Source: Lentisphaeria bacterium (GTDB taxonomy: Bacteria > Verrucomicrobiota > Lentisphaeria > Victivallales > Victivallaceae). From it: a stretch of 63,199 nt of DNA. Position 1 is the first letter of the stretch. Each line of letters begins with the position of its first letter. This document shows, in pieces, positions 1 to 63,199 of this stretch. Location of the stretch: assembly GCA_017450705.1 (NCBI GenBank), contig JAFSTC010000045.1:1-63199 (forward strand). The letters run 5' to 3'. A program made the translations under genes and the position numbers. Under the pieces are notes generated by a model. It had not been told where the DNA came from. It saw only the letters and a list, made by a program, of their open reading frames with translations, and did not search any database.

Positions 1-291
1 CCCCTCCTTTTGTTCCTTCCCGCGGCGAGCGCGGATCTCGGGGTAATTCCCTTCTGAAGTTGCGCGCCTGCGTTCGGCCGGGCGATGCCCGGCCTCACTC
101 GCGGCTTACTGCTCGACCTACGTTCATCTGCGCTCAAATACTTGAGCGCATCCGGCTGCCCTTCGGTTGCCGGTTCATTCACATTCGGTCTGCGCGCTCG
201 CGGGCGACCCGCTCGCGTCCCGTGGGCAAAGTGTGCCGTTGAGACGTTCTTGTTCCGTCACCTACCCGCATGGGGGAACAGAGCCTTTTTT
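1..291. other. Intergenic region rich in perfect hairpins
   Basis: I see no convincing gene here: the open frames are arginine-rich and look like frames opened by high GC. The stretch holds several perfect stem-loops. These are an 8-bp stem at 76-83/87-94 with a 3-nt loop, an 8-bp stem at 130-137/142-149 with a 4-nt loop, and GCGGG/CCCGC near 200-212. A bulged hairpin at about 252-280 is followed by eight T at 286-293, as expected of a plus-strand intrinsic terminator. It could be a structured RNA, a repeated extragenic element or the 3' region of a gene outside the window. Confidence 0.4.
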
Positions 292-1137
292 TTATTTCGC
301 CCAGCTTTGGAGTTGCGCGATCTCTTCGGGCCACAGGTCGGGATCGACCGTTTCGAGAATGAGCGGGATGCCGTCGAAACGGGGATCCTTCATCAGGCGC
401 TCGAAAACGCCCCAGCCCAAAGTCCCCTGCCCCAGACTTTCGTGGCGGTCCAAGTGACTGCCCGCGCCCGCCTTTGCGTCGTTGAGGTGCATCCCCTTCA
501 GATACCGGAACCCGATCAGCCGGTCGAAATCGCGCCAGACCTTGTCGAAAGAATCGGGCGAGACAAAATCGTACCCGGCGGCGAAGGCGTGGCAGGTGTC
601 GATGCAGACGCCCACCCGGTCGGGCAGACCCACCTGTTCCAGCATGTCGGCAAGTTGTTCGAAACTGTATCCCATGTTGCTCCCCTGCCCCGCCGTGTTT
701 TCGAAGACCGCGGTGACGCCGGGAACGCGCTCCAGAGCCTCGCGGACGCTGGAAGCGATGATGGAGATATCCTCCTTCTCGTCCACCAGGCGCAGATGAC
801 TGCCGGGGTGGAAATTCATCCGGTCAAGCCCCAGCGCGGCGCAGCGCTCCAATTCGTCGACGAAGGCCTCGACGCTCTGGCGGCGCTTGTCGGGATCCGG
901 CTGGCCCAGATTGATGAGATACCCGTCGTGGGGCAGGATCGTGCCCGGCGCGTACCCGCATTCGGAACAGTTCTTTTTGAACCGCGCGACGGACTCCTCC
1001 GAAAGCGGCGGCGCGCTCCACTGACGCTGATTTTTGACGAACAGCGCAAAGGCCGTCGCCCCGATGGCCCGGGCGTTCAGCGGCGCGTTCTCCACGCCGC
1101 CCTGAGCGCTCACGTGCGCTCCGATATACTTTTTCAT
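292..1137 (-). CDS. nfo: Endonuclease IV (AP endonuclease)
   Basis: A 281-residue protein of the Nfo/EndoIV TIM-barrel family. It would cleave the backbone 5' to abasic sites in base-excision repair, using a three-metal (usually zinc) centre. Length and motifs are canonical: the N-terminal KYIGAHVS strand, the NFHPGSH segment, ENTAGQG with its metal-binding Glu, CIDTCHAFAAGYD, and HLNDAK followed by DRHESLGQG. The start has a strong GGGGGGAG Shine-Dalgarno sequence. It lies 30 nt downstream of the PD-(D/E)XK-like gene and is probably the last gene of the bat operon. There is no sign of damage. The family call is firm. Confidence 0.96.
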   Translation of the reverse strand: MKKYIGAHVSAQGGVENAPLNARAIGATAFALFVKNQRQWSAPPLSEESVARFKKNCSECGYAPGTILPHDGYLINLGQPDPDKRRQSVEAFVDELERCAALGLDRMNFHPGSHLRLVDEKEDISIIASSVREALERVPGVTAVFENTAGQGSNMGYSFEQLADMLEQVGLPDRVGVCIDTCHAFAAGYDFVSPDSFDKVWRDFDRLIGFRYLKGMHLNDAKAGAGSHLDRHESLGQGTLGWGVFERLMKDPRFDGIPLILETVDPDLWPEEIAQLQSWAK

Positions 1138-1167
1138 ACAAACTCCCCCCTTATGATTATTCTTCCG

Positions 1168-2034
1168 TCAAGTTGTCTTTTCTTCGGCGCAGAAGGTTTT
1201 GAACTGGCATCCGGCGCAGACGCTTCCCCGCGTCGGCGGAAAGTCGGCGATGGTGACGAAGCCCTCCATCTCGGCCTCCTTCATGGCGCTGATGGTGAGG
1301 CGGATCTCTTCGAGACTTGCGCTGACGGAGGGCAGCGCATCCAGTTCCCGCAGCTGGAACTCCCCGTCGAGATAGAGTGACTTGACCCGGGCGGGATCCC
1401 GCCCCAAATCATTGTACGCCCACATTCTGTGGAGACAGGAGATCAACTCGCCGTCGTCGTCGGTCGCGTTGCTCTCGAGGACCCACAGCTCGCCGTGCCT
1501 GACCAGCGCCAGCACCGGGACGAAGTAGCAGTCCAGCTCCATGAACTTCACCCGCTGGGGACGGTCGACCGGACGGCGGTCGTACGCGGGAACGAGGTCG
1601 ATCCTGTTCCAGAAATTTTCCTCCGTCCGGAGCGCGGCGCAGCGGACCTCCTCCGCGAGGCGGTCGGCCAGCTCTTTGACATTCCCGCTCCCGCGGTCGA
1701 TCCCCTCGACGAGCAGCGGCGCCGTCTCGCCGTAAAGCAGCATGTCGTTCACATCGCGCCTGAGACGCGAAACGGCCCGCTGGACAAGAGAGCCGTGTTC
1801 CGAACTTGAAAACGCCTCGTGCAAAGTCTGACACAGCACGATCCGGACGAACGACCGGGGCGTCACGCGCCTGTCGAGGGCGAAGGCCCGGCGGCACAGG
1901 GCGTCGTCACAGCCCCGGCGCCCCAGCCGGGAAGCAATGTAGTGGAGAAAATACCTGCGGCGGCACTGACGCCAGTACCGCCGTCTGCGGCAGCTCCAGA
2001 AAAAGGGAAGGCTTCTGATCTCTTCGGGCGTCAC
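1168..2034 (-). CDS. Degenerate PD-(D/E)XK-like protein with Fe-S type cysteines
   Basis: A 288-residue protein starting at GTG 2034, which overlaps the stop of the BatD-BatE gene (GTGA overlap, so translational coupling is likely). Residues 18-35 (YWRQCRRRYFLHYIASRL) resemble the opening helix of RecB/AddB/Cas4-type nucleases. The C-terminus has a CxxCx5C cluster that, with Cys24, would match the 4Fe-4S staple of AddB and Cas4. In the nuclease core the expected Asp strand is followed by VLESN, where the family usually has a D/E-x-K triad, so the catalytic Lys seems absent. It is probably a non-catalytic or altered nuclease fold. The family placement is inference. Confidence 0.6.
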   Translation of the reverse strand: MTPEEIRSLPFFWSCRRRRYWRQCRRRYFLHYIASRLGRRGCDDALCRRAFALDRRVTPRSFVRIVLCQTLHEAFSSSEHGSLVQRAVSRLRRDVNDMLLYGETAPLLVEGIDRGSGNVKELADRLAEEVRCAALRTEENFWNRIDLVPAYDRRPVDRPQRVKFMELDCYFVPVLALVRHGELWVLESNATDDDGELISCLHRMWAYNDLGRDPARVKSLYLDGEFQLRELDALPSVSASLEEIRLTISAMKEAEMEGFVTIADFPPTRGSVCAGCQFKTFCAEEKTT

Positions 2035-4523
2035 CAGAGCCCCTCCGGGAAGACCGTCTCGATCTGCGAGGACTCCGCCCAGCCGTCCCGGCCGTTGATC
2101 TTGATGCGGCTCCAGCCGTCCCGGGACTCGATGACGCGGGCGGATCCGCCGCCGGGCAGCGTCGTTTCGACCTTGCCGCCCGCGACGGGAAGGCGCCGCA
2201 GTTTCAGCGACTTTGCGACCACCACGGCGTTGCCGCGGCTGTAGGGACCCGCCATCTGACTTGAGGCCGCGGCGGCAAAGAGCAGAAGAAGCGCAAAAGA
2301 TATGCCGCAGGCCCAGTACCGCCAGGAGGGACCGCCGAAGACGCCCCATCCCGCAAGGATGAGCAGGACCGCGGCCGCGACGGAAGCAAGAAAAATGTAC
2401 TGGTCGGGCCGGATCCTGTCGCGGCACCACACCAGAAGCTCGCCGGGCGTCGCTGTGGAGCCGACCTCGGGCTGCATCAGTTTCCGGTTGACGAGATTGA
2501 GATTTTCCAGCGTCTCGGCGTCCCACGGGGCCAGAAGCAGGGCGCGCATGAAGCAGAGCCGCGCGCGGGGCAGATCGTTTTTCATGAAATAGACGCTTCC
2601 CAGATTGTAGAGCGCGTTGGCCGACCATTTATCCCGGGTGACGAACCTTGCGTACTCCCTCTCGGCCTGTGCGTAATCACCCTTGTCGAAAGCGCTGTTG
2701 AAATCGGCCTGAAGAACAAAAGCCGACAGCGTCAGGAGGACGACGCCGTAACGCTTCAGCGCCCGGAGGAGACTGCGAATCCGCGCCGGGGTGGGTTTTC
2801 CCTCATCCGCTGCGGCGCCGGGGGCGAAGCCGGAAGCGTTCAGCGCCCGGAGCCACGCCGCAAGTTCCCGGTCATCGACCTTCTCCGCCAGTTCCTCCGG
2901 CGTGGCGCCGGGGGACAAGCCCATGGATTCGGCCAGAAACGGCACGGCCGTTTCGCGGACCTTCTCCGGCGAAAAATCCGCCTCCTTCAGCGCGGAAACG
3001 ACGGCTTTGCGCTGATGGTGCAATTCATTTTTTCTGCGGAAGGAAACATCGGTCCTTTCCCGCTCCCGGCGCAGGACGCGCAGTCTCAGGAAAAGTCCAC
3101 CCGCGATCCCGGCGGCCAGCGCGAGAACGATCCCCGCCAGCTGGTTGCGCAGCAGGGGCAGTTCGACGGCGCGCCCGGGCGCGTTTTTCTGGTAAAAAAG
3201 CTCCTGACGCTCCGGTGCGGGAGCTTTTTTCTCCGGTTCGACGGCGGGGGCCTTCTTCTCCTGCTCGGCGGCCGCGGGCGAGACCGCGGTCACGGCGGGA
3301 ACGGTATTTCCGGGGGAGACCGGCAGAAGCAATTCCCGGCGGCAGACGACGTAACGCCCGGCCGCGGGATCGAACACGGCAAACGCGGGCGTCAGCTTTT
3401 TCTCCCCCGTTTCGAGAGGGATGAGCGCGTATTTGATCTCGATCCTGTCGGGATGGCGCTTGACTTCTGGCGGGTAGACGCGGAATCCGGCAAGGCTCAG
3501 CGAGGGCGCCTCCAGCGTCTCGCCCCGTCCGCCGCCTGTGAGGGTCACGACCAGCTCCACGGGTTCCCCGACTCTTGCGGAGGCGCTGCCGAGTTTCACG
3601 TCGAGACGCCACGGACCCACGAGTTTCAGAAAATCGGCGCCTTCGGGCGGCGGCGGCAGCGGCAGGACATTGAGTTTGCCGCCCTCGAATTTGAAGTCGA
3701 TCCGCCGGGGGACCACACGGGCGGAGGAGGAGGCAAAGAAGCCGTCGAAAAAGTCATCGTCGAACATGCTCCGCGGCGTCCGACTCCGGCTGCGGTGGAC
3801 AATCCCCAGCGTCGCCGAAGCTTCGGGCGAGACCGTCTCGGGCTTCAGTCCGCGGAAGGCGGTTTGGAAAACGATCTCGGTGCACTCCTGATTGCCCACC
3901 ACCCGCCGCCGCTCGACGGGCGGCGCAAAGAAGCGGCTCCGCGGATTGCTTTTGGAGAAATCGGAGAGTACGCCGCTGCCCAGCCCGGTGATCTCGGGAT
4001 AGGAGAGTTCCCGCACTTCCAGCCCCGCGGGGATGAAAAGCGAGAGGACGAGGGGGATCTCCTCCCCGGCGTAGAAATCCCGGCCTCTGACGGGCACGGT
4101 CATGACGCCCGACGGCTCGGGCGCGGCAAGATCCGGACTTGCGGCCCGGTCGGACGACGACAGGACCTTGATGACCAGCTCCCGTGTCCGGGCGGTCTCC
4201 CTGCCGCAGGTGACGGTGAAAGAGGGAACGGTGATGACCCCCGGCTTCTCCGTCATGATCGGGATCGTCCGGCGAACGGATACGCTGACGGCGCCGTTGA
4301 CGAAGCTGGTCTGCGTGCTGGAGGAAATGTAATTGCGCAGCCACCGCCCGCCTGCGATCTCGGGAAGACTGAACTGCAGTGAGCCGCTTTTGTTGGAGAT
4401 GAGGATGACCTCCACAGGTTCCCCCGCCGTCACCACGGCGGGGCGGAAGATCGTCTCGATCTCGAACTTCTCCGCAAAGACCGCCAGCGGCAGAAGAAAC
4501 AACGTCAGAAAAAACTTTTTCAT
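2031..4523 (-). CDS. BatD-BatE fusion: oxygen-tolerance protein with TPR and SH3 domains
   Basis: An 830-residue protein. It has a signal peptide (about 1-17), then the BatD-like series of Ig-like beta domains in which two GEPVEVxL motifs can be seen. A membrane segment lies near residues 455-475, and a charged helical cytoplasmic region follows. After a second hydrophobic stretch near residue 600 come TPR repeats (NALYNLGSVYFMKNDLPRA), two more membrane segments and a C-terminal SH3-like domain (SLKLRRLPVAGGKVETTLPG). BatD and BatE are normally separate proteins; here one uninterrupted frame carries both. Bat proteins are aerotolerance or envelope factors of unknown mechanism. It starts 7 nt after the BatB-BatC gene, in one operon. 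Confidence 0.85.
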   Translation of the reverse strand: MKKFFLTLFLLPLAVFAEKFEIETIFRPAVVTAGEPVEVILISNKSGSLQFSLPEIAGGRWLRNYISSSTQTSFVNGAVSVSVRRTIPIMTEKPGVITVPSFTVTCGRETARTRELVIKVLSSSDRAASPDLAAPEPSGVMTVPVRGRDFYAGEEIPLVLSLFIPAGLEVRELSYPEITGLGSGVLSDFSKSNPRSRFFAPPVERRRVVGNQECTEIVFQTAFRGLKPETVSPEASATLGIVHRSRSRTPRSMFDDDFFDGFFASSSARVVPRRIDFKFEGGKLNVLPLPPPPEGADFLKLVGPWRLDVKLGSASARVGEPVELVVTLTGGGRGETLEAPSLSLAGFRVYPPEVKRHPDRIEIKYALIPLETGEKKLTPAFAVFDPAAGRYVVCRRELLLPVSPGNTVPAVTAVSPAAAEQEKKAPAVEPEKKAPAPERQELFYQKNAPGRAVELPLLRNQLAGIVLALAAGIAGGLFLRLRVLRRERERTDVSFRRKNELHHQRKAVVSALKEADFSPEKVRETAVPFLAESMGLSPGATPEELAEKVDDRELAAWLRALNASGFAPGAAADEGKPTPARIRSLLRALKRYGVVLLTLSAFVLQADFNSAFDKGDYAQAEREYARFVTRDKWSANALYNLGSVYFMKNDLPRARLCFMRALLLAPWDAETLENLNLVNRKLMQPEVGSTATPGELLVWCRDRIRPDQYIFLASVAAAVLLILAGWGVFGGPSWRYWACGISFALLLLFAAAASSQMAGPYSRGNAVVVAKSLKLRRLPVAGGKVETTLPGGGSARVIESRDGWSRIKINGRDGWAESSQIETVFPEGLW

Positions 4524-4530
4524 TTGCGCA

Positions 4531-6717
4531 TCACCAATCCTTCTGCACGGGAGCCCGGCGCATGCGGCGCATGTTCATCAACTGCTCCCGGCGCTGTTTT
4601 TCCTCGTCGTTGAGCATTTTGAGCAGCTGCTCGGCCGTCTTTCCGTCGGTTTTCTCCTGCTTCTCCCCCTCCCCCTGTTGGGGCTGGGCAGGCAATTTTT
4701 CGGGCATTTTGCCCTTTTCGTCTTTGTTTTTTCCGTCCTTTTTCTTCTCCTGCTGAGAACCCTCTTTTTTCTGCTCCTTCTTGTCGGCGTTTTCTCCGCC
4801 GAGGGCCTTGTATGCCGCGTCGAGGTGCTTCTGCTTTTTCTCCTTGTCGGTCTCCTGCCGGGCCTTGTCCAGTTCCTCACGGGCCTTCTTCGCCTGTTCG
4901 CTCAGGCGGTCCTGTTTGAGTTCGTCGGCTTTTTTCCGCAGGTCCTGAGAACTTTGCCGCGCCTGATCGATCGCCTGATCGACGGACTGCCGCTCCTGCT
5001 GTTTGTTCTGCTGCTGGTTCTGCTGCTGGTTCTGCTGCTGGTTCTGCTTCCGGTTCTGCTGATCCTTCCGGTTCTGCTGATCCTTCCGGTCCTGCTGCTG
5101 GTTTTTCTGCTGGTTTTTCTGCTGGTTCTGCTGCTGGTTCTGCTGCTGGTTCTGCTGTTTTTTCTGCTGGTTTTTGTCCCTTGCGTTTTTGGCGTCCTGC
5201 CGGGCTTTTTCCTGCTGTTTTTTCAGATCTTCGATCTGCTTCTTGAGTTCTTCGATCTTTTTCCGGTCGGCGTGGAGCTGCTGAAGATTTCCGGCGGCCT
5301 CGGCGTGGAACTCCCGAGCTTCTCCGATGGAAAGGGCCCGGGCGTAAAGCTCCTCCGCCTCGTCGAGCCTTTTTTTCGCCTCCTTGAGTTTTTCCAGCGC
5401 CGGATCGAGCTGCTGGGCCTGAAGCTGAGAACGGGCGCCGGTCACGACCGCGCGGCCGCCCATGTGCACGCCCGTTCCGATGTTGAAAAGCGAACGGGCC
5501 TGAAGACCGGAACGGTTCTCCGATCTTTTCAAAACTTCCTCGTAAAGCCGCACGGCGTCCCCGTTCCCCTTCAGCTGACGCTCGCGGGCAAGATTGTAAA
5601 GCTCCTCCGGAGTATCGGGCAGTTTCTCCTCCTGCCGGACCGCCGGAACAGCCTGCCGGTCGGCCGCGGGATTTTCCGCCGCGCCGCAAACCAGCAGCGC
5701 GGGAAGCAGAAAGATCACCATGTGTCTTGCCATCGGCCGCTCGGAAATGACGAGATACAAAAGCAGGACGGCGGCGGCAGCGATCAGTGCCAGAGGGAAT
5801 TTTTCTACGGGGATAGTCCTCACGCCGGAAGACTGCTCCGCCGTGGAGAGCGCGCGGATCCTGCGCTGGAGCGCGGCAAGTCCGGTGTCCGTAACGGTGC
5901 TGCGCACGTACATGCCGCCCGTCGCCTCGGCGGACCGGATGAGTTTCGACTCGGCCAGTTTCGTGACGATGAGCTTGCCGCTGCCGTCCCGGCGGAATCC
6001 GCCGCTGCCGTCGGGCACGGGGGCTCCCGCCTGCGGGTCACCCAGACCGACGATGAAAAGCGGCGTATGGCGCTTTTTGAGCTCTGCAAGAATTCGGGCG
6101 CTGTCGCCCTCAAGTTCGTCTCCGTCTGTGAAGAGCACGATGGCCCGGTTGGAGCCGCCGGCGGCTTTGAACGCCCGGGACGCGGCCAGAAGCGCCTGTT
6201 CCAGATTGGTCCCGCCGACGGGCACGAGATCGGGAGAAAGTTCGTCGATGTACTGCTCGAAGGCCACAGGATCCGATGTCAGCGGACACACCGTGTAGGC
6301 GGTCCCGGCAAAGGCGACCAGCCCGAAACGATCCTGCGGATCGCCCTTGACAAGCTCCCGCAGAATGAATTTGGCATGGGCGAGGCGCGAGGGGGCGATG
6401 TCCGTCGCAAGCATGCTCTTGGAAACATCGAAGAGCACCATGATGTCCCGTCCGGGCTGGGAATAGGGAACCATGCGGCTGGTCCAGTACGGACGGGCCG
6501 CCGCCGCGGCAAGAAACAGAAGGACGACGAGAAGCAGAAAGAGCCTGAATTTTCTGAGCCCTTTCGAGAGGATCACGGCATCGGGATCCTCCGCCGCGCT
6601 CCCCAGGAGAAGTTTGAGCTGTTCTCTCCTTTTTCTCCCCGCGCGGCACGCCAGAACGACGACGAGCACGACGACGGGGATCATCCACCAGAAATATTGT
6701 GGATCGTTGAAAGTCAT
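4531..6717 (-). CDS. BatB-BatC fusion: VWA-domain membrane protein with TPR and Q/N-rich tail
   Basis: A 728-residue protein. Two membrane helices (about 10-25 and 57-75) precede a von Willebrand A domain with an intact MIDAS: DVSKS at 97-101, a GGTN loop near 168-171 and TDGDE at 197-201. A third helix (307-325) follows. A second hydrophobic run after Met329 looks like a former signal peptide and leads into a TPR part (ELYNLARERQLKGNGDAVRLYEE) typical of BatC. The remainder is a very hydrophilic K/Q/E-rich region with a Q/N tract. BatB and BatC are normally two genes. An internal start at 5733 cannot be excluded. It has its own promoter at 6795-6822. Confidence 0.85.
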   Translation of the reverse strand: MTFNDPQYFWWMIPVVVLVVVLACRAGRKRREQLKLLLGSAAEDPDAVILSKGLRKFRLFLLLVVLLFLAAAAARPYWTSRMVPYSQPGRDIMVLFDVSKSMLATDIAPSRLAHAKFILRELVKGDPQDRFGLVAFAGTAYTVCPLTSDPVAFEQYIDELSPDLVPVGGTNLEQALLAASRAFKAAGGSNRAIVLFTDGDELEGDSARILAELKKRHTPLFIVGLGDPQAGAPVPDGSGGFRRDGSGKLIVTKLAESKLIRSAEATGGMYVRSTVTDTGLAALQRRIRALSTAEQSSGVRTIPVEKFPLALIAAAAVLLLYLVISERPMARHMVIFLLPALLVCGAAENPAADRQAVPAVRQEEKLPDTPEELYNLARERQLKGNGDAVRLYEEVLKRSENRSGLQARSLFNIGTGVHMGGRAVVTGARSQLQAQQLDPALEKLKEAKKRLDEAEELYARALSIGEAREFHAEAAGNLQQLHADRKKIEELKKQIEDLKKQQEKARQDAKNARDKNQQKKQQNQQQNQQQNQQKNQQKNQQQDRKDQQNRKDQQNRKQNQQQNQQQNQQQNKQQERQSVDQAIDQARQSSQDLRKKADELKQDRLSEQAKKAREELDKARQETDKEKKQKHLDAAYKALGGENADKKEQKKEGSQQEKKKDGKNKDEKGKMPEKLPAQPQQGEGEKQEKTDGKTAEQLLKMLNDEEKQRREQLMNMRRMRRAPVQKDW
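4996..5176. repeat. Q/N-coding trinucleotide-rich tandem repeat
   Basis: Imperfect tandem repetition of a unit reading CTGCTGGTT on the plus strand. It encodes runs of Gln-Gln-Asn, Gln-Lys-Asn and Arg-Lys-Asp-Gln-Gln in the BatB-BatC fusion. The repeat stays in frame and is interrupted by Lys and Arg codons. The segment is prone to slippage, so repeat number may differ between strains. Confidence 0.9.
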
Positions 6718-6794
6718 GACAAGAGCCTCCTCATTTTCCGGAACTTACTCCCGGCCGGAAACCGAATTCCGGAGCCTTTTCCTCTGAGAGAAAC

Positions 6795-6822
6795 AATATA
6801 CTCAGTTTCCGGAAAAAATCAA
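6795..6822 (-). promoter_or_regulatory. Sigma70-type promoter of the bat-nfo operon
   Basis: Read on the minus strand: TTGATT (6817-6822), a 16-nt spacer, TATATT (6795-6800). It lies about 80 nt upstream of the BatB-BatC start and just past the stop of the MacB-like permease. This separates the two minus-strand operons. Confidence 0.65.
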
Positions 6823-6826
6823 GTCT

Positions 6827-8185
6827 CTACTCATACCGGAGCGCTTCGATGGGATCCAGCTTCGAGGCCTTCCACGCGGGGTAAAAACCGAAAATGACGC
6901 CAACCGCGGCGGAGACGATCACTGCGGACACGACGGCGCCGGGACTGGACTCGATGGGCCAGTTCAGCTGGCTTTCGACCAGCAGGGCCGCACCGTGCCC
7001 GAGAATGATCCCCGTGAAACCGCCCACGAGGCAGAGGACGATGGACTCGATGAGGAACTGTTTGAGGATATCCCGGGATCTTGCGCCGACAGCCATGCGC
7101 AGCCCGATCTCCCGGGTCCTCTCCGTGACCGAGACCAGCATGATGTTCATGATGCCGACGCCCCCGACGACGAGAGAGATCAGCGCCACGACCAGCAGCA
7201 GATTGGTCATCACCGTGGAGGTGTTGTTCAGCATCTTCATGAAATCCGCCGAATTGCGGATCCGGAAATCGTCCTCCTGACTGGCCTTGAGCCGGTGGCG
7301 TTCGCGCAGCAGGCGTGTGACCTCGCGCACCGCGTCGGACACCTTGTCGGGCGACACGGCGGAAAAGAGGATCTGATCGATGTAGGTGAAACGCGGGACC
7401 AGCAGTTTGTCTTTGGTCAGACTGCTGTCCTGCTCCGGGTAAAGCGCGACGCCGGAACCGGAAAAGAGTTCTCCGGGGGTCGACGCAGCCGTCCGGGAGG
7501 TGCTCGTCGCCGATCCGCTGCGGCGGCCCGTGACGCGCATGCGGACGGCCGTCCAGGGCGCGAGGACGACGTCGTCCTCATCCATGCCCATCATATTGGC
7601 GCCTTTCGTCTTCAGAACGCCGATGACTTTGAATGTGGAATTGCGGATCCTCATTTCGCAGTCGAGCGGCGATCTGCCGCCGAAAAGCTCCCTGACGATG
7701 GTGCTGCCCACGAGGCACACCCGGGCGTTGCGCTCCACCTCGCGCTCGGAGAAGAAACGCCCCTCCTCCAGCTCCCAGTTGCGGATCTTCATGTAGTCGG
7801 GACTCACGCCGTACATCTGCGAGGGGACCCAGTTGTTGTTGCCGAAGATCACCTGGATGCTCCCGGCACGCACGATGGGCGAATAATGGGCCACCGAAGG
7901 ACACTCCCGGCCGATGGCTTCGGCGTCCGCCGGGGTCAGGGACACCGCCGTCCCCGCTCCCTGGCTCACGCCTCCGGGCCGCATCCAGCCCGGCAGAACG
8001 AGAACGGAGTTGGCCCCCATCTTCTCGATGGAACGCCGGATGGACGTGGAGGAGCCGTTGCCGATCTCCATCATCGTGATGACCGCGGCGATGCCGATGA
8101 CGATGCCGAGGGTCGTCAAAAGCGCCCGGGAGGGATTTCTCATCAGCGCCCGGAGGGCGACTTTCACCGTGTTCCACAAACTCAT
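6827..8185 (-). CDS. MacB-like ABC transporter permease
   Basis: A 452-residue permease. One N-terminal membrane helix (about 20-40) is followed by a large periplasmic domain (about 45-310). Three C-terminal helices carry the FtsX/MacB signature (VGGVGIMNIMLVSVTERTRE, RMAVGARSRDILKQF). The start is ATG 8185, which overlaps the ATPase stop (ATGA), so the pair is translationally coupled. With the ATPase and the MacA-like adaptor it should form a tripartite mechanotransmission exporter for a peptide, lipid or macrolide-like substrate. An outer-membrane TolC partner is not in the window. A Ser/Thr/Arg-rich insert near residue 220 is unusual. Confidence 0.9.
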   Translation of the reverse strand: MSLWNTVKVALRALMRNPSRALLTTLGIVIGIAAVITMMEIGNGSSTSIRRSIEKMGANSVLVLPGWMRPGGVSQGAGTAVSLTPADAEAIGRECPSVAHYSPIVRAGSIQVIFGNNNWVPSQMYGVSPDYMKIRNWELEEGRFFSEREVERNARVCLVGSTIVRELFGGRSPLDCEMRIRNSTFKVIGVLKTKGANMMGMDEDDVVLAPWTAVRMRVTGRRSGSATSTSRTAASTPGELFSGSGVALYPEQDSSLTKDKLLVPRFTYIDQILFSAVSPDKVSDAVREVTRLLRERHRLKASQEDDFRIRNSADFMKMLNNTSTVMTNLLLVVALISLVVGGVGIMNIMLVSVTERTREIGLRMAVGARSRDILKQFLIESIVLCLVGGFTGIILGHGAALLVESQLNWPIESSPGAVVSAVIVSAAVGVIFGFYPAWKASKLDPIEALRYE

Positions 8186-8886
8186 TTTCCGCCCTCCTTC
8201 CCGTTCAGGTAGTCCTCTTTGATCTCGCCGTCGGAGATGCGCACCACCCGCCGGGCGAAGGCGGCGATCTCGAGCGAATGCGTCACCAGGATCACAGTGA
8301 TGCCCTGGGCGTTCAGGCTTCCGAACATCGCCATGACCTCCTCGCTGGTATGGGAATCGAGGTTGCCGGTAGGTTCGTCCGCGAAGAGGACCGGCGGATG
8401 ATTGATGAGCGCCCGGGCGATGGCGACGCGCTGCTGCTGCCCGCCCGAGAGCTGCGAGGGATAGTGACCGACCCTGTCGGCCAGACCGACCTTTTCCAGC
8501 GCGGCCAGCCCCCGTTTGCGGCACTCTTTGGCGCTCAAGTCGCCGGCGGTGTAAGAGAGGGGCATGATGACGTTCTCGAGGGCGCTCGTCCGGGGCAGAA
8601 GATTGAAGCTTTGGAAAACGAATCCGATCTTTCTGTTCCTGACGACCGCGCGACGGTCCCCGGAAGCGCGGCCCAGTTCCTCACCCTCGAAAAAGTAGTC
8701 GCCCGCCGTCTGACGGTCAAGACAGCCGAGGATGTTCATCAGGGTGCTCTTGCCCGAGCCCGAAGCGCCCATGAGCGCCACGTAATCCCCCTTGTCGATG
8801 TCCAGGGTGATGCCCTTCAGGACGGGAACGTCCATCTCGCCGAGGAAATAGGTTTTGGTGATGTTGCGCAGTTCGATAAGCGGCAT
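8182..8886 (-). CDS. MacB/LolD-type ABC transporter ATP-binding protein
   Basis: A 234-residue ATPase. It has Walker A (GASGSGKST, about 40-48), a Q-loop (FVFQSFNLLP), the signature LSGGQQQRVAIARAL, Walker B with its catalytic Glu (VLFADEPTGNLD) and the H-loop (VTHS). The order and length match LolD/MacB-type ATPases of exporters. In many organisms MacB is one fused protein; here ATPase and permease are separate, as in the YknY/YknZ arrangement. It lies 24 nt downstream of the MacA-like gene and overlaps the permease by 4 nt. Confidence 0.95.
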   Translation of the reverse strand: MPLIELRNITKTYFLGEMDVPVLKGITLDIDKGDYVALMGASGSGKSTLMNILGCLDRQTAGDYFFEGEELGRASGDRRAVVRNRKIGFVFQSFNLLPRTSALENVIMPLSYTAGDLSAKECRKRGLAALEKVGLADRVGHYPSQLSGGQQQRVAIARALINHPPVLFADEPTGNLDSHTSEEVMAMFGSLNAQGITVILVTHSLEIAAFARRVVRISDGEIKEDYLNGKEGGK

Positions 8887-8910
8887 TTGCAGAAGTTCTC
8901 CGGAAAAAAA

Positions 8911-10239
8911 TCACCGTCCTGCGCGGGCGCGGTTCTGGTTGCGGTTGCCGCGGCGGGGCGGCTGCGGCAGGAAGGGACTGCGCTGGGCGCTGCCGCCCGG
9001 TCCCGGCGCAGCGGCGATCTCCGACTGCCCGTTGACGACGACGGTGCCCTCTTTGACGTCGCCGGAGAGGATCTGGCTCGAGATCCCGGTATTGAGTCCG
9101 GTCTTGACGTACACGGGTTTGAGAAGCCCCTTCCCGGCGGGGACCCACAGTCTGCGGGAACGGTCGGTCCGCTCCTGCTCGAGCTCCTTGCGGTACGCGG
9201 GCGCGACGGAGTTGACGTCGGGCGTGTAGCGGAACGCTGCGTTGGAGACGATCAGGACGTTTTTGCACTCCGCCCGTACGAACTTGACATTGGCCGTCAG
9301 GTACGGAAGAAGCTTCCCGTCGGCATTGTCGGTGGTCACCTCGACCACGTAGGTCACCACGTTCTGTGACATGGTGGCGTTGAGCCGGATCTTGTGGACC
9401 TGTCCGACGAACTCCGCGTCGGGATAGGCGTCCACCGAGAAGATCACCTTCATCCCCGGCTTGATGCTGCCGATGTCGGCCTCGTTGACGGAGACCCAGA
9501 CCTGCATTTTGCGCAGATCGGTGGCGATCAGGAAGATGCTGGATGCGCTCATGCTGGAGACGAGCGTCTGCCCCACGCTGACTCTTCTGTCGATGATGAT
9601 GCCGTCCACGGGGGAAGTGATGACGCAGTAACTCAAATTCCGTTTGGCTTTCACCAGCGCGGCTTCGGCGACCTGAAGCTGGGCTTCAGCCTGCTTCAGC
9701 TGGGCTTCGGAAACGGCCAGATCGGCCTTGGCGGAGAGAAAGGCCGCCTGATTGGTGTCGTAGTCGCTCTTCGAAAGCGCGCCCTTGGGATGGAGCTCCT
9801 TGGCCCGGTTCCAGTTGAGGGTGGCCAGAACGAGTTTCGCGTTGGACTGCTGGATGCTGGCCTTGGCGCTCAAAATGGCGACTTCGGCCTTGGCTTTGCC
9901 CGCCTCGGCTTCCCGCAGTTCCGCCTCGTACAGGACCTCGTCGATGCGGGCGAGGACCATGCCCTTCTTCACCCGGGAACCGTAATCCACCGTTTTGCCG
10001 TCGACATCCGTTCCGAAGGCCATGATCTTGCCCGTCACCTGGGCACCCACGTTGACCAGTTCCTCAGGCTCCACGGTCCCGGAAGAACTGATGACGCTCA
10101 TCAGGTCGCCCTTTTCGATGACCTCGGTGCGGAACTGGACGGCGTTTTCCGGTTTCGCGAATTTGCGGTACCCGAACCAGACTCCCGCGGCGACCGCAAG
10201 GATCACCGCAACTGCGATCAGTTTCGAAACGATCTTCAT
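8911..10239 (-). CDS. MacA-like periplasmic adaptor (HlyD/RND-type membrane fusion protein)
   Basis: A 442-residue protein with an N-terminal membrane anchor (about 6-24). A biotinyl-lipoyl half-motif is split by a long alpha-helical hairpin rich in Ala, Glu and Lys (about 105-200). It then has the second half-motif (CVITSPVDGIIIDRRVSVGQ) and a beta-barrel domain. It would link the inner-membrane pump to an outer-membrane channel. The last 30 or so residues are Pro/Arg/Gly-rich and not typical of the family. It is the first gene of the exporter operon. Confidence 0.9.
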   Translation of the reverse strand: MKIVSKLIAVAVILAVAAGVWFGYRKFAKPENAVQFRTEVIEKGDLMSVISSSGTVEPEELVNVGAQVTGKIMAFGTDVDGKTVDYGSRVKKGMVLARIDEVLYEAELREAEAGKAKAEVAILSAKASIQQSNAKLVLATLNWNRAKELHPKGALSKSDYDTNQAAFLSAKADLAVSEAQLKQAEAQLQVAEAALVKAKRNLSYCVITSPVDGIIIDRRVSVGQTLVSSMSASSIFLIATDLRKMQVWVSVNEADIGSIKPGMKVIFSVDAYPDAEFVGQVHKIRLNATMSQNVVTYVVEVTTDNADGKLLPYLTANVKFVRAECKNVLIVSNAAFRYTPDVNSVAPAYRKELEQERTDRSRRLWVPAGKGLLKPVYVKTGLNTGISSQILSGDVKEGTVVVNGQSEIAAAPGPGGSAQRSPFLPQPPRRGNRNQNRARAGR

Positions 10240-10341
10240 ATATGTGCTTTCCTTCCTGAAAAGTTCCTCGAAATCACAGCGGCCTTTCCTGCCGCTCTCC
10301 TCGGTCCGTATAACGCGTTCCGCGGGGTGATTATTTTATAA

Positions 10342-10368
10342 ACTATACTGAAACGGGGATTTTTTCAA
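10342..10368 (-). promoter_or_regulatory. Possible promoter of the MacAB-like operon
   Basis: Read on the minus strand: TTGAAA (10363-10368) and TATAGT (10342-10347), separated by 15 nt. The spacer is short, but this is the best match in the AT-rich divergent spacer upstream of the adaptor gene. Confidence 0.35.
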
Positions 10369-10410
10369 GGTTTTCCGGTGTTTTTCCTCCGCTTTTTTTC
10401 GCGGAAAAGA

Positions 10411-10439
10411 TTGTATTTGCGCCCCGGACGTGGAATATT
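10411..10439 (+). promoter_or_regulatory. Possible promoter placed directly before the release-factor-like gene
   Basis: TTGTAT (10411-10416), a 17-nt spacer, AATATT (10434-10439). Only six bases separate the -10 box from the ATG at 10446, so a transcript from here would begin at or next to the start codon. Confidence 0.35.
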
Positions 10440-10445
10440 AATAGC

Positions 10446-10931
10446 ATGACGGAAAGGGATGACATCTTGCGTCTGGATGACGCCGGACTCTCCGCTCTCT
10501 GCAAATTGGAGTTCTTCAAAGGCACCGGTCCCGGCGGCCAGAAGCGCAACAAAACGTCGAGCGCGGTGCGGGTCCTTCTGCCGGGATTCGACGTCGCGGC
10601 GACGGACTGCACCGAGCGCAGCCAGACGCGGAACCGCGCCAACGCCCTGCGGAAACTCAGGTTTGAACTCGCCATGACCCGCCGGGTCTCCCCCGCCCTG
10701 CCCCCGGACAGACCGGCCTGCGCCCTGACCAGCCCGGATTATCCGCTGTGGCTGGCCCGCGTTCTCGATGCCTTTGCCGAAAACGATTTCGATTACCGGA
10801 AAACGGCCGCGCATCTGGGCGTTTCCGCGTCTTCGCTCGTAAAGAACTTTTTCCGGGACCCCGGTCTCTGGCAGAGACTGCAGGAAGAACTGGCCTCCCG
10901 GGGACTGCCGCCTCTGAAAGCGCCGAGATAA
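10446..10931 (+). CDS. Release-factor-like protein with GGQ domain
   Basis: A 161-residue protein with the catalytic peptidyl-tRNA hydrolase motif GTGPGGQKRNK (GGQ at 30-32) followed by SSAVRV, as in RF1/RF2 domain 3 and ArfB-like rescue factors. It lacks the codon-recognition domains of true release factors. The C-terminal 60 residues contain a helix-turn-helix-like segment (RKTAAHLGVSASSLVKNF) not found in ArfB. A role in ribosome rescue or release of stalled peptide is inferred from the GGQ domain alone. The gap to the next gene is 14 nt. Confidence 0.85.
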   Translation: MTERDDILRLDDAGLSALCKLEFFKGTGPGGQKRNKTSSAVRVLLPGFDVAATDCTERSQTRNRANALRKLRFELAMTRRVSPALPPDRPACALTSPDYPLWLARVLDAFAENDFDYRKTAAHLGVSASSLVKNFFRDPGLWQRLQEELASRGLPPLKAPR

Positions 10932-10945
10932 CGGGAGTAAGCCTC

Positions 10946-12112
10946 ATGTCAGCAACGCTTGTCAGGTACATCATCCGCCGCACGGAATACTCCGTTCTCA
11001 TCATCGCCGGCGTGGTCTTTTTCACCTTCGTCCTCTTCAATCTGTGCAGCGGCGACCCCGCCGCGGCGGTCCTCGGGAAAAACGCAAGACCCGAGGAGAT
11101 CGAATCCCTGAGAAGGGAACTGGGGAGCGATCTGCCCCTGCTCTTCGGCCGAAAATGCCGCACGGAGGCCTTTCCCGCATGGCAGGGCGATTCGGCGGCG
11201 ATCCGCATCAAGAGGAACTTCCCCGCCGAAAAGGGCGTCGCCGTGATCCGCTGCAAAAGATCGGGACGCCGGGAACTGCCAATCGACGGGAAAACCTGGG
11301 AGATCCGCTTCTCGGCGCCCCCCGGCGACCGGGTCGTGAGCGCGGAGTTCTTCCGGTTCCAGCGCTCCCCCTTCAATTCCCAGTTCCTCCGCGCCGTCAA
11401 AGAGATCCTGACACTGGACTTCGGACGGACCGTCACCACCCGGGAAAGGATCGGCGACATCTTCAAACGCAGCGTGGGCCCCTCGCTCATGCTGATGCTC
11501 CCCGTTTTCCTGGGAGAATTGAGCCTCGGTGTCTTCCTCGCCCTGGTCGCCACGGCTTTCCGCAACCGGCTCCCGGACAGGCTGCTGGTGCTGATCTCCG
11601 TCGCCGGCATGAGTTTGAGCTATCTGACCGCGATCATCCTCGGCCAGTGGTTTCTCGGGTATTACCTCGAGCTCTTCCCCATCTGGGGCTTCGGCAGCGT
11701 GACGGACCTCGGATTGCCCGTCACCATCGGCATCCTGTGCGGGACTGGGACCAATGTCCGGTTTTTCAGGACGGTCTTCTCCGACGAACTCCGCAGGGAA
11801 TACCTGAGGACCGCCGCCGCAAAAGGCGCCTCCCCCGCCAGGATCTACGGGCGGCACCTGCTGCGCAACGGGGCCATCCAGATCATCACACGGGCAGGCG
11901 CTTCCCTGCCCTTCCTCTTCACCGGCAGTCTGTTACTTGAGTCCTTTTTCGGCATCCCCGGACTGGGATTCGCGGGCGTGGACGCCCTGTACAACTCGGA
12001 TATCCAGCTCCTCAAGGCGCTGGTCGTCTTCAGCTCGTTCCTCTTCGTCGTCATCAACCTCTTGACCGACCTTGCCTATGCATGGGCCGATCCCCGGATC
12101 CGGCTGGAGTGA
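10946..12112 (+). CDS. OppB/DppB-type ABC transporter permease without partners
   Basis: A 388-residue inner-membrane permease. TM1 (about 15-37) is followed by the family phrase GDPAAAVLGKNARPEEIESL, and a C-terminal part has five further helices. The cytoplasmic coupling loop is EYLRTAAAKGASPARIYGRH. The ATG at 10946 was chosen because GGGAG lies 8 nt before it. Between the N-terminal element and the LDFGRTVTT segment there are roughly 75 extra residues, so the periplasmic insertion is larger than in E. coli OppB. No OppC-like permease, ATPase or binding protein lies nearby, which is odd because these transporters work as heteromers. Confidence 0.8.
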   Translation: MSATLVRYIIRRTEYSVLIIAGVVFFTFVLFNLCSGDPAAAVLGKNARPEEIESLRRELGSDLPLLFGRKCRTEAFPAWQGDSAAIRIKRNFPAEKGVAVIRCKRSGRRELPIDGKTWEIRFSAPPGDRVVSAEFFRFQRSPFNSQFLRAVKEILTLDFGRTVTTRERIGDIFKRSVGPSLMLMLPVFLGELSLGVFLALVATAFRNRLPDRLLVLISVAGMSLSYLTAIILGQWFLGYYLELFPIWGFGSVTDLGLPVTIGILCGTGTNVRFFRTVFSDELRREYLRTAAAKGASPARIYGRHLLRNGAIQIITRAGASLPFLFTGSLLLESFFGIPGLGFAGVDALYNSDIQLLKALVVFSSFLFVVINLLTDLAYAWADPRIRLE

Positions 12113-12119
12113 ACACATC

Positions 12120-13616
12120 ATGCCGACGCTGGTCTTCGAAGGAAAAAGCATCCCGGTCCTCCCGCAGGAGACCGTCGCTTCCGCCCTCCGGCGCGGCGGC
12201 GTCCCCGTCGCGCTCGCCTGCGGCGGAAAAAACCGCTGCGGCAGATGCACGATCAAACTTATCTCCGGCACATTTTCTTCCGGAGGTCGGGTGTTCGAAG
12301 TCTCTCCGGCGCATCCAGCTGAGGAAAGAGCCTGCACATTGTATCTGCTGAGCGGCAGCGGCTCGGCGGCGTTCCCCGCGGAACCGCAAACGGCATTCGA
12401 TGAGGGGCTCCCGGTTCTTCCCGGACTGGAAAGGATCCGGCCCGTCTTTACCGGAACGGCAGCGGCACTGGACCTCGGCACGACCAATGTCGCCGCGGTC
12501 CTGATCGAAAACGGCCGGATCGTCCGCTTTGCCGAAAAGCTCAACGCCCAGATCCGGTGCGGCGACAACGTCATCGACCGGATCGCATTTGCCGCCCGGA
12601 GGGAGGGCACGGCGGAACTGCGCCGCGCTCTGCTGGAGGAGACCGTCATGCCGCTGCTCCGGCGCCTCACCGACTCGCCCGAAAAGATCGAAGCCGTCTC
12701 CGCCGCGGGCAACACGGTGATGACGCACTTCTTTTTCGACGCCGATCCCTCCTCCATGGGACGGGCCCCCTTCACGCCGGAAGAAATGCATTTTTCCGCG
12801 ACGGCGCAGGCGTGCGGTCTTGCGGGACTGCGTCCGGAGACACCCGTTTCCGGCGCGGAACTTGTCTGCGGCTTCATCGGCGGCGACATCTCCGCCGGGA
12901 TGACCGTCTCAGGCTTCGGCGCGGAAAACGCCCGCGAACTTTACATGGATATCGGGACCAACTGCGAGATGGTCCTCAACGACCGGGGCCGGTACACCGC
13001 GCTGTCGGCGGCGGCGGGACCGGCCTTCGAACGAACGAATCTCCGCGCCGGTCAGGCGGGATGCGTCCGGCACATCCGTTACGCGGACCGCAAGTGGTTC
13101 CTGACACCGGAAACGGACACGCCCTCCGGCCTCTGCGGCACGGCCCTCGCGGACCTGCTGGCCGAAAGCCGCAGGAACGATCTCATCGACGATTTCGGCA
13201 GATGGGTCCGTTCCCCGGGCCTCCCGGAAACGCTCTTGCCCGACAACGCCCGCATGGCCGAACTCGTCACGGCCAAAGCCGCCGTCGAAAGCGGCCTCGT
13301 TCTGCTCGCCCGGCATGCGGGGCTCGCGTGGAAAGACGTGGAAAAAGTTTACCTGGCCGGAAGTTTCGCGGAACATCTGGACATCGCCAACGGCATCGCG
13401 GCGGGGCTTCTCCCCTGTCTGCCGAAGGATCGGTTCGTCAAACTGGGCAACGCCTCCCTCGCGGGAGCGGCGGCGATGCTGCTGGATCCCATGATCCGGG
13501 CGAAGACGGAGACGTGGCGGCACGTCGTCCGGCACCTCTCCCCGGCGGAGGACCCGGCCTATCCCAGAATCTTCGCATCGGCCATGCGCATCGGCAAAGG
13601 AGAAAAACAGCCATGA
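12120..13616 (+). CDS. Ferredoxin/ASKHA-domain protein (corrinoid-activating RACE-like)
   Basis: A 498-residue protein. An N-terminal 2Fe-2S ferredoxin domain has cysteines at 34, 40, 43 and 72. It is joined to an ASKHA ATPase domain (AALDLGTTNVAA near 120, then GDISAGM, MDIGTNCEM and LAGSFAEHLD). Proteins of this layout reductively reactivate cobalamin in corrinoid methyltransferases (RACE/RamA-like). The ATG at 12120 skips 16 upstream in-frame residues that overlap the permease gene. No methyltransferase or corrinoid protein is nearby, so its client is unknown. Its stop overlaps the next start (ATGA). Confidence 0.85.
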   Translation: MPTLVFEGKSIPVLPQETVASALRRGGVPVALACGGKNRCGRCTIKLISGTFSSGGRVFEVSPAHPAEERACTLYLLSGSGSAAFPAEPQTAFDEGLPVLPGLERIRPVFTGTAAALDLGTTNVAAVLIENGRIVRFAEKLNAQIRCGDNVIDRIAFAARREGTAELRRALLEETVMPLLRRLTDSPEKIEAVSAAGNTVMTHFFFDADPSSMGRAPFTPEEMHFSATAQACGLAGLRPETPVSGAELVCGFIGGDISAGMTVSGFGAENARELYMDIGTNCEMVLNDRGRYTALSAAAGPAFERTNLRAGQAGCVRHIRYADRKWFLTPETDTPSGLCGTALADLLAESRRNDLIDDFGRWVRSPGLPETLLPDNARMAELVTAKAAVESGLVLLARHAGLAWKDVEKVYLAGSFAEHLDIANGIAAGLLPCLPKDRFVKLGNASLAGAAAMLLDPMIRAKTETWRHVVRHLSPAEDPAYPRIFASAMRIGKGEKQP

Positions 13617-14443
13617 TCGAACAGAAACTGAAAACGGCTCTCGACTTTCTGCAGAAGAAGACCCCCTTCCGTCCCGATATCGCGATCACCCTCGGTTCGG
13701 GCCTCGGCGGCTTCGCCGAGACGATGGAGAAAATTGCCGTCATCGATTACGCAGAGATCCCCGGCATGCCGGTGTCGACCGCGCCGAGCCACGCGGGAAA
13801 ACTCGTTTTCGGCAAATTGGCGGGCGTCAATGCGGCCGTCTTGCAGGGCAGAGTCCACCTCTACGAGGGGTACGACGTCCGGGAAACGGTCATGCCCCTG
13901 CGGGTGCTCCGGATGCTGGGGGCGAAGATCCTGCTGCTGACGAATTCCGCGGGAGCGATCAACACCGATTTCGAATGCGGGGATTTCATGCTGGTCGAGG
14001 ATCATATCTCCCTGCTGGTCCCCTCCCCTCTGCGGGGAAAAAATCCGGACTTCCTCGGACCGCGTTTCCCCGATATGACATGCGTCTATGACAAAGATTT
14101 GCGCCGCATCGCCGATTCCACGGCGGAACGGGCCGGGATCCCGCTCCGTCACGGCGTGCTCGTCCAGACCTCCGGACCGAACTTCGAAACGCCGGCGGAG
14201 GTCCGTTTCCTGAAAACGATGGGAGCCGACGCCGTCTGCATGTCCACCGTGACGGAAGCGACGGCCGCCCGCCACTGCGGGTACAGGGTCCTCGCCCTCA
14301 GCTGCATCAGCAATATGGCGGCGGGGATCTCCGAAACGCCCCTGACGCAGGAAGAGGTGATGGCGACGGCTCAGGAAAAAGCCCCGTTGTTCAACAGACT
14401 GCTCCGTGACCTCGCTGGAGCCATGGCGGTTTTCCTGAACTGA
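13613..14443 (+). CDS. punA: Purine nucleoside phosphorylase (trimeric PNP family)
   Basis: A 276-residue enzyme of purine salvage that splits inosine or guanosine with phosphate. Visible motifs are the phosphate-binding GSGLGG, the SHAGKLVFG loop, GRVHLYEGY, TNSAGAIN, the base-binding GPNFETPAEVRFLKTMGADAV segment and CISNMAAG. Length matches the trimeric PNP-I family rather than hexameric DeoD. It starts inside the stop of the RACE-like gene. It ends five nt from the convergent Cys-rich small gene. Confidence 0.95.
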   Translation: MIEQKLKTALDFLQKKTPFRPDIAITLGSGLGGFAETMEKIAVIDYAEIPGMPVSTAPSHAGKLVFGKLAGVNAAVLQGRVHLYEGYDVRETVMPLRVLRMLGAKILLLTNSAGAINTDFECGDFMLVEDHISLLVPSPLRGKNPDFLGPRFPDMTCVYDKDLRRIADSTAERAGIPLRHGVLVQTSGPNFETPAEVRFLKTMGADAVCMSTVTEATAARHCGYRVLALSCISNMAAGISETPLTQEEVMATAQEKAPLFNRLLRDLAGAMAVFLN

Positions 14444-14448
14444 TCGGC

Positions 14449-14604
14449 TCAGCGCCGGCAGTCTTTATCGCAGCAAGCACAGCCGCACCCGCACCCTCCG
14501 GAGCGCCTTTTCCGCGCGAGGCTGACGCCGATCAGCGCTATGACGGCGATCAGCAGGGATCCGACGAGCAGGGTCCCCCCGTTTTCGCAGAGCCAGTCGT
14601 ACAT
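14449..14604 (-). CDS. FeoB-associated Cys-rich membrane protein (51 aa)
   Basis: A 51-residue protein read directly from the minus strand. It has a short N-terminus (MYDWLCENGG), one membrane helix (about 11-30), a basic RKRR stop-transfer and a Cys-rich tail (GGCGCGCACCDKDC). This matches small proteins found next to feoB in many anaerobes, thought to assist iron uptake through FeoB, perhaps by binding or reducing metal. It lies 24 nt downstream of feoB in the same orientation. I am confident it is real because topology, cysteine content and position all agree. Confidence 0.85.
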   Translation of the reverse strand: MYDWLCENGGTLLVGSLLIAVIALIGVSLARKRRSGGCGCGCACCDKDCRR

Positions 14605-14628
14605 TTTGGCCGCCTTCCCGGATCCGTG

Positions 14629-17091
14629 TCAGGCGTTTTTGTCCGGGCGGACCAGCTGGAAGATCATGCCCGCGGCCAGAAGCGCGGCAGCGGTCACGCC
14701 CACGGCGTTCCCCCTGCCCTGCAGGAGGCAACCCGTCTGGTAGATCAGCAGGGCGATCACATAGGCGAAGGTGCACTGGTAGATCACGGTGAACCAGAAC
14801 CATTTGGCGCTGTTCATCTCGCGCCGGATGGCGCCGAGGGCCGCGAAGCAGGGCGCGCAGAGCAGATTGAACACGAGGAAAGTGTATCCGGCCAGCGGGG
14901 AAAAGACCAGCGCCAGATTGCCGTAGACGCTGTCCGCCGCGCCGGACTGGTAGAGGACGCCCAATGTCCCCACGATGTTCTCCTTGGCGATCAGGCCGCA
15001 GAAGGAGGCGACGGCGGCCTGCCAGGTGCCCCAGCCGAGGGGGATGAAGATCCAGGAAAAGGCGTCGCCTATCCGCGCCAGAAGCGAGAGGTCCAGCCGA
15101 TCTTCGGCCAGCATCCGGAAAGAGCCGTCGACGAAGCCGAACCGCGAGGCGAACCAGACGAAGACGGTCGAGAGCAGAATGACCGTTCCCGCGCGCTTGA
15201 TGAAGCTCCAGCCGTTGTCCCACATGGGCCGCAGAACGTTGCCGAGCGTGGGCAGATGATAGGGGGGGAGCTCCATGACGAAGGGAGAGGGAAGACCGGA
15301 AAACATCCGCAGTTTTTTGAGCATGAGGCCCGAGATGATGATGCTGGCCATGCCGAGGAAATAGGCGCTGGTCGCGATCCAGGGCGATCCGCCGAAGATC
15401 GCCCCGGCGATGAGGGCGATGAAAGGCGTCTTGGCGCTGCAGGGGATGAAGGTCGTCGTTATGATGGTCATGCGGCGTTCCCGTTCGTTTTCGATCGTCC
15501 GGGACGCCATGATGCCGGGCACACCGCAGCCGGTCCCGACCAGGATCGGGATGAAACTTTTGCCGGAGAGGCCGAAACGGCGGAAGAGCCGGTCCAGCAC
15601 GAAGGCGATCCGGGCCATGTAGCCGCAGGCCTCCACCCAGGCCAGCAGAAGGAACAGGACCAGCATCTGGGGCACGAAGCCCAGCACGGAGCCGACGCCG
15701 GCGACGATCCCGTCGAGGATCAGCCCCTTGAGCCAGGGGGCGCACTTCATTCTGTCCAGCAGGGACTCCGTCACCCGGGGAACGCCGGGGACCCACCACC
15801 CGTACCTGGCGGGATCGGGGGCGCGGAAGGCGAATTTTTCCATAACGGGGACGGCTTCGGCCAAGTTCTCTCCGGTAAATTCGATCTCTTCGGAAGAGAG
15901 ATCCTCTTTGCTCGTCACCTTGATCTTCGCCGTTTTTTCCTCGGGGACGCTCTTGACGAAATTCCGCAGGAGCATCGAGGCGTTTCCCGCGTTGAAATCT
16001 TCACTTTCGCCGCTGAGTTTTGCGGCAAGGTCTTTCGGAACAAAAGCCGCCACGGCATTTTTTGCCGCGGTGAACTTTTCGGAATCCTGTTCGTAAGCGG
16101 AAGAACCAACGCCGAAAAGGTGGAAACCGTCGCCGAAGACGCCCTCATTGGCCCAGTCGGTGGCCATCTGCCCCACGGTCACCATGGAGATGTAGTAGAT
16201 CAGGAACATGACTGCAGCGAGGATCGGCAGCCCGAACCAGCGGCTGGTGACGATGCGGTCGACCTTGTCCGACGTTGTGAGACCGCCCGCGTTCTTCCGG
16301 TGCAGACATTTTTTGACGATATCCGCGATGGAACCGTAGCGTTCGCTGATGATGATGGCTTCGGAATCGTCGGAGAGTTCCTTCTCGGCCGCGGCGATGT
16401 CCTCTTCGATATGTTTCAGCGTCTTCTCGGGGATCTGCAGTTTCTGCAGGACCTTTTCGTCCCGCTCGAAGATTTTGATGGCGTACCAGCGCTGCTTCTC
16501 CGACGGCATATCGTGGAGCACGGCCTCCTCAATGTGCGCGATGGCGTGTTCCGCGGGGCCGGAAAAGGTGTGCATGGGCATGACGCGGCCCTGCTTCGAG
16601 GCGGCGATGGCGGCTTCGGCGGCCTCGACGGTCCCCTCGTTCTTCAGCGCGGAGATCTCCACCACCGGGCAGCCGATCGCTTTGGAAAGCGTCTCGATGT
16701 CGATGCGGTCGCCGTTTTTGCGGACAACGTCCATCATATTGATGGCCACGACCATGGGGATCCCCAGCTCGGCCAGCTGGGTGGTGAGGTAAAGATTCCG
16801 CTCGAGATTTGTCCCGTCGACGATGTTGAGGATCGCCTCGGGCTCCTCGTCGAGGAGATAGCTGCGCGCCACGACCTCTTCGAGGGAGTAGGGAGAAAGG
16901 GAGTAGATGCCGGGCAGATCGGTGATGATGACATCATCGTGTTTTTTCAGCCCGCCCTCCTTTTTTTCCACCGTGACACCGGGCCAGTTGCCGACGAACT
17001 GGTTGGAACCGGTGAGCGCGTTGAAGAGAGTCGTCTTGCCGCTGTTGGGATTCCCCGCCAGCGCGATCCGGATGGTTTTCCCCCCGCTCAT
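14629..17091 (-). CDS. feoB: Ferrous iron transporter FeoB
   Basis: An 820-residue protein. The N-terminal G domain has G1 GNPNSGKTT (13-21), the switch I region with NWPGVTVEKKEG, G3 DLPG and G4 NMMD. A helical GDI-like region follows, then two Gate domains with about eight to ten helices (DGIVAGVGSVLGFVPQ, GTGCGVPGIMASRT, FIPCSAKTPF). It imports Fe2+ across the inner membrane. It is longer than E. coli FeoB because of a soluble insertion of roughly 95 residues after the first helix (near 290-390), rich in charged residues. It forms an operon with feoA upstream and the Cys-rich protein downstream. Confidence 0.97.
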   Translation of the reverse strand: MSGGKTIRIALAGNPNSGKTTLFNALTGSNQFVGNWPGVTVEKKEGGLKKHDDVIITDLPGIYSLSPYSLEEVVARSYLLDEEPEAILNIVDGTNLERNLYLTTQLAELGIPMVVAINMMDVVRKNGDRIDIETLSKAIGCPVVEISALKNEGTVEAAEAAIAASKQGRVMPMHTFSGPAEHAIAHIEEAVLHDMPSEKQRWYAIKIFERDEKVLQKLQIPEKTLKHIEEDIAAAEKELSDDSEAIIISERYGSIADIVKKCLHRKNAGGLTTSDKVDRIVTSRWFGLPILAAVMFLIYYISMVTVGQMATDWANEGVFGDGFHLFGVGSSAYEQDSEKFTAAKNAVAAFVPKDLAAKLSGESEDFNAGNASMLLRNFVKSVPEEKTAKIKVTSKEDLSSEEIEFTGENLAEAVPVMEKFAFRAPDPARYGWWVPGVPRVTESLLDRMKCAPWLKGLILDGIVAGVGSVLGFVPQMLVLFLLLAWVEACGYMARIAFVLDRLFRRFGLSGKSFIPILVGTGCGVPGIMASRTIENERERRMTIITTTFIPCSAKTPFIALIAGAIFGGSPWIATSAYFLGMASIIISGLMLKKLRMFSGLPSPFVMELPPYHLPTLGNVLRPMWDNGWSFIKRAGTVILLSTVFVWFASRFGFVDGSFRMLAEDRLDLSLLARIGDAFSWIFIPLGWGTWQAAVASFCGLIAKENIVGTLGVLYQSGAADSVYGNLALVFSPLAGYTFLVFNLLCAPCFAALGAIRREMNSAKWFWFTVIYQCTFAYVIALLIYQTGCLLQGRGNAVGVTAAALLAAGMIFQLVRPDKNA

Positions 17092-17115
17092 TTCGCACAG
17101 ATCCCCGTATTGAAA

Positions 17116-17337
17116 CTATTCCACTTCGATGATGTCGATGTCGTCCCGGCGCAGACTCAGTTCGTAGCCGCGGACCGTCACCTCGATGGGGTCGCCCAGC
17201 GGCGCCATCTTGCGGACGAAGATATCGGTCCCCCGGATGATCCCCATGTCCATGATCCGCCGCCTGAGGGGGCCGCTGCCCGTTATCCTGACGACTTTCA
17301 CCGTCTCACCGATCCTGACATCCTTCAGCGTCTTCAT
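17116..17337 (-). CDS. feoA: FeoA, SH3-like partner of FeoB
   Basis: A 73-residue cytoplasmic protein with the FeoA SH3-like fold: IGETVKVVRITGSGPLRRRI, the conserved MDMGIIRGT turn, and PIEVTVRGYELSLRRDD near the end. FeoA is needed for iron transport by FeoB. It lies 24 nt upstream of feoB. About 330 nt of non-coding DNA upstream holds a possible metalloregulator site. Confidence 0.95.
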   Translation of the reverse strand: MKTLKDVRIGETVKVVRITGSGPLRRRIMDMGIIRGTDIFVRKMAPLGDPIEVTVRGYELSLRRDDIDIIEVE

Positions 17338-17441
17338 AGAAAACTCTCCCTGACCCGTAAATTCTCAACGCCTGTCTCCGCGGCGGCCTTGTCAAACTGG
17401 CTTTCCCGCGCCGGGGGACGGCATTTACCTGAACAAAAAAA

Positions 17442-17455
17442 TTAGTCTACGCTAA
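17442..17455. promoter_or_regulatory. Possible DtxR/IdeR-type metalloregulator operator upstream of feoA
   Basis: The inverted repeat TTAG-N6-CTAA, extended to TTAGTCTACGCTAAC, matches about 13 of 19 positions of the DtxR/IdeR box. It lies about 105 nt upstream of feoA in an AT-rich stretch, where Fe2+-dependent repression would be expected. A weak TTGGTA...TAATTT pair on the minus strand overlaps it. The regulator itself is not in the window. Confidence 0.35.
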
Positions 17456-17631
17456 CTTTCTTTACCAAAAAATCGCGCTCAAACGCGCGAACAGATTTTT
17501 TTCTGCGTATTACTGTAACACCGGGAAATAAAAAATGCAAGCCGAAAAAAAATTTTACCGCGCCTGTTTTTAAGGACAAAATCCGTTCCGCCTGCAAAAA
17601 ACCCGTCGTTGCAAATAAAAACTTAGTCAGG

Positions 17632-17653
17632 AAAAACACAGGCCCATCGCCTG
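17632..17653 (-). terminator. Probable intrinsic terminator of the repeat-protein gene
   Basis: On the minus strand CAGGC-N5-GCCTG is followed by TGTTTTT. It lies 12 nt past the stop codon at 17666. The stem is short (5 bp). Confidence 0.5.
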
Positions 17654-17665
17654 CAGTCCCGACCG

Positions 17666-20600
17666 TCAGATGACGGCGAGACTTGTCGACCACTCGGCGC
17701 CGACGGAACCGTAATAACGCCACTCGAGGGTGTCGGCAGCGCGGACGAGCTGAGCGCCGAGATCGCCCGCGGAGGTGCGGATGCGCAGATCGTCTTTGCC
17801 GTCGCCGTCAAAGTCGGCGATCTGTTCGACCGTCACGTTCCCGAGGTCGCCGATGCCGAACCAGCTCTTGACGCTGCCGTTTTGGGCCAGCCATGCGCCG
17901 TAGTAGGTATCCTTTTTCAACAGCACGTCGTCGACGCCGTCGCCGTCGAAGTCGCCGCATCCCACGACAGCGAAACCCGCCGGGAGTGTGTCGAGATCGG
18001 CCCAGACCATGGTGCCGTCAGACTGCGTGAGCCAGCTTCCGGCGAAACCCGCGTCGTGCTTCAGGACCACGTCGTCCCGGCCGTCGCCGTTGAGGTCGCC
18101 GACGGCGGTGATCTTCCACTCGTCGCCGAGGCTCTGGAAGTAGTTCCAGCCGGTGATCGGGCCGCTGGTAAAGAAGCATCCCACGGCGCCGTTGACGTTG
18201 CGGAGAAGCAGATCGGTCTGGCCATCGGCGTTGAAGTCGCCGAGGCCGAGGATCCGGGTGGCGTCGTCGAACTGGCCGATGGTTGTCCAGCCCGCGACGT
18301 GGCCGGAATCGTTCGTGACCCACGCACCGATGATGTTGTCGGAGCTCTTCACGTAGACGTCATTGGTCGCCTTTCCCGCGTCGGTGATGCCCGTGCCGAA
18401 GATCTCCCAGCCCGGGTTGCGCTGACTCAGGTCGCCCCACGCGGCGGTTTGATCGTTCTGGATGAGCCAGGCGCCCGTGGCCCCTTCCGCGCCGTGGCCG
18501 GACTGAGTGACGGACATGATGACATCGGCTCGTCCGTCGCCGTTGAGATCGCCGGAAACGGCAATCGGCGGGATCCCGCCCCCTTCAACAAGCAAAGTCA
18601 GCGTGCTGTCGGTCACGGTCAGGGTATAGGTGCAGTTGTTGTGCGAAAGCGGAGAGCCATTGATGACGGCGATGCCGAAGTCCTCCGTCGCAGTTCCGAC
18701 AGAGACCATTGCCGCGAAGTTCGCCGCGCCCCCGGCCAGCGCGTAAGCACCGGCCGCTTGGCGGCCGGAGACGGTGAGGGTGTACGAGGGAGCCCCCTCG
18801 ATCCTTGACAGGTCGTTGACCAGTACCGTGTTTCCCGGGGCGATACCGGAAACGTCGAAGTCGATGATGCCGCCCTCTTCGGCAGAAACAATGCCGCCGC
18901 CTGCGATCTCCAAGCGCCCGGTTGCTATGCCGCCGCTGGAAACATAAAGCTCGCCGCCGGAATTGACGGTGGTGCTGTTCGCCGTGCCGCCGCTCTCGAC
19001 ATAAATCCCTCCGTGACGGTTGACAGTTGTACCGTTGGCCGTTCCGCCGCTGAAGACACACATATCACCGTAACTGATGGCAGTGCTGACAGCGGTCGTG
19101 CCGGAGTGCACTGACATCTTATCCGTCAGCACCAGTCCGCTGATGACATTTGAAGCAAAGGTGACATCCGCTTCGTCATCAACATCGACGTACCCCCCGT
19201 TTTCCACGATGGCCGTCGCCGTGCCGTTCCAGACGCTCATCGAGCCGCCGGAATTAACGGTGGTGCTGTTCGCCGTGCCGCCGCTGCGGCGGACAACCAT
19301 CCTGCCGCCGGAATTGACGGTGGTGCTGTTTGCCGTGCCGCCGCTGGAGACGTACATCCTGCCGTCGGAACCGACGGTGGTGCGGTTTGCCGTGCCGCCA
19401 CTGGAGACAAACATATCCCAATAGTCGGTGACCGTGCAACCGGAGATCATCCCGTTCTTCATCTCGAATACGGAATCGGCATACGTTCCCCGGATCCAGG
19501 TGTTCGGGGCGACGATAAGCTCCATACAGGCCCCGCTTATGACGACGAGATCCGTCGCCGTGCCGCCGCTGGAAATATAAAGCTCGCCGCCGGAATCGAC
19601 GGTGACGCGGTTCGCGGAGCCTCCGCCGAAAACTGTCATGCTGCCGTCGGAATTGACGGTGGTACTGTTCGCCGTGCCGCCGCCGGAGACATAAAGCTCG
19701 CCGTATCTATCGACGGTGATGGTGTCAGCCGTGCCGCCGCTGCCTACAGTGGCAACGATTCCGCCACGAACCGTGCATCCGGAAAACCTGGCGTCTTTGA
19801 TCTCGAACGCGGATCCCGCGAAGGTTCCCTTGACGCGGGTATCGGGCACGACAAAAAGTTCCAGCAAAGCCCCGCTGGAGGCGATGACATCGGTCGCCGT
19901 GCCGCCGCTGGAAACAGTCATCCTGCCGCCGGAATTGACGGTTGTGACACTCGCCGTGCCGCCGCTGGAGACAAAAAGTTCGCCGTAGGAATTGACAGTG
20001 GTGACGCTCGCCGTGCCGCCGCTGGAGACATCCATCTCGCAGCCGTAATTGATGGCAGTTCTGCTGGCAGTTCCGCCGCGGGAGAGAGTCATCCTGCCGC
20101 AGGAATCGACTGTGGTGCTGTTCGCCGTGCCGCCGCTGGAGACGATCATCCAGCCTCCTGACAAGGCTGTACTGTTCGCCGTGCCGCCGCTCATCACGTA
20201 CATGGAGTGGTAATCGGAGATAACGATCCCTTCCATCACCATCGCGGAGGAGAGAAGAGTGTCGGACCCGAAATATACGCCGCTGCAGCTGCCGGCAAAC
20301 GTCGCGGTCGCGTCGTATCCGACAATTACTCTCCCGACAAAGGGGGTCCAATCGATATCCAACGCCGTGCCGCCGCTTTCGACATACATATAGCCGCCGG
20401 AACTGACAGCGGCGGAGTTTACCGTGCCCCCGCTGCAGACATACATGGCGCCGCCGGAATTGACGGTGGCGCCGTCGACCGTTCCGCCCCGGGAGACGAT
20501 CATGCTGCCTCCCGACATAGTGGTACTGTTGGCCGTGCCGCCGCTGCAGACATACATATCGCAGCCGGACAGGGTGGTGCCGGCGGCCGTTGTGCCGGAG

Positions 20601-21019
20601 TGGACTGTAACTCCATCGAACAACACCAGTCCGGAAAAAGTATTGGGAACAAAGGTTATATTCGCGTCGTACCCTCCGACATACCCCCCGTTTTCAATAA
20701 TCGCTGCCGCCGTGCCGCCATCAATCCACATACTGCCGCCGGAATTGACGGTGGTGCTGTTCGCGGTGCCGCCGCTGGAAACCTCCAGATAGCCGCGGGA
20801 ATTCACGGTAGTGCTGTTCGCGGTGCCGCCGCCGGAAACCTCCAGGCAGCCGCGGGAATTGACGGTGGTGCTGTTTGCGGTGCCGCCGTAGACATACATA
20901 CTGCCGCGGGAATTGACGGTGGTGCTGTTTGCGGTGCCGCCGCTGGAGACATACATGGAGCTTTTAGCTACAACGACCCCCGTGGAGGTCACGCCGCTGG
21001 AGACATAATAGGACGCCAT
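17666..21019 (-). CDS. Giant strand-loop-strand (AIDA-type) repeat protein with FG-GAP-like C-terminus
   Basis: An 1117-residue protein. Residues 1 to about 760 are dozens of imperfect units of roughly 16-19 residues (SSGGTANSTTVNSGGxMxV), the strand-loop-strand repeat of AIDA-type passengers, predicted to form a beta-solenoid. The last 300 or so residues carry at least four Asp-rich calcium-binding FG-GAP/VCBS-like units (GDLNGDGRADV, GDFNADGQTDL, GDFDGDGVDDV, ADFDGDGKDDL). It is probably a surface or secreted adhesin or glycan-binding protein. I see neither an N-terminal signal peptide nor a C-terminal translocator barrel, so its export route is unclear. It is transcribed alone from 21067-21095. 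Confidence 0.85.
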   Translation of the reverse strand: MASYYVSSGVTSTGVVVAKSSMYVSSGGTANSTTVNSRGSMYVYGGTANSTTVNSRGCLEVSGGGTANSTTVNSRGYLEVSSGGTANSTTVNSGGSMWIDGGTAAAIIENGGYVGGYDANITFVPNTFSGLVLFDGVTVHSGTTAAGTTLSGCDMYVCSGGTANSTTMSGGSMIVSRGGTVDGATVNSGGAMYVCSGGTVNSAAVSSGGYMYVESGGTALDIDWTPFVGRVIVGYDATATFAGSCSGVYFGSDTLLSSAMVMEGIVISDYHSMYVMSGGTANSTALSGGWMIVSSGGTANSTTVDSCGRMTLSRGGTASRTAINYGCEMDVSSGGTASVTTVNSYGELFVSSGGTASVTTVNSGGRMTVSSGGTATDVIASSGALLELFVVPDTRVKGTFAGSAFEIKDARFSGCTVRGGIVATVGSGGTADTITVDRYGELYVSGGGTANSTTVNSDGSMTVFGGGSANRVTVDSGGELYISSGGTATDLVVISGACMELIVAPNTWIRGTYADSVFEMKNGMISGCTVTDYWDMFVSSGGTANRTTVGSDGRMYVSSGGTANSTTVNSGGRMVVRRSGGTANSTTVNSGGSMSVWNGTATAIVENGGYVDVDDEADVTFASNVISGLVLTDKMSVHSGTTAVSTAISYGDMCVFSGGTANGTTVNRHGGIYVESGGTANSTTVNSGGELYVSSGGIATGRLEIAGGGIVSAEEGGIIDFDVSGIAPGNTVLVNDLSRIEGAPSYTLTVSGRQAAGAYALAGGAANFAAMVSVGTATEDFGIAVINGSPLSHNNCTYTLTVTDSTLTLLVEGGGIPPIAVSGDLNGDGRADVIMSVTQSGHGAEGATGAWLIQNDQTAAWGDLSQRNPGWEIFGTGITDAGKATNDVYVKSSDNIIGAWVTNDSGHVAGWTTIGQFDDATRILGLGDFNADGQTDLLLRNVNGAVGCFFTSGPITGWNYFQSLGDEWKITAVGDLNGDGRDDVVLKHDAGFAGSWLTQSDGTMVWADLDTLPAGFAVVGCGDFDGDGVDDVLLKKDTYYGAWLAQNGSVKSWFGIGDLGNVTVEQIADFDGDGKDDLRIRTSAGDLGAQLVRAADTLEWRYYGSVGAEWSTSLAVI
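18950..20990. repeat. DNA-level tandem repeat array inside the adhesin-like gene
   Basis: Near-identical plus-strand units such as GCCGGAATTGACGGTGGTGC and TTCGCCGTGCCGCCGCTGGA recur with a spacing of about 57-60 bp. Non-repeat spacers interrupt them near 19430-19560, 19740-19880 and 20200-20350. Some copies are nearly identical over 50 nt, pointing to recent amplification or homogenisation. Copy number is a likely source of strain variation and assembly error. Confidence 0.85.
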
Positions 21020-21066
21020 TCTTCACCGAGTTCCGAGTTTTTGTGCCTGAGATGTTTGCCGGGGAT

Positions 21067-21095
21067 AAAATACTGCCGTCCCGTCGCAACTTCAA
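21067..21095 (-). promoter_or_regulatory. Promoter of the repeat-protein gene
   Basis: Read on the minus strand: TTGAAG (21090-21095), a 17-nt spacer, TATTTT (21067-21072). It lies about 48 nt upstream of the ATG at 21019. Confidence 0.55.
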
Positions 21096-21316
21096 GAGTG
21101 AAAACAAAAAAAGAGTGAGAAAAGCCATGGTCGGGCACGGCTGTGTCCGAGGCCGAGACCGAGGCGGCAGCGGAAATCGGGACGGTCCGGCGGGCGCGTC
21201 CGATTTGTCGGACCCATCCGCCCCCTCCCTGCCCCCCCCCGCAGGAAATCGATACCGCCGGGCGGAGCGGCACAAATAAACCCACAATAAACCCGCATTC
21301 GGGACAGGCCGGGGTC

Positions 21317-21345
21317 TTGACATCGGGGGGAGCTTTGCATATATT
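21317..21345 (+). promoter_or_regulatory. Strong promoter of the regulator-pseudopilin-GH9 operon
   Basis: TTGACA (21317-21322), a 17-nt spacer, TATATT (21340-21345). This is nearly the full sigma70 consensus, about 50 nt upstream of the predicted start. Confidence 0.75.
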
Positions 21346-21402
21346 TATGCACGGAAGAAAAAGAAGCGGCGTTTCGCTCGTTTTTTGACGCGGAGGGACA
21401 TT

Positions 21403-22524
21403 TTGAGAGAGATCGAGGACATCCGGAAGACCGATCGGCTGCCGTTCGGGACGGACGGGGTCGTCCCCCTGTACATCCGGCTCAAAAACGAACTGAAGAA
21501 ACGGCTGCTTTCGACTCCCGGTCTCGACAAACTGCCGGGAACGCTGGAGCTGGCCGCCGAATACCATGTCAGCAAAGGGACAGTCAACCGGGCGTTGAGT
21601 CTGCTGGTGGACGAAAACCTCGTGTGCAGGATCCCCCACCGGGGGACTTTGCGGTGTTCCTCTCAGGATTACTCCGATCCCCAGCTCAACTCCCGGGTGT
21701 TCGCCCTGGTCTTTCCCGCTTCCGGATACCAGAGCTGGAAGGAGATGATCATCCCCATGCAGGAGGCCGCCGTTCAGGCCGGATTCTCCCTCGACATCTA
21801 TCTTTATTCCTCGGCAACGGGACACCTTGCAAGCGTCCTCAGGCGGGCGAAGAAGCAGTGTGTGGGGATCGCCCTTTACTTGAGCTCCGACGATGCAAAT
21901 CCGCTGGAGGAGTTTCAGGACAAAAACCCCGTCGTCGTCATCGGTCAGAAGTTCGAGGGGCGGCCCGTCTCCACCGTGACGGCGGACAACCGCACCGCCG
22001 CCCGGCAGATCACGGGATATCTGCTGGATCACGGATCCCGCTCCGTGGCAATGGTCTTCGGAACGATCCGCGAGGCGGCGTTCATCCGCAACCGCATCGA
22101 CGGCTGGAAAGACGCTCACGCCGAACGGGGTCTCGTCCCCGACATGACGGAGATCTTCCGCCCGGCGGACGCAGCCTTCACGGGATTCGAAACGTTCCTC
22201 AAAAAAAAGCGCCCGGATGCGGTCATCCTCTCCAACAACGGGGCCGACTGGCAGACGATCATGCGCCTCATCGAAAAATGTGCCTACCCCCTGCCCCGGT
22301 TCGCCGTGTTCGTGCTGGAGAACGGCGGCGACAGGAGCTTCTTCCGGGACGACACGATTTTTGCGGTCTCGCCCATCGCGGAGTTCGGAGAAGCCGTCAT
22401 CCGGCTGCTTCTGCTCACCTTGCAGAAAAAGATCCGCACGCCGCAGAAGCACGAGATCGGAATGAGAATTTTCATCGGCAAGGAAGACCTTTGCGATAAA
22501 ACCTCCACAAGGAAAGGAATTTGA
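21403..22524 (+). CDS. GntR-type winged-helix regulator with LacI-type sensor domain
   Basis: A 373-residue transcription factor. The winged helix-turn-helix (about 20-90, with [22 protein letters not shown]) is of the GntR type. The remainder is a periplasmic-binding-protein-like sensor as in LacI/GalR proteins ([54 protein letters not shown]-like strand). I chose TTG 21403 because GGAGGG lies five nt before it; a TTG at 21385 has no such site. This domain pairing (AraR-like) usually responds to a sugar. It heads an operon with a pseudopilin and a GH9 enzyme and probably controls both. Confidence 0.85.
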
Positions 22525-22526
22525 CT

Positions 22527-23195
22527 ATGGAACCCGAAAAAAACCGCCGCTCCTTCACGTTGATCGAGCTCCTGGTCGTCATCGCCATCATCGCCATTCT
22601 GGCGGCCATGCTGATGCCGGCTTTGAGTCAGGCCCGGGAGGCGGCCAAAGGCAACGACTGCAAAAACAATCTGCACCAGCAGGGACTGGCGCTGAGCCTC
22701 TATCTCGACAGTTACGCAGAGCACTTCCCGCCCATGCGGCTGGAATCCGGCAAGGACTGCAGCTACGCGCTGGCGAAGATCGCCGACACCCTCCGGCCGG
22801 GAGCGAAAAAAACCAACATCGCCCTCTGTCCCTCTGAGACGAATCCCAATTCGGTGCTGTATTCCGGCTCCTGGGGTCTGCGCTTCTACTACACCTACGC
22901 CGTCAACGGTCATGTCGCCCTGGACTGGAATGTCGAGGGATACAATCTTGCGAGCATCAGGAACCCCGGCAAAACGCTGATGTTCGCCGACTCGAAAAAG
23001 GCCTATTTCAAAAGATTCGAGCAGACCTTCCGGACCCGGCACAACGGCACGTTCAACGCCGTCTACATCGCGGGGCACGTGGAGAACTTCAAGTCCAACG
23101 TGGGCGGCGACCTGACCGTCAGCGACCTTCCTGAACCCGGGAAATATCTGCTGCAGACCGCAGATCTCAACGTCTACTGGGGCGGCCACAAATAA
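22527..23195 (+). CDS. DUF1559-type pseudopilin
   Basis: A 222-residue protein. After a short basic leader (EKNRRS) comes the type IV pilin-like helix [20 protein letters not shown], then a polar helix and a small globular domain ending in an H-X9-type DUF1559 region ([18 protein letters not shown]). The +5 Glu of mature pilins is present. The residue before the Phe is Ser, not the usual Gly. Start ATG 22527 has AAGGAAAGGAA upstream; the TTG at 22521 does not. Such pseudopilins form short periplasmic filaments in type II secretion-like machines. It sits between the regulator and the GH9 gene. Confidence 0.88.
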
Positions 23196-23211
23196 CCTGA
23201 AGGTCCAAGTC

Positions 23212-26200
23212 ATGAGAGCTGTTATCCGCATCTGCGCGGTGTTCCTTGCACTGACGGCGGCCGCAGGGGATCTGCTGCCCCTGAACTTCGACCTGCTGGA
23301 CGCGTCGGGCAAAGCGGCGGGCTTCGCCGTCTTCAAGGCCCGCGTCGCGGAACAGGGCGGGAAAAAGGCCGTCGAACTGGATCAGGCGCAGGGCCATTTC
23401 GTCACCGTTCCCGTCAAGATCGCAGAACCGGGCCGTCTCGTTCTCACAGGCAGCTGTGCCGGGGATGCGGACACACTTTATGCGAAAATCACCGTCGGTG
23501 GAAAAGTCGTCTCGAGGAGCATCCGCAGAAAATACATGTCGCAAAAAGCCGACGGATCGAACGCCTTCACGCTGACTTTCGACGGCGTTCCCGCCGGGGA
23601 CGGGTATCTTTTCGTCGCCCCCCGGGGCGGGAAGACGGGGAAACTGATCATCCGGGAACTGGCGCTGGATGCCAAGGAACCGCCGCCGACCGCGGCGCTC
23701 CGGGAAACGGTCTTCCCTGTTCCCGAAGTCATCGACTCGGACAGTGAGCGGATCGAAGCCGCCGCGGCCCTCGACATCGCCTCCGGCTGGACCAGAAGAG
23801 CCGCGGAACCGCGGCTGGAGATCCTGCCGTCAAAAACTCCCGGCGTGCTGGAGGTGCGTTTCGACACCAGCACGGGGGAGCTGGAAAAATCCCTTTTCCC
23901 CTACAACTTCCGCAAGGGGAAACTCACCTGCCGTCTGGACCGGGAGATCCCCCTGCCGCCGGAGACCTGGACGAAATACAATCAGCTCTCGGTCCTCGTC
24001 AGGCCCAACTGTCCCCACGACCGATCCTCGCTCTGGTTCGACGTGCTGGGCCGCTTCAAGCACCCGGGGCTCCAGGCCGCTGCGCCGCTTAAGGGCGGCA
24101 AGTGGAACAAGATCGCCGTCAACTGGTCCTGTCTGCCGCCTGAGGAGGCGCGCAAAATCACCGGCATTTCGCTCGGTTTCGGCTCCTTCGGGACCCCGAA
24201 GGGCGAGGAACGCTTCACTTGCTTCGAATTCAAAGACTTCCGCCTCGAGCGCGTCGTGAACGGCACGGAGGACACCTGGGAGGTCTCCCCCGAAAAGATC
24301 GCCCTTCCCCAGACGGGTTACGCGCCGGGGGAGACGAAACAGGCCCTGCTCCCGGGCAATCATCCCGCGGAAGAGTTTTCTCTCGTTTCGGACGGCAAAA
24401 AGTTTTTCACCGGGAAACTCCTCCCCGCCGCCTATCCGACGGGCAAATTCAAAATCGCCGATTTCTCCGCCTTTCATACCCCCGGGCGCTACCGGCTCGT
24501 CTCGGGGCGTCTGCGGTCGGTCCCCTTCGAGATCGGTTACGATCACCTGAAAAACGCGGCGGCAAAAAGCCGTTTCTTCATGTCCTGCATGCGGATGGGC
24601 ACGACCACGCCGATCTATCCCAAACACGCCCATCTGGCCGACGACGCCCGCCGGTCCGACACGGGGGAGCAGATCGACGTGGCGGGGGGCTGGTTCGACG
24701 CCTCCGACCTCTGCGGCTTTCACGCCATGGCGGCGACCAGCATCACCCGGCCCCTGCTGGCGGCCCTCTGCCGCTTCAACGTGCCGGAGCTTGAGAGCGA
24801 AGCCCTCTGGGGCGGGAAACTGCTGAACAAAATCTACGAGGAGAAGACCGGACTGCCCTTCACCGTCATCAGCCACTTCATGGTCTACCGGGCGACGAAA
24901 AAAGTCGATATGAAAAAGCCCGATCCGGCGACAAAATTCATCATCGCCAACAACGGGCTCTGGACCATGAACAAATACTACACCGACAACATACCGGGGA
25001 CGGGCGACGAACGGGGGATCCACTTCGCCAAGGCGGACGGTCCCTGTTCCCCCCACGACAGGCAGGACTTTCACTACGGCATCACCGCCGCGGGCAACTG
25101 GCTGCGGCTGGCGGCGAAGGACCGCGCCGCCTTCGAGCAGGCGACGGCCCGGAGTCTCGCACACTTCCGGCGTCTGGAAACGGCCGACGACAAAGCGCTG
25201 AAGGCCGACGGCATCATCCCCTTCGACCGCAATTTCACCCGCATGGAGCTCCTGCGGCTGGAAAATCTGCTCGCGCTTTACATCGACACCCATGACGAAA
25301 CATTCCGGAAACAGGCATCCGCCCTCGTGCAGAAGCTGCTGGCCAAACAGGAACGCAAGTGGTACGCTGCTGGAAACGGCCGCATCACCGGCTGGTTCAA
25401 CACCTTCCGCGGCACGGACTGGGACGGGCCGCAGTACGTCGCAAGCGTCCTTGCCCTGTACGCCGAAAAGGGGGCATCGATGGAGGAGTATCTCAAAATA
25501 AGCAACGCTCTGCGCATCTATGCCGAGGGCTTTTTGACCAACCCCGAGGCGCGGATCAGGCCGTACAACGCGATCTACCCCATGATCAACCGCCGGGCGT
25601 TCAAACAGTTCTCCCCGCGCCCCGTCGCGCGGCGGGGGAAAGAGGTGCTTTACGGGAATTTCAGGAAGCGCTTCCTCTCGGACATCACCGGCATCTTCGC
25701 GCTGGACGCGCTCTTCGCAGGAGAATTTTTGACCGACACCCGCCTGCAGAAGGCCGCGTCGGAAGTTCTGCGCTACAATCTGGGGGAAAACCAGAGCGCC
25801 CGTTCGCTGATGGCGGACGTCGGGACGAACTTCAATTGTCAGCTCATGTCCACGCATCTGGGCTGGATCCCCGGCATGATGGGCAATCCCGACATCGCGG
25901 AGGGCGTGATGAAACTGCCCTACAACCGCAACTGCGGCCGCTACGAGATCTACACCCAGGCCCAGGGGGCCTACACCGCCGCGCTCACGATCCTCTCCGC
26001 CGATGCGATCCTTCGCTTCGAGGGGGCCAAGGAGATACGGGCGACGGATACGCTGACGGGCCAAGTCCATGAAACCTCCGACGGCCGTCTCACCCTCCCC
26101 GGCGGCACGGTGTACAAAATCAGGGCCGGGAACGGTCCCGGATTCGAGCTCCCCGTCGTCAGCGGGCAGAAGCGGACCGTCAGCGTAAACAAGCCCTTCG

Positions 26201-26463
26201 TCTCAAAAGCCGAAGCTGTTGACTCGGGGATCCGCCTCGAGCTTGTCAATCCCCTCCCCGCCGACCGCAGGCTCAAGCTCAACGCCTTCGCCGAAAACAT
26301 GCGCCTCGGGGAAACGCCCGAGATCGCGCTCAAGGCCGGGGAAAAGCGCGTCGTCACCATTCCCGCCTCCGCCACCGACGGTTCCTGTGCCGCCGCGGCC
26401 GCCTTCTGGCTCGACGACGACTTCCGCGCCGCAAAAAGCGTGATGAGCCGACTCCTGCCGTAA
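23212..26463 (+). CDS. Secreted glycoside hydrolase family 9-like enzyme
   Basis: A 1083-residue protein with a signal peptide (about 1-18) and two or more N-terminal beta domains. The cellulase Ig-like domain follows (about 360-440; LPQTGYAPGETKQALL ... HTPGRYRLVSG). The (alpha/alpha)6 barrel carries the diverged GH9 motif GGWFDASDLCGF (near 490), with the catalytic Asp pair, and RYEIYTQAQGAY (near 909), which fits the general acid Glu. A further beta domain ends the protein. GH9 enzymes are mostly endoglucanases, but this sequence is divergent and other beta-glycans are possible. It is the last gene of its operon, 16 nt after the pseudopilin gene. Confidence 0.82.
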   Translation: MRAVIRICAVFLALTAAAGDLLPLNFDLLDASGKAAGFAVFKARVAEQGGKKAVELDQAQGHFVTVPVKIAEPGRLVLTGSCAGDADTLYAKITVGGKVVSRSIRRKYMSQKADGSNAFTLTFDGVPAGDGYLFVAPRGGKTGKLIIRELALDAKEPPPTAALRETVFPVPEVIDSDSERIEAAAALDIASGWTRRAAEPRLEILPSKTPGVLEVRFDTSTGELEKSLFPYNFRKGKLTCRLDREIPLPPETWTKYNQLSVLVRPNCPHDRSSLWFDVLGRFKHPGLQAAAPLKGGKWNKIAVNWSCLPPEEARKITGISLGFGSFGTPKGEERFTCFEFKDFRLERVVNGTEDTWEVSPEKIALPQTGYAPGETKQALLPGNHPAEEFSLVSDGKKFFTGKLLPAAYPTGKFKIADFSAFHTPGRYRLVSGRLRSVPFEIGYDHLKNAAAKSRFFMSCMRMGTTTPIYPKHAHLADDARRSDTGEQIDVAGGWFDASDLCGFHAMAATSITRPLLAALCRFNVPELESEALWGGKLLNKIYEEKTGLPFTVISHFMVYRATKKVDMKKPDPATKFIIANNGLWTMNKYYTDNIPGTGDERGIHFAKADGPCSPHDRQDFHYGITAAGNWLRLAAKDRAAFEQATARSLAHFRRLETADDKALKADGIIPFDRNFTRMELLRLENLLALYIDTHDETFRKQASALVQKLLAKQERKWYAAGNGRITGWFNTFRGTDWDGPQYVASVLALYAEKGASMEEYLKISNALRIYAEGFLTNPEARIRPYNAIYPMINRRAFKQFSPRPVARRGKEVLYGNFRKRFLSDITGIFALDALFAGEFLTDTRLQKAASEVLRYNLGENQSARSLMADVGTNFNCQLMSTHLGWIPGMMGNPDIAEGVMKLPYNRNCGRYEIYTQAQGAYTAALTILSADAILRFEGAKEIRATDTLTGQVHETSDGRLTLPGGTVYKIRAGNGPGFELPVVSGQKRTVSVNKPFVSKAEAVDSGIRLELVNPLPADRRLKLNAFAENMRLGETPEIALKAGEKRVVTIPASATDGSCAAAAAFWLDDDFRAAKSVMSRLLP

Positions 26464-26814
26464 AGGTCGGTTGTCCGGAGGAAGAGGGGACTCTCTTTTC
26501 CCCGTGCCTCCATCCCTTTTCGAGAAAAGCGTTCTATTTTAAAACTGTCGCCTGCCCCTGCGGGAAACAGAGCGTCCCTGAAGGACCGCATCCCGCCCCT
26601 CCCCTTCGATGGCCCGATGCCGCCCGGTGCCGGGTCCTTTTTTGTTGCGCATCGAAAAAACATAAAAAAATTTTTCCCGGCGCATAAGAAAAGAACTATT
26701 GTCCGGCAATTAATATAAAACAATAAATTTTAGCGACAACGCGGGGAAGGGAAAGAAGCCCGGCTCAGGGACGGCGTGTCCGCAGAATGGAACAGACTGG
26801 AATGGAGGGCCGAT
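26464..26814. other. Intergenic region after the GH9 gene
   Basis: About 350 nt without a credible gene. It holds a probable terminator near 26611-26646. An AT-rich part (26640-26735) may carry a weak promoter for the SPFH gene: TTGTCC at 26699 and TAAATT at 26724, with a 19-nt spacer, so not convincing. Confidence 0.5.
26611..26646 (+). terminator. Probable intrinsic terminator after the GH9 gene
   Basis: GGCCCG and CCCGG/CCGGG arms form a GC-rich hairpin followed by TCCTTTTTTG. It lies about 150 nt past the stop codon, so it may serve as a distal terminator. Confidence 0.5.
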
Positions 26815-28056
26815 GTGTTGAACATTGCCAAAGTCATCAAGTACGAGGGGAACAATCAGACGCTCATCTGGAAGCATCCCGATGAGGATTTCAACAGCGG
26901 TACGCAGCTCGTCGTCCACGAGTCGCAGGAGGCCGTGTTCTACATGAACGGTCAGGCCCTCGACTCCTTCGGTCCGGGCCGGTACACGCTCGAGACGCAG
27001 AACATGCCGCTGGTCGCACGGTTTTTCAACCGCGTCATGGGGGGAGACTCCCCGTTCCACTGCGAAGTCTACTTCATCAACAAAACGGAACAGCTGGCCG
27101 TGAAGTGGGGGACCGACACCAAGATGGAGTATGTCGAGCCGACCTACGGCTTCCCCATCCAGCTCGGCGCCTGCGGCGAGATGTCGATCCGCGTCGAAGA
27201 CGGGCGAAAACTCCTGATCAAGGTCGTGGGGACCGAGGAGTTCCTCGGTCAGAGCGCCATGGTGCAGAAACTCCGGGCCTTCATGATGCTCAAGATAAAA
27301 CCCTGCATCGTGAGTTATATCCGAGAGAACAGGATCAACATCTTCCGGATCGACGAGCATCTGCAGGTCCTCTCCGGCGCCGTTCAGACGGCGCTGCAGG
27401 GTGATTTCGCCGAATACGGCGTGGCGCTGGAACATTTTTTCATCACGACGGTGATGAAGCCGGAAAACGATCCGGCCTACCAGCGGTTCAAGTCGCTGCA
27501 TTTCCGCCAGTACGCCGACATCGCCGAGGCAAAACTCAAACAGCAGGTGGGGATCATCGAACAGCAGACCGAGGCGCAGAAGACGGTCATAGAGGCCCAG
27601 GCGCTGGCGCAGAAACGCTCCATCGAGGGCTACACCTACCAGCAGGAACGTCAATTCGACGTCGCGGAGGGGTTTGCCAACAACGAGGGCGTCGGCGGCT
27701 TCACCAACATGGGCGTCGGTCTGGGGATGGTCGGCGCGGTCGGCAGCGTCGTCGGGGAGAAGACCTCGAACATCCTCTCGGGGGCCCTCGGCACCGGGAC
27801 CGCTCCCGCCGCTCCCGCCGCGAAATGCGCGAAGTGCGGCGCGGCACTTAAGGACGGCGTGAAATTCTGTCCGGAATGCGGCGAAAAGGTCATACCAGCG
27901 GATCAAGTCGTCTGCCCCGGGTGCGGCAAAACGGTCAAGAGGAGCCGGTTCTGTTCCGAGTGCGGTTCTCCCCTTGCGGTAAAGTGCAAAAACTGCGGGC
28001 ACGAACTGGACCCCGCAGTCAAATTCTGTCCCGAATGCGGGACCAAGACGGAGTGA
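26815..28056 (+). CDS. SPFH-domain (YdjI-like) protein with three C-terminal zinc ribbons
   Basis: A 413-residue protein. An SPFH/band-7-like domain (about 1-240; IAKVIKYEGNNQTLIWKHP, FGPGRYTLETQNMP) is followed by a helical segment (245-300) and a Gly-rich linker. Three CxxC...CxxC zinc ribbons (337-412) end the protein: CAKCG/CPECG, CPGCG/CSECG and CKNCG/CPECG. The layout matches Bacillus YdjI, which acts in a membrane-stress locus. There is no membrane helix, so membrane association would be through the SPFH domain. I start at GTG 26815, five nt after GGAGGG; TTG 26818 and GTG 26776 are alternatives. It is the first gene of a four-gene unit. Confidence 0.85.
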   Translation: MLNIAKVIKYEGNNQTLIWKHPDEDFNSGTQLVVHESQEAVFYMNGQALDSFGPGRYTLETQNMPLVARFFNRVMGGDSPFHCEVYFINKTEQLAVKWGTDTKMEYVEPTYGFPIQLGACGEMSIRVEDGRKLLIKVVGTEEFLGQSAMVQKLRAFMMLKIKPCIVSYIRENRINIFRIDEHLQVLSGAVQTALQGDFAEYGVALEHFFITTVMKPENDPAYQRFKSLHFRQYADIAEAKLKQQVGIIEQQTEAQKTVIEAQALAQKRSIEGYTYQQERQFDVAEGFANNEGVGGFTNMGVGLGMVGAVGSVVGEKTSNILSGALGTGTAPAAPAAKCAKCGAALKDGVKFCPECGEKVIPADQVVCPGCGKTVKRSRFCSECGSPLAVKCKNCGHELDPAVKFCPECGTKTE

Positions 28057-28063
28057 GTAAAAA

Positions 28064-28747
28064 ATGAACGACAATCACCGCATATTGCTCGGGACCGTCA
28101 CGGCGGTCATCGTTCTCACGATCCCGCTTTTTCTGCTTCCGCGGGACGGGCTCCTCTTCACGGCCTGGGGGTTCGCGCTGGCGGGCGTCTTCGCCGTCGC
28201 CGGAAGTTTGTACCGGGGCGCCAACCGGACCCACGGCGAATATGTGACCACGGCGGCCTTTCCGCTGGCGGCGGCGGGGTATCTTTCGGCCGATCTTCTG
28301 CTGAGCGTCGCGGTCATTCTGCTCAGGGAACAGAACAAATACGCCATGCCGGCGGGCTGGTTCCTCTTCTGTCACGCCCTGCTGGCGGGGCTCTTCGTCT
28401 GGAAACTTCTGGCCATGGATTCGGGAAAAGAAAAGATCGAAGAGATCGGCGTGAAGGTCGAAGCGGCGACCTCCCGGTGGCGGCAGTTCCGGCAGGACGC
28501 CTCGGCCCTCGCGGTCATCGCCGACGCGGAGATCCGCAAGGACGTTTCCGCGGTCGCCGACGCGCTGCGCTACGGCGATCCCGTCAGCGGCGAGCATTTG
28601 GAAGAGATCGAAAACGCCATCGGAGAAAAGCTCCGGCAGCTGGCCGACAAGGTCAAGGCGCACCGGAACGCCGATGTCCCGGCGCTCTGCCGGGACCTGC
28701 TGACCGACATAAAAATCAGAAACGAACAGAGCAAATCGCACAAATGA
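28064..28747 (+). CDS. Membrane protein with cytoplasmic coiled-coil (unknown function)
   Basis: A 227-residue protein with four predicted membrane helices in the first 125 residues (ILLGTVTAVIVLTIPLFLL, FALAGVFAVAG, a third near 65-88 and one near 95-118). A charged helical region of about 100 residues, likely coiled-coil, follows. I recognise no family. Its position seven nt after the SPFH gene and before two zinc-ribbon proteins suggests a membrane partner of the complex, comparable in place to YdjH of Bacillus. That comparison rests on gene order and topology only. Confidence 0.7.
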   Translation: MNDNHRILLGTVTAVIVLTIPLFLLPRDGLLFTAWGFALAGVFAVAGSLYRGANRTHGEYVTTAAFPLAAAGYLSADLLLSVAVILLREQNKYAMPAGWFLFCHALLAGLFVWKLLAMDSGKEKIEEIGVKVEAATSRWRQFRQDASALAVIADAEIRKDVSAVADALRYGDPVSGEHLEEIENAIGEKLRQLADKVKAHRNADVPALCRDLLTDIKIRNEQSKSHK

Positions 28748-28763
28748 TCAAAGGAGGAACGAA

Positions 28764-30161
28764 ATGGCCGAAAAAAACATCAGCTGTCCGCACTGCGGGC
28801 AGGAGTTGAGCATCGAAGAGCAATATCTGGGCATGGAGGTCGAGTGCCCGACCTGCCGCAAGAGTTTTACCGCCGGATCGCCGACAACGGAGACGGCCCC
28901 CCAGGCGGAAGAGGCCGTATTCGTGGATGACGTCGAAGAAGCCGGGCCGGATCTGAAAGACAAATTCAGGGAAATACATTCCGGCATCATGGGAAAACTG
29001 GACGAAATCCAGAGAGAGGAAAACGAACGTTTCAACGTGTCCGACACATTGGAACTCTCCAACAGAATCCGGAACGGAGGGATTTACCGCAAACTTTGGC
29101 AATTGATAATCCCGGCGGTTACCATTTCGCTTCTCATTGTCTGTGCGGTGATAAATTTGATCTTCGGAGGCGTCCATTTTGCTGCTGTTCCATTTTTCGC
29201 CGCGATCAGCTTCCTTGTTGGTTCTATGGTCAGCCGTTCAAACTTTTCATCAACGAAGGAAAAGACATATACAAAAATCACCCGGGAGAAACTGGCGTCT
29301 CAGGAACAACTCGAAAGAAAAAAAATCGCAAAACTTTTTTCCGATCTAAAAGATTCACTTCAGCCGGTTTCCAAAAAATCCTATCAGTTATGGTGTGAAA
29401 CCTCCGACAAAGATCAGGAATACCTCAAACAGCTCGATGTATTGCCCCGGTTCGGAAAAAGCGAAAAACAACTGATAGCCGAAAGTCACACCCTCTTCTC
29501 GCCGGACATTTACGTTTTCCGCCTTGATGAAAATTCGAACTTTCTGTATCCGAGGGAGAACGTGACAAAACTGTACACATTCGAGGATCAGCTCTTTATT
29601 TTCTCCGCCGTATGGGATTACACGACGGGGAACCTTTTCGATGAAAGCACGTCGGCATTTTTCTTTAACGAAATCTGCGACATTTCCACTTCGACGAATT
29701 ATGCCGACAGCAAGAACGCTTTTTACACACTCCCGACTGACATAAAAGTCAAACCTTTTTCTCTGAATAAAACACTCATAACAGCAGCCGTATTATTTCC
29801 GATATCTCTCATTCTCTGCTTGTTGGTTTTTAACTCAATGGAATGGGTAAAAAAACCGTTTCTCTTTGCAATTTCAGTCTCCGTCTTCCTGACGGGCGGT
29901 CTGATTGCCATTCTTTGCTCCTCATTTGATTTGAATTGTTTGAAAAAGATCATCCCCCAGAAAAACACGAATAAAACAAAAATCAAACAATCCGAGACGT
30001 TCACGATAACGGCCAGATCCGGCAAGAGTACGGGCATCACCATCGTCTGCGACGAGTGGATCGAAGCCAACAACGGGAACTTCACCCGCCGCAACAATGC
30101 GGAACAGATCATCCACGCGATCCGCAAGATGATCGAGGAGAAGAAAGTCGCCGCCAAATGA
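28764..30161 (+). CDS. Zinc-ribbon membrane protein, AT-rich gene
   Basis: A 465-residue protein with an N-terminal zinc ribbon (C8, C11, C28, C31), an acidic linker, and two membrane helices near 108-155. A soluble domain of about 170 residues follows, then two more helices (about 335-382) and a short basic/beta C-terminal region. The domain layout recalls YdjG-like proteins. From about 29030 to 30000 the gene is visibly richer in A/T than its neighbours and uses many AAA, ATA, TTT and AAT codons, while both ends have the local composition. This suggests a transferred or recombined middle segment. Function is unknown. Its stop overlaps the next start (ATGA). Confidence 0.7.
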   Translation: MAEKNISCPHCGQELSIEEQYLGMEVECPTCRKSFTAGSPTTETAPQAEEAVFVDDVEEAGPDLKDKFREIHSGIMGKLDEIQREENERFNVSDTLELSNRIRNGGIYRKLWQLIIPAVTISLLIVCAVINLIFGGVHFAAVPFFAAISFLVGSMVSRSNFSSTKEKTYTKITREKLASQEQLERKKIAKLFSDLKDSLQPVSKKSYQLWCETSDKDQEYLKQLDVLPRFGKSEKQLIAESHTLFSPDIYVFRLDENSNFLYPRENVTKLYTFEDQLFIFSAVWDYTTGNLFDESTSAFFFNEICDISTSTNYADSKNAFYTLPTDIKVKPFSLNKTLITAAVLFPISLILCLLVFNSMEWVKKPFLFAISVSVFLTGGLIAILCSSFDLNCLKKIIPQKNTNKTKIKQSETFTITARSGKSTGITIVCDEWIEANNGNFTRRNNAEQIIHAIRKMIEEKKVAAK

Positions 30162-30754
30162 GCAAGATCCAGTGCCTGACCTGCGGCGGCATGGCGGAGG
30201 TGGGGGACAAACTCTCCGGAGAGTGTCCCTACTGCGGCTGCCGGGTGGAGTTCCGGAGGATCTCCTCCTTCAGCGGCGTCGAAAAGAACGATCTGGGAAA
30301 ACTCCGGGGGCTTTTCGAAGCCGCCGGAGTCAGCGGCGGCGGGAAAAAACCGCCGGAGGAAAAAAGCGGTCTGGCCCTGGCCCTCTGCTACCTCATCGCA
30401 GGAAATTACGCCCTGGCCCGGAAGAAACTCGCCTCCCTCATCGAAAACGAGCCCTCGTGCGCGGAGCCGTATTACTATTACGCGCTGACAATCGTCAACG
30501 GCCAGCCCCTTTCCTCCATCACCATGCGGGAGGCAAAAGAGATCACGGGATACATCCAGACCGCCATGGCGCTGGACGAAAAATTCGTCTTTCCCAAACT
30601 GCTCTACGCTCTGCTCTGCCTCGAATACTACGAGGGCAACGACCTGATCGCCCCCGCCGACGGCCGGCAGCTGCTGAAGGAACTCTGCGAGACAGAGGTC
30701 GATCCCGGCGAACTGGATCTTTTCAAATCGCTGGTCTCGACGCCGTCGCTTTGA
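30158..30754 (+). CDS. Zinc-ribbon protein with TPR-like helical repeats
   Basis: A 198-residue cytoplasmic protein. The N-terminal zinc ribbon has C6, C9, C23 and C26. The rest is helical with TPR-like spacing (LALALCYLIAGNYALARKKL ... PYYYYALTIVNG). It starts inside the stop codon of the preceding gene, so coupling is likely. No enzyme motif is visible. Presence of the same kind of zinc ribbon in three of four adjacent genes suggests they bind each other or a shared partner. Confidence 0.7.
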   Translation: MSKIQCLTCGGMAEVGDKLSGECPYCGCRVEFRRISSFSGVEKNDLGKLRGLFEAAGVSGGGKKPPEEKSGLALALCYLIAGNYALARKKLASLIENEPSCAEPYYYYALTIVNGQPLSSITMREAKEITGYIQTAMALDEKFVFPKLLYALLCLEYYEGNDLIAPADGRQLLKELCETEVDPGELDLFKSLVSTPSL

Positions 30755-30769
30755 GAGACGCCGGGGGAT

Positions 30770-30797
30770 TTGCTTTTCTCCGCGGGCGTGATATGTT
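30770..30797 (+). promoter_or_regulatory. Promoter of the kinase gene
   Basis: TTGCTT (30770-30775), a 16-nt spacer, TATGTT (30792-30797), about 30 nt upstream of the GTG start. It would allow the kinase to be expressed apart from the SPFH genes. Confidence 0.45.
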
Positions 30798-30827
30798 ATA
30801 GGGTTTCAACTGGTCGGGGGCGAGGCT

Positions 30828-33674
30828 GTGGCTTTTTTTCTTAAACGCGGGGATACGTTTTCGGGATGCGAGATCCTGTCGCTGTGCGGCAGGGGGGCCT
30901 TCGGCGTCACCTATCTCGCCCGGACTCCCCTCGGGCGCAGGATCGCCATAAAAATCGTCGGCGCGACCGACAGACCGGACCGGGAACTCAACGGCATCCG
31001 GAACTACATGCGGATCGCGGAGTCTCACCCCGATCTGCTGCAGATCTTCCACGTCGGCGAAACGGAGGACGGCTTCTTCTACACCATGGAAGCCGCCGAC
31101 GACTGCGGAACCGGCCCCGACTATCTCCCGGCGACCCTGGGCAACCTGATGCGGCTCGGCAGAAAGTTCTCCCCCGACGAGGCCGTCGGGATCGCCCGGG
31201 AACTTCTGGCGGGCGCGGGGATCCTCCACGACGCCGGGCTGATCCACCGCGACATCAAGCCCGACAACATCATCTTCATCGGCGGAAAACCCAAACTCAG
31301 CGACCCCGGGCTCGTCATCACCGAGGGGGAACCGGCCTCCCTCGCGGGCACGCCCGGCTTCATCCCCCCGGAAATGATCGAAAACGCCGCCCCCGCCGAC
31401 AGACAGGCCGATCTGTACGCCATCGGCAAAGTCTTTTACTGCATGATCACGGGGTACTCTCCCGGACGGTACCCCGAGCTGCCGAAAGATATGCCCGTGG
31501 AGATCTGCCGCCAGATATTCCCCGCCCTTTCGGCCATGTGCAACCGCGATCCGTCCAAACGGTTCCCCTCCGCCGCCGCCTTCCGCGCCGGACTGCCCGA
31601 AAAGTTCGCCCGTCCCACCCGGCTCGAAAAGTTCCGCACCGATTTCCGGGACTGGCGGCTTCTCAATCCCGGCAAGGCCCGGCTCCTTTTGGGTGCGATC
31701 GTGACCGCATGTCTCCTTTTGACGGCCGCCGCGGCGGGCGCCGCATTTTGGCACGTCCGGGAGCTCCGGCTCTCCGCCGAACGGCAGCGGTACATCGACG
31801 CCTTTCTTGCGATCGACGGCGGCCGGAAATCTTTGCTCCGGCTGCAGCTGGAGGTCTACGCCCCCGAGGCCAAAGGCCCGTTCGAGCGTCTGTCGCGGAA
31901 ACTTGAAAACGCGCGGCGGCGAAACGACCTGAAACAGGCTGCGGCATACTGCCGAAACCTGCGGGATCTTCTGAGCAGCCTTGCCGCAAAACTCCTCCCC
32001 TCCCCCGCCGTAAAGGCCGACGCGCTCCCGGGCGACTTCAGTTCCGTCGCCGCCGTGCGGGGATTTCTCTCGACGCCCCTTGCCGCCTACCTCGACCCCG
32101 GTCTCGAAAAGGACTGCCGCAAACGCCTCGCCGACGCGGAAGAGAAAGTTTATCTCGGCTGGAGCGGTCCCCGGTGCGACCGCGACTGGGACACCCATCA
32201 GGACTACGACCACCCCATGGTCTTCGTCCCCCCCGGCGCGGTGAGGATGCGCCACAGCGGCAAGATCGCCCGGATCCCCTATCACTTCTGGATGTGCAGG
32301 ATCGAGATATCCCACGAAGGCTTCACCCGGTTACTGGACATCGCGCCCCAAAAGTCCCCCTTCCCCAACACGCCGCTTGAGCGCGCTTCCTGGAACGACA
32401 TCCTCTTTTACTGCTTTCAAATCGACAAGCTTCTGCGATCCCGCGGTCAGCTGCCGCCCGGGTACATCGTCCGCCCCCCGACCGAAGAAGAGTGGGAATA
32501 CGCGGCCGAGAACGCGTGGCTGGGGCCCGACACCGCCCCGCTGGAAGACCGCGCCGTCATCAAAAGCAATTCCAACAACAGGAGCATGCCCCCCGGCAGC
32601 AAACTGCCGAACAAACTGGGGCTCCTGGATATGTACGGCAACGTGGCCGAGATCGTCCGGCCCTTCGAAAAGCCGGCGCTGCACAACGCGGTCATGGTGC
32701 GGGGCGGCTCCTACAGAAGCAAGCCCGAGAGCTGTTTCCGGCAAGTCCCCTATCTGATGTATCAGTTCATCCCCTTCGACATCGGTTCCCGCATGGTCAT
32801 CGCCCCCGGCGACGCAAGCTACTACGACCGGCATTTCTTCCTCAGCGGTCCCGTTCAGCTCCGGACGCGGGGCAAAGTCTATGAGCTCATCGGCGGCAAC
32901 GTGGGTTCTTTCACGTGGGAGACATCCCATGACCTCTGTCAGCTCCTCGGCGGGCGGCTGGCGGAGATCGAGGATCAGGACCATCTGGACTTTTTTATCC
33001 GCAACATGCCCCTCGCCGCAGGCGGCTGGGGTTGCTTCATCGGCGGGAAAAAGACCGGCGGCAAATGGAAATGGCTCCGCAGCGGTCGGGAGATCGACTT
33101 CGGCAAATGGCATCCGGCCGCCCGGGAGAATGACGGAAAAAACTACCTGACGCTCAGAGAAAAAAAATGGAAGCCCGAAAAAGACTACCGGTCTGGGATC
33201 TTCCTGTGCGAGTGGGATGAGAAGGATTTTCCCCGCCGCAACGATCAGCTGCTCACCGGTAAGAAACTCCCCGGCGAACTCGAGCGTTTCACCGTCGGCG
33301 ACAGGACCTTCATGCTCATCGATTCGCCGATGCTCTGGAATGCGGCCTGCCGCTTCTGCGAACTCCTCGGCGGACGGCTCGCCTGTCCGGAGACGCCGGA
33401 ACTGCGCGAAGCCCTGATCAGGAAACTCGACGCGTACAGGGACCGGAGGATCATGCTCGGCGGCTACGCCAAAAGAGACAAGTGGTTCTGGCTCTCCGGC
33501 AAAGAGTGCACTCTGAAATTGAAAAAAGACAACGATTTTCCCATTCCCAGCAGGAACAGGAACTTCGTCATGCTGAAGGAGGGGGAGTTTTACGACGCTC
33601 AGTACGGCCGGCTTTTTCTGTGCGAATGGCCGAATCGAGGGCTCCGTCCTCGAGTTGCCGGTAATCGGCGATGA
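30828..33674 (+). CDS. Membrane Ser/Thr protein kinase with FGE-sulfatase-like and two C-type-lectin-like domains
   Basis: A 948-residue protein. The kinase domain (about 8-260) has a Gly loop (GRGAFG, 21-26), the ATP-binding Lys42, HRDIKPDN (140-147), a PPE motif (180-182) and DLYAIG. The metal-binding DFG is DPG at 159-161. One membrane helix (about 285-309) is followed by a helical linker. A formylglycine-generating-enzyme-like domain (about 463-660; VFVPPG, PTEEEWEYAA, LLDMYGNVAE, VRGGSYRS) precedes two tandem C-type-lectin-like domains (about 684-800 and 815-940), each with CxLLGGRLA and ending in LFLCEW or IFLCEW. A periplasmic ligand sensor is inferred. The start is GTG 30828 with GGGGG seven nt upstream. 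The last 107 bp overlap the opposite sigma gene. Confidence 0.88.
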   Translation: MAFFLKRGDTFSGCEILSLCGRGAFGVTYLARTPLGRRIAIKIVGATDRPDRELNGIRNYMRIAESHPDLLQIFHVGETEDGFFYTMEAADDCGTGPDYLPATLGNLMRLGRKFSPDEAVGIARELLAGAGILHDAGLIHRDIKPDNIIFIGGKPKLSDPGLVITEGEPASLAGTPGFIPPEMIENAAPADRQADLYAIGKVFYCMITGYSPGRYPELPKDMPVEICRQIFPALSAMCNRDPSKRFPSAAAFRAGLPEKFARPTRLEKFRTDFRDWRLLNPGKARLLLGAIVTACLLLTAAAAGAAFWHVRELRLSAERQRYIDAFLAIDGGRKSLLRLQLEVYAPEAKGPFERLSRKLENARRRNDLKQAAAYCRNLRDLLSSLAAKLLPSPAVKADALPGDFSSVAAVRGFLSTPLAAYLDPGLEKDCRKRLADAEEKVYLGWSGPRCDRDWDTHQDYDHPMVFVPPGAVRMRHSGKIARIPYHFWMCRIEISHEGFTRLLDIAPQKSPFPNTPLERASWNDILFYCFQIDKLLRSRGQLPPGYIVRPPTEEEWEYAAENAWLGPDTAPLEDRAVIKSNSNNRSMPPGSKLPNKLGLLDMYGNVAEIVRPFEKPALHNAVMVRGGSYRSKPESCFRQVPYLMYQFIPFDIGSRMVIAPGDASYYDRHFFLSGPVQLRTRGKVYELIGGNVGSFTWETSHDLCQLLGGRLAEIEDQDHLDFFIRNMPLAAGGWGCFIGGKKTGGKWKWLRSGREIDFGKWHPAARENDGKNYLTLREKKWKPEKDYRSGIFLCEWDEKDFPRRNDQLLTGKKLPGELERFTVGDRTFMLIDSPMLWNAACRFCELLGGRLACPETPELREALIRKLDAYRDRRIMLGGYAKRDKWFWLSGKECTLKLKKDNDFPIPSRNRNFVMLKEGEFYDAQYGRLFLCEWPNRGLRPRVAGNRR

Positions 33675-34242
33675 TGCTCTTGAGCTTGCGGATGCAGCGA
33701 AAACGTATCCCGTAGAGCGTATTGGCCGATTTGCAGGTGACGGAAGAAACCTCCTCCACCGGACGCCCCTGCACGGCGAGCATGAAAAACGCCTCGTAGG
33801 TCACGGTGTCCACGCTTTCGCGGAGTTCCGCGAGGGCGGTTTTCAGCAGATGATTTTTCCACTCCTCCATCTCGGAAGCATCCACGTCCGCCGGGTAGTC
33901 GCAGGAGAGCGGGAGTTCCGACTTTTTGCGGTGGTTCCGAAGAACTTTTCTCGCGGCGAAATCGGCGATCGTCGCAAGGTAACTGCGGAACCGGCCCTTC
34001 CCCGGATCGTAGAAAAACGCATCCATCTTCTTCCAGAAGATCAGCATGACGTCCACCATCAGCTCATCGCACTCGTCGGAAGTCAGTCCCCGCTGCGCGC
34101 CGATCTGACGGACCATCCGGACATATCTGTCGTGAAATTCGAACCAGGCGGCCTCGTTGCCGGAACGCACCCGGCGCAGAAAGGAACTCCGGGTGGAGAA
34201 AGAACAGAACACCCTGCTTTTCCGGAACGTCTCGCTCAACAT
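33568..34242 (-). CDS. ECF-like RNA polymerase sigma factor
   Basis: A 224-residue protein with sigma region 2 (ECDELMVDVMLIFWKKM ... RSYLATIADFAARKVLRNH) and region 4 (EAFFMLAVQGRPVEEVSS ... IRFRCIRKLKSII). It has only these two regions, as in ECF factors. ATG 34242 has GGAAGG just upstream; a TTG at 34263 is less likely. It follows the carbohydrate-binding lipoprotein gene by 30 nt, so it is probably operonic. Its 3' end overlaps the 3' end of the kinase gene. ECF factors paired with Ser/Thr kinases are known in PVC bacteria; a direct link here is inference. No anti-sigma factor is adjacent. Confidence 0.85.
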   Translation of the reverse strand: MLSETFRKSRVFCSFSTRSSFLRRVRSGNEAAWFEFHDRYVRMVRQIGAQRGLTSDECDELMVDVMLIFWKKMDAFFYDPGKGRFRSYLATIADFAARKVLRNHRKKSELPLSCDYPADVDASEMEEWKNHLLKTALAELRESVDTVTYEAFFMLAVQGRPVEEVSSVTCKSANTLYGIRFRCIRKLKSIIADYRQLEDGALDSAIRTEKAGRTERRKTPPPSA

Positions 34243-34272
34243 AAAACCTTCCACCGAAATCAAACCTGCGGT

Positions 34273-34770
34273 TCAATCCGCCCGCCGGAGCAAAATACTG
34301 TCGAGATTAAGACTGTTCCCGTCCATGTTTTCAAGAGACAGGGTGTTCTTTCCCACGGCAAGATCGACGACGACCGGCTTGCCGCCGCACAGCGGGGAGC
34401 ACTCGCGCCAGTTTTCCGGAGAAGACCCGTTGCCGCCCGTGGCGGGCACGGAAAAGGTGCCGCAGTCCCTGCCGTTGATCCACAGCCGACGCAGAGCATT
34501 CTGCGGAGAGGCACTGCGCAGAGAAAGCCGGTACCGCCCGGCGGCGGGAACGTCGAAGGACCAGTTGACGATATGCCACTTGTCATCCCAGTAGGAAATG
34601 CTCCTGCCGGAGACCCCCGGCTTGTCGGTGCGGATCACGACCGAACCGCCCTCCTCCGAGGAGAAGTCTTCCGCTTCGATGCGGATGTCACGGCTGACGG
34701 CTCCAGCAGCGCAGCCGCAGCAGCAGAGAAAGACGGCGGCGGCACAATACGGCAATATCTTCTTTTTCAC
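34273..34770 (-). CDS. Carbohydrate-binding (CBM6/35-like) lipoprotein
   Basis: A 165-residue protein starting at GTG 34770, which overlaps the stop of the GNAT-like gene (GTGA) and has GGAAAGGA seven nt before it. The N-terminus (MKKKILPYCAAAVFLCCCGC) looks like a lipoprotein signal. The mature part resembles a CBM6/35-type beta-sandwich: IEAEDFSSEEGGSVV at its start, AAGRYRLSLRSASP in the middle and LENMDGNSLNLDSILL at the end. It probably displays a sugar-binding domain at the cell surface or periplasm. It lies between an acyltransferase-like gene and a sigma factor gene. Confidence 0.7.
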   Translation of the reverse strand: MKKKILPYCAAAVFLCCCGCAAGAVSRDIRIEAEDFSSEEGGSVVIRTDKPGVSGRSISYWDDKWHIVNWSFDVPAAGRYRLSLRSASPQNALRRLWINGRDCGTFSVPATGGNGSSPENWRECSPLCGGKPVVVDLAVGKNTLSLENMDGNSLNLDSILLRRAD

Positions 34771-35981
34771 AGCGGTTTCCTTTCCGTAGAAAATCCTTGT
34801 TTTTCCCCCGGAAGGGGCAAAATGACGGCGCCCGGCGCCCGCAGGGGACGGCCGTCGGCGATGCAGTCGAGAACGGCCCGTTCCAGAGAATTCGTCCGGG
34901 GATAACCGGCATAATCGGCATCCTCGCGCCCGAAGACGAAAAACAGCCCCGCGTTCGCCGCATGAGCGCTGGGGAAGAGCGCCGAACTGCGGATCAGCGC
35001 GGCCATATTGGAATTGGGAATGTAATCCAGCCACGCGTGGTTGAAGATCCACGAAATGGAAAAGATCAGTTTGACCGGCTGGTCGGGGTACTGCGCGGCG
35101 AAGAAGGTCAGCGCCTCGGCAAAGGAGGCCCGGCAGATCTCCGGCGACATCCCTCCCCCCGCGGGGATATGGAAGTGCAGGACCCAGTCGCCCGGGGCGG
35201 CGACGCGCTTCCACTCCCGGGCGTCCAGCCGGGTCTCCCCGGGAAGGGCAAGCCCCGTCCGGATATCCGCCTCCGTCCCGCAAACGAAAGCACCGTCGTC
35301 ACTGAAACGGGTCACGCGGGCGATTTTTTCCGGCGCGGTGTCGGGGGCGAGCCGGTCGCCGTCCCGGTCCAGAAGCCACCCCTTGCAACAGAAGATCTTC
35401 ACTTCGCCGCCGCGGGCGTAGACCAGCGGGGAACGCTCCCCCGCCTGTTCGAGCACGAAATCGAACCGCCCGATGCGGAACATGGGGGAGTCCTTGAAGT
35501 GCAGCATGAAATGCATCGACCGGGACCGGATGCCGAAACGCTCGGGAAAGGCCTGAGCATAATAGACGGGAAAGGTCCCGATCCGCGTCGCCGCGGCGTG
35601 GGCGTACCGCAGGGGGAAATGTTCCTTTTCCGCCCGGGCCTCCAGTTCGGGAATCAGAGCCAGCAGCAAAAGCAGATAGAGGATCCCCGTGTCGTATCCC
35701 AGCGGGTGGATGAACTCGGGGAACGGATGGAACTCCCGCGCCTTGACTTTGCAGAAATTCCGGTACAGATGCCACGCCAGAGGCCGGATATCCTCATCGG
35801 CGTCGAAGGATGCGGCCTTCCCGAGCACGAGTTCGAGCCGCTCTGCGGGCAGTCCCGCAACGGCGCAGTATTTCCGGATGAACGCCTCCGAAAGGAAAAA
35901 AAGTTTTTCCGGACAGGACCTCTCCGTTTCTTCGGCCCCGTCCGTCGGCATCCAGTTCTGAAACAGAACCTCTTTGAGCAT
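34767..35981 (-). CDS. GNAT-like acyltransferase-domain protein
   Basis: A 404-residue cytoplasmic protein without signal or membrane helix. The C-terminal half has the phrases WVLHFHIPAGGGMSPEICR and KLIFSISWIFNHAWLDYIPNSNMA, which I associate with a two-domain acyltransferase-like family (NAT_N plus GNAT_C) common in gut anaerobes. Substrate is unknown. It is the first gene of a three-gene minus-strand operon with the carbohydrate-binding lipoprotein and the sigma factor, transcribed from 36026-36053. The family name is from recollection of these phrases, not a search. Confidence 0.65.
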   Translation of the reverse strand: MLKEVLFQNWMPTDGAEETERSCPEKLFFLSEAFIRKYCAVAGLPAERLELVLGKAASFDADEDIRPLAWHLYRNFCKVKAREFHPFPEFIHPLGYDTGILYLLLLLALIPELEARAEKEHFPLRYAHAAATRIGTFPVYYAQAFPERFGIRSRSMHFMLHFKDSPMFRIGRFDFVLEQAGERSPLVYARGGEVKIFCCKGWLLDRDGDRLAPDTAPEKIARVTRFSDDGAFVCGTEADIRTGLALPGETRLDAREWKRVAAPGDWVLHFHIPAGGGMSPEICRASFAEALTFFAAQYPDQPVKLIFSISWIFNHAWLDYIPNSNMAALIRSSALFPSAHAANAGLFFVFGREDADYAGYPRTNSLERAVLDCIADGRPLRAPGAVILPLPGEKQGFSTERKPL

Positions 35982-36025
35982 CCCCTGTTCCTCCGCAAAT
36001 GAGATCCGTCGTTTTCTGCGGAGTT

Positions 36026-36053
36026 AATATACCATTTCCGAGCGAAAAAGCAA
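36026..36053 (-). promoter_or_regulatory. Promoter of the GNAT-lipoprotein-sigma operon
   Basis: Read on the minus strand: TTGCTT (36048-36053), a 16-nt spacer, TATATT (36026-36031), about 45 nt upstream of the ATG at 35981. Confidence 0.6.
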
Positions 36054-36140
36054 GCCTTTTACAGTTCCGCGGGGAACAGCTGACAGCATTCGGCGGAGAA
36101 GTCGAAGAAAAAGAGATCTTTTTCGAGAGCGACCGCCTTG

Positions 36141-36174
36141 CCGGCGTCCGGCGCAACGACGCGCCGGACGCCGG
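36141..36174. repeat. Perfect 14-bp inverted repeat (hairpin)
   Basis: Arms CCGGCGTCCGGCGC (36141-36154) and GCGCCGGACGCCGG (36161-36174) around a 6-nt loop. No T-run follows on either side, so it is not a standard terminator. It lies in a gap between divergent promoters. Confidence 0.85.
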
Positions 36175-36301
36175 GCTGATAGGCGTGACACCGAGGTGGA
36201 GGGTCCCTGCGGAACGCGGGGTCTGCGGACGACTTTCCGGTCCGTTCGCTGAAAATTTCCCGGGATTTTCGCTCAAAATGAGTTTTTTTGCGCCAAATCA
36301 T

Positions 36302-36329
36302 TTGATTTTACGGAAAAAAGGCGTATAGT
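36302..36329 (+). promoter_or_regulatory. Promoter of the exonuclease gene
   Basis: TTGATT (36302-36307), a 16-nt spacer, TATAGT (36324-36329). The transcript would carry a leader of about 130 nt before the exonuclease start. Confidence 0.6.
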
Positions 36330-36463
36330 AAAGTCGAGGTGTTCAGGGTTGGGGATTTTCAGGCACCTTAAACGCAATTTCTCCTCTTCATAATTACTCC
36401 TCTAAGTGTCTGGAGAGACTCGGCCTTGGACGCCTCCTTTTTTTCGATTTCGCGCACAGGGGG

Positions 36464-37486
36464 ATGATGCCGCAGATGGACAAGGCCGTTTTGATCGACG
36501 CATACAGTCAGATCTTCCGTTCGTTTTACGCCATCCGCGCCCTCACCGATCCGCAGGGCCGCCCCGTCAATGCGCTTTTCGTCTTCACAAAGCTTTTGCT
36601 CTGCATCGAAAAGGAACATCCGTGCCCGACGGGAGCCATGCTTTTCGACTGCGGCAAGGTGAGTTTCCGTCTGGCGGTCGCTCCGGGATACAAGGCCAAC
36701 CGCCCTCCGATGCCCGACGAACTCAGACAGCAGATGCCCGCCATCCGCGAAATGGCGGCGGCCTTCGGCTGGCCGCTTCTTTCTGCGGAAAATTACGAAG
36801 CCGACGATCTCATCGGCGGCTTCGCCCGGGCTCTTCCCGGGGAAGTCCTGATCGTGACGTCGGACAAGGATCTCTCCCAGCTCGTCGACGACCGGATATC
36901 CATTCTCGTCCCGGCCAAGGGATCTGCCGGCGGCTTTGCGCTGCGCCGGAAAGAGGAGGTCGTCGAAAAGTTCGGCGTCGGCCCGGAGCTTGTCGCCGAC
37001 TATCTCGCCCTGGTGGGCGACACGGCGGACAACATCCCCGGCGTTCCCGGAATCGGTCCCAAGAGCGCGGCCGCCCTGCTCAACGAATACGGTCCCGTCG
37101 AAGGCTGGATCGATCGATTGGAAAAGCTCGACGGCAGCCGGTTCGCCGCAAAACTTGCCGGGCAGGAGAGGCGGCTCCGGGACAATCTGGTGCTCGTCCG
37201 GCTGAAGACCACGCTCCCCGATGAGTTTGCGGATGTGCCGGGGACTCTCGCCCGGCGGCCGCCGGACTGGGAAAAGATCGCCGCATTGTGCCGGGAACAC
37301 GCCTTCAACGGCATACTGAAGACCCTTCCCCTCCCGGCGGCCCGGGAACCGGAGCCGGAGGAGCCCGCCGCGGCGGAAGAGCCGGATCTCTTCTCCGCCC
37401 TGATGTCTCCCGTCCCCGAAAAGAGCGAAAAGCCCGCGCCGCCGGCGGAAGAAGAGGATCTTCCGATCCAGGGCACCCTTTTCTGA
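36464..37486 (+). CDS. Stand-alone 5'-3' exonuclease (Pol I N-terminal/FEN-like)
   Basis: A 340-residue protein with the PIN-like and helix-3-turn-helix exonuclease folds of DNA polymerase I's N-terminal domain. Visible are LIDAYSQIFRSFYA, YKANRPPMPDELRQQMP, the acidic YEADDLIGGFA, TSDKDLSQLV, GDTADNIPGVPGIGPKSA and a basic helical arch. It would process flaps, RNA primers or repair intermediates. No polymerase domain is attached. After residue 290 an acidic Pro/Glu-rich tail ends in IQGTLF, which fits the Q-x-x-L-F clamp-binding pattern. The start is uncertain among ATG 36464, 36467 and 36476; the homology begins at the last. Confidence 0.85.
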   Translation: MMPQMDKAVLIDAYSQIFRSFYAIRALTDPQGRPVNALFVFTKLLLCIEKEHPCPTGAMLFDCGKVSFRLAVAPGYKANRPPMPDELRQQMPAIREMAAAFGWPLLSAENYEADDLIGGFARALPGEVLIVTSDKDLSQLVDDRISILVPAKGSAGGFALRRKEEVVEKFGVGPELVADYLALVGDTADNIPGVPGIGPKSAAALLNEYGPVEGWIDRLEKLDGSRFAAKLAGQERRLRDNLVLVRLKTTLPDEFADVPGTLARRPPDWEKIAALCREHAFNGILKTLPLPAAREPEPEEPAAAEEPDLFSALMSPVPEKSEKPAPPAEEEDLPIQGTLF

Positions 37487-37500
37487 CGCCCTCCCCCGAA

Positions 37501-37523
37501 CGCCCTTGGGCATCGTTTTTTTT
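37501..37523 (+). terminator. Possible terminator after the exonuclease gene
   Basis: A short GCCC-TT-GGGC hairpin followed four nt later by eight T. The stem is weak but the T-run is strong, and it lies 15 nt past the stop codon. Confidence 0.4.
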
Positions 37524-37590
37524 GACAAAACCGGTCAAAATCGGTGCAAACATTTTTCACTCAAATGTTTAACTTGCGTCAAAACATCAA

Positions 37591-37616
37591 AATACTGCGA
37601 AATATTTCGCAGTATT
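37591..37616. repeat. Perfect 26-bp palindrome
   Basis: AATACTGCGAAAT joined directly to its reverse complement ATTTCGCAGTATT. It is centred 68 bp upstream of the -35 box at 37672. A spacer-less palindrome of this length fits a dimeric regulator site better than a terminator. Confidence 0.85.
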
Positions 37617-37671
37617 TCCGATTTTTCAACTAAGGCAAAACGCGATTTTCGCCCTTTTTTCGCCCGAAAAC

Positions 37672-37699
37672 TTGACTTTTCTGACCAGTCCGTTATAGT
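37672..37699 (+). promoter_or_regulatory. Promoter of the hairpin-rich transcript
   Basis: TTGACT (37672-37677), a 16-nt spacer, TATAGT (37694-37699). No protein gene of normal size follows it before the next promoter at 37913. Confidence 0.6.
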
Positions 37700-37705
37700 A
37701 GATTG

Positions 37706-37912
37706 CAGAAGGAGGCAAGGAACCGCCTTCCTCCGTCCGGCCGCGGGAGAGTGATCCGGCGCCGGACCGACGTGTTTTTTTTCGACGGCGTCCCGCCGTC
37801 TTGCGTGAGGAGGAGTGATTATGAAGCCCCCGGACCGGGTCAAGCGGTTTCCGGTCCGGGGGCGGGCCGGGAAACGGGAAACTCCGCCCTCTCCGCTTTT
37901 CCTCCGACGGCA
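37706..37912 (+). ncRNA. Candidate structured non-coding RNA
   Basis: A segment of about 200 nt between two promoters with four consecutive stem-loops. They are 37711-37720/37726-37734 (9 bp with one bulged C), 37735-37741/37761-37767 (7 bp), 37784-37790/37794-37800 (7 bp, 3-nt loop) and 37826-37838/37851-37863 (13 bp, 12-nt loop). Eight T at 37775-37782 follow the second stem, so a short terminated form of about 75 nt is possible. It does not match tmRNA, RNase P or 4.5S RNA motifs that I can recognise. A 31-residue basic peptide could be encoded at 37821-37916; its start codon lies right before the 13-bp stem. Confidence 0.4.
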
Positions 37913-37941
37913 TTGAAAAGAAGGCGTTTCCGTGGTATATT
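37913..37941 (+). promoter_or_regulatory. Promoter of the FKBP gene
   Basis: TTGAAA (37913-37918), a 17-nt spacer, TATATT (37936-37941). Six nt after the -10 box an in-frame ATG (37948) opens a longer version of the FKBP frame. Confidence 0.65.
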
Positions 37942-37995
37942 AGGCGAATGCCGCCGAAACGGCTGAAAAGGGTAACTTCAAACATTTGCGGGAAA

Positions 37996-38613
37996 ATGAC
38001 GATGAACGATATCGAAAAGATGAGCTACGCCCTGGGGATGAACATCGCGGGGAACCTCTCGGAACTGCCCATTGAGATCGACACGGCCTGTCTGCAGCGG
38101 GCGCTGAAAACAGTCCTCGCGGGAGAATCCGCGGAACTGCCCCGTGAGGAGTATGCGAAATACATGCAGAAATTCCAGCAGGAGGTCCGGCAGGCCGGCG
38201 AGAAGGCGGTGAAACAGGCCGCAGAAAGCAACCGCGCCGCGGGACGGGATTTCCTCGCGGCCAACGCGAAAAAGGAAGGCGTGAAAACAACGGCGTCGGG
38301 TCTCCAGTACCAGGTGCTGTCGCAGGGATCCGGTCCCAAACCCGCGAAACATCAGAGCGTCCGGGTCCATTACACGGGGCGTCTGATCGACGGAAAGGTT
38401 TTCGACAGTTCCGTCCAGCGGGGAGAACCCGCGGAATTCGGCCTCACGCAGGTCATCGCCGGGTGGACCGAGGGTCTCCAGCTCATGCCCGTCGGCTCGA
38501 AATACCGCTTTTTCATTCCCGCGGAACTGGCCTACGGCGACCGCGGCGCCCCGGGAGCCATCCCGCCCGCAGCCGCACTGATCTTCGACGTCGAGCTTCT
38601 GGCAATCATCTGA
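37996..38613 (+). CDS. FKBP-type peptidyl-prolyl cis-trans isomerase (FkpA/Mip-like)
   Basis: A 205-residue protein. The N-terminal helical dimerisation domain (MSYALGMNIAGNLSELPIEID ...) is joined by a long helix to a C-terminal FKBP domain (VRVHYTGRLIDGKVFDSS, VIAGWTEGLQLMPVGSKYRF, IPAELAYGDRG, LIFDVELL). It speeds proline isomerisation during folding. Unlike FkpA and Mip it has no signal peptide, so it would be cytoplasmic as annotated. ATG 37996 has GCGGGA close upstream; 38002 fits the spacing better, and a leaderless start at 37948 is possible. It is probably co-transcribed with glyQS 43 nt downstream. Confidence 0.9.
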   Translation: MTMNDIEKMSYALGMNIAGNLSELPIEIDTACLQRALKTVLAGESAELPREEYAKYMQKFQQEVRQAGEKAVKQAAESNRAAGRDFLAANAKKEGVKTTASGLQYQVLSQGSGPKPAKHQSVRVHYTGRLIDGKVFDSSVQRGEPAEFGLTQVIAGWTEGLQLMPVGSKYRFFIPAELAYGDRGAPGAIPPAAALIFDVELLAII

Positions 38614-38656
38614 TTTTGACTTGATTTCAACACACACATATAAAGGAATCGTTATC

Positions 38657-39988
38657 ATGGCAGACGAAGCGACCAATCAGGAACTGATGGACAAACTGGT
38701 CAGTTTGTGCAAACGCCGGGGATTTGTCTTCCCCAGTTCGGAGATCTACGGCGGATTCAACGGCTTCTGGGACTACGGCCCCTACGGCGCCCGCATGAAG
38801 CGCGCCATCGAGAACCTCTGGTGGCACGAAATGGTGGAGACCCGCGACAACATCGAGGGGCTGGACTCCACCATCATCGCCAACCCCACCATCTGGAAGG
38901 CCTCCGGACATCTGGACCAGTTCAGCGATCTCATGACCGACTGCAAGAAGTGCAAGGCGCGCTACCGGGTCGATCAGATGGAGGATCCCACAACCTGTCC
39001 CGCCTGCGGCTCCAAGGAAATGACCGAGCCCCGGGAATTCAACCTGATGATGAAGACCTTCGTGGGTCCCGTGTTCGACGACGAGCACGTGGCCTACCTG
39101 CGGGCGGAGACCTGCCAGCCGATCTTCGTGGACTTCAACAGCGTCCGGGTGGCGACGCGCCAGAAGCTGCCCTTCGGCATCGCCCAGATCGGCAAAGCCT
39201 TCCGCAACGAGATCAATCCCCGCAACTTCACCTTCCGCAGCCGGGAATTCACCCAAATGGAGATGGAGTTCTTCTGCGACGGCGAAGAGGGCATGAAGTG
39301 GTTCGAGTACTGGAAGGAACAGCGCCTCAACTACTACCGCAAGCTGGGATTCGACGACAGCTGCATGCGCATTTACGTGCATGAAAAACTGGCCCACTAC
39401 GCCAAGGCCGCCATCGACATCGAGGTGAAGTTCCCCTTCGGCTGGGGCGAACTGGAGGGCGTCCACCACCGCGGCACGTGGGATCTTTCGCGGCACAGCG
39501 AGTTCTCCGGGGTCGATCTGCAGTACCTCGACCACGACAACAACCGCAAACTCATGCCGACGGTCATCGAGACCAGCGTCGGTCTCGACCGAACCATGCT
39601 GGCGCTGCTGAGCAAAGCCTACGACGAAGACACCGCCGCAACGAAGAAGGAAGGCAAGGACGAGGACGTCCGTGTCGTTCTGCATCTGCCTCCCCTGGTG
39701 GCCCCCATCCAGGCGGCATTCCTGCCCCAGTCCAAGAAGCTCACGGAAAACGCTTACGCGCTTTACAAGAGCATCGACCGCTACTTCCGCTGCGAATTCG
39801 ACGAGACGGGGAGCATCGGCAAGCGCTACCGCCGGCAGGACGAGATCGGCACGCCTTTCTGCGTGACCTTCGACTTCGATTCGCTCAACGACAACGCCGT
39901 CACGGTCCGCGACCGCGACACCATGCAGCAGGAGCGTGTGGGCATCACCCAGCTGCGGGATTACATCGAGAGCAGGATCGGTTTCTGA
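38657..39988 (+). CDS. glyQS: Glycyl-tRNA synthetase (single-chain dimeric type)
   Basis: A 443-residue class II synthetase of the alpha2 type found in eukaryotes, archaea and some bacteria, not the alpha2-beta2 GlyQ/GlyS type. Motifs are RGFVFPSSEIYGG and WDYGPYGARMKRAIENLWW near the start and a CxxC-type zinc region (CKKCKARYR ... CPACGSKE). Also visible are GIAQIGKAFRNEINPRNFTFRSREF (motif 2), the EGVHHRGTWDLSRH segment, ETSVGLDR (motif 3) and an anticodon-binding domain from about 335. ATG 38657 has AAAGGA upstream. Confidence 0.97.
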   Translation: MADEATNQELMDKLVSLCKRRGFVFPSSEIYGGFNGFWDYGPYGARMKRAIENLWWHEMVETRDNIEGLDSTIIANPTIWKASGHLDQFSDLMTDCKKCKARYRVDQMEDPTTCPACGSKEMTEPREFNLMMKTFVGPVFDDEHVAYLRAETCQPIFVDFNSVRVATRQKLPFGIAQIGKAFRNEINPRNFTFRSREFTQMEMEFFCDGEEGMKWFEYWKEQRLNYYRKLGFDDSCMRIYVHEKLAHYAKAAIDIEVKFPFGWGELEGVHHRGTWDLSRHSEFSGVDLQYLDHDNNRKLMPTVIETSVGLDRTMLALLSKAYDEDTAATKKEGKDEDVRVVLHLPPLVAPIQAAFLPQSKKLTENAYALYKSIDRYFRCEFDETGSIGKRYRRQDEIGTPFCVTFDFDSLNDNAVTVRDRDTMQQERVGITQLRDYIESRIGF

Positions 39989-40019
39989 CGCACAAGACGC
40001 GGATTTTTCGAAAACGCCC

Positions 40020-40048
40020 TTGACTTTTCGGGGAAAGGGAGTTATATT
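40020..40048 (+). promoter_or_regulatory. Promoter of rpmA
   Basis: TTGACT (40020-40025), a 17-nt spacer, TATATT (40043-40048), about 50 nt upstream of the rpmA start. Confidence 0.7.
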
Positions 40049-40103
40049 ATTGAAATTCAGTGTACGATTCTGATTTGTTTTACAGATAGGAAGGAGAATC
40101 ATC

Positions 40104-40358
40104 ATGGCACACAAAAAAGGTCAGTCCAGCAGCCGCAACGGCCGTGACAGTCAGCCGAAATTCCTGGGTATCAAGGCTTACGGCGGCGAGGAAGTTTCCG
40201 CCGGTTCCATCATCGTCCGTCAGCGCGGCACCCGTTTCCGTCCGGGGAACAACGTCGGCTGCGGCCGCGATTTCACGCTCTTCGCGCTCTGCGACGGCAA
40301 GGTCGAGTTCTGCAAGGAGCAGCGCAAGGTCAGCATCGTTCCGACGCCGGCCGAGTGA
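40104..40358 (+). CDS. rpmA: 50S ribosomal protein L27
   Basis: An 84-residue basic protein with the L27 pattern: [22 protein letters not shown] at the start, then [22 protein letters not shown] and [15 protein letters not shown]27 contacts the peptidyl-transferase centre with its N-terminus. No cleavable leader like that of Firmicutes L27 is present. It has a strong AGGAAGGAG site and its own promoter. The usual upstream partner rplU (L21) is missing; glyQS lies there instead. Confidence 0.97.
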
Positions 40359-40390
40359 TTTATCGAGATCGTCTTCTTTTGTTTGTTTTG

Positions 40391-40429
40391 TCCCGGGGAA
40401 GCGTGCAAGCGGTTTTCCGGGATTTTTTT
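40391..40429 (+). terminator. Terminator or attenuator between rpmA and obg
   Basis: A 10-bp stem with two G-U pairs (40391-40400/40413-40422) and a 12-nt loop is followed at once by seven T. It lies 30 nt past the rpmA stop. Partial read-through could set the rpmA:obg ratio. Confidence 0.75.
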
Positions 40430-40438
40430 GTGAGGTGA

Positions 40439-41464
<1,026 letters not shown>

Positions 41465-41504
41465 TCCTGCTCCTTCTTCGTTCCGACTTTTTTCTCTTTT
41501 CGGC

Positions 41505-41533
41505 TTGACAGGCGCGCTCCCGTCAGGTAAATT
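41505..41533 (+). promoter_or_regulatory. Promoter of the L-fucose isomerase gene
   Basis: TTGACA (41505-41510), a 17-nt spacer, TAAATT (41528-41533), about 55 nt upstream of the start codon. Confidence 0.65.
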
Positions 41534-41586
41534 AAAGCGGATTCGGATTCACCGGGAAAATTCCCGCAAAAAAAGGAGACAGGATC

Positions 41587-43338
41587 ATGTTGAAACCGAG
41601 GATCGGCATTCGCCCGACCATCGACGGCCGCCGCCGCGGCATCAGGGAGTCGCTCGAAATCCAGACGATGAACATGGCCAAGGCGGCCGCGGAGCTCATC
41701 TCCGCCAATCTGCGCTACCGGGACGGCAGTCCCGTGGAGTGCGTCATCGCCGACACCACCATCGGCGGCGTGTACGAAGCCTCGCGCTGCGCGGAGAAGT
41801 TTTCGGCGGCCAACGTCACCGCCACGCTGACCGTCACCCCCTGCTGGTGCTACGGGTCGGAAACAATGGACATGGATCCCCTCACCCAGAAGGCGGTCTG
41901 GGGCTTCAACGGCACGGAGCGCCCCGGTGCGGTGTATCTGGCCGCCGTCCTCGCCGCCCACTCCCAGAAGGGCATCCCCGCCTTCGGCATCTACGGGTGC
42001 GACGTCAAGAACGCCGACGACACGGCGATCCCGGATGACGTCCGCGAAAAGATCCTCCGCTTCGCCCGGGCGGCCGTGGCCGTGGGCGAAATGCGCGGCA
42101 GGTCGTACCTCTCCATGGGCAGCGTCGCCATGGGTATCGCCGGCTCCATCGTCAACGCCGATTTCTTCGAGGAATACCTCAACATGCGGTGCGAATCCGT
42201 CGACATGAGCGAGATCATCCGCCGCGTCAAGGAGGGCATTTTCGATAAGGAAGAGTACGAGAAGGCCCTCGCCTGGACCCGGAAAAACTGCAAACAGAAC
42301 GCCGACATCTACAACGGGAACGCCGGGAAGCCCCAGGCGGAACAGGACGCCACCTGGGAGTACGTCGTCAAGATGGCGATCATCGCCCGGGACCTCATGG
42401 TGGGCAATCCGAAACTTGCCCTGATGGGCTTCGTCGAGGAGTCCTGCGGCCACAACGCCATCGCCGCCGGGTTCCAGGGCCAGCGTCAGTGGACGGATTT
42501 CATGCCCAACGGCGATTTCCTCGAGAGCGTGCTCTGCTCCTCCTTCGACTGGAACGGCATCCGCGCGCCCTACGTGGTCGCCACCGAAAACGACTGCTGC
42601 AACGGCGTCGCCATGCTCTTCGGTCATCTGCTCACCAACGCGGCGGCGGGATTCAGCGACGTGCGCACCTACTGGAGTCCCCGGGCGGTCAAGGAGAACA
42701 CCGGGTTCGATCTCGACGTGCCGGGACTGATCCACCTCATCAACTCCGGCGCCACGACGCTGGACGCCGCGGGATGCCAGACCAAGGACGGTCACCCCGC
42801 CATGAAGCCCTTCTGGGAGATCACCGAAGCGGAGGCCCAGGCTTGCGTCGACGCCACCGTCTGGACCCCGGCCAATCTGGGTTACTTCCGCGGCGGCGGC
42901 TTCTCCAGCACCTTCCTGACGCGCAAGGGCATGCCCGTGACCATGAGCCGTCTCAACATGATCAAGGGCCTGGGCCCGGTTCTCCAGATCGCCGAGGGCT
43001 TCACCCACGAACTGCCCGAAGAGGTCAACAAAAAGCTGGTGGACCGCACCGATCCCGGCTGGCCGACCACGTGGTTCGTTCCCCGGCTGACGGGCAGCGG
43101 CGCGTTCAAGGACGTCTACAGCGTCATGGCAAACTGGGGCGCCAATCACGGCGCGTTCCACTGCGGCCATATCGGCGCCGATCTCATCACCCTGGCCTCC
43201 ATGCTGCGGATCCCCGTGTGCATGCACAACGTACCGGAGGAAAAGATCTTCCGGCCCTCCGCGTGGAACGCCTTCGGCATGGACAAGGAGGGCGCCGACT
43301 ACCGCGCCTGCGCCAACTTCGGCCCGCTCTACAAGTAA
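41587..43338 (+). CDS. fucI: L-fucose isomerase
   Basis: A 583-residue enzyme converting L-fucose to L-fuculose (or D-arabinose to D-ribulose), Mn2+-dependent and usually hexameric. The sequence is collinear with Fuc[22 protein letters not shown] at the start, [26 protein letters not shown], the metal Glu and Asp in [12 protein letters not shown] and [11 protein letters not shown], and a C-terminal [18 protein letters not shown]. Length is normal. No fuculokinase or aldolase gene is adjacent. It has its own promoter and a strong downstream hairpin, so it is probably monocistronic. Confidence 0.95.
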
Positions 43339-43371
43339 CGCTCCGTTCTTCCGATAAAGGCTGAGGGAGCC

Positions 43372-43429
43372 CCGGGAGAGGAAAAAAAACTTTTTTTCCA
43401 CGTGAAAAAAAGTTTTTTCCCTCTCCCGG
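43372..43429. terminator. Large bidirectional terminator hairpin
   Basis: Arms of about 26 nt, CCGGGAGAGG + A-run + CTTTTTTTC and the near-perfect complement, around a loop containing CACGT. The A- and T-runs make it suitable for both strands. It lies 34 nt past fucI and faces the convergent isomerase gene. Confidence 0.75.
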
Positions 43430-43498
43430 ACCCTCTCCCTTTTTCAAAAAAAGCGAAGTGTTTTGAGGAGAGGTGGGCGAGTCGCGGGTCGTCGTCCA

Positions 43499-43534
43499 GA
43501 CAGGCGGAGTTCCCCGGAACTCCGCCTGTCTTTT
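43499..43534. terminator. Second hairpin between convergent genes
   Basis: A perfect inverted repeat with arms GACAGGCGGAGTTCC (43499-43513) and GGAACTCCGCCTGTC (43516-43530), followed by TTTT on the plus strand. It lies 26 nt past the stop of the minus-strand isomerase gene. Confidence 0.7.
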
Positions 43535-43556
43535 GATGCCGGAAGAATGCGGACGG

Positions 43557-44360
43557 TCAGTCGTTCTCCCAGCTTTTCATCTCGGCACAGACTTTTTTGA
43601 AGGTCTCGAGGTGTGTGCGCTTGCCGGAGTAGTCCCGGGTCTCGGGATTGACGCAGAGCGAACGCTCGCGGGCATTTGTGAGACGCCAGAGGGAACGGAT
43701 GTCCATATCCCCCTCGCCGATCGTGGCGTCGGCGTAATATTTGCCGCAGCGCTTGGGCGTGTATCCCTCGCGGGGGACGTCCGACACCTTCCAGTCCTTG
43801 ACGTGGAAATGCACGACATACTTGCGGAGGCGCTGAAACGCCTGCACGGGATCCTCCGCCGTGGCCACGTTGCCCTGATCGAAGGTGATCTTCAGGCCTG
43901 GGACCTGATCCAATATCTCGAGACACTCGTCGGCGGTGGTGATGGGGCTGTTGTGATAGCCGGTGCTCTCCAGCGTGAGCGTCACCCCGGCGCTGTGCGC
44001 CAGTTCGTACGCGCGGGCGAAATATTCGGCGTAGTGCTTGCGGTCGTCGGCGAAACCGGTCTGCGCGGCGCGGGCGAAGGGCGGCAGCATGAGCACGGGC
44101 GCGCCCAGCGTGACCGCGTCGTCGAGAGACGCCTTGAATTCGTCGAAGTAGGCCGGATCGCCGTTGATGAAGCCCCACTTGATCATGGTATGGGCGGCGA
44201 TGGGCAGTCCGCGGTCATCGCAAAGATTTTTCAGTTCCTTCGCGGTCCTGCCGTGGAGACCGATCCAGTCGATGGCCTCCATGCCGCAGGCTTGCGCGAC
44301 GGAGACGATCTCCTCAACGGGAGAATCCCCCATCATCAGCGACATCATGCAGATCCTCAT
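43557..44360 (-). CDS. Sugar phosphate isomerase/epimerase-like TIM-barrel protein
   Basis: A 267-residue protein of the AP-endonuclease-2 TIM-barrel family. Likely metal ligands are the Glu in VTLTLESTGYHN, Asp in LKITFDQGN, His in YVVHFHVKD and Glu in IGEGDMD. The absence of a signal peptide suggests cytosolic sugar or inositol metabolism. The exact substrate cannot be read from sequence. It stands alone, converging on fucI and preceded by a 165-nt spacer. Confidence 0.85.
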   Translation of the reverse strand: MRICMMSLMMGDSPVEEIVSVAQACGMEAIDWIGLHGRTAKELKNLCDDRGLPIAAHTMIKWGFINGDPAYFDEFKASLDDAVTLGAPVLMLPPFARAAQTGFADDRKHYAEYFARAYELAHSAGVTLTLESTGYHNSPITTADECLEILDQVPGLKITFDQGNVATAEDPVQAFQRLRKYVVHFHVKDWKVSDVPREGYTPKRCGKYYADATIGEGDMDIRSLWRLTNARERSLCVNPETRDYSGKRTHLETFKKVCAEMKSWEND

Positions 44361-44525
44361 TCCCGGGACTCCTTCCTTTTGCGGCTGCTTCTCAAGTCAA
44401 CGGCAATAATATAGCCGTCGTCCGCCCCGTTGTCGTTGGATTTTCAGGCAAAAAAGTGGATAAATTTGCAATTCGTGCAAATTTGTCGCATTTCGAAACG
44501 GGGGAAACGGATGGAGACGATCCGC

Positions 44526-45092
44526 TTATTTGTTCATGAAGTTGGCGATGTCGTCGCAGGCCCAATCGGTGCCGCTTTTGTAAGTCGTTGCCGTGGGTGG
44601 ATCGGCCGGAGTCGCCGCAGGAGAAACCCCGAACTGCCCGTCCGGTCCGGGAGCGATGAGATCGAACCCTGTCGTGTTGACCGCGCCGGGATAGCGGTAA
44701 CGGATCGCCCCGCCCCAGCTGTCGACGAGAGTGCTGTTTTCGATATTTTTCTTGAGTTTCTCCTGATCCAGCGGCTTGAGAAATGTTTTGAATTCTGCCT
44801 CACCGGTTCCGGTGGCATTCCATGTCGTACTTCCGAATGTAATGCTGACAATCTGGGAGTTGTTCAAAGTCATGCCGATCGTCGCATAGCCCGACGACGA
44901 CGGGTAGTAGCCCTTCTTGATTTTGAAGTTCTCGAGGGCGGCCTCAATCTGTTTGATCAGGGATTCCGTGGCGGAACGGCGGGCGGCGCCCATGGCGTAG
45001 CCGTACCCGGCAAAACCGATGGCGCCCAGCAGAGCCACGAGAGCGGTCACGACCAGAATTTCGACAAGGGTGAAACAAAAACGTCTTTTCAT
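44526..45092 (-). CDS. GspG-like pseudopilin
   Basis: A 188-residue protein with a short basic leader (MKRRFC), the type IV pilin helix FTLVEILVVTALVALLGAIG and a compact C-terminal domain. The latter ends in DLIAPGPDGQFG-type features close to GspG/PulG, including a GPDG calcium-loop-like motif. It belongs to the major type II secretion pseudopilins rather than DUF1559. The residue before the cleavage site is Cys instead of Gly. No other secretion gene is adjacent. The start has AGGAGA seven nt upstream. Confidence 0.85.
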   Translation of the reverse strand: MKRRFCFTLVEILVVTALVALLGAIGFAGYGYAMGAARRSATESLIKQIEAALENFKIKKGYYPSSSGYATIGMTLNNSQIVSITFGSTTWNATGTGEAEFKTFLKPLDQEKLKKNIENSTLVDSWGGAIRYRYPGAVNTTGFDLIAPGPDGQFGVSPAATPADPPTATTYKSGTDWACDDIANFMNK

Positions 45093-45125
45093 AACGAAAT
45101 CTCCTTGATAAACCGAACGTGAGGG

Positions 45126-45154
45126 AATATAATATGCAAACGAAGATAATTCAA
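45126..45154 (-). promoter_or_regulatory. Promoter of the GspG-like gene
   Basis: Read on the minus strand: TTGAAT (45149-45154), a 17-nt spacer, TATATT (45126-45131). It occupies the 70-nt divergent spacer with the SDR gene. Confidence 0.65.
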
Positions 45155-45164
45155 GGAAAATTCG

Positions 45165-45869
45165 ATGCAACTTGACGGAAAAAACATCCTCGTGACGGGC
45201 GGGGCCAAACGGGTCGGCGCCGTGATCGTGCGCCATCTGGCGGAAAAAGGCGCCCGGGTCGTCATCCACTGCAATACCTCCCTTGCGGAAGCGGAGACAC
45301 TTTGCGGTTCCCTGCCGGGGACGGGACACAAGGTCCTCGCTTTCGATCTCGCCCTGCCGGGCGAAGCGGAAAAACTTTTCCGGGCGGCCTCCCCGCTGGA
45401 CGCGATCGTCAGCAACGCTTCTCTTTACCATCACGGCGGCGATTACGACGAGGCGACAAAAAAAAGGCTGTACGAAGTCAATTACAGAAGTCCCCTCGCC
45501 CTCATGCGTCTGCTGACTGAAAATCCTCCCGCCGGGGGCGGCGCGGTCGTCAACGTGCTGGATCAGGAGATCCTCTCGCCCCGCGCCCGGGACAATGCCT
45601 ATCTCGAAAGCCGCCGGCTTCTGATGGCCTCCACCCTCGAATTCGCGAAAGAATATGGTCCCCTGGATCTGCGGTTCAACGCCGTGGCGCCGGGTCCCAT
45701 GCTCCCCCCCGCGGAACTGCCGCAGTCGAAGATGGAAAAAACCATATCCGCCCTCCCCCTCCGATGCCGGGTGGAACCGGACGACCTCGCCCGCGCCGTG
45801 CTCTTTCTGCTGGCGTGCGACTCCGTCACCGGCGCCGTCCTGCCCGTGGACTGCGGTCAGCACCTCTGA
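45165..45869 (+). CDS. Pteridine-reductase-like short-chain dehydrogenase
   Basis: A 234-residue Rossmann-fold SDR. The cofactor motif is TGGAKRVG, the TGx3RxG variant typical of pteridine reductase PTR1 and FolM, which bind NADPH. The catalytic Asp of that family fits NVLDQE, followed by Tyr in NAYLESRR. The Lys of the usual YxxxK is Arg here. A role in reducing dihydrofolate or dihydromonapterin is inferred. AAGGAAAA precedes the ATG. A strong terminator follows immediately. Confidence 0.75.
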   Translation: MQLDGKNILVTGGAKRVGAVIVRHLAEKGARVVIHCNTSLAEAETLCGSLPGTGHKVLAFDLALPGEAEKLFRAASPLDAIVSNASLYHHGGDYDEATKKRLYEVNYRSPLALMRLLTENPPAGGGAVVNVLDQEILSPRARDNAYLESRRLLMASTLEFAKEYGPLDLRFNAVAPGPMLPPAELPQSKMEKTISALPLRCRVEPDDLARAVLFLLACDSVTGAVLPVDCGQHL

Positions 45870-45873
45870 GCGC

Positions 45874-45907
45874 AAAAAAAAGGGAGAGGCCCGGCCTCTC
45901 CCTTTTT
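45874..45907. terminator. Bidirectional intrinsic terminator
   Basis: GGGAGAGGCC and its complement around a 1-nt centre (45882-45902), flanked by eight A before and five T after. It separates the SDR gene from the convergent polysaccharide lyase gene. Confidence 0.85.
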
Positions 45908-45928
45908 CCTACCCGGATTCCGAAAACG

Positions 45929-48900
45929 TCAGCGGACGAATTCCAGAACGGGGGGCACGCCCTCCAGGTTGAGCAGAACATCTCCGCCAGACCAGGTGAA
46001 GAAGCGCCAGACTTCCTCCTTCGAGGGATCCTCGCGGTCGACCGTGACGTCGCAGCGGGAACTGCCCTTGACGTCCTGGTTGTTCACCCACGGCAGCTTC
46101 AGCGTGGTGTTGATCTTCGATTTGACCGACCGGACTTTGCCGTCGGGCCCGATGACCACGATGCCGTACAATCCCAAGTGACAGCTGGTGTATTTGAGCG
46201 TGAAGCTCTTCACCCCGGCGGGGACCCGGACGCCGAAGAAGAGGGAGACGCCGTTGGAGAACTGCGAAACCGGTGTCACATGCGCCCGCACGGGCGTCCG
46301 GTCGGAGGTGTACACCTCCCAGTAACTGCTGATGTTGTCGGCGATGGAGACGGTGTATTTGTCCCCGGGCTTTCCCTCCAGCACGCAGCTCTTCGACACG
46401 AAGGTCCGGTCATCGACGTTTCCGCCGAAAGAGAAGACGACTTTGCCCGCCGGATCCTTCACCTCGACCTTGTACTCGGTGACTTCGCCCTTCCGCGGAT
46501 TGTAGAAATTGCGCTCGATGAAGAGCGTCGTGCGGGGGTTGGCCAGCGTCAGATCGAGGGTCATGTGTTCGGGACCGCGGAGCCGCATGAGGTGCGCCGT
46601 CTTGCCGAAATCGTCGATGAAGCCCTGAATGGAGAAATCCTTCTCCCCCGGCATCGCCTTGAGCATTTCGAAGGCGACGGGGGCGAAGACCAGATCCATG
46701 GCCAGATTCTTGCCGTCCCCGCCGGAACCCACGCCGCGCAGATTGTAAAGCCCGATGCCGCGGCGGATGATCGCCTGCCCTTCGGGATCGCCGTCCGCCG
46801 CGCTGGCGGCCAGCATCAGCATGTTGAGATTCGAGCTGGGGGCCCACATGGCCTGGCCGTCCCACTGCGCCACGTAGGGCCAGCCGACAGCTCCCGCGAT
46901 ATGGGACTTGCGCATCCAGCCCGCGGCTGCGACCAGATTCTTTTTGAGTTCCGGCCGGTTCGCCCGCAGGCAGTAGTGGTGCAGCGCCTGAATGACGATC
47001 CCCATCTGGAAGCAGCTGGTGCCGAAACCTTTTTTGCGTCCGCCGCTCAGATATCCCCGGGGCAGGTCGAAGGGCCACGCCCCGCCCTTGTCGAGAGCCT
47101 GACACTTGAAGAAGCCGTCGGCGACGGACTTGCCCGCGGCCAGATATTTTTCGTCGCCGGTGGCGTCGAAGGCCTGCATCAGGCCCTCAAGCATCCAGCC
47201 GTGACTGCGGGGATTGCCGTTGTTCCGGTAGGGACTGCCGGAGAAGCGGATGAGTTCGGAAGCCAGCAGTCTTGCGGAGTCGCCGATGTCGGCTTTGCCG
47301 CCCATGAGGAAGGCCGTGAACATGCCTCCCGACCACGAGTGGCCGTTGGTGGCCGCGGCGTAGCCCTGACAGTTGCCGCCGGTGAACCACGGCACGGCCT
47401 TGCCGCCGGGTTCGCCGCGCCGGCCCGTGTGGCCCACGCAGTGCATGTAGTTGCCGCCGATCAGATTCCAGTAAGGCGTGGCGTGGATGATGTCCACGTC
47501 GGACTGGTGCCGGGCCGTCTGCATGGCAAGGCGATAGACGTCGCGATTGCCGGTTCGGGCGAAGAGGGTCAGAAGTCCGTAGGCGAAATCATACTCGTTG
47601 TTGCCCCAGTTGCACCCGCCGCGTTCGCCAAACCAGTCGCCCAGATTGAGGAAGCCGTACTCGCGTTGGAAGGCCTTGCGCTTCAGATGTTCGTAGAAGG
47701 CGCGGATCGCCTGGTCGTCGAAGGGTTTGACCGTATCGTCGGCAAAGACCCCGCGGATGGCCCCGGTGCGGGCGTACCACGACGGGGGGATGACCGCGAC
47801 GACGTCCCGGGAAGAAACCGCTCCGCCGCTGAAGTCGAAAGTGACCTCCTCGGTGAAATTCATCCCGGCCATGAGACGGTATTTGCCCGCCATGTAGGGG
47901 AAGCGCAGATAACCGGGCAGATCGCTGTTGAACTCCTTGGACGGCTGGGGCGGGAGCAACTGGATGTCGAGCCCGTCCGCATTGCAGGCGAAGGCCTTGG
48001 GATAGCGTTTTCCCGCATCGGCCAGCGCGAAGGAAACGGTCCCGGCGGGAGATGTGAACGTATCCGTTTCGGGCATGAAGCCCTTCTTTTCGGCGCCGTT
48101 GACCGTGTACTTGAGATCGTTCCCCTGAAAGACGCCGCCGGAGGCCAGTTTCCCCGCGCCGGAGGCGAGGACAAGATGCAGAGCGTCGAGTTCGTTGATC
48201 TCCCGCTCCAGGTTGTCCGCGCGGAAGGTGACGACCGCCCGCAGGACGGGGGAGGCCGCCGAGAAGATCAGCCGCACGGTGAAGCCGCCCGCGTAGCGGT
48301 CCGAAACGAGCGTCCCGTCCAAACGGAAGGTCTCATCGTTCTCGCGGGTGACGGAGAAAATGCGGCTCTTGGCATCCCCGTCGGCGAAAAGTTTCAGGTC
48401 GCCGAAAGACTTTCCGTTCCAGACGATGTTTTTGAGCAGCGCGTCGGAATCGGGGTCGATGACGGCGGCAAGGTCCCCCGCCCGGATCATCTGCTTTTTG
48501 CCGTCGTCCGTGACGGCGGGGACAGGGGCGGGAACGGCAGAAACATCTTTTCCGCCTTTGACGGTGAAGACCGCCTTCTCATGGGCCTTCAGGGCAGTCT
48601 CGAAGGCGACGAAAGCCCACTTGACCGACTTGTCGGGCCAGAAGCCTGTGGCATAGACGGCGGCGGGGACCGCCCTGTCCTGCGCATCGAAGACGGCGAT
48701 GTTCTTCACGTTGTAAAATGATTTTTCAGGAAGCGGGAAACCGAAGCGGACGGGGGCCCGGCGGGAAATGCCGTCCTCTTCCAGCACCTCCACCGGCACG
48801 GCGAAGTCGCAGGCGGGAGCCTTTGCCGTCTGCGGACGGTCGAAGGAAGCCTTCTCGCAGTCGAGGGAGTGGAAACCCGATCCGTGGGGCGTGAAAGTCA

Positions 48901-49972
48901 TGCCCCGGTCTTTTCCGGAAAGCAGCTGGATATTCTTGTCCTGCCAGGCGACGTCGTACTTCTGGGGCTGGAGCCACCAGTCCGTTCTGCCGTACTGGGA
49001 TTCCGGTTCGGCGGCGGCGGCGCGGGCCTCGAATTCCACGGTGACGGGCTGTCCTTTCCTGACGAGGACGTTGTCCCAGAGCGGCGCCCGGTTGCACATG
49101 CGGTCCAGACCGTCGACGGTTTTGTTGACTTTTGCCCGCAGCGTGAGGGAGTTTTCCGCCCCCGTCACCTTGAAGTTGCGGAATTCGACCCACTCGGCGA
49201 TGCCGCGCACAAGAGCGCCCGCGGCGCGGCGCTGAATACAGACTTCACCGTCGAGCTGCGGGGTGAAGGAGAAAGAAAATTTCGTCCACTCCGTGCCGAT
49301 GACGGGCCGGGAGACCAGATCGATCTGCCCCGTTCCGCCGCCGAAACGAAGCGGTTTCTCCTCGCGGGCAAACCCGGCGGGCGTTGCCGCCGTCACGGGG
49401 ATGTGTCCGGCCAGACCGCTCACGCCGAAACGCAGCGCGGACTTCTTGGGCGGCATCTTGCGCTTGTATTCCTCTTTCGTGAATTTGTCCGCGGGGAAAG
49501 TCCCCTCGCGGCGGACCTTGAATTTGACCGTCACGGGAACGCCGGCCTTGACCTTGACGAAGTCGACCACGGAGTGGAAATGGCCGCAGCGCTCCTCGCC
49601 GGGGGGCAGATCTTTCGTCGCCGCGGCACTCGCGGAGTGAAAGAGCACTTCCGCGCCCGTGATGGTGACATCTTTGTAGACCATCCAGTGGTTCTCCGAG
49701 GGCTTGCTGGAGGTGCCCCGCCGGGCGATCTCCAGCTCTCCGTCCTTGTCGGAGACGAAGGTGCAGAAGTGCTCTCCCCAGTAGGGCCCCGCGCCCCGGG
49801 TGAAGATGAGATATCCGGTGGACTTCGCCCACGCCGGATGCTGCCAGGACATTTTGGGACTGCACGCCACGCCTTTGATGTTCATGCCCGCGGCACGGCC
49901 GTCGATGTCCAGTTTGATCCCCGCCGCCAGCATCAGCGGCAGAAGAAAAATCGCAAAAAAAGCTTTTTTCAT
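45929..49972 (-). CDS. Secreted exo-rhamnogalacturonan-lyase-like protein (PcRGLX/YetA-type)
   Basis: A 1347-residue protein with a signal peptide (about 1-18). N-terminal beta domains (20-390) are followed by a region starting RRAPVRFGFPLPEKSF (about 397). Here the phrases AVYATGFWPDKSVKWAFVAFE fit the RIFT-barrel domain of PcRGLX/YetA-type lyases (PL26/PL42-like). A helical toroid-like catalytic domain (about 750-1125; DWFGERGGCNWGNNEYDFAYG, HATPYWNLIGGNYMHC) precedes a C-terminal beta domain. It probably cleaves rhamnose-containing acidic polysaccharide outside the cytoplasm. It is the last gene of the regulator-pseudopilin-pseudopilin operon. Confidence 0.75.
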   Translation of the reverse strand: MKKAFFAIFLLPLMLAAGIKLDIDGRAAGMNIKGVACSPKMSWQHPAWAKSTGYLIFTRGAGPYWGEHFCTFVSDKDGELEIARRGTSSKPSENHWMVYKDVTITGAEVLFHSASAAATKDLPPGEERCGHFHSVVDFVKVKAGVPVTVKFKVRREGTFPADKFTKEEYKRKMPPKKSALRFGVSGLAGHIPVTAATPAGFAREEKPLRFGGGTGQIDLVSRPVIGTEWTKFSFSFTPQLDGEVCIQRRAAGALVRGIAEWVEFRNFKVTGAENSLTLRAKVNKTVDGLDRMCNRAPLWDNVLVRKGQPVTVEFEARAAAAEPESQYGRTDWWLQPQKYDVAWQDKNIQLLSGKDRGMTFTPHGSGFHSLDCEKASFDRPQTAKAPACDFAVPVEVLEEDGISRRAPVRFGFPLPEKSFYNVKNIAVFDAQDRAVPAAVYATGFWPDKSVKWAFVAFETALKAHEKAVFTVKGGKDVSAVPAPVPAVTDDGKKQMIRAGDLAAVIDPDSDALLKNIVWNGKSFGDLKLFADGDAKSRIFSVTRENDETFRLDGTLVSDRYAGGFTVRLIFSAASPVLRAVVTFRADNLEREINELDALHLVLASGAGKLASGGVFQGNDLKYTVNGAEKKGFMPETDTFTSPAGTVSFALADAGKRYPKAFACNADGLDIQLLPPQPSKEFNSDLPGYLRFPYMAGKYRLMAGMNFTEEVTFDFSGGAVSSRDVVAVIPPSWYARTGAIRGVFADDTVKPFDDQAIRAFYEHLKRKAFQREYGFLNLGDWFGERGGCNWGNNEYDFAYGLLTLFARTGNRDVYRLAMQTARHQSDVDIIHATPYWNLIGGNYMHCVGHTGRRGEPGGKAVPWFTGGNCQGYAAATNGHSWSGGMFTAFLMGGKADIGDSARLLASELIRFSGSPYRNNGNPRSHGWMLEGLMQAFDATGDEKYLAAGKSVADGFFKCQALDKGGAWPFDLPRGYLSGGRKKGFGTSCFQMGIVIQALHHYCLRANRPELKKNLVAAAGWMRKSHIAGAVGWPYVAQWDGQAMWAPSSNLNMLMLAASAADGDPEGQAIIRRGIGLYNLRGVGSGGDGKNLAMDLVFAPVAFEMLKAMPGEKDFSIQGFIDDFGKTAHLMRLRGPEHMTLDLTLANPRTTLFIERNFYNPRKGEVTEYKVEVKDPAGKVVFSFGGNVDDRTFVSKSCVLEGKPGDKYTVSIADNISSYWEVYTSDRTPVRAHVTPVSQFSNGVSLFFGVRVPAGVKSFTLKYTSCHLGLYGIVVIGPDGKVRSVKSKINTTLKLPWVNNQDVKGSSRCDVTVDREDPSKEEVWRFFTWSGGDVLLNLEGVPPVLEFVR

Positions 49973-49990
49973 TTCAAATGGCCTCCCAGG

Positions 49991-50719
49991 TCAGTACACC
50001 TGCTGTTTCTCGTCATCGAGATAGTTGTCGGAATTGATGAACATGGGCAGATGGGGCTGCTGCGTTGCTCCCGAACGTACGTTGCCCCCGGCATAGACGA
50101 TGTTCGTCGTTTCGTTGTGGGGACGGCCGGTGACGTTGGTCGTCGCGTCGATGGTGATGCTGTTTCTCGACAGCCCCTCGTTGCTGTTGAGATACGGTCC
50201 CATGCCGTCCCAGTTGAGCCCCATCTTGGAGGGCTCGCGGATGGCGGTGATCTTCTTTCCCGTCTTGGTCTTGTCGCGGTACATGTTTTTGTTGTGGATA
50301 TAGTTGCCGACAAAGGGCCAGAACCCGGCATTCCTGTCGTTCCAGGTCACGGTGGCGATGGAGGGACAGATGAAGATGGCAAATTTCTTCCGGTTCCGGT
50401 AGTTATTGTTGAATTCCGCCCGGATCGTGTCGAATTCGGTCAGGGAGGAGATCCCGGCGACATAGATCCCGACGTGGGCGCACCACGAGCGGTTGAGTCC
50501 GTCCCGGGCGGGAGGGAAATAGTCGCCGTTGTCGGCCACATACATACCCGCCCCCGTACCGATCTGCTTCAAATCGTTTGAACATGTAGAACTCTTCGCC
50601 CGCTCCCGCGCCTGCTGCAGCGCGGGCATCAGCATGGCGGCAAGGATCGCGATGATGGCGATCACCACCAGGAGCTCGATAAGCGTGAACGGGAAACGTT
50701 TTCTGACTTTCGCGCGCAT
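49991..50719 (-). CDS. DUF1559-type pseudopilin
   Basis: A 242-residue pseudopilin. The leader [10 protein letters not shown] is followed by [20 protein letters not shown], the polar helix [12 protein letters not shown] and a globular domain with the DUF1559 C-terminal strand [12 protein letters not shown]. The residue before the cleavage site is Pro, which normally blocks prepilin peptidase. The first 86 nt of the helix-coding region are almost identical to the neighbouring pseudopilin. It starts 46 nt after that gene and ends 18 nt before the lyase gene. Confidence 0.88.
50595..50680 (-). repeat. Near-identical 86-bp pseudopilin segment, copy 1
   Basis: Encodes the pilin-like helix and start of the polar helix. 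It differs from copy 2 (51367-51452) at a single position that I can see. The flanking codons differ strongly. Confidence 0.9.
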
Positions 50720-50765
50720 AGCCGATCTTCTTTCTTTTACGGTTGAAGAATTTTCGAAAAGATCA

Positions 50766-51491
50766 TCAAAGAGCTTCCTGCTGATCCCATTTGCCTTTGT
50801 CGCCGACCTGCTTGAGCTTGTTGGTAGTGACGACGTTGCCGGCCAAAGCGAGCACGTTGACCGAACCGTTGTGCCGGTAGTCGACGCGCCGGCCGCTGCG
50901 GCCGTCGAAGGGATACTCGCTGTCGAAGTCCGGCTTGTAGGCCTGGGAGTAGCTGGGCATACCGATCCCGTCGATGATGTGGATGACCTTGGAGGGGCTG
51001 CGGAACTTGAGGTATTTGACGCAGTTGGGGTCTTTTGCGAGCATCCCGGACCAGGTTGTCTGCTGCGGCATGGTGTAACTGCGCCATTTCCAAAGGGTGG
51101 CGTAGTACCCGAAACACCGCTTGGCGCTGGGCGGGACAGAGGGGCAGATCATGGCCTTGGGCACATTGTCCTTCTCATAATCCCGGTAGTCGATGGATTT
51201 TTTCATGGTGTTGCAGAACCAGCTGGTCCCCACATGCCACTCCACGCTGCCTTTGTTGTCGTACTGGGTCATGCCGTCCTGGGGCATGAGCATGTCGTCG
51301 AAGGCCGCGTAATAGGCGAAGACCTGGATGCCCAGCTGCTTGAGATTGTTGACGCAGCTGGCGGTCTTCGCCCGCTCCCGCGCCTGCTGCAGCGCGGGCA
51401 TGAGCATGGCGGCAAGGATCGCGATGATGGCGATCACCACCAGGAGCTCGATGAGGGTGAAACTCTTCCTGACATTTTTCTTTGCAAACAT
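50766..51491 (-). CDS. DUF1559-type pseudopilin
   Basis: A 241-residue pseudopilin: leader [10 protein letters not shown], helix [20 protein letters not shown], then [20 protein letters not shown] and a globular domain ending in the DUF1559 strand [17 protein letters not shown] 51491 has AGGAGG six nt upstream, so the upstream 18 in-frame residues are excluded. It lies 55 nt after the GntR-type regulator and before a second pseudopilin and the lyase. Function as a filament subunit linked to export of the lyase is inferred from order. Confidence 0.88.
51367..51452 (-). repeat. Near-identical 86-bp pseudopilin segment, copy 2
   Basis: Partner of 50595-50680. The equivalent region of the pseudopilin gene at 22527 encodes nearly the same peptide but differs at many synonymous sites. 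The close match of the two copies is therefore not explained by protein selection alone. Confidence 0.9.
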
Positions 51492-51546
51492 GACGAACCT
51501 CCTTCTGTCGTTGAAAAGTTTGCGGAAAACCTGTTTGGGACTCATA

Positions 51547-52866
51547 TCAAAACTCTTTTTTTGTATATTTGAGGTAAACGCGGACCCCGGCGGCCAGCTC
51601 CCGGAGCCGGGACTCGATCTCCCCGCCCCCGGCGATGATGGAGCTGATGCCCGTGAGCACCAGATCGAAGAGCGGCGGAGAGGAAACGCTGTACTCGTTG
51701 CACAACCGCCCCATGGCGTCGCGGAAGGCGGCGTCGGCGGGATTCCCCGGCAGAAAAGCCCGTTCGAGGGAACTGCGGCGGATGGGAAGTCCGTACCGCA
51801 GTTCCGCCAGGTGGTCCTGAAATTTCTCCGACCAGAGGAACCGCATGATGCGCATGCAGAGATCCCGGTCCACGCTGCCCCGGCGCATGACGAAAAGCTC
51901 CGTGGCCTGGATGGAGCGCCCGCTGTGTTCAGGGGAGACGCCGGGCATGGGCAGAAACAGAAATCCGTCGTCGAAATCCCGGCGGATGGGACTGTAAAGC
52001 TGACGGTCCAGAACGGAGACGGCGAACCGGGCGTAATGCGCTATATCTTCCCTGCCCGAAGGCGGCGCGTCCTTGGCGGCAAGAGACCTGAAGAAAGTCA
52101 GCGCCCGCACGGTCTCCGGAGAATCGAAACAGACCGGATCGGGCTTTTCGAGACAGAAGAGTCTGCCGCCGAAACAGAGAACGAAATTCATCCACAGATA
52201 GGCGTTGGTGTTCCACGGGAAGACCCTCTCCGGCGGGAAATGCGCCCGGAGTTTCGTCATGATGTCGGCAAAATCCCGGATGCTCCAGTCGGGCCCCGGT
52301 TCGGAGCACCCCGCCTCTGCCAGCATTCGCCGGTTGCAGGCGACGATGCGGGGAGAGAAGAGAAAAGGCAGCGCGGACAGCCGCTCCCCGTGCATGAAGG
52401 GGCGCAGCTGTTCGGCATGAAACGGCGAAAGGTCGGGGAAGCACGATTTGACGAGAGGAGCAAGATCCACATACTCCCGGAACCGGGTCTGGGCCACGGC
52501 CGTTGTCACGATCTCGAACGTACCCTCTTCGCAACAAGTGCTGATGTGAAGCTCGGGGGCGGCAGAAGCCATCTCCTTTTCGAACATCCCGAGCCAGGGA
52601 AGAAACTCCCGGTGAGTGTAGAGTTTGATGCACGCGCGGATGCGCCGCGATGTCCAGTCCCCGTCCACATAAAGCCCGGATCGGGAAACGGAAACCAGCA
52701 ACCCTTCGTTGACCAGCGTATCCAGCGCGCTCTGGACCACGGGCCGGGAGATACCGAGGTGATCGGCGATCTTCCGGGACCCGGGCAGACGGGCCCCCGG
52801 CTGGAAAACCCCGCTCTCGAGATTTTCCAGCACGTATTTGCGCACCGTTTCGGATTGCTTGTTCAT
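51547..52866 (-). CDS. GntR-type regulator fused to a solute-binding-protein-like sensor
   Basis: A 439-residue one-component regulator. The winged helix-turn-helix (about 1-75) contains [31 protein letters not shown]. The remaining 350 residues resemble an extracellular sugar-binding protein of ABC transporters ([49 protein letters not shown]) but lack a signal peptide, so ligand sensing would be cytoplasmic. ATG 52866 has AGGAAA upstream. Its promoter is near-consensus with a palindromic operator between it and the start. It heads the pseudopilin-lyase operon. Confidence 0.82.
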
Positions 52867-52889
52867 TTTCCTGTTTCCCCGCCTGTCAA

Positions 52890-52906
52890 AACTGGCTTGT
52901 CCAGTT
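52890..52906. promoter_or_regulatory. FadR/GntR-like operator overlapping the transcription start
   Basis: Perfect inverted repeat AACTGG-N5-CCAGTT, close in form to the FadR consensus CTGGTCNGACCAG. It lies just downstream of the -10 box and upstream of the Shine-Dalgarno site of the GntR-type gene, as expected for autorepression. Confidence 0.6.
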
Positions 52907-52908
52907 AT

Positions 52909-52937
52909 ATTATACCACAATGTTTTTCCAATGTCAA
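52909..52937 (-). promoter_or_regulatory. Consensus promoter of the regulator-pseudopilin-lyase operon
   Basis: Read on the minus strand: TTGACA (52932-52937), a 17-nt spacer, TATAAT (52909-52914). Both boxes match the sigma70 consensus fully. Confidence 0.85.
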
Positions 52938-53049
52938 TAGGCATTCGATCTTTTTTCCTCTTTTTTATGCCGCAAAGCGCTCACGCGGGGGAGGACTTTC
53001 CCGGATGCAAAAATGATCAGAAAAAGCATGTGATTTACGGTTTTCATGG

Positions 53050-53077
53050 TTGACTTTACGATTTGGCAAGGTACATT
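53050..53077 (+). promoter_or_regulatory. Promoter of the oxidoreductase-AraC operon
   Basis: TTGACT (53050-53055), a 16-nt spacer, TACATT (53072-53077), about 60 nt upstream of the first start codon. The same box pair and spacing occurs before the LacI gene at 60536. Confidence 0.5.
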
Positions 53078-53138
53078 AAGGACAAACGACGGGAAAAGTG
53101 CCGCCGTTCATCACATCACAAAAAGAGGAAAGACTCCC

Positions 53139-54251
53139 ATGAAAAGAATCAAAGTCGGGATCATCGGTCAGGGCCGGAGCGGAAGAAATATCCATCGCCA
53201 CCTTTTCGAATGCAGTCCCCTGCTTCAAGAGCGTTTCGACGTCATCGCCGTCGCCGATCCGATCAGCGAACGCACCGCACCGACCAATCCCGGCGCGGAC
53301 CCGGCCTGCCGCCGCTACGCCGATTACAAGGAGATCCTCAAGGACAAGGACGTGGAGCTGGTGGTCAACGCCTGCCGCAGCCACAAGCACGTGGACATCG
53401 CCATCGAGGCCATGCAGGCCGGTTACAACGTGGTCTGCGAAAAACCCCTGACCCGACACGTCTCCGAGGTCGACAGGCTCCTCAAAGTCAAGGATGAGAC
53501 CGGCCGTTTCTTCGCGGTTTTCCAGCAGGCGCGTTTCCGTCCGCTCTACCGCAAGATCTTCGAAGTGATCCACTCCGGCGTGCTGGGCCGGATCGCCATG
53601 GTCAAAGTGGCCTACAACGGCTTCGGCCGCCGCTGGGACTGGCAGACGATCCAGGATCTCTGCGCGGGCGAACTGCTCAACACCGCCCCCCACCCGCTGG
53701 ACCAGATGGTCGAACTCTGGGAGAGTTTCGGCGAGACCGATCCCGAGCGCATCTTCGCGAAACTGGCGTGCATCAACAACTACGGCGACGCGGAGGATTT
53801 CGTCAAGGTCATCCTCGAAGGCAAGGATCACCCCGTCATCGACCTCGAGGTCAGCAAGGAGTGTCTCTTCCCCACCTACCAGTATCAGGTGTTCGGCGAA
53901 AAAGGTTCCCTCGTCGGCAACGGCGAGACCGTCGAATGGAAGTATTACAACCCCGCCGAGGCCGGGAGCCACGAGGTGAGCATCGCCCCCATCGAGGACG
54001 CCGCCCGCCTGCCGATCTACTGCTCGGAGAAGCTCAATTTCTACAGCGAAAAGTGGACCTGTCCCCCCGAGGCCTCCGGCTTCGACGACTGGGGAACGAA
54101 ATATTATCTCAACATCTACGACGCCATCACCAAGGGGACGCCGATCGCGGTCAAACTGTCGCAGATCCGGCGGCAGATCGCCATCATCGAAGAGTGTCAC
54201 CGGCAGAACCCCCTGCCCAAATTCGTGAAGGTCCCCGAAGGAACGCTCTGA
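53139..54251 (+). CDS. Gfo/Idh/MocA-family oxidoreductase
   Basis: A 370-residue protein. The NAD(P)-binding Rossmann fold has GIIGQGRSGRNIH near the start and the family motif CEKPLT near 105-110, followed by the mixed beta-sheet domain. LNTAPHPLDQMVELW fits the catalytic region with its His. Such enzymes oxidise or epimerise sugars, inositols or glycosides. The substrate is unknown. ATG 53139 was preferred over an upstream in-frame start because AAGAGGAAAG precedes it. The AraC-type gene starts on the next base after its stop. Confidence 0.88.
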   Translation: MKRIKVGIIGQGRSGRNIHRHLFECSPLLQERFDVIAVADPISERTAPTNPGADPACRRYADYKEILKDKDVELVVNACRSHKHVDIAIEAMQAGYNVVCEKPLTRHVSEVDRLLKVKDETGRFFAVFQQARFRPLYRKIFEVIHSGVLGRIAMVKVAYNGFGRRWDWQTIQDLCAGELLNTAPHPLDQMVELWESFGETDPERIFAKLACINNYGDAEDFVKVILEGKDHPVIDLEVSKECLFPTYQYQVFGEKGSLVGNGETVEWKYYNPAEAGSHEVSIAPIEDAARLPIYCSEKLNFYSEKWTCPPEASGFDDWGTKYYLNIYDAITKGTPIAVKLSQIRRQIAIIEECHRQNPLPKFVKVPEGTL

Positions 54252-55046
54252 ATGAAGTTCTTCGACGATCTGGAGTTCGTCTGCAGCGGCGAAAGCACCG
54301 GCGTCTCAAGCGCGTACCGGGAGCATTATTTCGACGGCTACTGGGGACTCCAGTTCGTCCGCCGGGGAAAGATCTTCCTCAAAACGGGAGATTCCGAACC
54401 GGTTTCGGCCCAGGGGCCGGTGTGCTTCTTCACCGCCCCCGGGATCGCTTTTTCCTACGGAACGCCCGCCGGGGAGACCCGGGATCACCTTTTCGTCTGC
54501 TTCCGCGGCGAACGGGTGGAGCGGTACAAGGCGGGCGGCCTGATCCCCGAAACGGCCGGGCCCCGGTTTTACCCGGTCCCGGACGAACAGGCGGTCCTGC
54601 CCGTGTGGAAGTCGCTTCTCCACGCGCTGCGCCAGGGGCGGAAGACCTCCCATGCCGAAGCGGTCCTCCTGCTGGAAAAACTGCTTCTGGCGACGGCCGA
54701 CGCTTCCTCGGGACGCTCCCGGACCGCCGGTCGGGAAAAGGCTGCGGTCCTCGCCTCGCGGATCGCCAACGATCCCGGTCTCGACTGGGACCTCGACAAG
54801 GAAGCCCGGGCGGCCGGCGTCTCCTGCGTCCATTTCCGGCGTCTTTTTCGGGAGGCGACGGGGCGCGCGCCGTGGCAGTACGTCATCGAGTGCCGGATCC
54901 GTTACGCCACGCAGCTGCTCCTGGCCAGCGACAAACTGGTCAAGGAGGTGGCCGGCGAGTGCGGATTTGCCAGCCCGTTCCATTTCTCCCGCGAGTTCAA
55001 GAAAATCATGAAAAAATCTCCGGAGCGCTTCCGGAAAAGCATTTAA
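54252..55046 (+). CDS. AraC-family transcriptional regulator
   Basis: A 264-residue regulator. The N-terminal cupin-like sensor (about 25-120; WGLQFVRRGKIFLKTGDSE) is followed by two C-terminal helix-turn-helix motifs (about 165-262), namely DKEARAAGVSCVHFRRLFREATG and VKEVAGECGFASPFHFSREFKK. It probably senses a sugar and activates the surrounding oxidoreductase genes. It sits between two MocA-like genes in one operon. Confidence 0.92.
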   Translation: MKFFDDLEFVCSGESTGVSSAYREHYFDGYWGLQFVRRGKIFLKTGDSEPVSAQGPVCFFTAPGIAFSYGTPAGETRDHLFVCFRGERVERYKAGGLIPETAGPRFYPVPDEQAVLPVWKSLLHALRQGRKTSHAEAVLLLEKLLLATADASSGRSRTAGREKAAVLASRIANDPGLDWDLDKEARAAGVSCVHFRRLFREATGRAPWQYVIECRIRYATQLLLASDKLVKEVAGECGFASPFHFSREFKKIMKKSPERFRKSI

Positions 55047-55065
55047 CAACATAAGGAAAATCATC

Positions 55066-55962
55066 ATGGATCCCCTGAAGATCGCCGTCATCGGTCTCGA
55101 CACCAGCCACTCCGTCGCCCTGCCCAAGCTCATGCAGGACCCCGCGGAAAAAGACCGGGTCGAAGGACTCCGCGCCGTCACCTGTCTGCGCTTCCCCACC
55201 CCGTTCCAGAGCGAAAAGGGCCAGGATGACCGACAGGCATATCTGGAGAGCATCGGCGTCAAGGTCACCCGGGATTTCGACGAGGCCGTCGCCGACTGCG
55301 ACGCCATCATGCTGGAGATCAACGATCCGGCGTTCCATCTGGAGTATTTCGAAAAGTGCGCCGCGTTGGGCAAGCCGGTCTTCCTCGACAAGCCCTTCGC
55401 CGACACGCTGGAGAACACGGTCAAAATTTTGGATATCGCAAAAGAGAAGAACGTCCGTTTCTTCACGGCCTCCAGTCTCCGTTTCGACATCGACATCGTC
55501 GAGGGACTGCAGAAAGTGAATACGCCGAAGTCCGCGATGGTCTGGGGTCCCGTGGGCCGTGCCCCCGCCGGTTCCTCCATCGTCTGGTACGGCGTCCACG
55601 CCTTCGAGATCCTCAACCGGGTCATGGGCCGCGGCGCGGTCACCGTCTCCGGCACCGCCGATCTCAACGGCTACGTCTTCCACGTGATCTACGGCGACGG
55701 ACGCCGGGGCATCGTCGAGATCTCCCGCAACTGCTGGAGCTACGGGACCGCCTGCCGCGACGCGGAAGGCAAGGCCAGTCTCATCCAGGTCACGGGGCGG
55801 ATCCCCTTCTACAAGATGCTGGTCCAGGAGATCGTCAAGTTCTTCACCACCGGGGAACAGCCGGTGGATATCGCCGACTCCATCGAGATCATGGCCATGC
55901 TGTCCGCCGCGGACGCCTCCGTCAAAAACGGACAGTCCGCCCCCGTGTACACGCTCAAGTGA
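55066..55962 (+). CDS. Gfo/Idh/MocA-family oxidoreductase, divergent
   Basis: A 298-residue protein. The N-terminal Rossmann strand reads KIAVIGLDTSHS, so the usual GxGxxG loop is altered, and the family EKP motif appears as LDKPFAD. It is shorter than the first MocA-like protein of the operon. Either the cofactor binds in a modified way or the protein works on a different substrate. It lies 19 nt after the AraC-type gene. A hairpin terminator follows at 55996-56028. Confidence 0.82.
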   Translation: MDPLKIAVIGLDTSHSVALPKLMQDPAEKDRVEGLRAVTCLRFPTPFQSEKGQDDRQAYLESIGVKVTRDFDEAVADCDAIMLEINDPAFHLEYFEKCAALGKPVFLDKPFADTLENTVKILDIAKEKNVRFFTASSLRFDIDIVEGLQKVNTPKSAMVWGPVGRAPAGSSIVWYGVHAFEILNRVMGRGAVTVSGTADLNGYVFHVIYGDGRRGIVEISRNCWSYGTACRDAEGKASLIQVTGRIPFYKMLVQEIVKFFTTGEQPVDIADSIEIMAMLSAADASVKNGQSAPVYTLK

Positions 55963-55981
55963 TCTCCGGCAGAAAATCTGC

Positions 55982-56010
55982 TTGACAAAATTCCCGCAGT
56001 CCTGTATTTT
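55982..56010 (+). promoter_or_regulatory. Promoter of the large hydrolase-like gene
   Basis: TTGACA (55982-55987), a 17-nt spacer, TATTTT (56005-56010), about 50 nt upstream of the ATG at 56062. Its -10 box lies inside the loop of a terminator-like hairpin. Confidence 0.65.
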
Positions 56011-56028
56011 ATACGGGACTGCTTTTTT
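55996..56028 (+). terminator. Terminator of the MocA/AraC operon overlapping the next promoter
   Basis: Arms GCAGTCC (55996-56002) and GGACTGC (56016-56022) with a 13-nt loop, followed by six T (56023-56028). It lies about 35 nt past the stop of the upstream gene. Confidence 0.6.
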
Positions 56029-56061
56029 GCGTTCGAAACAACTTTTCTGACAGGAGAAAAT

Positions 56062-58194
56062 ATGCTGACAGCCAAAGATCTGCCCGTGGGGAATTTTCCG
56101 AAAGCCCTCGATTTCATCCACTTCCCGACGCGGCACCAGGCCGTGATCTTCCGCAACTGGAACGCCGTGCCCTTTTCGAGGATCGCGAAGGTCCTCGGAT
56201 GCCGGGAGGAAGATGTCGTTTCCTGCGGACGCGAAATGGGCCTCGTCCCCGATGAGCGCTTCACGAAAAAATGGGATCAGCGGGGATTTCTCACCACCAT
56301 CCGCCGCAACTGGCAGCTTCTTCCCTATCCGCAGCTGCTGGATCTGCTGGACTGGGACGCGGAAAAACTGCTGTTCTCTCTCAGGGAGGAGGATTTTCTC
56401 TACTACAAGCTGGGTCTGCTCAAGCCCGATTCTCCCGAAGTGAAGTTCCGTCCGCTCACCGCCGAAGAGAAGGAGAAGACGGCCGATCTCCGCCGCACCG
56501 TCGAAGCCTGCGGCATGGGTGAGGAGCTCGAACCCTGGCGTTTTCTGGCCAAACAGGGGCAGCTGCGTCCCATGTTCCCCCACAAGGGAGATTTCGGCAT
56601 CCGCATGGTCCACTCCTACTCGGCGCTGTTCGGCGACGCGCTGCTCAACCCCGAGTTGGATCCCTACCCCGAGACTCTGCTCTCGGATTATCAGGCCGCC
56701 GGCATCAACGCCGTCTGGATGCAGGGGACGCTCTACACCCTCATCCCGTGGCTGGGGACCGACGCCTACTCTTCCGGCGCGGAACGGCGCTGCGAATCTT
56801 TGAGAAAACTCACCGAAAAAGCGGCGAAATACGGCATCCGGCTCTTCCTCTACACCAACGAGCCCCGGAACATGCCGGGCAAGTTTTTCGACGAATACCG
56901 CCCGGAGTGGAAGGGCGAACCCGATGAAAGCGGGGAAAACTTCGCCATCTGCACCGAGGCCCCCGGCGTCCTCGACGCCCTGCGCGACGGCATGAGCGAA
57001 CTCTTCCGAAAAGTCCCGCTCCTCGGCGGCGTGCTGACCATCACCATGTCGGAGAACCTGACCCACTGCCACAGCCGCAATCCGGGCAAATGCGCCTGCC
57101 CCCGCTGCAAGGGCAAGGAGGTGTGGACCTTCCCCGTCTCCGTGCTCCACGCCGTCGAAGAGGGCGTGCACCGCGTTTCCCCGCAGGCCGACGTCATCGC
57201 GTGGACCTGGGCGTGGGATCCGGAGTGGATCGAAAAGGCGATCAAAGCCCTGCCCAAAAAAGTGAAGGTCATGTGCGTGAGCGAATCCCGCGTGCCCACC
57301 ATGGCCGGCGGCGTGGCCGGATTCGTCACCGACTACTCCATCTCCAAGGTCGGTCCCGGAGAAGTGGCGAAGAAGACCTGGCGTCTCGCCCGGGAGAACG
57401 GCCTCGACACCATGGCCAAGACCCAGCTCAACTGCACCTGGGAGGGCTCCTTCGTGCCCTATCTGCCGGTCTGCTCCCTCGTGGAGCGGCACCTCAACGG
57501 CCTGCGTCAGGAAAAGGTCGGCAACATCATGGCCGCGTGGACCCTCGGCGGTTTCCCCGGCGGCAACCTGCCGCTGGTGGACGCGACAAAGGAGGAGCTG
57601 GCGGCCAAGCGCTTCGGCAAGGACGCGGAAGCCGCGCTGAAGGCCCAGCAGTATTTCGCGGACGGTTTCAAAGAATTTCCCTTCCACAGGACGGACTTCC
57701 TCTACACCGGCCCGCAGAACTTCGGCCCCTCGGCGCTGTTCTACCCCGAGAAGACCGGCTACGAGGCGACCATGATCGGCTATCCCTACGACGACATGAC
57801 CTCGTGGACATGCCACGGCCACTACACGCCGGAGATCATGATCCGCCAGTTCGAGCTCCTCACCGACAGCTGGCGCAAGGGGCTGGCGGTCCTCGACGCG
57901 CTTGACGGCAACGACGACGTGAAGGATCTGACCGTCATCGCCCACGCCTGCTACTGCCATTTCAACAGCACCCTCAATCACCTGAAGTTCGTCTATCACC
58001 GCGACAGGGGAGAAAGGGAGAAGCTGCCGAAGATCCTCAAATCCGAAAGGGAAATGGCCCTGCGGCTCTTCGAGCTCCAGAAGCGGGACGACCGCATCGG
58101 CTTCGAGTCCAGCAACCACTACTTCTACTACCGCAACGAACTGATCGAGAAGGTGCTCTGCTGCGACGCCCTCCTCGAGTACTTTTCAAAATAA
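56062..58194 (+). CDS. Large cytoplasmic hydrolase-like protein of unknown family
   Basis: A 710-residue protein without signal peptide. Near residues 20-60 is a segment like a helix-turn-helix (RHQAVIFRNWNAVPFSRIAKVLGCREEDVV). From about 160 a TIM-barrel-like region follows, with strands such as GIRLFLYTNEPRN, GVLTITMSENLTHC, ADVIAWTWAWDP and NIMAAWTLGGFPGG, and a Cys/His cluster near 335-350 (CHSRNPGKCACPRC). The barrel and acidic residues suggest a glycoside hydrolase (GH20/84-like in general shape), but I do not recognise a family. It has its own promoter; dapB follows 12 nt after it. Confidence 0.7.
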   Translation: MLTAKDLPVGNFPKALDFIHFPTRHQAVIFRNWNAVPFSRIAKVLGCREEDVVSCGREMGLVPDERFTKKWDQRGFLTTIRRNWQLLPYPQLLDLLDWDAEKLLFSLREEDFLYYKLGLLKPDSPEVKFRPLTAEEKEKTADLRRTVEACGMGEELEPWRFLAKQGQLRPMFPHKGDFGIRMVHSYSALFGDALLNPELDPYPETLLSDYQAAGINAVWMQGTLYTLIPWLGTDAYSSGAERRCESLRKLTEKAAKYGIRLFLYTNEPRNMPGKFFDEYRPEWKGEPDESGENFAICTEAPGVLDALRDGMSELFRKVPLLGGVLTITMSENLTHCHSRNPGKCACPRCKGKEVWTFPVSVLHAVEEGVHRVSPQADVIAWTWAWDPEWIEKAIKALPKKVKVMCVSESRVPTMAGGVAGFVTDYSISKVGPGEVAKKTWRLARENGLDTMAKTQLNCTWEGSFVPYLPVCSLVERHLNGLRQEKVGNIMAAWTLGGFPGGNLPLVDATKEELAAKRFGKDAEAALKAQQYFADGFKEFPFHRTDFLYTGPQNFGPSALFYPEKTGYEATMIGYPYDDMTSWTCHGHYTPEIMIRQFELLTDSWRKGLAVLDALDGNDDVKDLTVIAHACYCHFNSTLNHLKFVYHRDRGEREKLPKILKSEREMALRLFELQKRDDRIGFESSNHYFYYRNELIEKVLCCDALLEYFSK

Positions 58195-58206
58195 GAGGAT
58201 CCAGTC

Positions 58207-59013
58207 ATGATAAAAACCGTCATCGTCGGAGCCGCCGGCCGCATGGGCCGGATGCTGGTCGCCAATGTCGCCGCGAACGATCGCTTCGAGCTGGCCGGGG
58301 CCATCGAGTATTCCGGCTCCCCCGTCCTGGGCAAGGATGCGGGGCTCATCGCGGGCGTGGACGCGCTCGGCGTCGCCATAACCGATGATCTTGCCGCCGT
58401 TCTCGCAAAGAAGCCCGACGTCATCATCGATTTCGCCACAGCCGGGGTCCGCGAAGCCGCCTCTGCCGCCGTGGCCGCCGGAGCGGCCGTCGTCATCGGA
58501 AGCACGATCCTGACCCAGGAGGACAGGGCCGAGTTCCGGCGTCTGGCCGACAACGGCGGCCGGATCGTCGTCGCCGGCAACATGAGCGTCGGCGTCAATC
58601 TGCTTTTCAAACTGGTCAAAGAGGCCGCGCTGATCCTCGGGACCGACGCGGATGTGGAGATCGTCGAGATGCACCACAACCTCAAAAAGGATGCCCCCTC
58701 CGGCACCGCCGCCCGTCTGGCCGAAGTGGTCTGCGAAGCGAGAGACTGGAGCTACGAGCAGGATGTCCGCCACGGAAGAGTGGGCGTGGTCGGGGAGCGG
58801 ACGAAGCACGAGATCGGCATGCATTCACTCCGGGGCGGCGACGTGGTCGGCGACCACACCGTCATCTTCGCTCTGAACGGGGAGCGGGTGGAGCTGACCC
58901 ACAAGGCCTCCAGCCGCAACACCTTCGCCCGGGGCGCCCTGAGAGCGGCCGAGTTCCTCGCCGGGGCCACGCCCGGTCTTTACGACATGCAGGACGTCCT
59001 CGGACTCAAGTAA
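58207..59013 (+). CDS. dapB: 4-hydroxy-tetrahydrodipicolinate reductase
   Basis: A 268-residue enzyme of lysine/diaminopimelate synthesis that reduces the dapA product with NAD(P)H. Motifs are VGAAGRMGRMLV at the start, the family loop VEMHHNLKKDAPSGTA with catalytic His and Lys, and RHGRVGVVGERTKHEIGMHSLRGGDVVGDH near the end. Length is normal. It is downstream of an unrelated hydrolase-like gene and four nt before the ATP-cone gene, with no other dap genes nearby. Confidence 0.97.
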   Translation: MIKTVIVGAAGRMGRMLVANVAANDRFELAGAIEYSGSPVLGKDAGLIAGVDALGVAITDDLAAVLAKKPDVIIDFATAGVREAASAAVAAGAAVVIGSTILTQEDRAEFRRLADNGGRIVVAGNMSVGVNLLFKLVKEAALILGTDADVEIVEMHHNLKKDAPSGTAARLAEVVCEARDWSYEQDVRHGRVGVVGERTKHEIGMHSLRGGDVVGDHTVIFALNGERVELTHKASSRNTFARGALRAAEFLAGATPGLYDMQDVLGLK

Positions 59014-59017
59014 AAAA

Positions 59018-59953
59018 ATGGTCAAAGCCATCACCCCCGTCCGTGTGGACGTCCTGAATTTCGACGGCACGCGGGAACCCTTCGACGCCACGGAACTGCA
59101 GACGCGGCTCATCGGCTGTTTTCTGGCCGCCGGGCGGGGCGACTCAAGTTTCATGGCCGAAGACATCGCGCTGGCCGTTGAGTATACGTTGAGCCACGTG
59201 GACCGTCCGGAGTCCGTCTTCGGACGGGGGGAGATCGACGCCGCCGTCATCCGGCTTCTGGAGGAGGCGGGGCTCCCCGATGTGGCAAAAATATTCCGCC
59301 GGGGCCAGCCGGAGACGCGGCTTCTCGTCAACGCATCGCGGGAAACGCTTTCCGCTCTGCTCAGGGGTCATTTGGCCTGTTCGGCGGAGCGTTTCGAGCG
59401 CGTGCTGGGGGAACTTCTCGCCGCGGCGGAAAAGCTGGGGATCAATGAGGCGTCACCTCACCTGTGGCTGGAACTGGCCCGGCATTTCGAGCGGGAGACG
59501 GAGGACGAGGAACCGCCCTGCCCCGAGCCGATGATCGAAAGGACGCTGACGAAAGACGAGATCCTCGGCCTGCTGCCGCCGGAGGCACTGACCCTCTACA
59601 AGGCGGGCGTCCTTCGGATCAACGGCATAACGATGCTTTTCCCCTGCATCCACTTCTATCTCTCGATGACGTGCTTTGCCGCCATGGAGTCGCTCAAACC
59701 CCCCGTGATCGAACTGCAGGTGGAGCCGCTTCTCTACAAACTGAGCGGCGTCCTCGAAAACGTCCGGACGATCCTGACGGAAAAACTGGGTGCGGAGGAG
59801 CCTCTGCCGTGCATCCTGTCGATCCCCGACATGCTGGACTTCATCGCGGAGTTCCTGGCCGTCACCGACGGCGCGGAAAAAACCGCGGCGGAACTGGGCT
59901 CCATCCTCTCCAGCCGCGTGGAAGGAGAGCTTTTCAAAATTTCCTTCAGCTGA
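59018..59953 (+). CDS. ATP-cone domain protein of unknown function
   Basis: A 311-residue protein. The first 95 or so residues fit an ATP-cone: VLNFDGTREPFDATELQTRL, then VEYTLSHVDRPESVFGRGEID and LEEAGLPDVAKIFRRG. ATP-cones bind ATP/dATP and control ribonucleotide reductases and NrdR. The other 215 residues are helical without a motif I recognise. There is no reductase domain or zinc finger. Its position four nt after dapB and converging on dut is compatible with a nucleotide-sensing role, but this is inference. Confidence 0.65.
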   Translation: MVKAITPVRVDVLNFDGTREPFDATELQTRLIGCFLAAGRGDSSFMAEDIALAVEYTLSHVDRPESVFGRGEIDAAVIRLLEEAGLPDVAKIFRRGQPETRLLVNASRETLSALLRGHLACSAERFERVLGELLAAAEKLGINEASPHLWLELARHFERETEDEEPPCPEPMIERTLTKDEILGLLPPEALTLYKAGVLRINGITMLFPCIHFYLSMTCFAAMESLKPPVIELQVEPLLYKLSGVLENVRTILTEKLGAEEPLPCILSIPDMLDFIAEFLAVTDGAEKTAAELGSILSSRVEGELFKISFS

Positions 59954-59965
59954 CAGGCGGGAAAA

Positions 59966-60403
59966 CTATTTTTTGCCTGTGCTGCCGAAGCCGCCCTCGC
60001 CCCGGTCCGAAGCGGAGAGTTCGTCCGCGGTCACCAGTTCGACCTCCGGCAGTTCGGCGATGACCATCTGGGCGATCCTGTCGCCCCTTGAAACGGTGAA
60101 ATCCTCCGTTCCTCCGTTGTACATGATGACCCCGATCTCGCCGCGGTACCCCGCGTCGACGGTCCCGGGGCTGTTGGTGAGCATGATATCGTGTTTCAGC
60201 GCCAGACCGCTCCGGGGGCGAACCTGGGCCTCGTACCCCGCGGGAAGCTCCATGAAGACCCCTGTCGGGATCAGAACGCTCCGCCGGGGGGGCAGCACCG
60301 CGTCCACCCGGGAGCGCAGATCGAAAGCCGCATCGTCTTCGTGCGCCTTTTTCGGGATCAGGTCCCCGCACCCGGCCAGCATGTTTATCTTTACCTGGAC
60401 CAT
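59966..60403 (-). CDS. dut: Deoxyuridine 5'-triphosphate nucleotidohydrolase
   Basis: A 145-residue trimeric dUTPase that hydrolyses dUTP to dUMP, keeping uracil out of DNA. All five motifs are visible: AAFDLRSR, RPRSGLALKH, NSPGTVDAGYRGEIGVIMYN, RGDRIAQMVI and the C-terminal RGEGGFGSTGKK. ATG 60403 has AGGAGAAGGAAG upstream. It converges with the ATP-cone gene with only 12 nt between the stops. Confidence 0.97.
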   Translation of the reverse strand: MVQVKINMLAGCGDLIPKKAHEDDAAFDLRSRVDAVLPPRRSVLIPTGVFMELPAGYEAQVRPRSGLALKHDIMLTNSPGTVDAGYRGEIGVIMYNGGTEDFTVSRGDRIAQMVIAELPEVELVTADELSASDRGEGGFGSTGKK

Positions 60404-60455
60404 AACTTCCTTCTCCTGTGATCCGCCCTGCCCTCGACGCGGCGGGCACGGGGAA

Positions 60456-60484
60456 AATATATACCGGGAAATGCGCAAATTCCA
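60456..60484 (-). promoter_or_regulatory. Promoter of dut
   Basis: Read on the minus strand: TGGAAT (60479-60484), a 17-nt spacer, TATATT (60456-60461), about 50 nt upstream of the dut start. The -35 box is weak. Confidence 0.45.
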
Positions 60485-60535
60485 GTCGGGCGTCGACGAA
60501 ATTCCCCGCGCCGCGCGAAAAATTTTCACCACGGC

Positions 60536-60563
60536 TTGACTTTGCGGAAACGTGTGCTACATT
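60536..60563 (+). promoter_or_regulatory. Promoter of the LacI-GH105 operon
   Basis: TTGACT (60536-60541), a 16-nt spacer, TACATT (60558-60563), about 60 nt upstream of the LacI-type start. Confidence 0.6.
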
Positions 60564-60578
60564 AAAAGCAAGTAGCAC
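60554..60578. promoter_or_regulatory. Putative operator of the LacI-type regulator
   Basis: Inverted repeat GTGCTAC (60554-60560) and GTAGCAC (60572-60578), centres 18 bp apart. It covers the -10 box and the expected transcription start, a position suited to autorepression. Confidence 0.5.
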
Positions 60579-60623
60579 GAGCAACCTAATCAAAAAAAAA
60601 TCCACTTCCGGGAGGATCGGGGC

Positions 60624-61607
60624 ATGGTCAGGTGTAAGGACATAGCGGCGATGGTCGGGGTCTCCCGGCAGGCCGTGACGGCCGTTCTCAACAACAGCCG
60701 CCCCAACTGCGTCTCGAAGGAGAAGCGCGCGGAGATTTTGCGCGTGGCCGCCGAGCACAACTACTGCCCGGACCACGCCGCCATCGCCCTGAAGACCGGG
60801 AAAAGCAATCTCATCGGCATCGTCATGCCCCCGTGGGACAACCCGTATATCGCCGAACTCTGCATGGGCATCCAGCGGTGCCTCGCATCCCATGGGTTCA
60901 CCCCCTTTTTCACCATCGACAATTACGAAAATCCCGTGCCGGGAAATCTCGAACAGCTGCTTTCGCTGCACGTGGCGGGCGTGATCACCGTCGCCGCGTC
61001 GATCCTGCCGGACGACATCGGCCTGCCCGTGGTGAGTTATTACTACGACGATCCCCGGTTCGACAGCGTCTGCCCGAATTTTCGGGAGGACTCCCGGCTG
61101 ATCATCGAACACCTGGCGGCCTGCGGACACACGAAGATCGGCTATCTGGGACAGCTCGAGGACAGCCGGGTCCCGCACCTGATCTCTGAGGCGGAGGACC
61201 GCAAACTGGAGTTCCCGGAACGCTGGCGCATCGACTGCAGGGATATGGATTACGCCGCTTTGTTCGACCGGCTTCTGGAGAGGAACGGCGCCAATGATCT
61301 GCCCACGGCCCTGATCGTCCACAACGACAACGCCGCATTGCAGGTGATGCGCCGGATCCGCGAACGGAACTTCCGCATTCCCGAAGACATCAGCATCATC
61401 GGACACGACGACATCTCCTATTGCGGGAACGCCCTGCCCGCGCTGACCAGCGTGAGTTTCGGCTCCCCCGACGCCAATGCCGAGGTCATGGTCGGCCTGC
61501 TGACGGAACAGATCGCCTCTTTGGGCCGGCCGCGGAAAAAAATTCTGCTCAACTCCCGGCTCATCCGGCGGGAAAGCGTACTGGATCTTGGGAGAAAAAA
61601 CACATGA
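60624..61607 (+). CDS. LacI-family transcriptional regulator
   Basis: A 327-residue regulator with an N-terminal LacI helix-turn-helix (CKDIAAMVGVSRQAVTAVLN, then a hinge helix region ending near 60) and a periplasmic-binding-protein-like sensor (SNLIGIVMPPWDNPYIAELC, VITVAAS, PTALIVHNDNAALQVMRRI, DISIIGHDDISYC). GGGAGG lies upstream of the ATG. Its stop overlaps the start of the GH105-like gene (ATGA), so the ligand is probably a product of that enzyme. Confidence 0.93.
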   Translation: MVRCKDIAAMVGVSRQAVTAVLNNSRPNCVSKEKRAEILRVAAEHNYCPDHAAIALKTGKSNLIGIVMPPWDNPYIAELCMGIQRCLASHGFTPFFTIDNYENPVPGNLEQLLSLHVAGVITVAASILPDDIGLPVVSYYYDDPRFDSVCPNFREDSRLIIEHLAACGHTKIGYLGQLEDSRVPHLISEAEDRKLEFPERWRIDCRDMDYAALFDRLLERNGANDLPTALIVHNDNAALQVMRRIRERNFRIPEDISIIGHDDISYCGNALPALTSVSFGSPDANAEVMVGLLTEQIASLGRPRKKILLNSRLIRRESVLDLGRKNT

Positions 61608-63064
61608 TAACTTTCGTCACGAGACATGACAACGAATCCGTCTGCATCAGGACCATCGTCAACCAGCTGATCGAACAGGGGATCCGCTTCCGGGGCTGGG
61701 AGGAACAGGAACTCCCCCGGGAGATCCCCCCGGACTTCGAGTCCTATCCCGCCCTGATCGCCGACGAGGAGATTTTGCGCGACGCCGACGAAGGAATGCG
61801 CCGACGGCTCGAAGCCTACGCCTCGCGCAACTACGTCTACATCATCGGCCGCGACGCGGCCGATCCCGCTCTGCCTTTACGGGCCGCGGAAGATTTCTTC
61901 GCGGTGGAGCTGAACGTCTTTCAGGCCGCATCCGGACTGAAGCGCGAGGAATTCCCCGCCCTGCCGGATCGCGTCATCATCGACGGCTTCTTCCGCCGGG
62001 CAGAGGAGTATTTCGCGACCGTTCCCGAGCGCCGGTTCTTCAACGAGTACCATCTGCATTTCCTCATCGGCTGCATGGCGCTGGAGGGGACGCCTTTCGC
62101 GCCGCCGGGATGGACGGAGCGCATCAACGCCGCCATGGAAAGCATGTTCCGCCACGAGGACATCCAGGGCGACCACGATCAGGTGGCGGCCTGGATGCTC
62201 GCCCGGGCCTGTTTCCGGCGGACCGGGAACAGACGCCCGGTCGAGTTTCTGGTCCGTCTGTGCGACGAACTGGTCAGGCGCCGTCCCCGCACGGCGGAGG
62301 GGCTCCCCGGTCCCGGCGGTTTCGCCGACGATCCGCTGCTCTTTTCCATGGCCGGCACGGAGCTCTTCGGCCGGAACGCCTTCACGACGGCCCGAAGGGA
62401 TCTGGTATTGAACGAACAGCTCCACTATCTCGGCGGCACCTTCGCTGCGGCCGCTGCCGTCACGTCGGACATGAAGTATCTGAACGAGGCCTGCGCCCTG
62501 CTGGACCATATCGAAAGAGTGCACCGCGACCCGGCCGACGGACTGCTCTTTCACGCCAGCCGCCGCGGCGAGACCATCGGCGTCAAGTGGGGCCGGGGCA
62601 ATACCCACGCGCTCCTGGGGGCATTCTATATGCTGCGGACTTTCCCGGAAATGCCCGCGGGAGAGAAGGAAAAGGTCGTCGCCTTCCTCGACCGGTCGGG
62701 CCGGGCGCTCCGGCGCGTCCAGTCCGAGTCCGGCTTCTGGCGCAACATCCTGAACGATCCCGCCGCCCCCGACGAGACCAGCTGCACGGTGATCATAACC
62801 GCCGTCTACGCCTGGTGTGTGAACAACGGCCTTTTCGATCGGGACTTCTATCTGCCCATGATCCGCCGCGCCCGGAACGCCATAAAGCGCAAGTTCTGGC
62901 GCGGCTACGGCTCCGGCAACTGCCGCGGCACCCTCCCCGCCTATCGAAATCCGGCTTACTACATCACCCGCGGGCAGCACATCTACGTCATGCCCCTGAT
63001 CACACTCGCCCTCGTCGAATCCGCGAAAATGCTGGGGGAGGCAGAGGTGAAAGAGAACGTATGA
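61604..63064 (+). CDS. GH105/GH88-like unsaturated glycuronyl hydrolase
   Basis: A 486-residue protein without signal peptide, probably cytoplasmic. The C-terminal 300 residues fit the (alpha/alpha)6 barrel of unsaturated rhamnogalacturonyl hydrolases: GGFADDPLLFSMAG with the paired Asp, DGLLFHASRRG, and VKWGRGNTHALLGAFYML. These enzymes remove the unsaturated uronic acid left by polysaccharide lyases, so it could act on products of lyases such as the one at 45929. The N-terminal 110 residues are an additional domain I do not recognise. It is coupled to the LacI-type gene. Confidence 0.78.
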   Translation: MITFVTRHDNESVCIRTIVNQLIEQGIRFRGWEEQELPREIPPDFESYPALIADEEILRDADEGMRRRLEAYASRNYVYIIGRDAADPALPLRAAEDFFAVELNVFQAASGLKREEFPALPDRVIIDGFFRRAEEYFATVPERRFFNEYHLHFLIGCMALEGTPFAPPGWTERINAAMESMFRHEDIQGDHDQVAAWMLARACFRRTGNRRPVEFLVRLCDELVRRRPRTAEGLPGPGGFADDPLLFSMAGTELFGRNAFTTARRDLVLNEQLHYLGGTFAAAAAVTSDMKYLNEACALLDHIERVHRDPADGLLFHASRRGETIGVKWGRGNTHALLGAFYMLRTFPEMPAGEKEKVVAFLDRSGRALRRVQSESGFWRNILNDPAAPDETSCTVIITAVYAWCVNNGLFDRDFYLPMIRRARNAIKRKFWRGYGSGNCRGTLPAYRNPAYYITRGQHIYVMPLITLALVESAKMLGEAEVKENV

Positions 63065-63199
63065 GTTGCTATGGTAAAAGAAAAGCAGCAACCGGGAGTA
63101 AAAAAAGTGGCTGAACCTTAAAAAGTGTGTTACTGTAGATAGGGCGACGGCGGCTGGAGACGTCTCGCAACAGAAATCACACTCAATTAGAAAGGAACA
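63065..63199. other. Window end: likely leader of a further gene
   Basis: No complete gene. A weak promoter-like pair is CTGAAC (63111) and TGTAGA (63134). The last bases (AGAAAGGAACA) look like a Shine-Dalgarno site whose start codon lies outside the window. The next gene of the LacI-GH105 module may begin there. Confidence 0.4.

Follow-up and report, generated by a model that had tools for sequence, protein, structure and literature searches.

A hairpin-rich segment of a Lentisphaeria bacterium as a likely decoy partner of a family-wide small RNA

The segment at positions 37672-37912 of the window (the whole analyzed stretch of 63,199 nt, contig JAFSTC010000045.1 of a Lentisphaeria bacterium) appears to specify a small RNA, which is likely the decoy partner of a newly noticed, family-wide small RNA (sRNA) rather than a peptide-coding RNA. 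The family-wide RNA is called RNA A here, and the RNA of the segment RNA B. Comparison among relatives showed that both RNA units are conserved, that both helices covary, that the complementarity between the two RNAs is kept, and that B units encode no conserved peptide. We think it reasonably probable that A acts as a regulatory sRNA directed against ribosome sites and that B is a non-coding RNA sponge (decoy) for A, not a peptide maker. The features in the window are as follows.

36302-36329, plus strand: promoter of RNA A, TTGATT-16-TATAGT (from the sequence; boxes also upstream of A in relatives)
36336-36444, plus strand: RNA A, a conserved sRNA with paired 5' and 3' arms and a T7 run at its end (covariance model)
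36372-36406, plus strand: loop of RNA A, unpaired and nearly invariant, with two anti-Shine-Dalgarno CUCCUC blocks
36464-37486, plus strand: 5'-3' exonuclease gene between A and B (Pfam PF02739/PF01367; synteny)
37672-37699, plus strand: promoter of RNA B, TTGACT-16-TATAGT (from the sequence)
37706-37809, plus strand: leader of RNA B, with two stems, T8, and a small stem (fold and comparison with locus L307 of genome G020)
37810-37826, plus strand: A-complementary tract GAGGAGTGATTATGAAG, an imitation ribosome-binding site and AUG AAG (conserved in B units; predicted to pair with RNA A)
37827-37862, plus strand: hairpin of RNA B, strong, 13 bp if G37826-C37863 is included (found in 14 of the 15 units tested)
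37821-37916, plus strand: ATG frame of 31 codons, with GAGGAG as ribosome site; its peptide is not conserved
37913-38613, plus strand: FKBP gene, outside the RNA pair (own promoter at 37913-37941; coding from 38002)

Promoter, fold, and downstream gene of the segment

The promoter that the original prediction had placed at the head of the segment was present, with the -35 box TTGACT at 37672-37677, the -10 box TATAGT at 37694-37699, and a score of 10/12; the scan of 3.8 kb gave 4 promoter-like sites where 0.8 were expected. All four claimed stem-loops were found in their places (37711-37734, 37735-37767, 37784-37800, and 37827-37862), the last forming 13 perfect Watson-Crick pairs once G37826-C37863 is counted, and the claimed T8 run was located at 37775-37782, inside the leader of RNA B. 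The fold energy of 37703-37912 was -109.2 kcal/mol, compared to -93.7 ± 5.2 kcal/mol for shuffled sequences (z = -2.98; 1 of 200 shuffles did as well), an excess that is significant yet modest given the GC-rich DNA. Between the exonuclease gene and the RNA B promoter there is also a perfect 12-bp AT-rich palindrome, AAATACTGCGAAATATTTCGCAGTATTT (37590-37617), which is terminator-like on both strands.

The earlier statement that no known RNA family was apparent held when checked against Rfam 15: no family reached its gathering threshold in the window, including RNA A and RNA B, and the segment gave only sub-threshold noise. Its best-scoring family, the gntR-DTE RNA (RF02989, about 37771-37832), was rejected because it scored 20.9 bits where 63.6 are required (E = 0.13), which is chance level. 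The tRNA and tmRNA scans gave no match for the segment.

RNA B could also be the 5' leader of FKBP or of another downstream gene, with its hairpins acting as a regulator or attenuator, and in the window FKBP does come immediately after it, with the strand in common. FKBP, however, has its own promoter, as had been predicted (TTGAAA-17-TATATT, 37913-37941); relatives align to the gene from the ATG at 38002, and DNA similarity at this locus in 60 relatives showed no conservation of the segment ahead of FKBP. Other B units are located beside unrelated genes, and in genomes G010 and G033 the gene downstream of B is on the opposite strand, so that B is not a leader there. We regard the leader reading as very improbable. 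The FKBP promoter itself (37908-37942, TTGAAAA...GTTTCCGTGGTATATTA) matched, at 28-31 of 35 bases, promoters that serve unrelated genes elsewhere in the order (L002, L003, L006, and L007); such promoters form a recurrent class with a conserved spacer.

RNA A and its complementarity to RNA B

A search of this genome with the tract GAGGAGTNATTATGAAG returned two perfect matches only, one at 37810-37826 and the other 1.4 kb away on the opposite strand at 36386-36402, in the loop of RNA A. RNA A is about 105 nt long and, judged from sequence features only, has its own promoter, a covarying terminal helix, and a terminator; its 5' end was estimated from the -10 box, and the model match covers 36339-36437. 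In relatives, the order of elements is promoter, 5' arm, loop GCAAUUUCUCCUCUUCAUAAUUACUCCUC, 3' arm, and T-run. All nine model pairs of the arms showed changes on both sides among 32 sequences, with a covariation score above all 500 shuffles and every slid control, and 21 columns of the loop were invariant in 32 sequences. Compared with Rfam, RNA A gave no match even at E = 1.

Of 197 genomes of the class, 48 contained RNA A according to the covariance model, and these belong to a single family and 11 genera; an exact-pattern scan found it in 34 named contigs, all of Lentisphaerota/Victivallales. Victivallis vadensis was among them, and the family is therefore named Victivallaceae. Within the genus, RNA A usually lies just upstream of the 5'-3' exonuclease gene, as in the window. 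The length of the spacer between the two CUCCUC blocks differs in some lineages and both blocks are retained, which points to these anti-Shine-Dalgarno blocks as the core of RNA A. One genome, G202, contains two copies of RNA A 5.6 kb apart (L202 and L203; C17:199-288 and 5763-5852), and in both of them the spacer between the blocks is shortened to TTCATA.

The tract of RNA B (37810-37826) matches the loop of RNA A (36386-36402) with 16 Watson-Crick pairs and one G-U pair. Over nine A/B pairs (153 positions, including those of G008, whose tract without a hairpin was later excluded as a B unit), there were 145 Watson-Crick pairs, 5 G-U pairs, and 3 mismatches. Among the genomes that carry B, RNA A varies at two positions only (A for U in G010, C for U in G015), and RNA B has the complementary base in both cases; the standard B tract is predicted to bind these altered loops about 4 kcal/mol more weakly. 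As only two such events exist, this co-variation is of limited strength. For the A loops of G003, G018, G030, and G032, which are altered, no complementary B unit was found. G020 and G026 carry B, and in their incomplete assemblies neither RNA A nor the exonuclease gene that accompanies it was found.

Among about 12,600 short stretches tested within the window, RNA B was the second best partner of the A loop, with A's own antisense left aside. We consider the pairing of A with B well supported by these comparisons. The strongest predicted duplex with the A loop, A itself aside, was formed by a purine-rich site, GGGGAGGGGAGGAGTTTTGCGG, on the minus strand of the window at 31970-32009 (-30.1 kcal/mol).

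RNA B units in related genomes

In RNA B, the strong hairpin follows directly 3' of the 17-nt tract, and a 65-bp piece comprising the ribosome site, ATG AAG, and the hairpin matched G020, the closest relative, at an unrelated place. B units were found in G000 (this genome), G001 (two copies), G010, G015, G017, G020 (three copies, one of them degenerate), G026, G029, and G033, and three Victivallis genomes (G226, G227, and G220) have weaker forms; the range of RNA B is thus only about ten genomes of the genus, besides the weaker Victivallis forms. Constant in these units are the 17-nt tract and the adjacent hairpin, whose sequence varies freely while its pairing is kept. The hairpin measured 11-17 bp in 14 of the 15 tested units, which were recognized partly by that hairpin; a leave-out model, random window places, and viral tract matches served as controls. 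Hairpins of at least 10 bp occurred at 3.3% of random window places.

All 11 model pairs of the B hairpin had changes on both sides, so the check for covariance in related genomes that had been proposed came out in favor of the hairpin. A leave-out model (R3), trained without G000 and G020, recovered the window at 37810-37862 with E = 2e-9. The earlier suggestion of a possible new small RNA was thus supported, the unit of tract and 13-bp hairpin recurring in relatives with compensatory changes in its helix. The B alignments A2 and A4 were discarded because MAFFT had gapped the hairpin arms, and models R2 and R3 use the hairpin arms with loops cut to 4 nt.

In the aligned orthologous loci and in the duplicate, flanks or hairpin sequence had diverged while the tract and the pairing were kept. 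G010, G033, and G017 carry B at one orthologous place beside mraY, with diverged surroundings, and G001 shows a recent duplication in which promoter and tract were kept and the hairpin is different. One copy of G020, L307, has the layout of the window: a promoter (TTGAAA...TATAGT), a leader with a T-run, a small hairpin, the tract, and a hairpin with a UCAAGCG loop, the distance from the -10 box to the tract being about 110 nt in both. The two leaders share this layout and hardly any sequence. Given this copy, the whole reported segment is probably one unit in the clade of the window and G020.

Some candidates were rejected as B units. The tract of G008 has no hairpin. A tract after dnaK in G024, which had been a member of model R2 and not of the leave-out model R3, was set aside because dnaK in a Victivallis species is also followed by a similar hairpin with a poor tract. 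The GC-rich hairpin preceded by a tract-like sequence 3' of dnaK thus occurs in two genera (L153 in G024 and L306 in G225) and is probably a terminator-like element of dnaK, not B. A phage origin of the pair was likewise dismissed, as none of the 17 exact tract matches in viral contigs had the hairpin and no RNA A was present in viral contigs. G007 contains a unit that resembles B (L287, C292:2277-2337), in which the tract is shortened, GAGGAGTGATGAAGAGG, and the hairpin is strong; the A loop predicted from this tract, CCUCUUCAUCACUCCUC, was not found in the incomplete G007 assembly, nor was RNA A by synteny.

The 31-codon frame with a strong ribosome site, as originally described, is real and can also be read from an in-frame GTG at 37815. 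A start codon opens the frame in 15 of 16 homologous or candidate B units, and the peptides encoded after the tract in these 16 units are unrelated and 9 to 143 residues long, with no conserved encoded peptide found among them. The start-codon signal common to B units would thus reflect pairing with A or mimicry of a start, not a product. We also considered whether B is a short mRNA for a small or leader peptide whose translation is repressed by A, on the model of a type I toxin-antitoxin or leader-peptide system. The good ribosome site and the start codon (ATG or GTG) kept in B agree with such an mRNA, as does the fact that the A loop covers exactly these two elements, and AUG/GUG variation is typical of start codons; the unrelated peptides argue against it, as do the strong hairpin, which in most units starts from the second or third codon, and the two G001 copies, in which the same promoter and tract precede different peptides. 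This makes a short mRNA quite unlikely. Of the original interpretation, the small RNA was supported and the peptide-coding or dual-function role was not; the ribosome site and start codon, whose relation to RNA A it had missed, are better explained as the antisense of the RNA A loop.

The complementarity could, alternatively, be a by-product, the B tract being simply the consensus ribosome site and start context of these genomes, which the A loop also targets, and B an unrelated hairpin RNA or a chance occurrence. Near matches to the tract do occur at ordinary gene starts, and V. vadensis has an exact one (L160). The leave-out result, the absence of the hairpin from all viral tract matches, the agreement of B with both changes in A, and the persistence of the B unit at orthologous sites where no gene product is conserved speak against coincidence, and we consider this explanation unlikely.

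Putative roles of the RNA pair

As a sponge for A, RNA B would present an imitation translation start (GAGGAG, a spacer, and AUG AAG) held open beside a strong hairpin, which may protect B or keep the tract open. The loop of A is the antisense of a start site, and A would repress mRNAs by covering their ribosome-binding sites. Both RNAs would be transcribed from the promoters described above. A start site carrying GAGGAGUAAUUAUGAAG would be repressed by A, and co-expressed B, pairing with A over 17 nt, would titrate or destabilize A and relieve the repression. The family-wide presence of RNA A and the patchy one of RNA B suggest the role of regulator for A and that of modulator for B, so that B would act on A and not the reverse.

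The same distribution bears on a different arrangement, in which the two RNAs control ribosomes instead of each other: B would draw off 30S subunits as a decoy start site, and A, by imitating the tail of the 16S rRNA, would free B or compete with ribosomes. B does imitate an idealized initiation site, its hairpin lying shortly after the start codon, and the two CUCCUC blocks of the A loop resemble the anti-Shine-Dalgarno tail; A, however, is family-wide and B patchy, so A is unlikely to exist only to antagonize B, and we give the ribosome decoy little credence. Slimmer still is the prospect that the pair controls translation initiation in Victivallaceae, with the B decoy capturing 30S subunits and A, as a double mimic of the 16S tail, releasing or replacing ribosomes.

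Since no conserved mRNA target of A was established, the regulatory role proposed for A rests on its loop. The second gene of an ECF-sigma operon has a ribosome site complementary to A in one sub-clade only; the sigma/anti-sigma operon was for this reason rejected as a universal target, and the gene after the ECF sigma factor, which encodes a small protein, probably an anti-sigma factor, is a possible lineage-specific mRNA target. Its ribosome site was near-complementary to A at L221, L222, L227, L230, and L064, including the local spacer variant of A in G014. In cultured V. vadensis, the exact 17-nt tract stands at the start of a long gene frame (L160, C30:3867-3883; MKMSKSAWPVMIVSQELN...), and this frame is a candidate mRNA target of A.

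A comparable arrangement is found in Caulobacter crescentus, where the CrfA sponge masks the anti-Shine-Dalgarno motif of the SisA-D (alpha-r8) sRNAs (PMC12559287). CrfA is one sponge for four sibling sRNAs, with Hfq and experimental proof (PMC12559287). There an independently transcribed RNA pairs with anti-Shine-Dalgarno sRNAs, and the same is proposed here from sequence, A corresponding to SisA and B to CrfA. No sequence relation was seen between the two systems, the phylum is different, and here one A is accompanied by one to three B units. Qrr is not known to be an anti-start-site sRNA. QrrX, an experimentally shown sponge of the Qrr1-4 sRNAs in Vibrio cholerae, bears a looser resemblance to the A/B pair (PMC9732341). 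AbcR1/AbcR2 and other alphaproteobacterial sRNAs are reported to have anti-Shine-Dalgarno loops (PMC8844928). Like A, they have an unpaired pyrimidine-rich loop able to cover ribosome sites; loop sequence, fold, and phylum differ, and the A loop additionally covers the spacer and the start codon and is nearly invariant over about 25 nt.

No characterized sRNA of Lentisphaerota was found in the open literature searched. With the pair described here, Lentisphaerota would gain a regulatory RNA that is conserved and whose anti-start-site loop hardly varies, together with a partner RNA that copies a start site; the loop and its partner offer a concrete pairing for compensatory mutation. The pair also carries a warning: what looks like a small gene, a short open frame behind a strong ribosome site, can be an element for RNA pairing instead.
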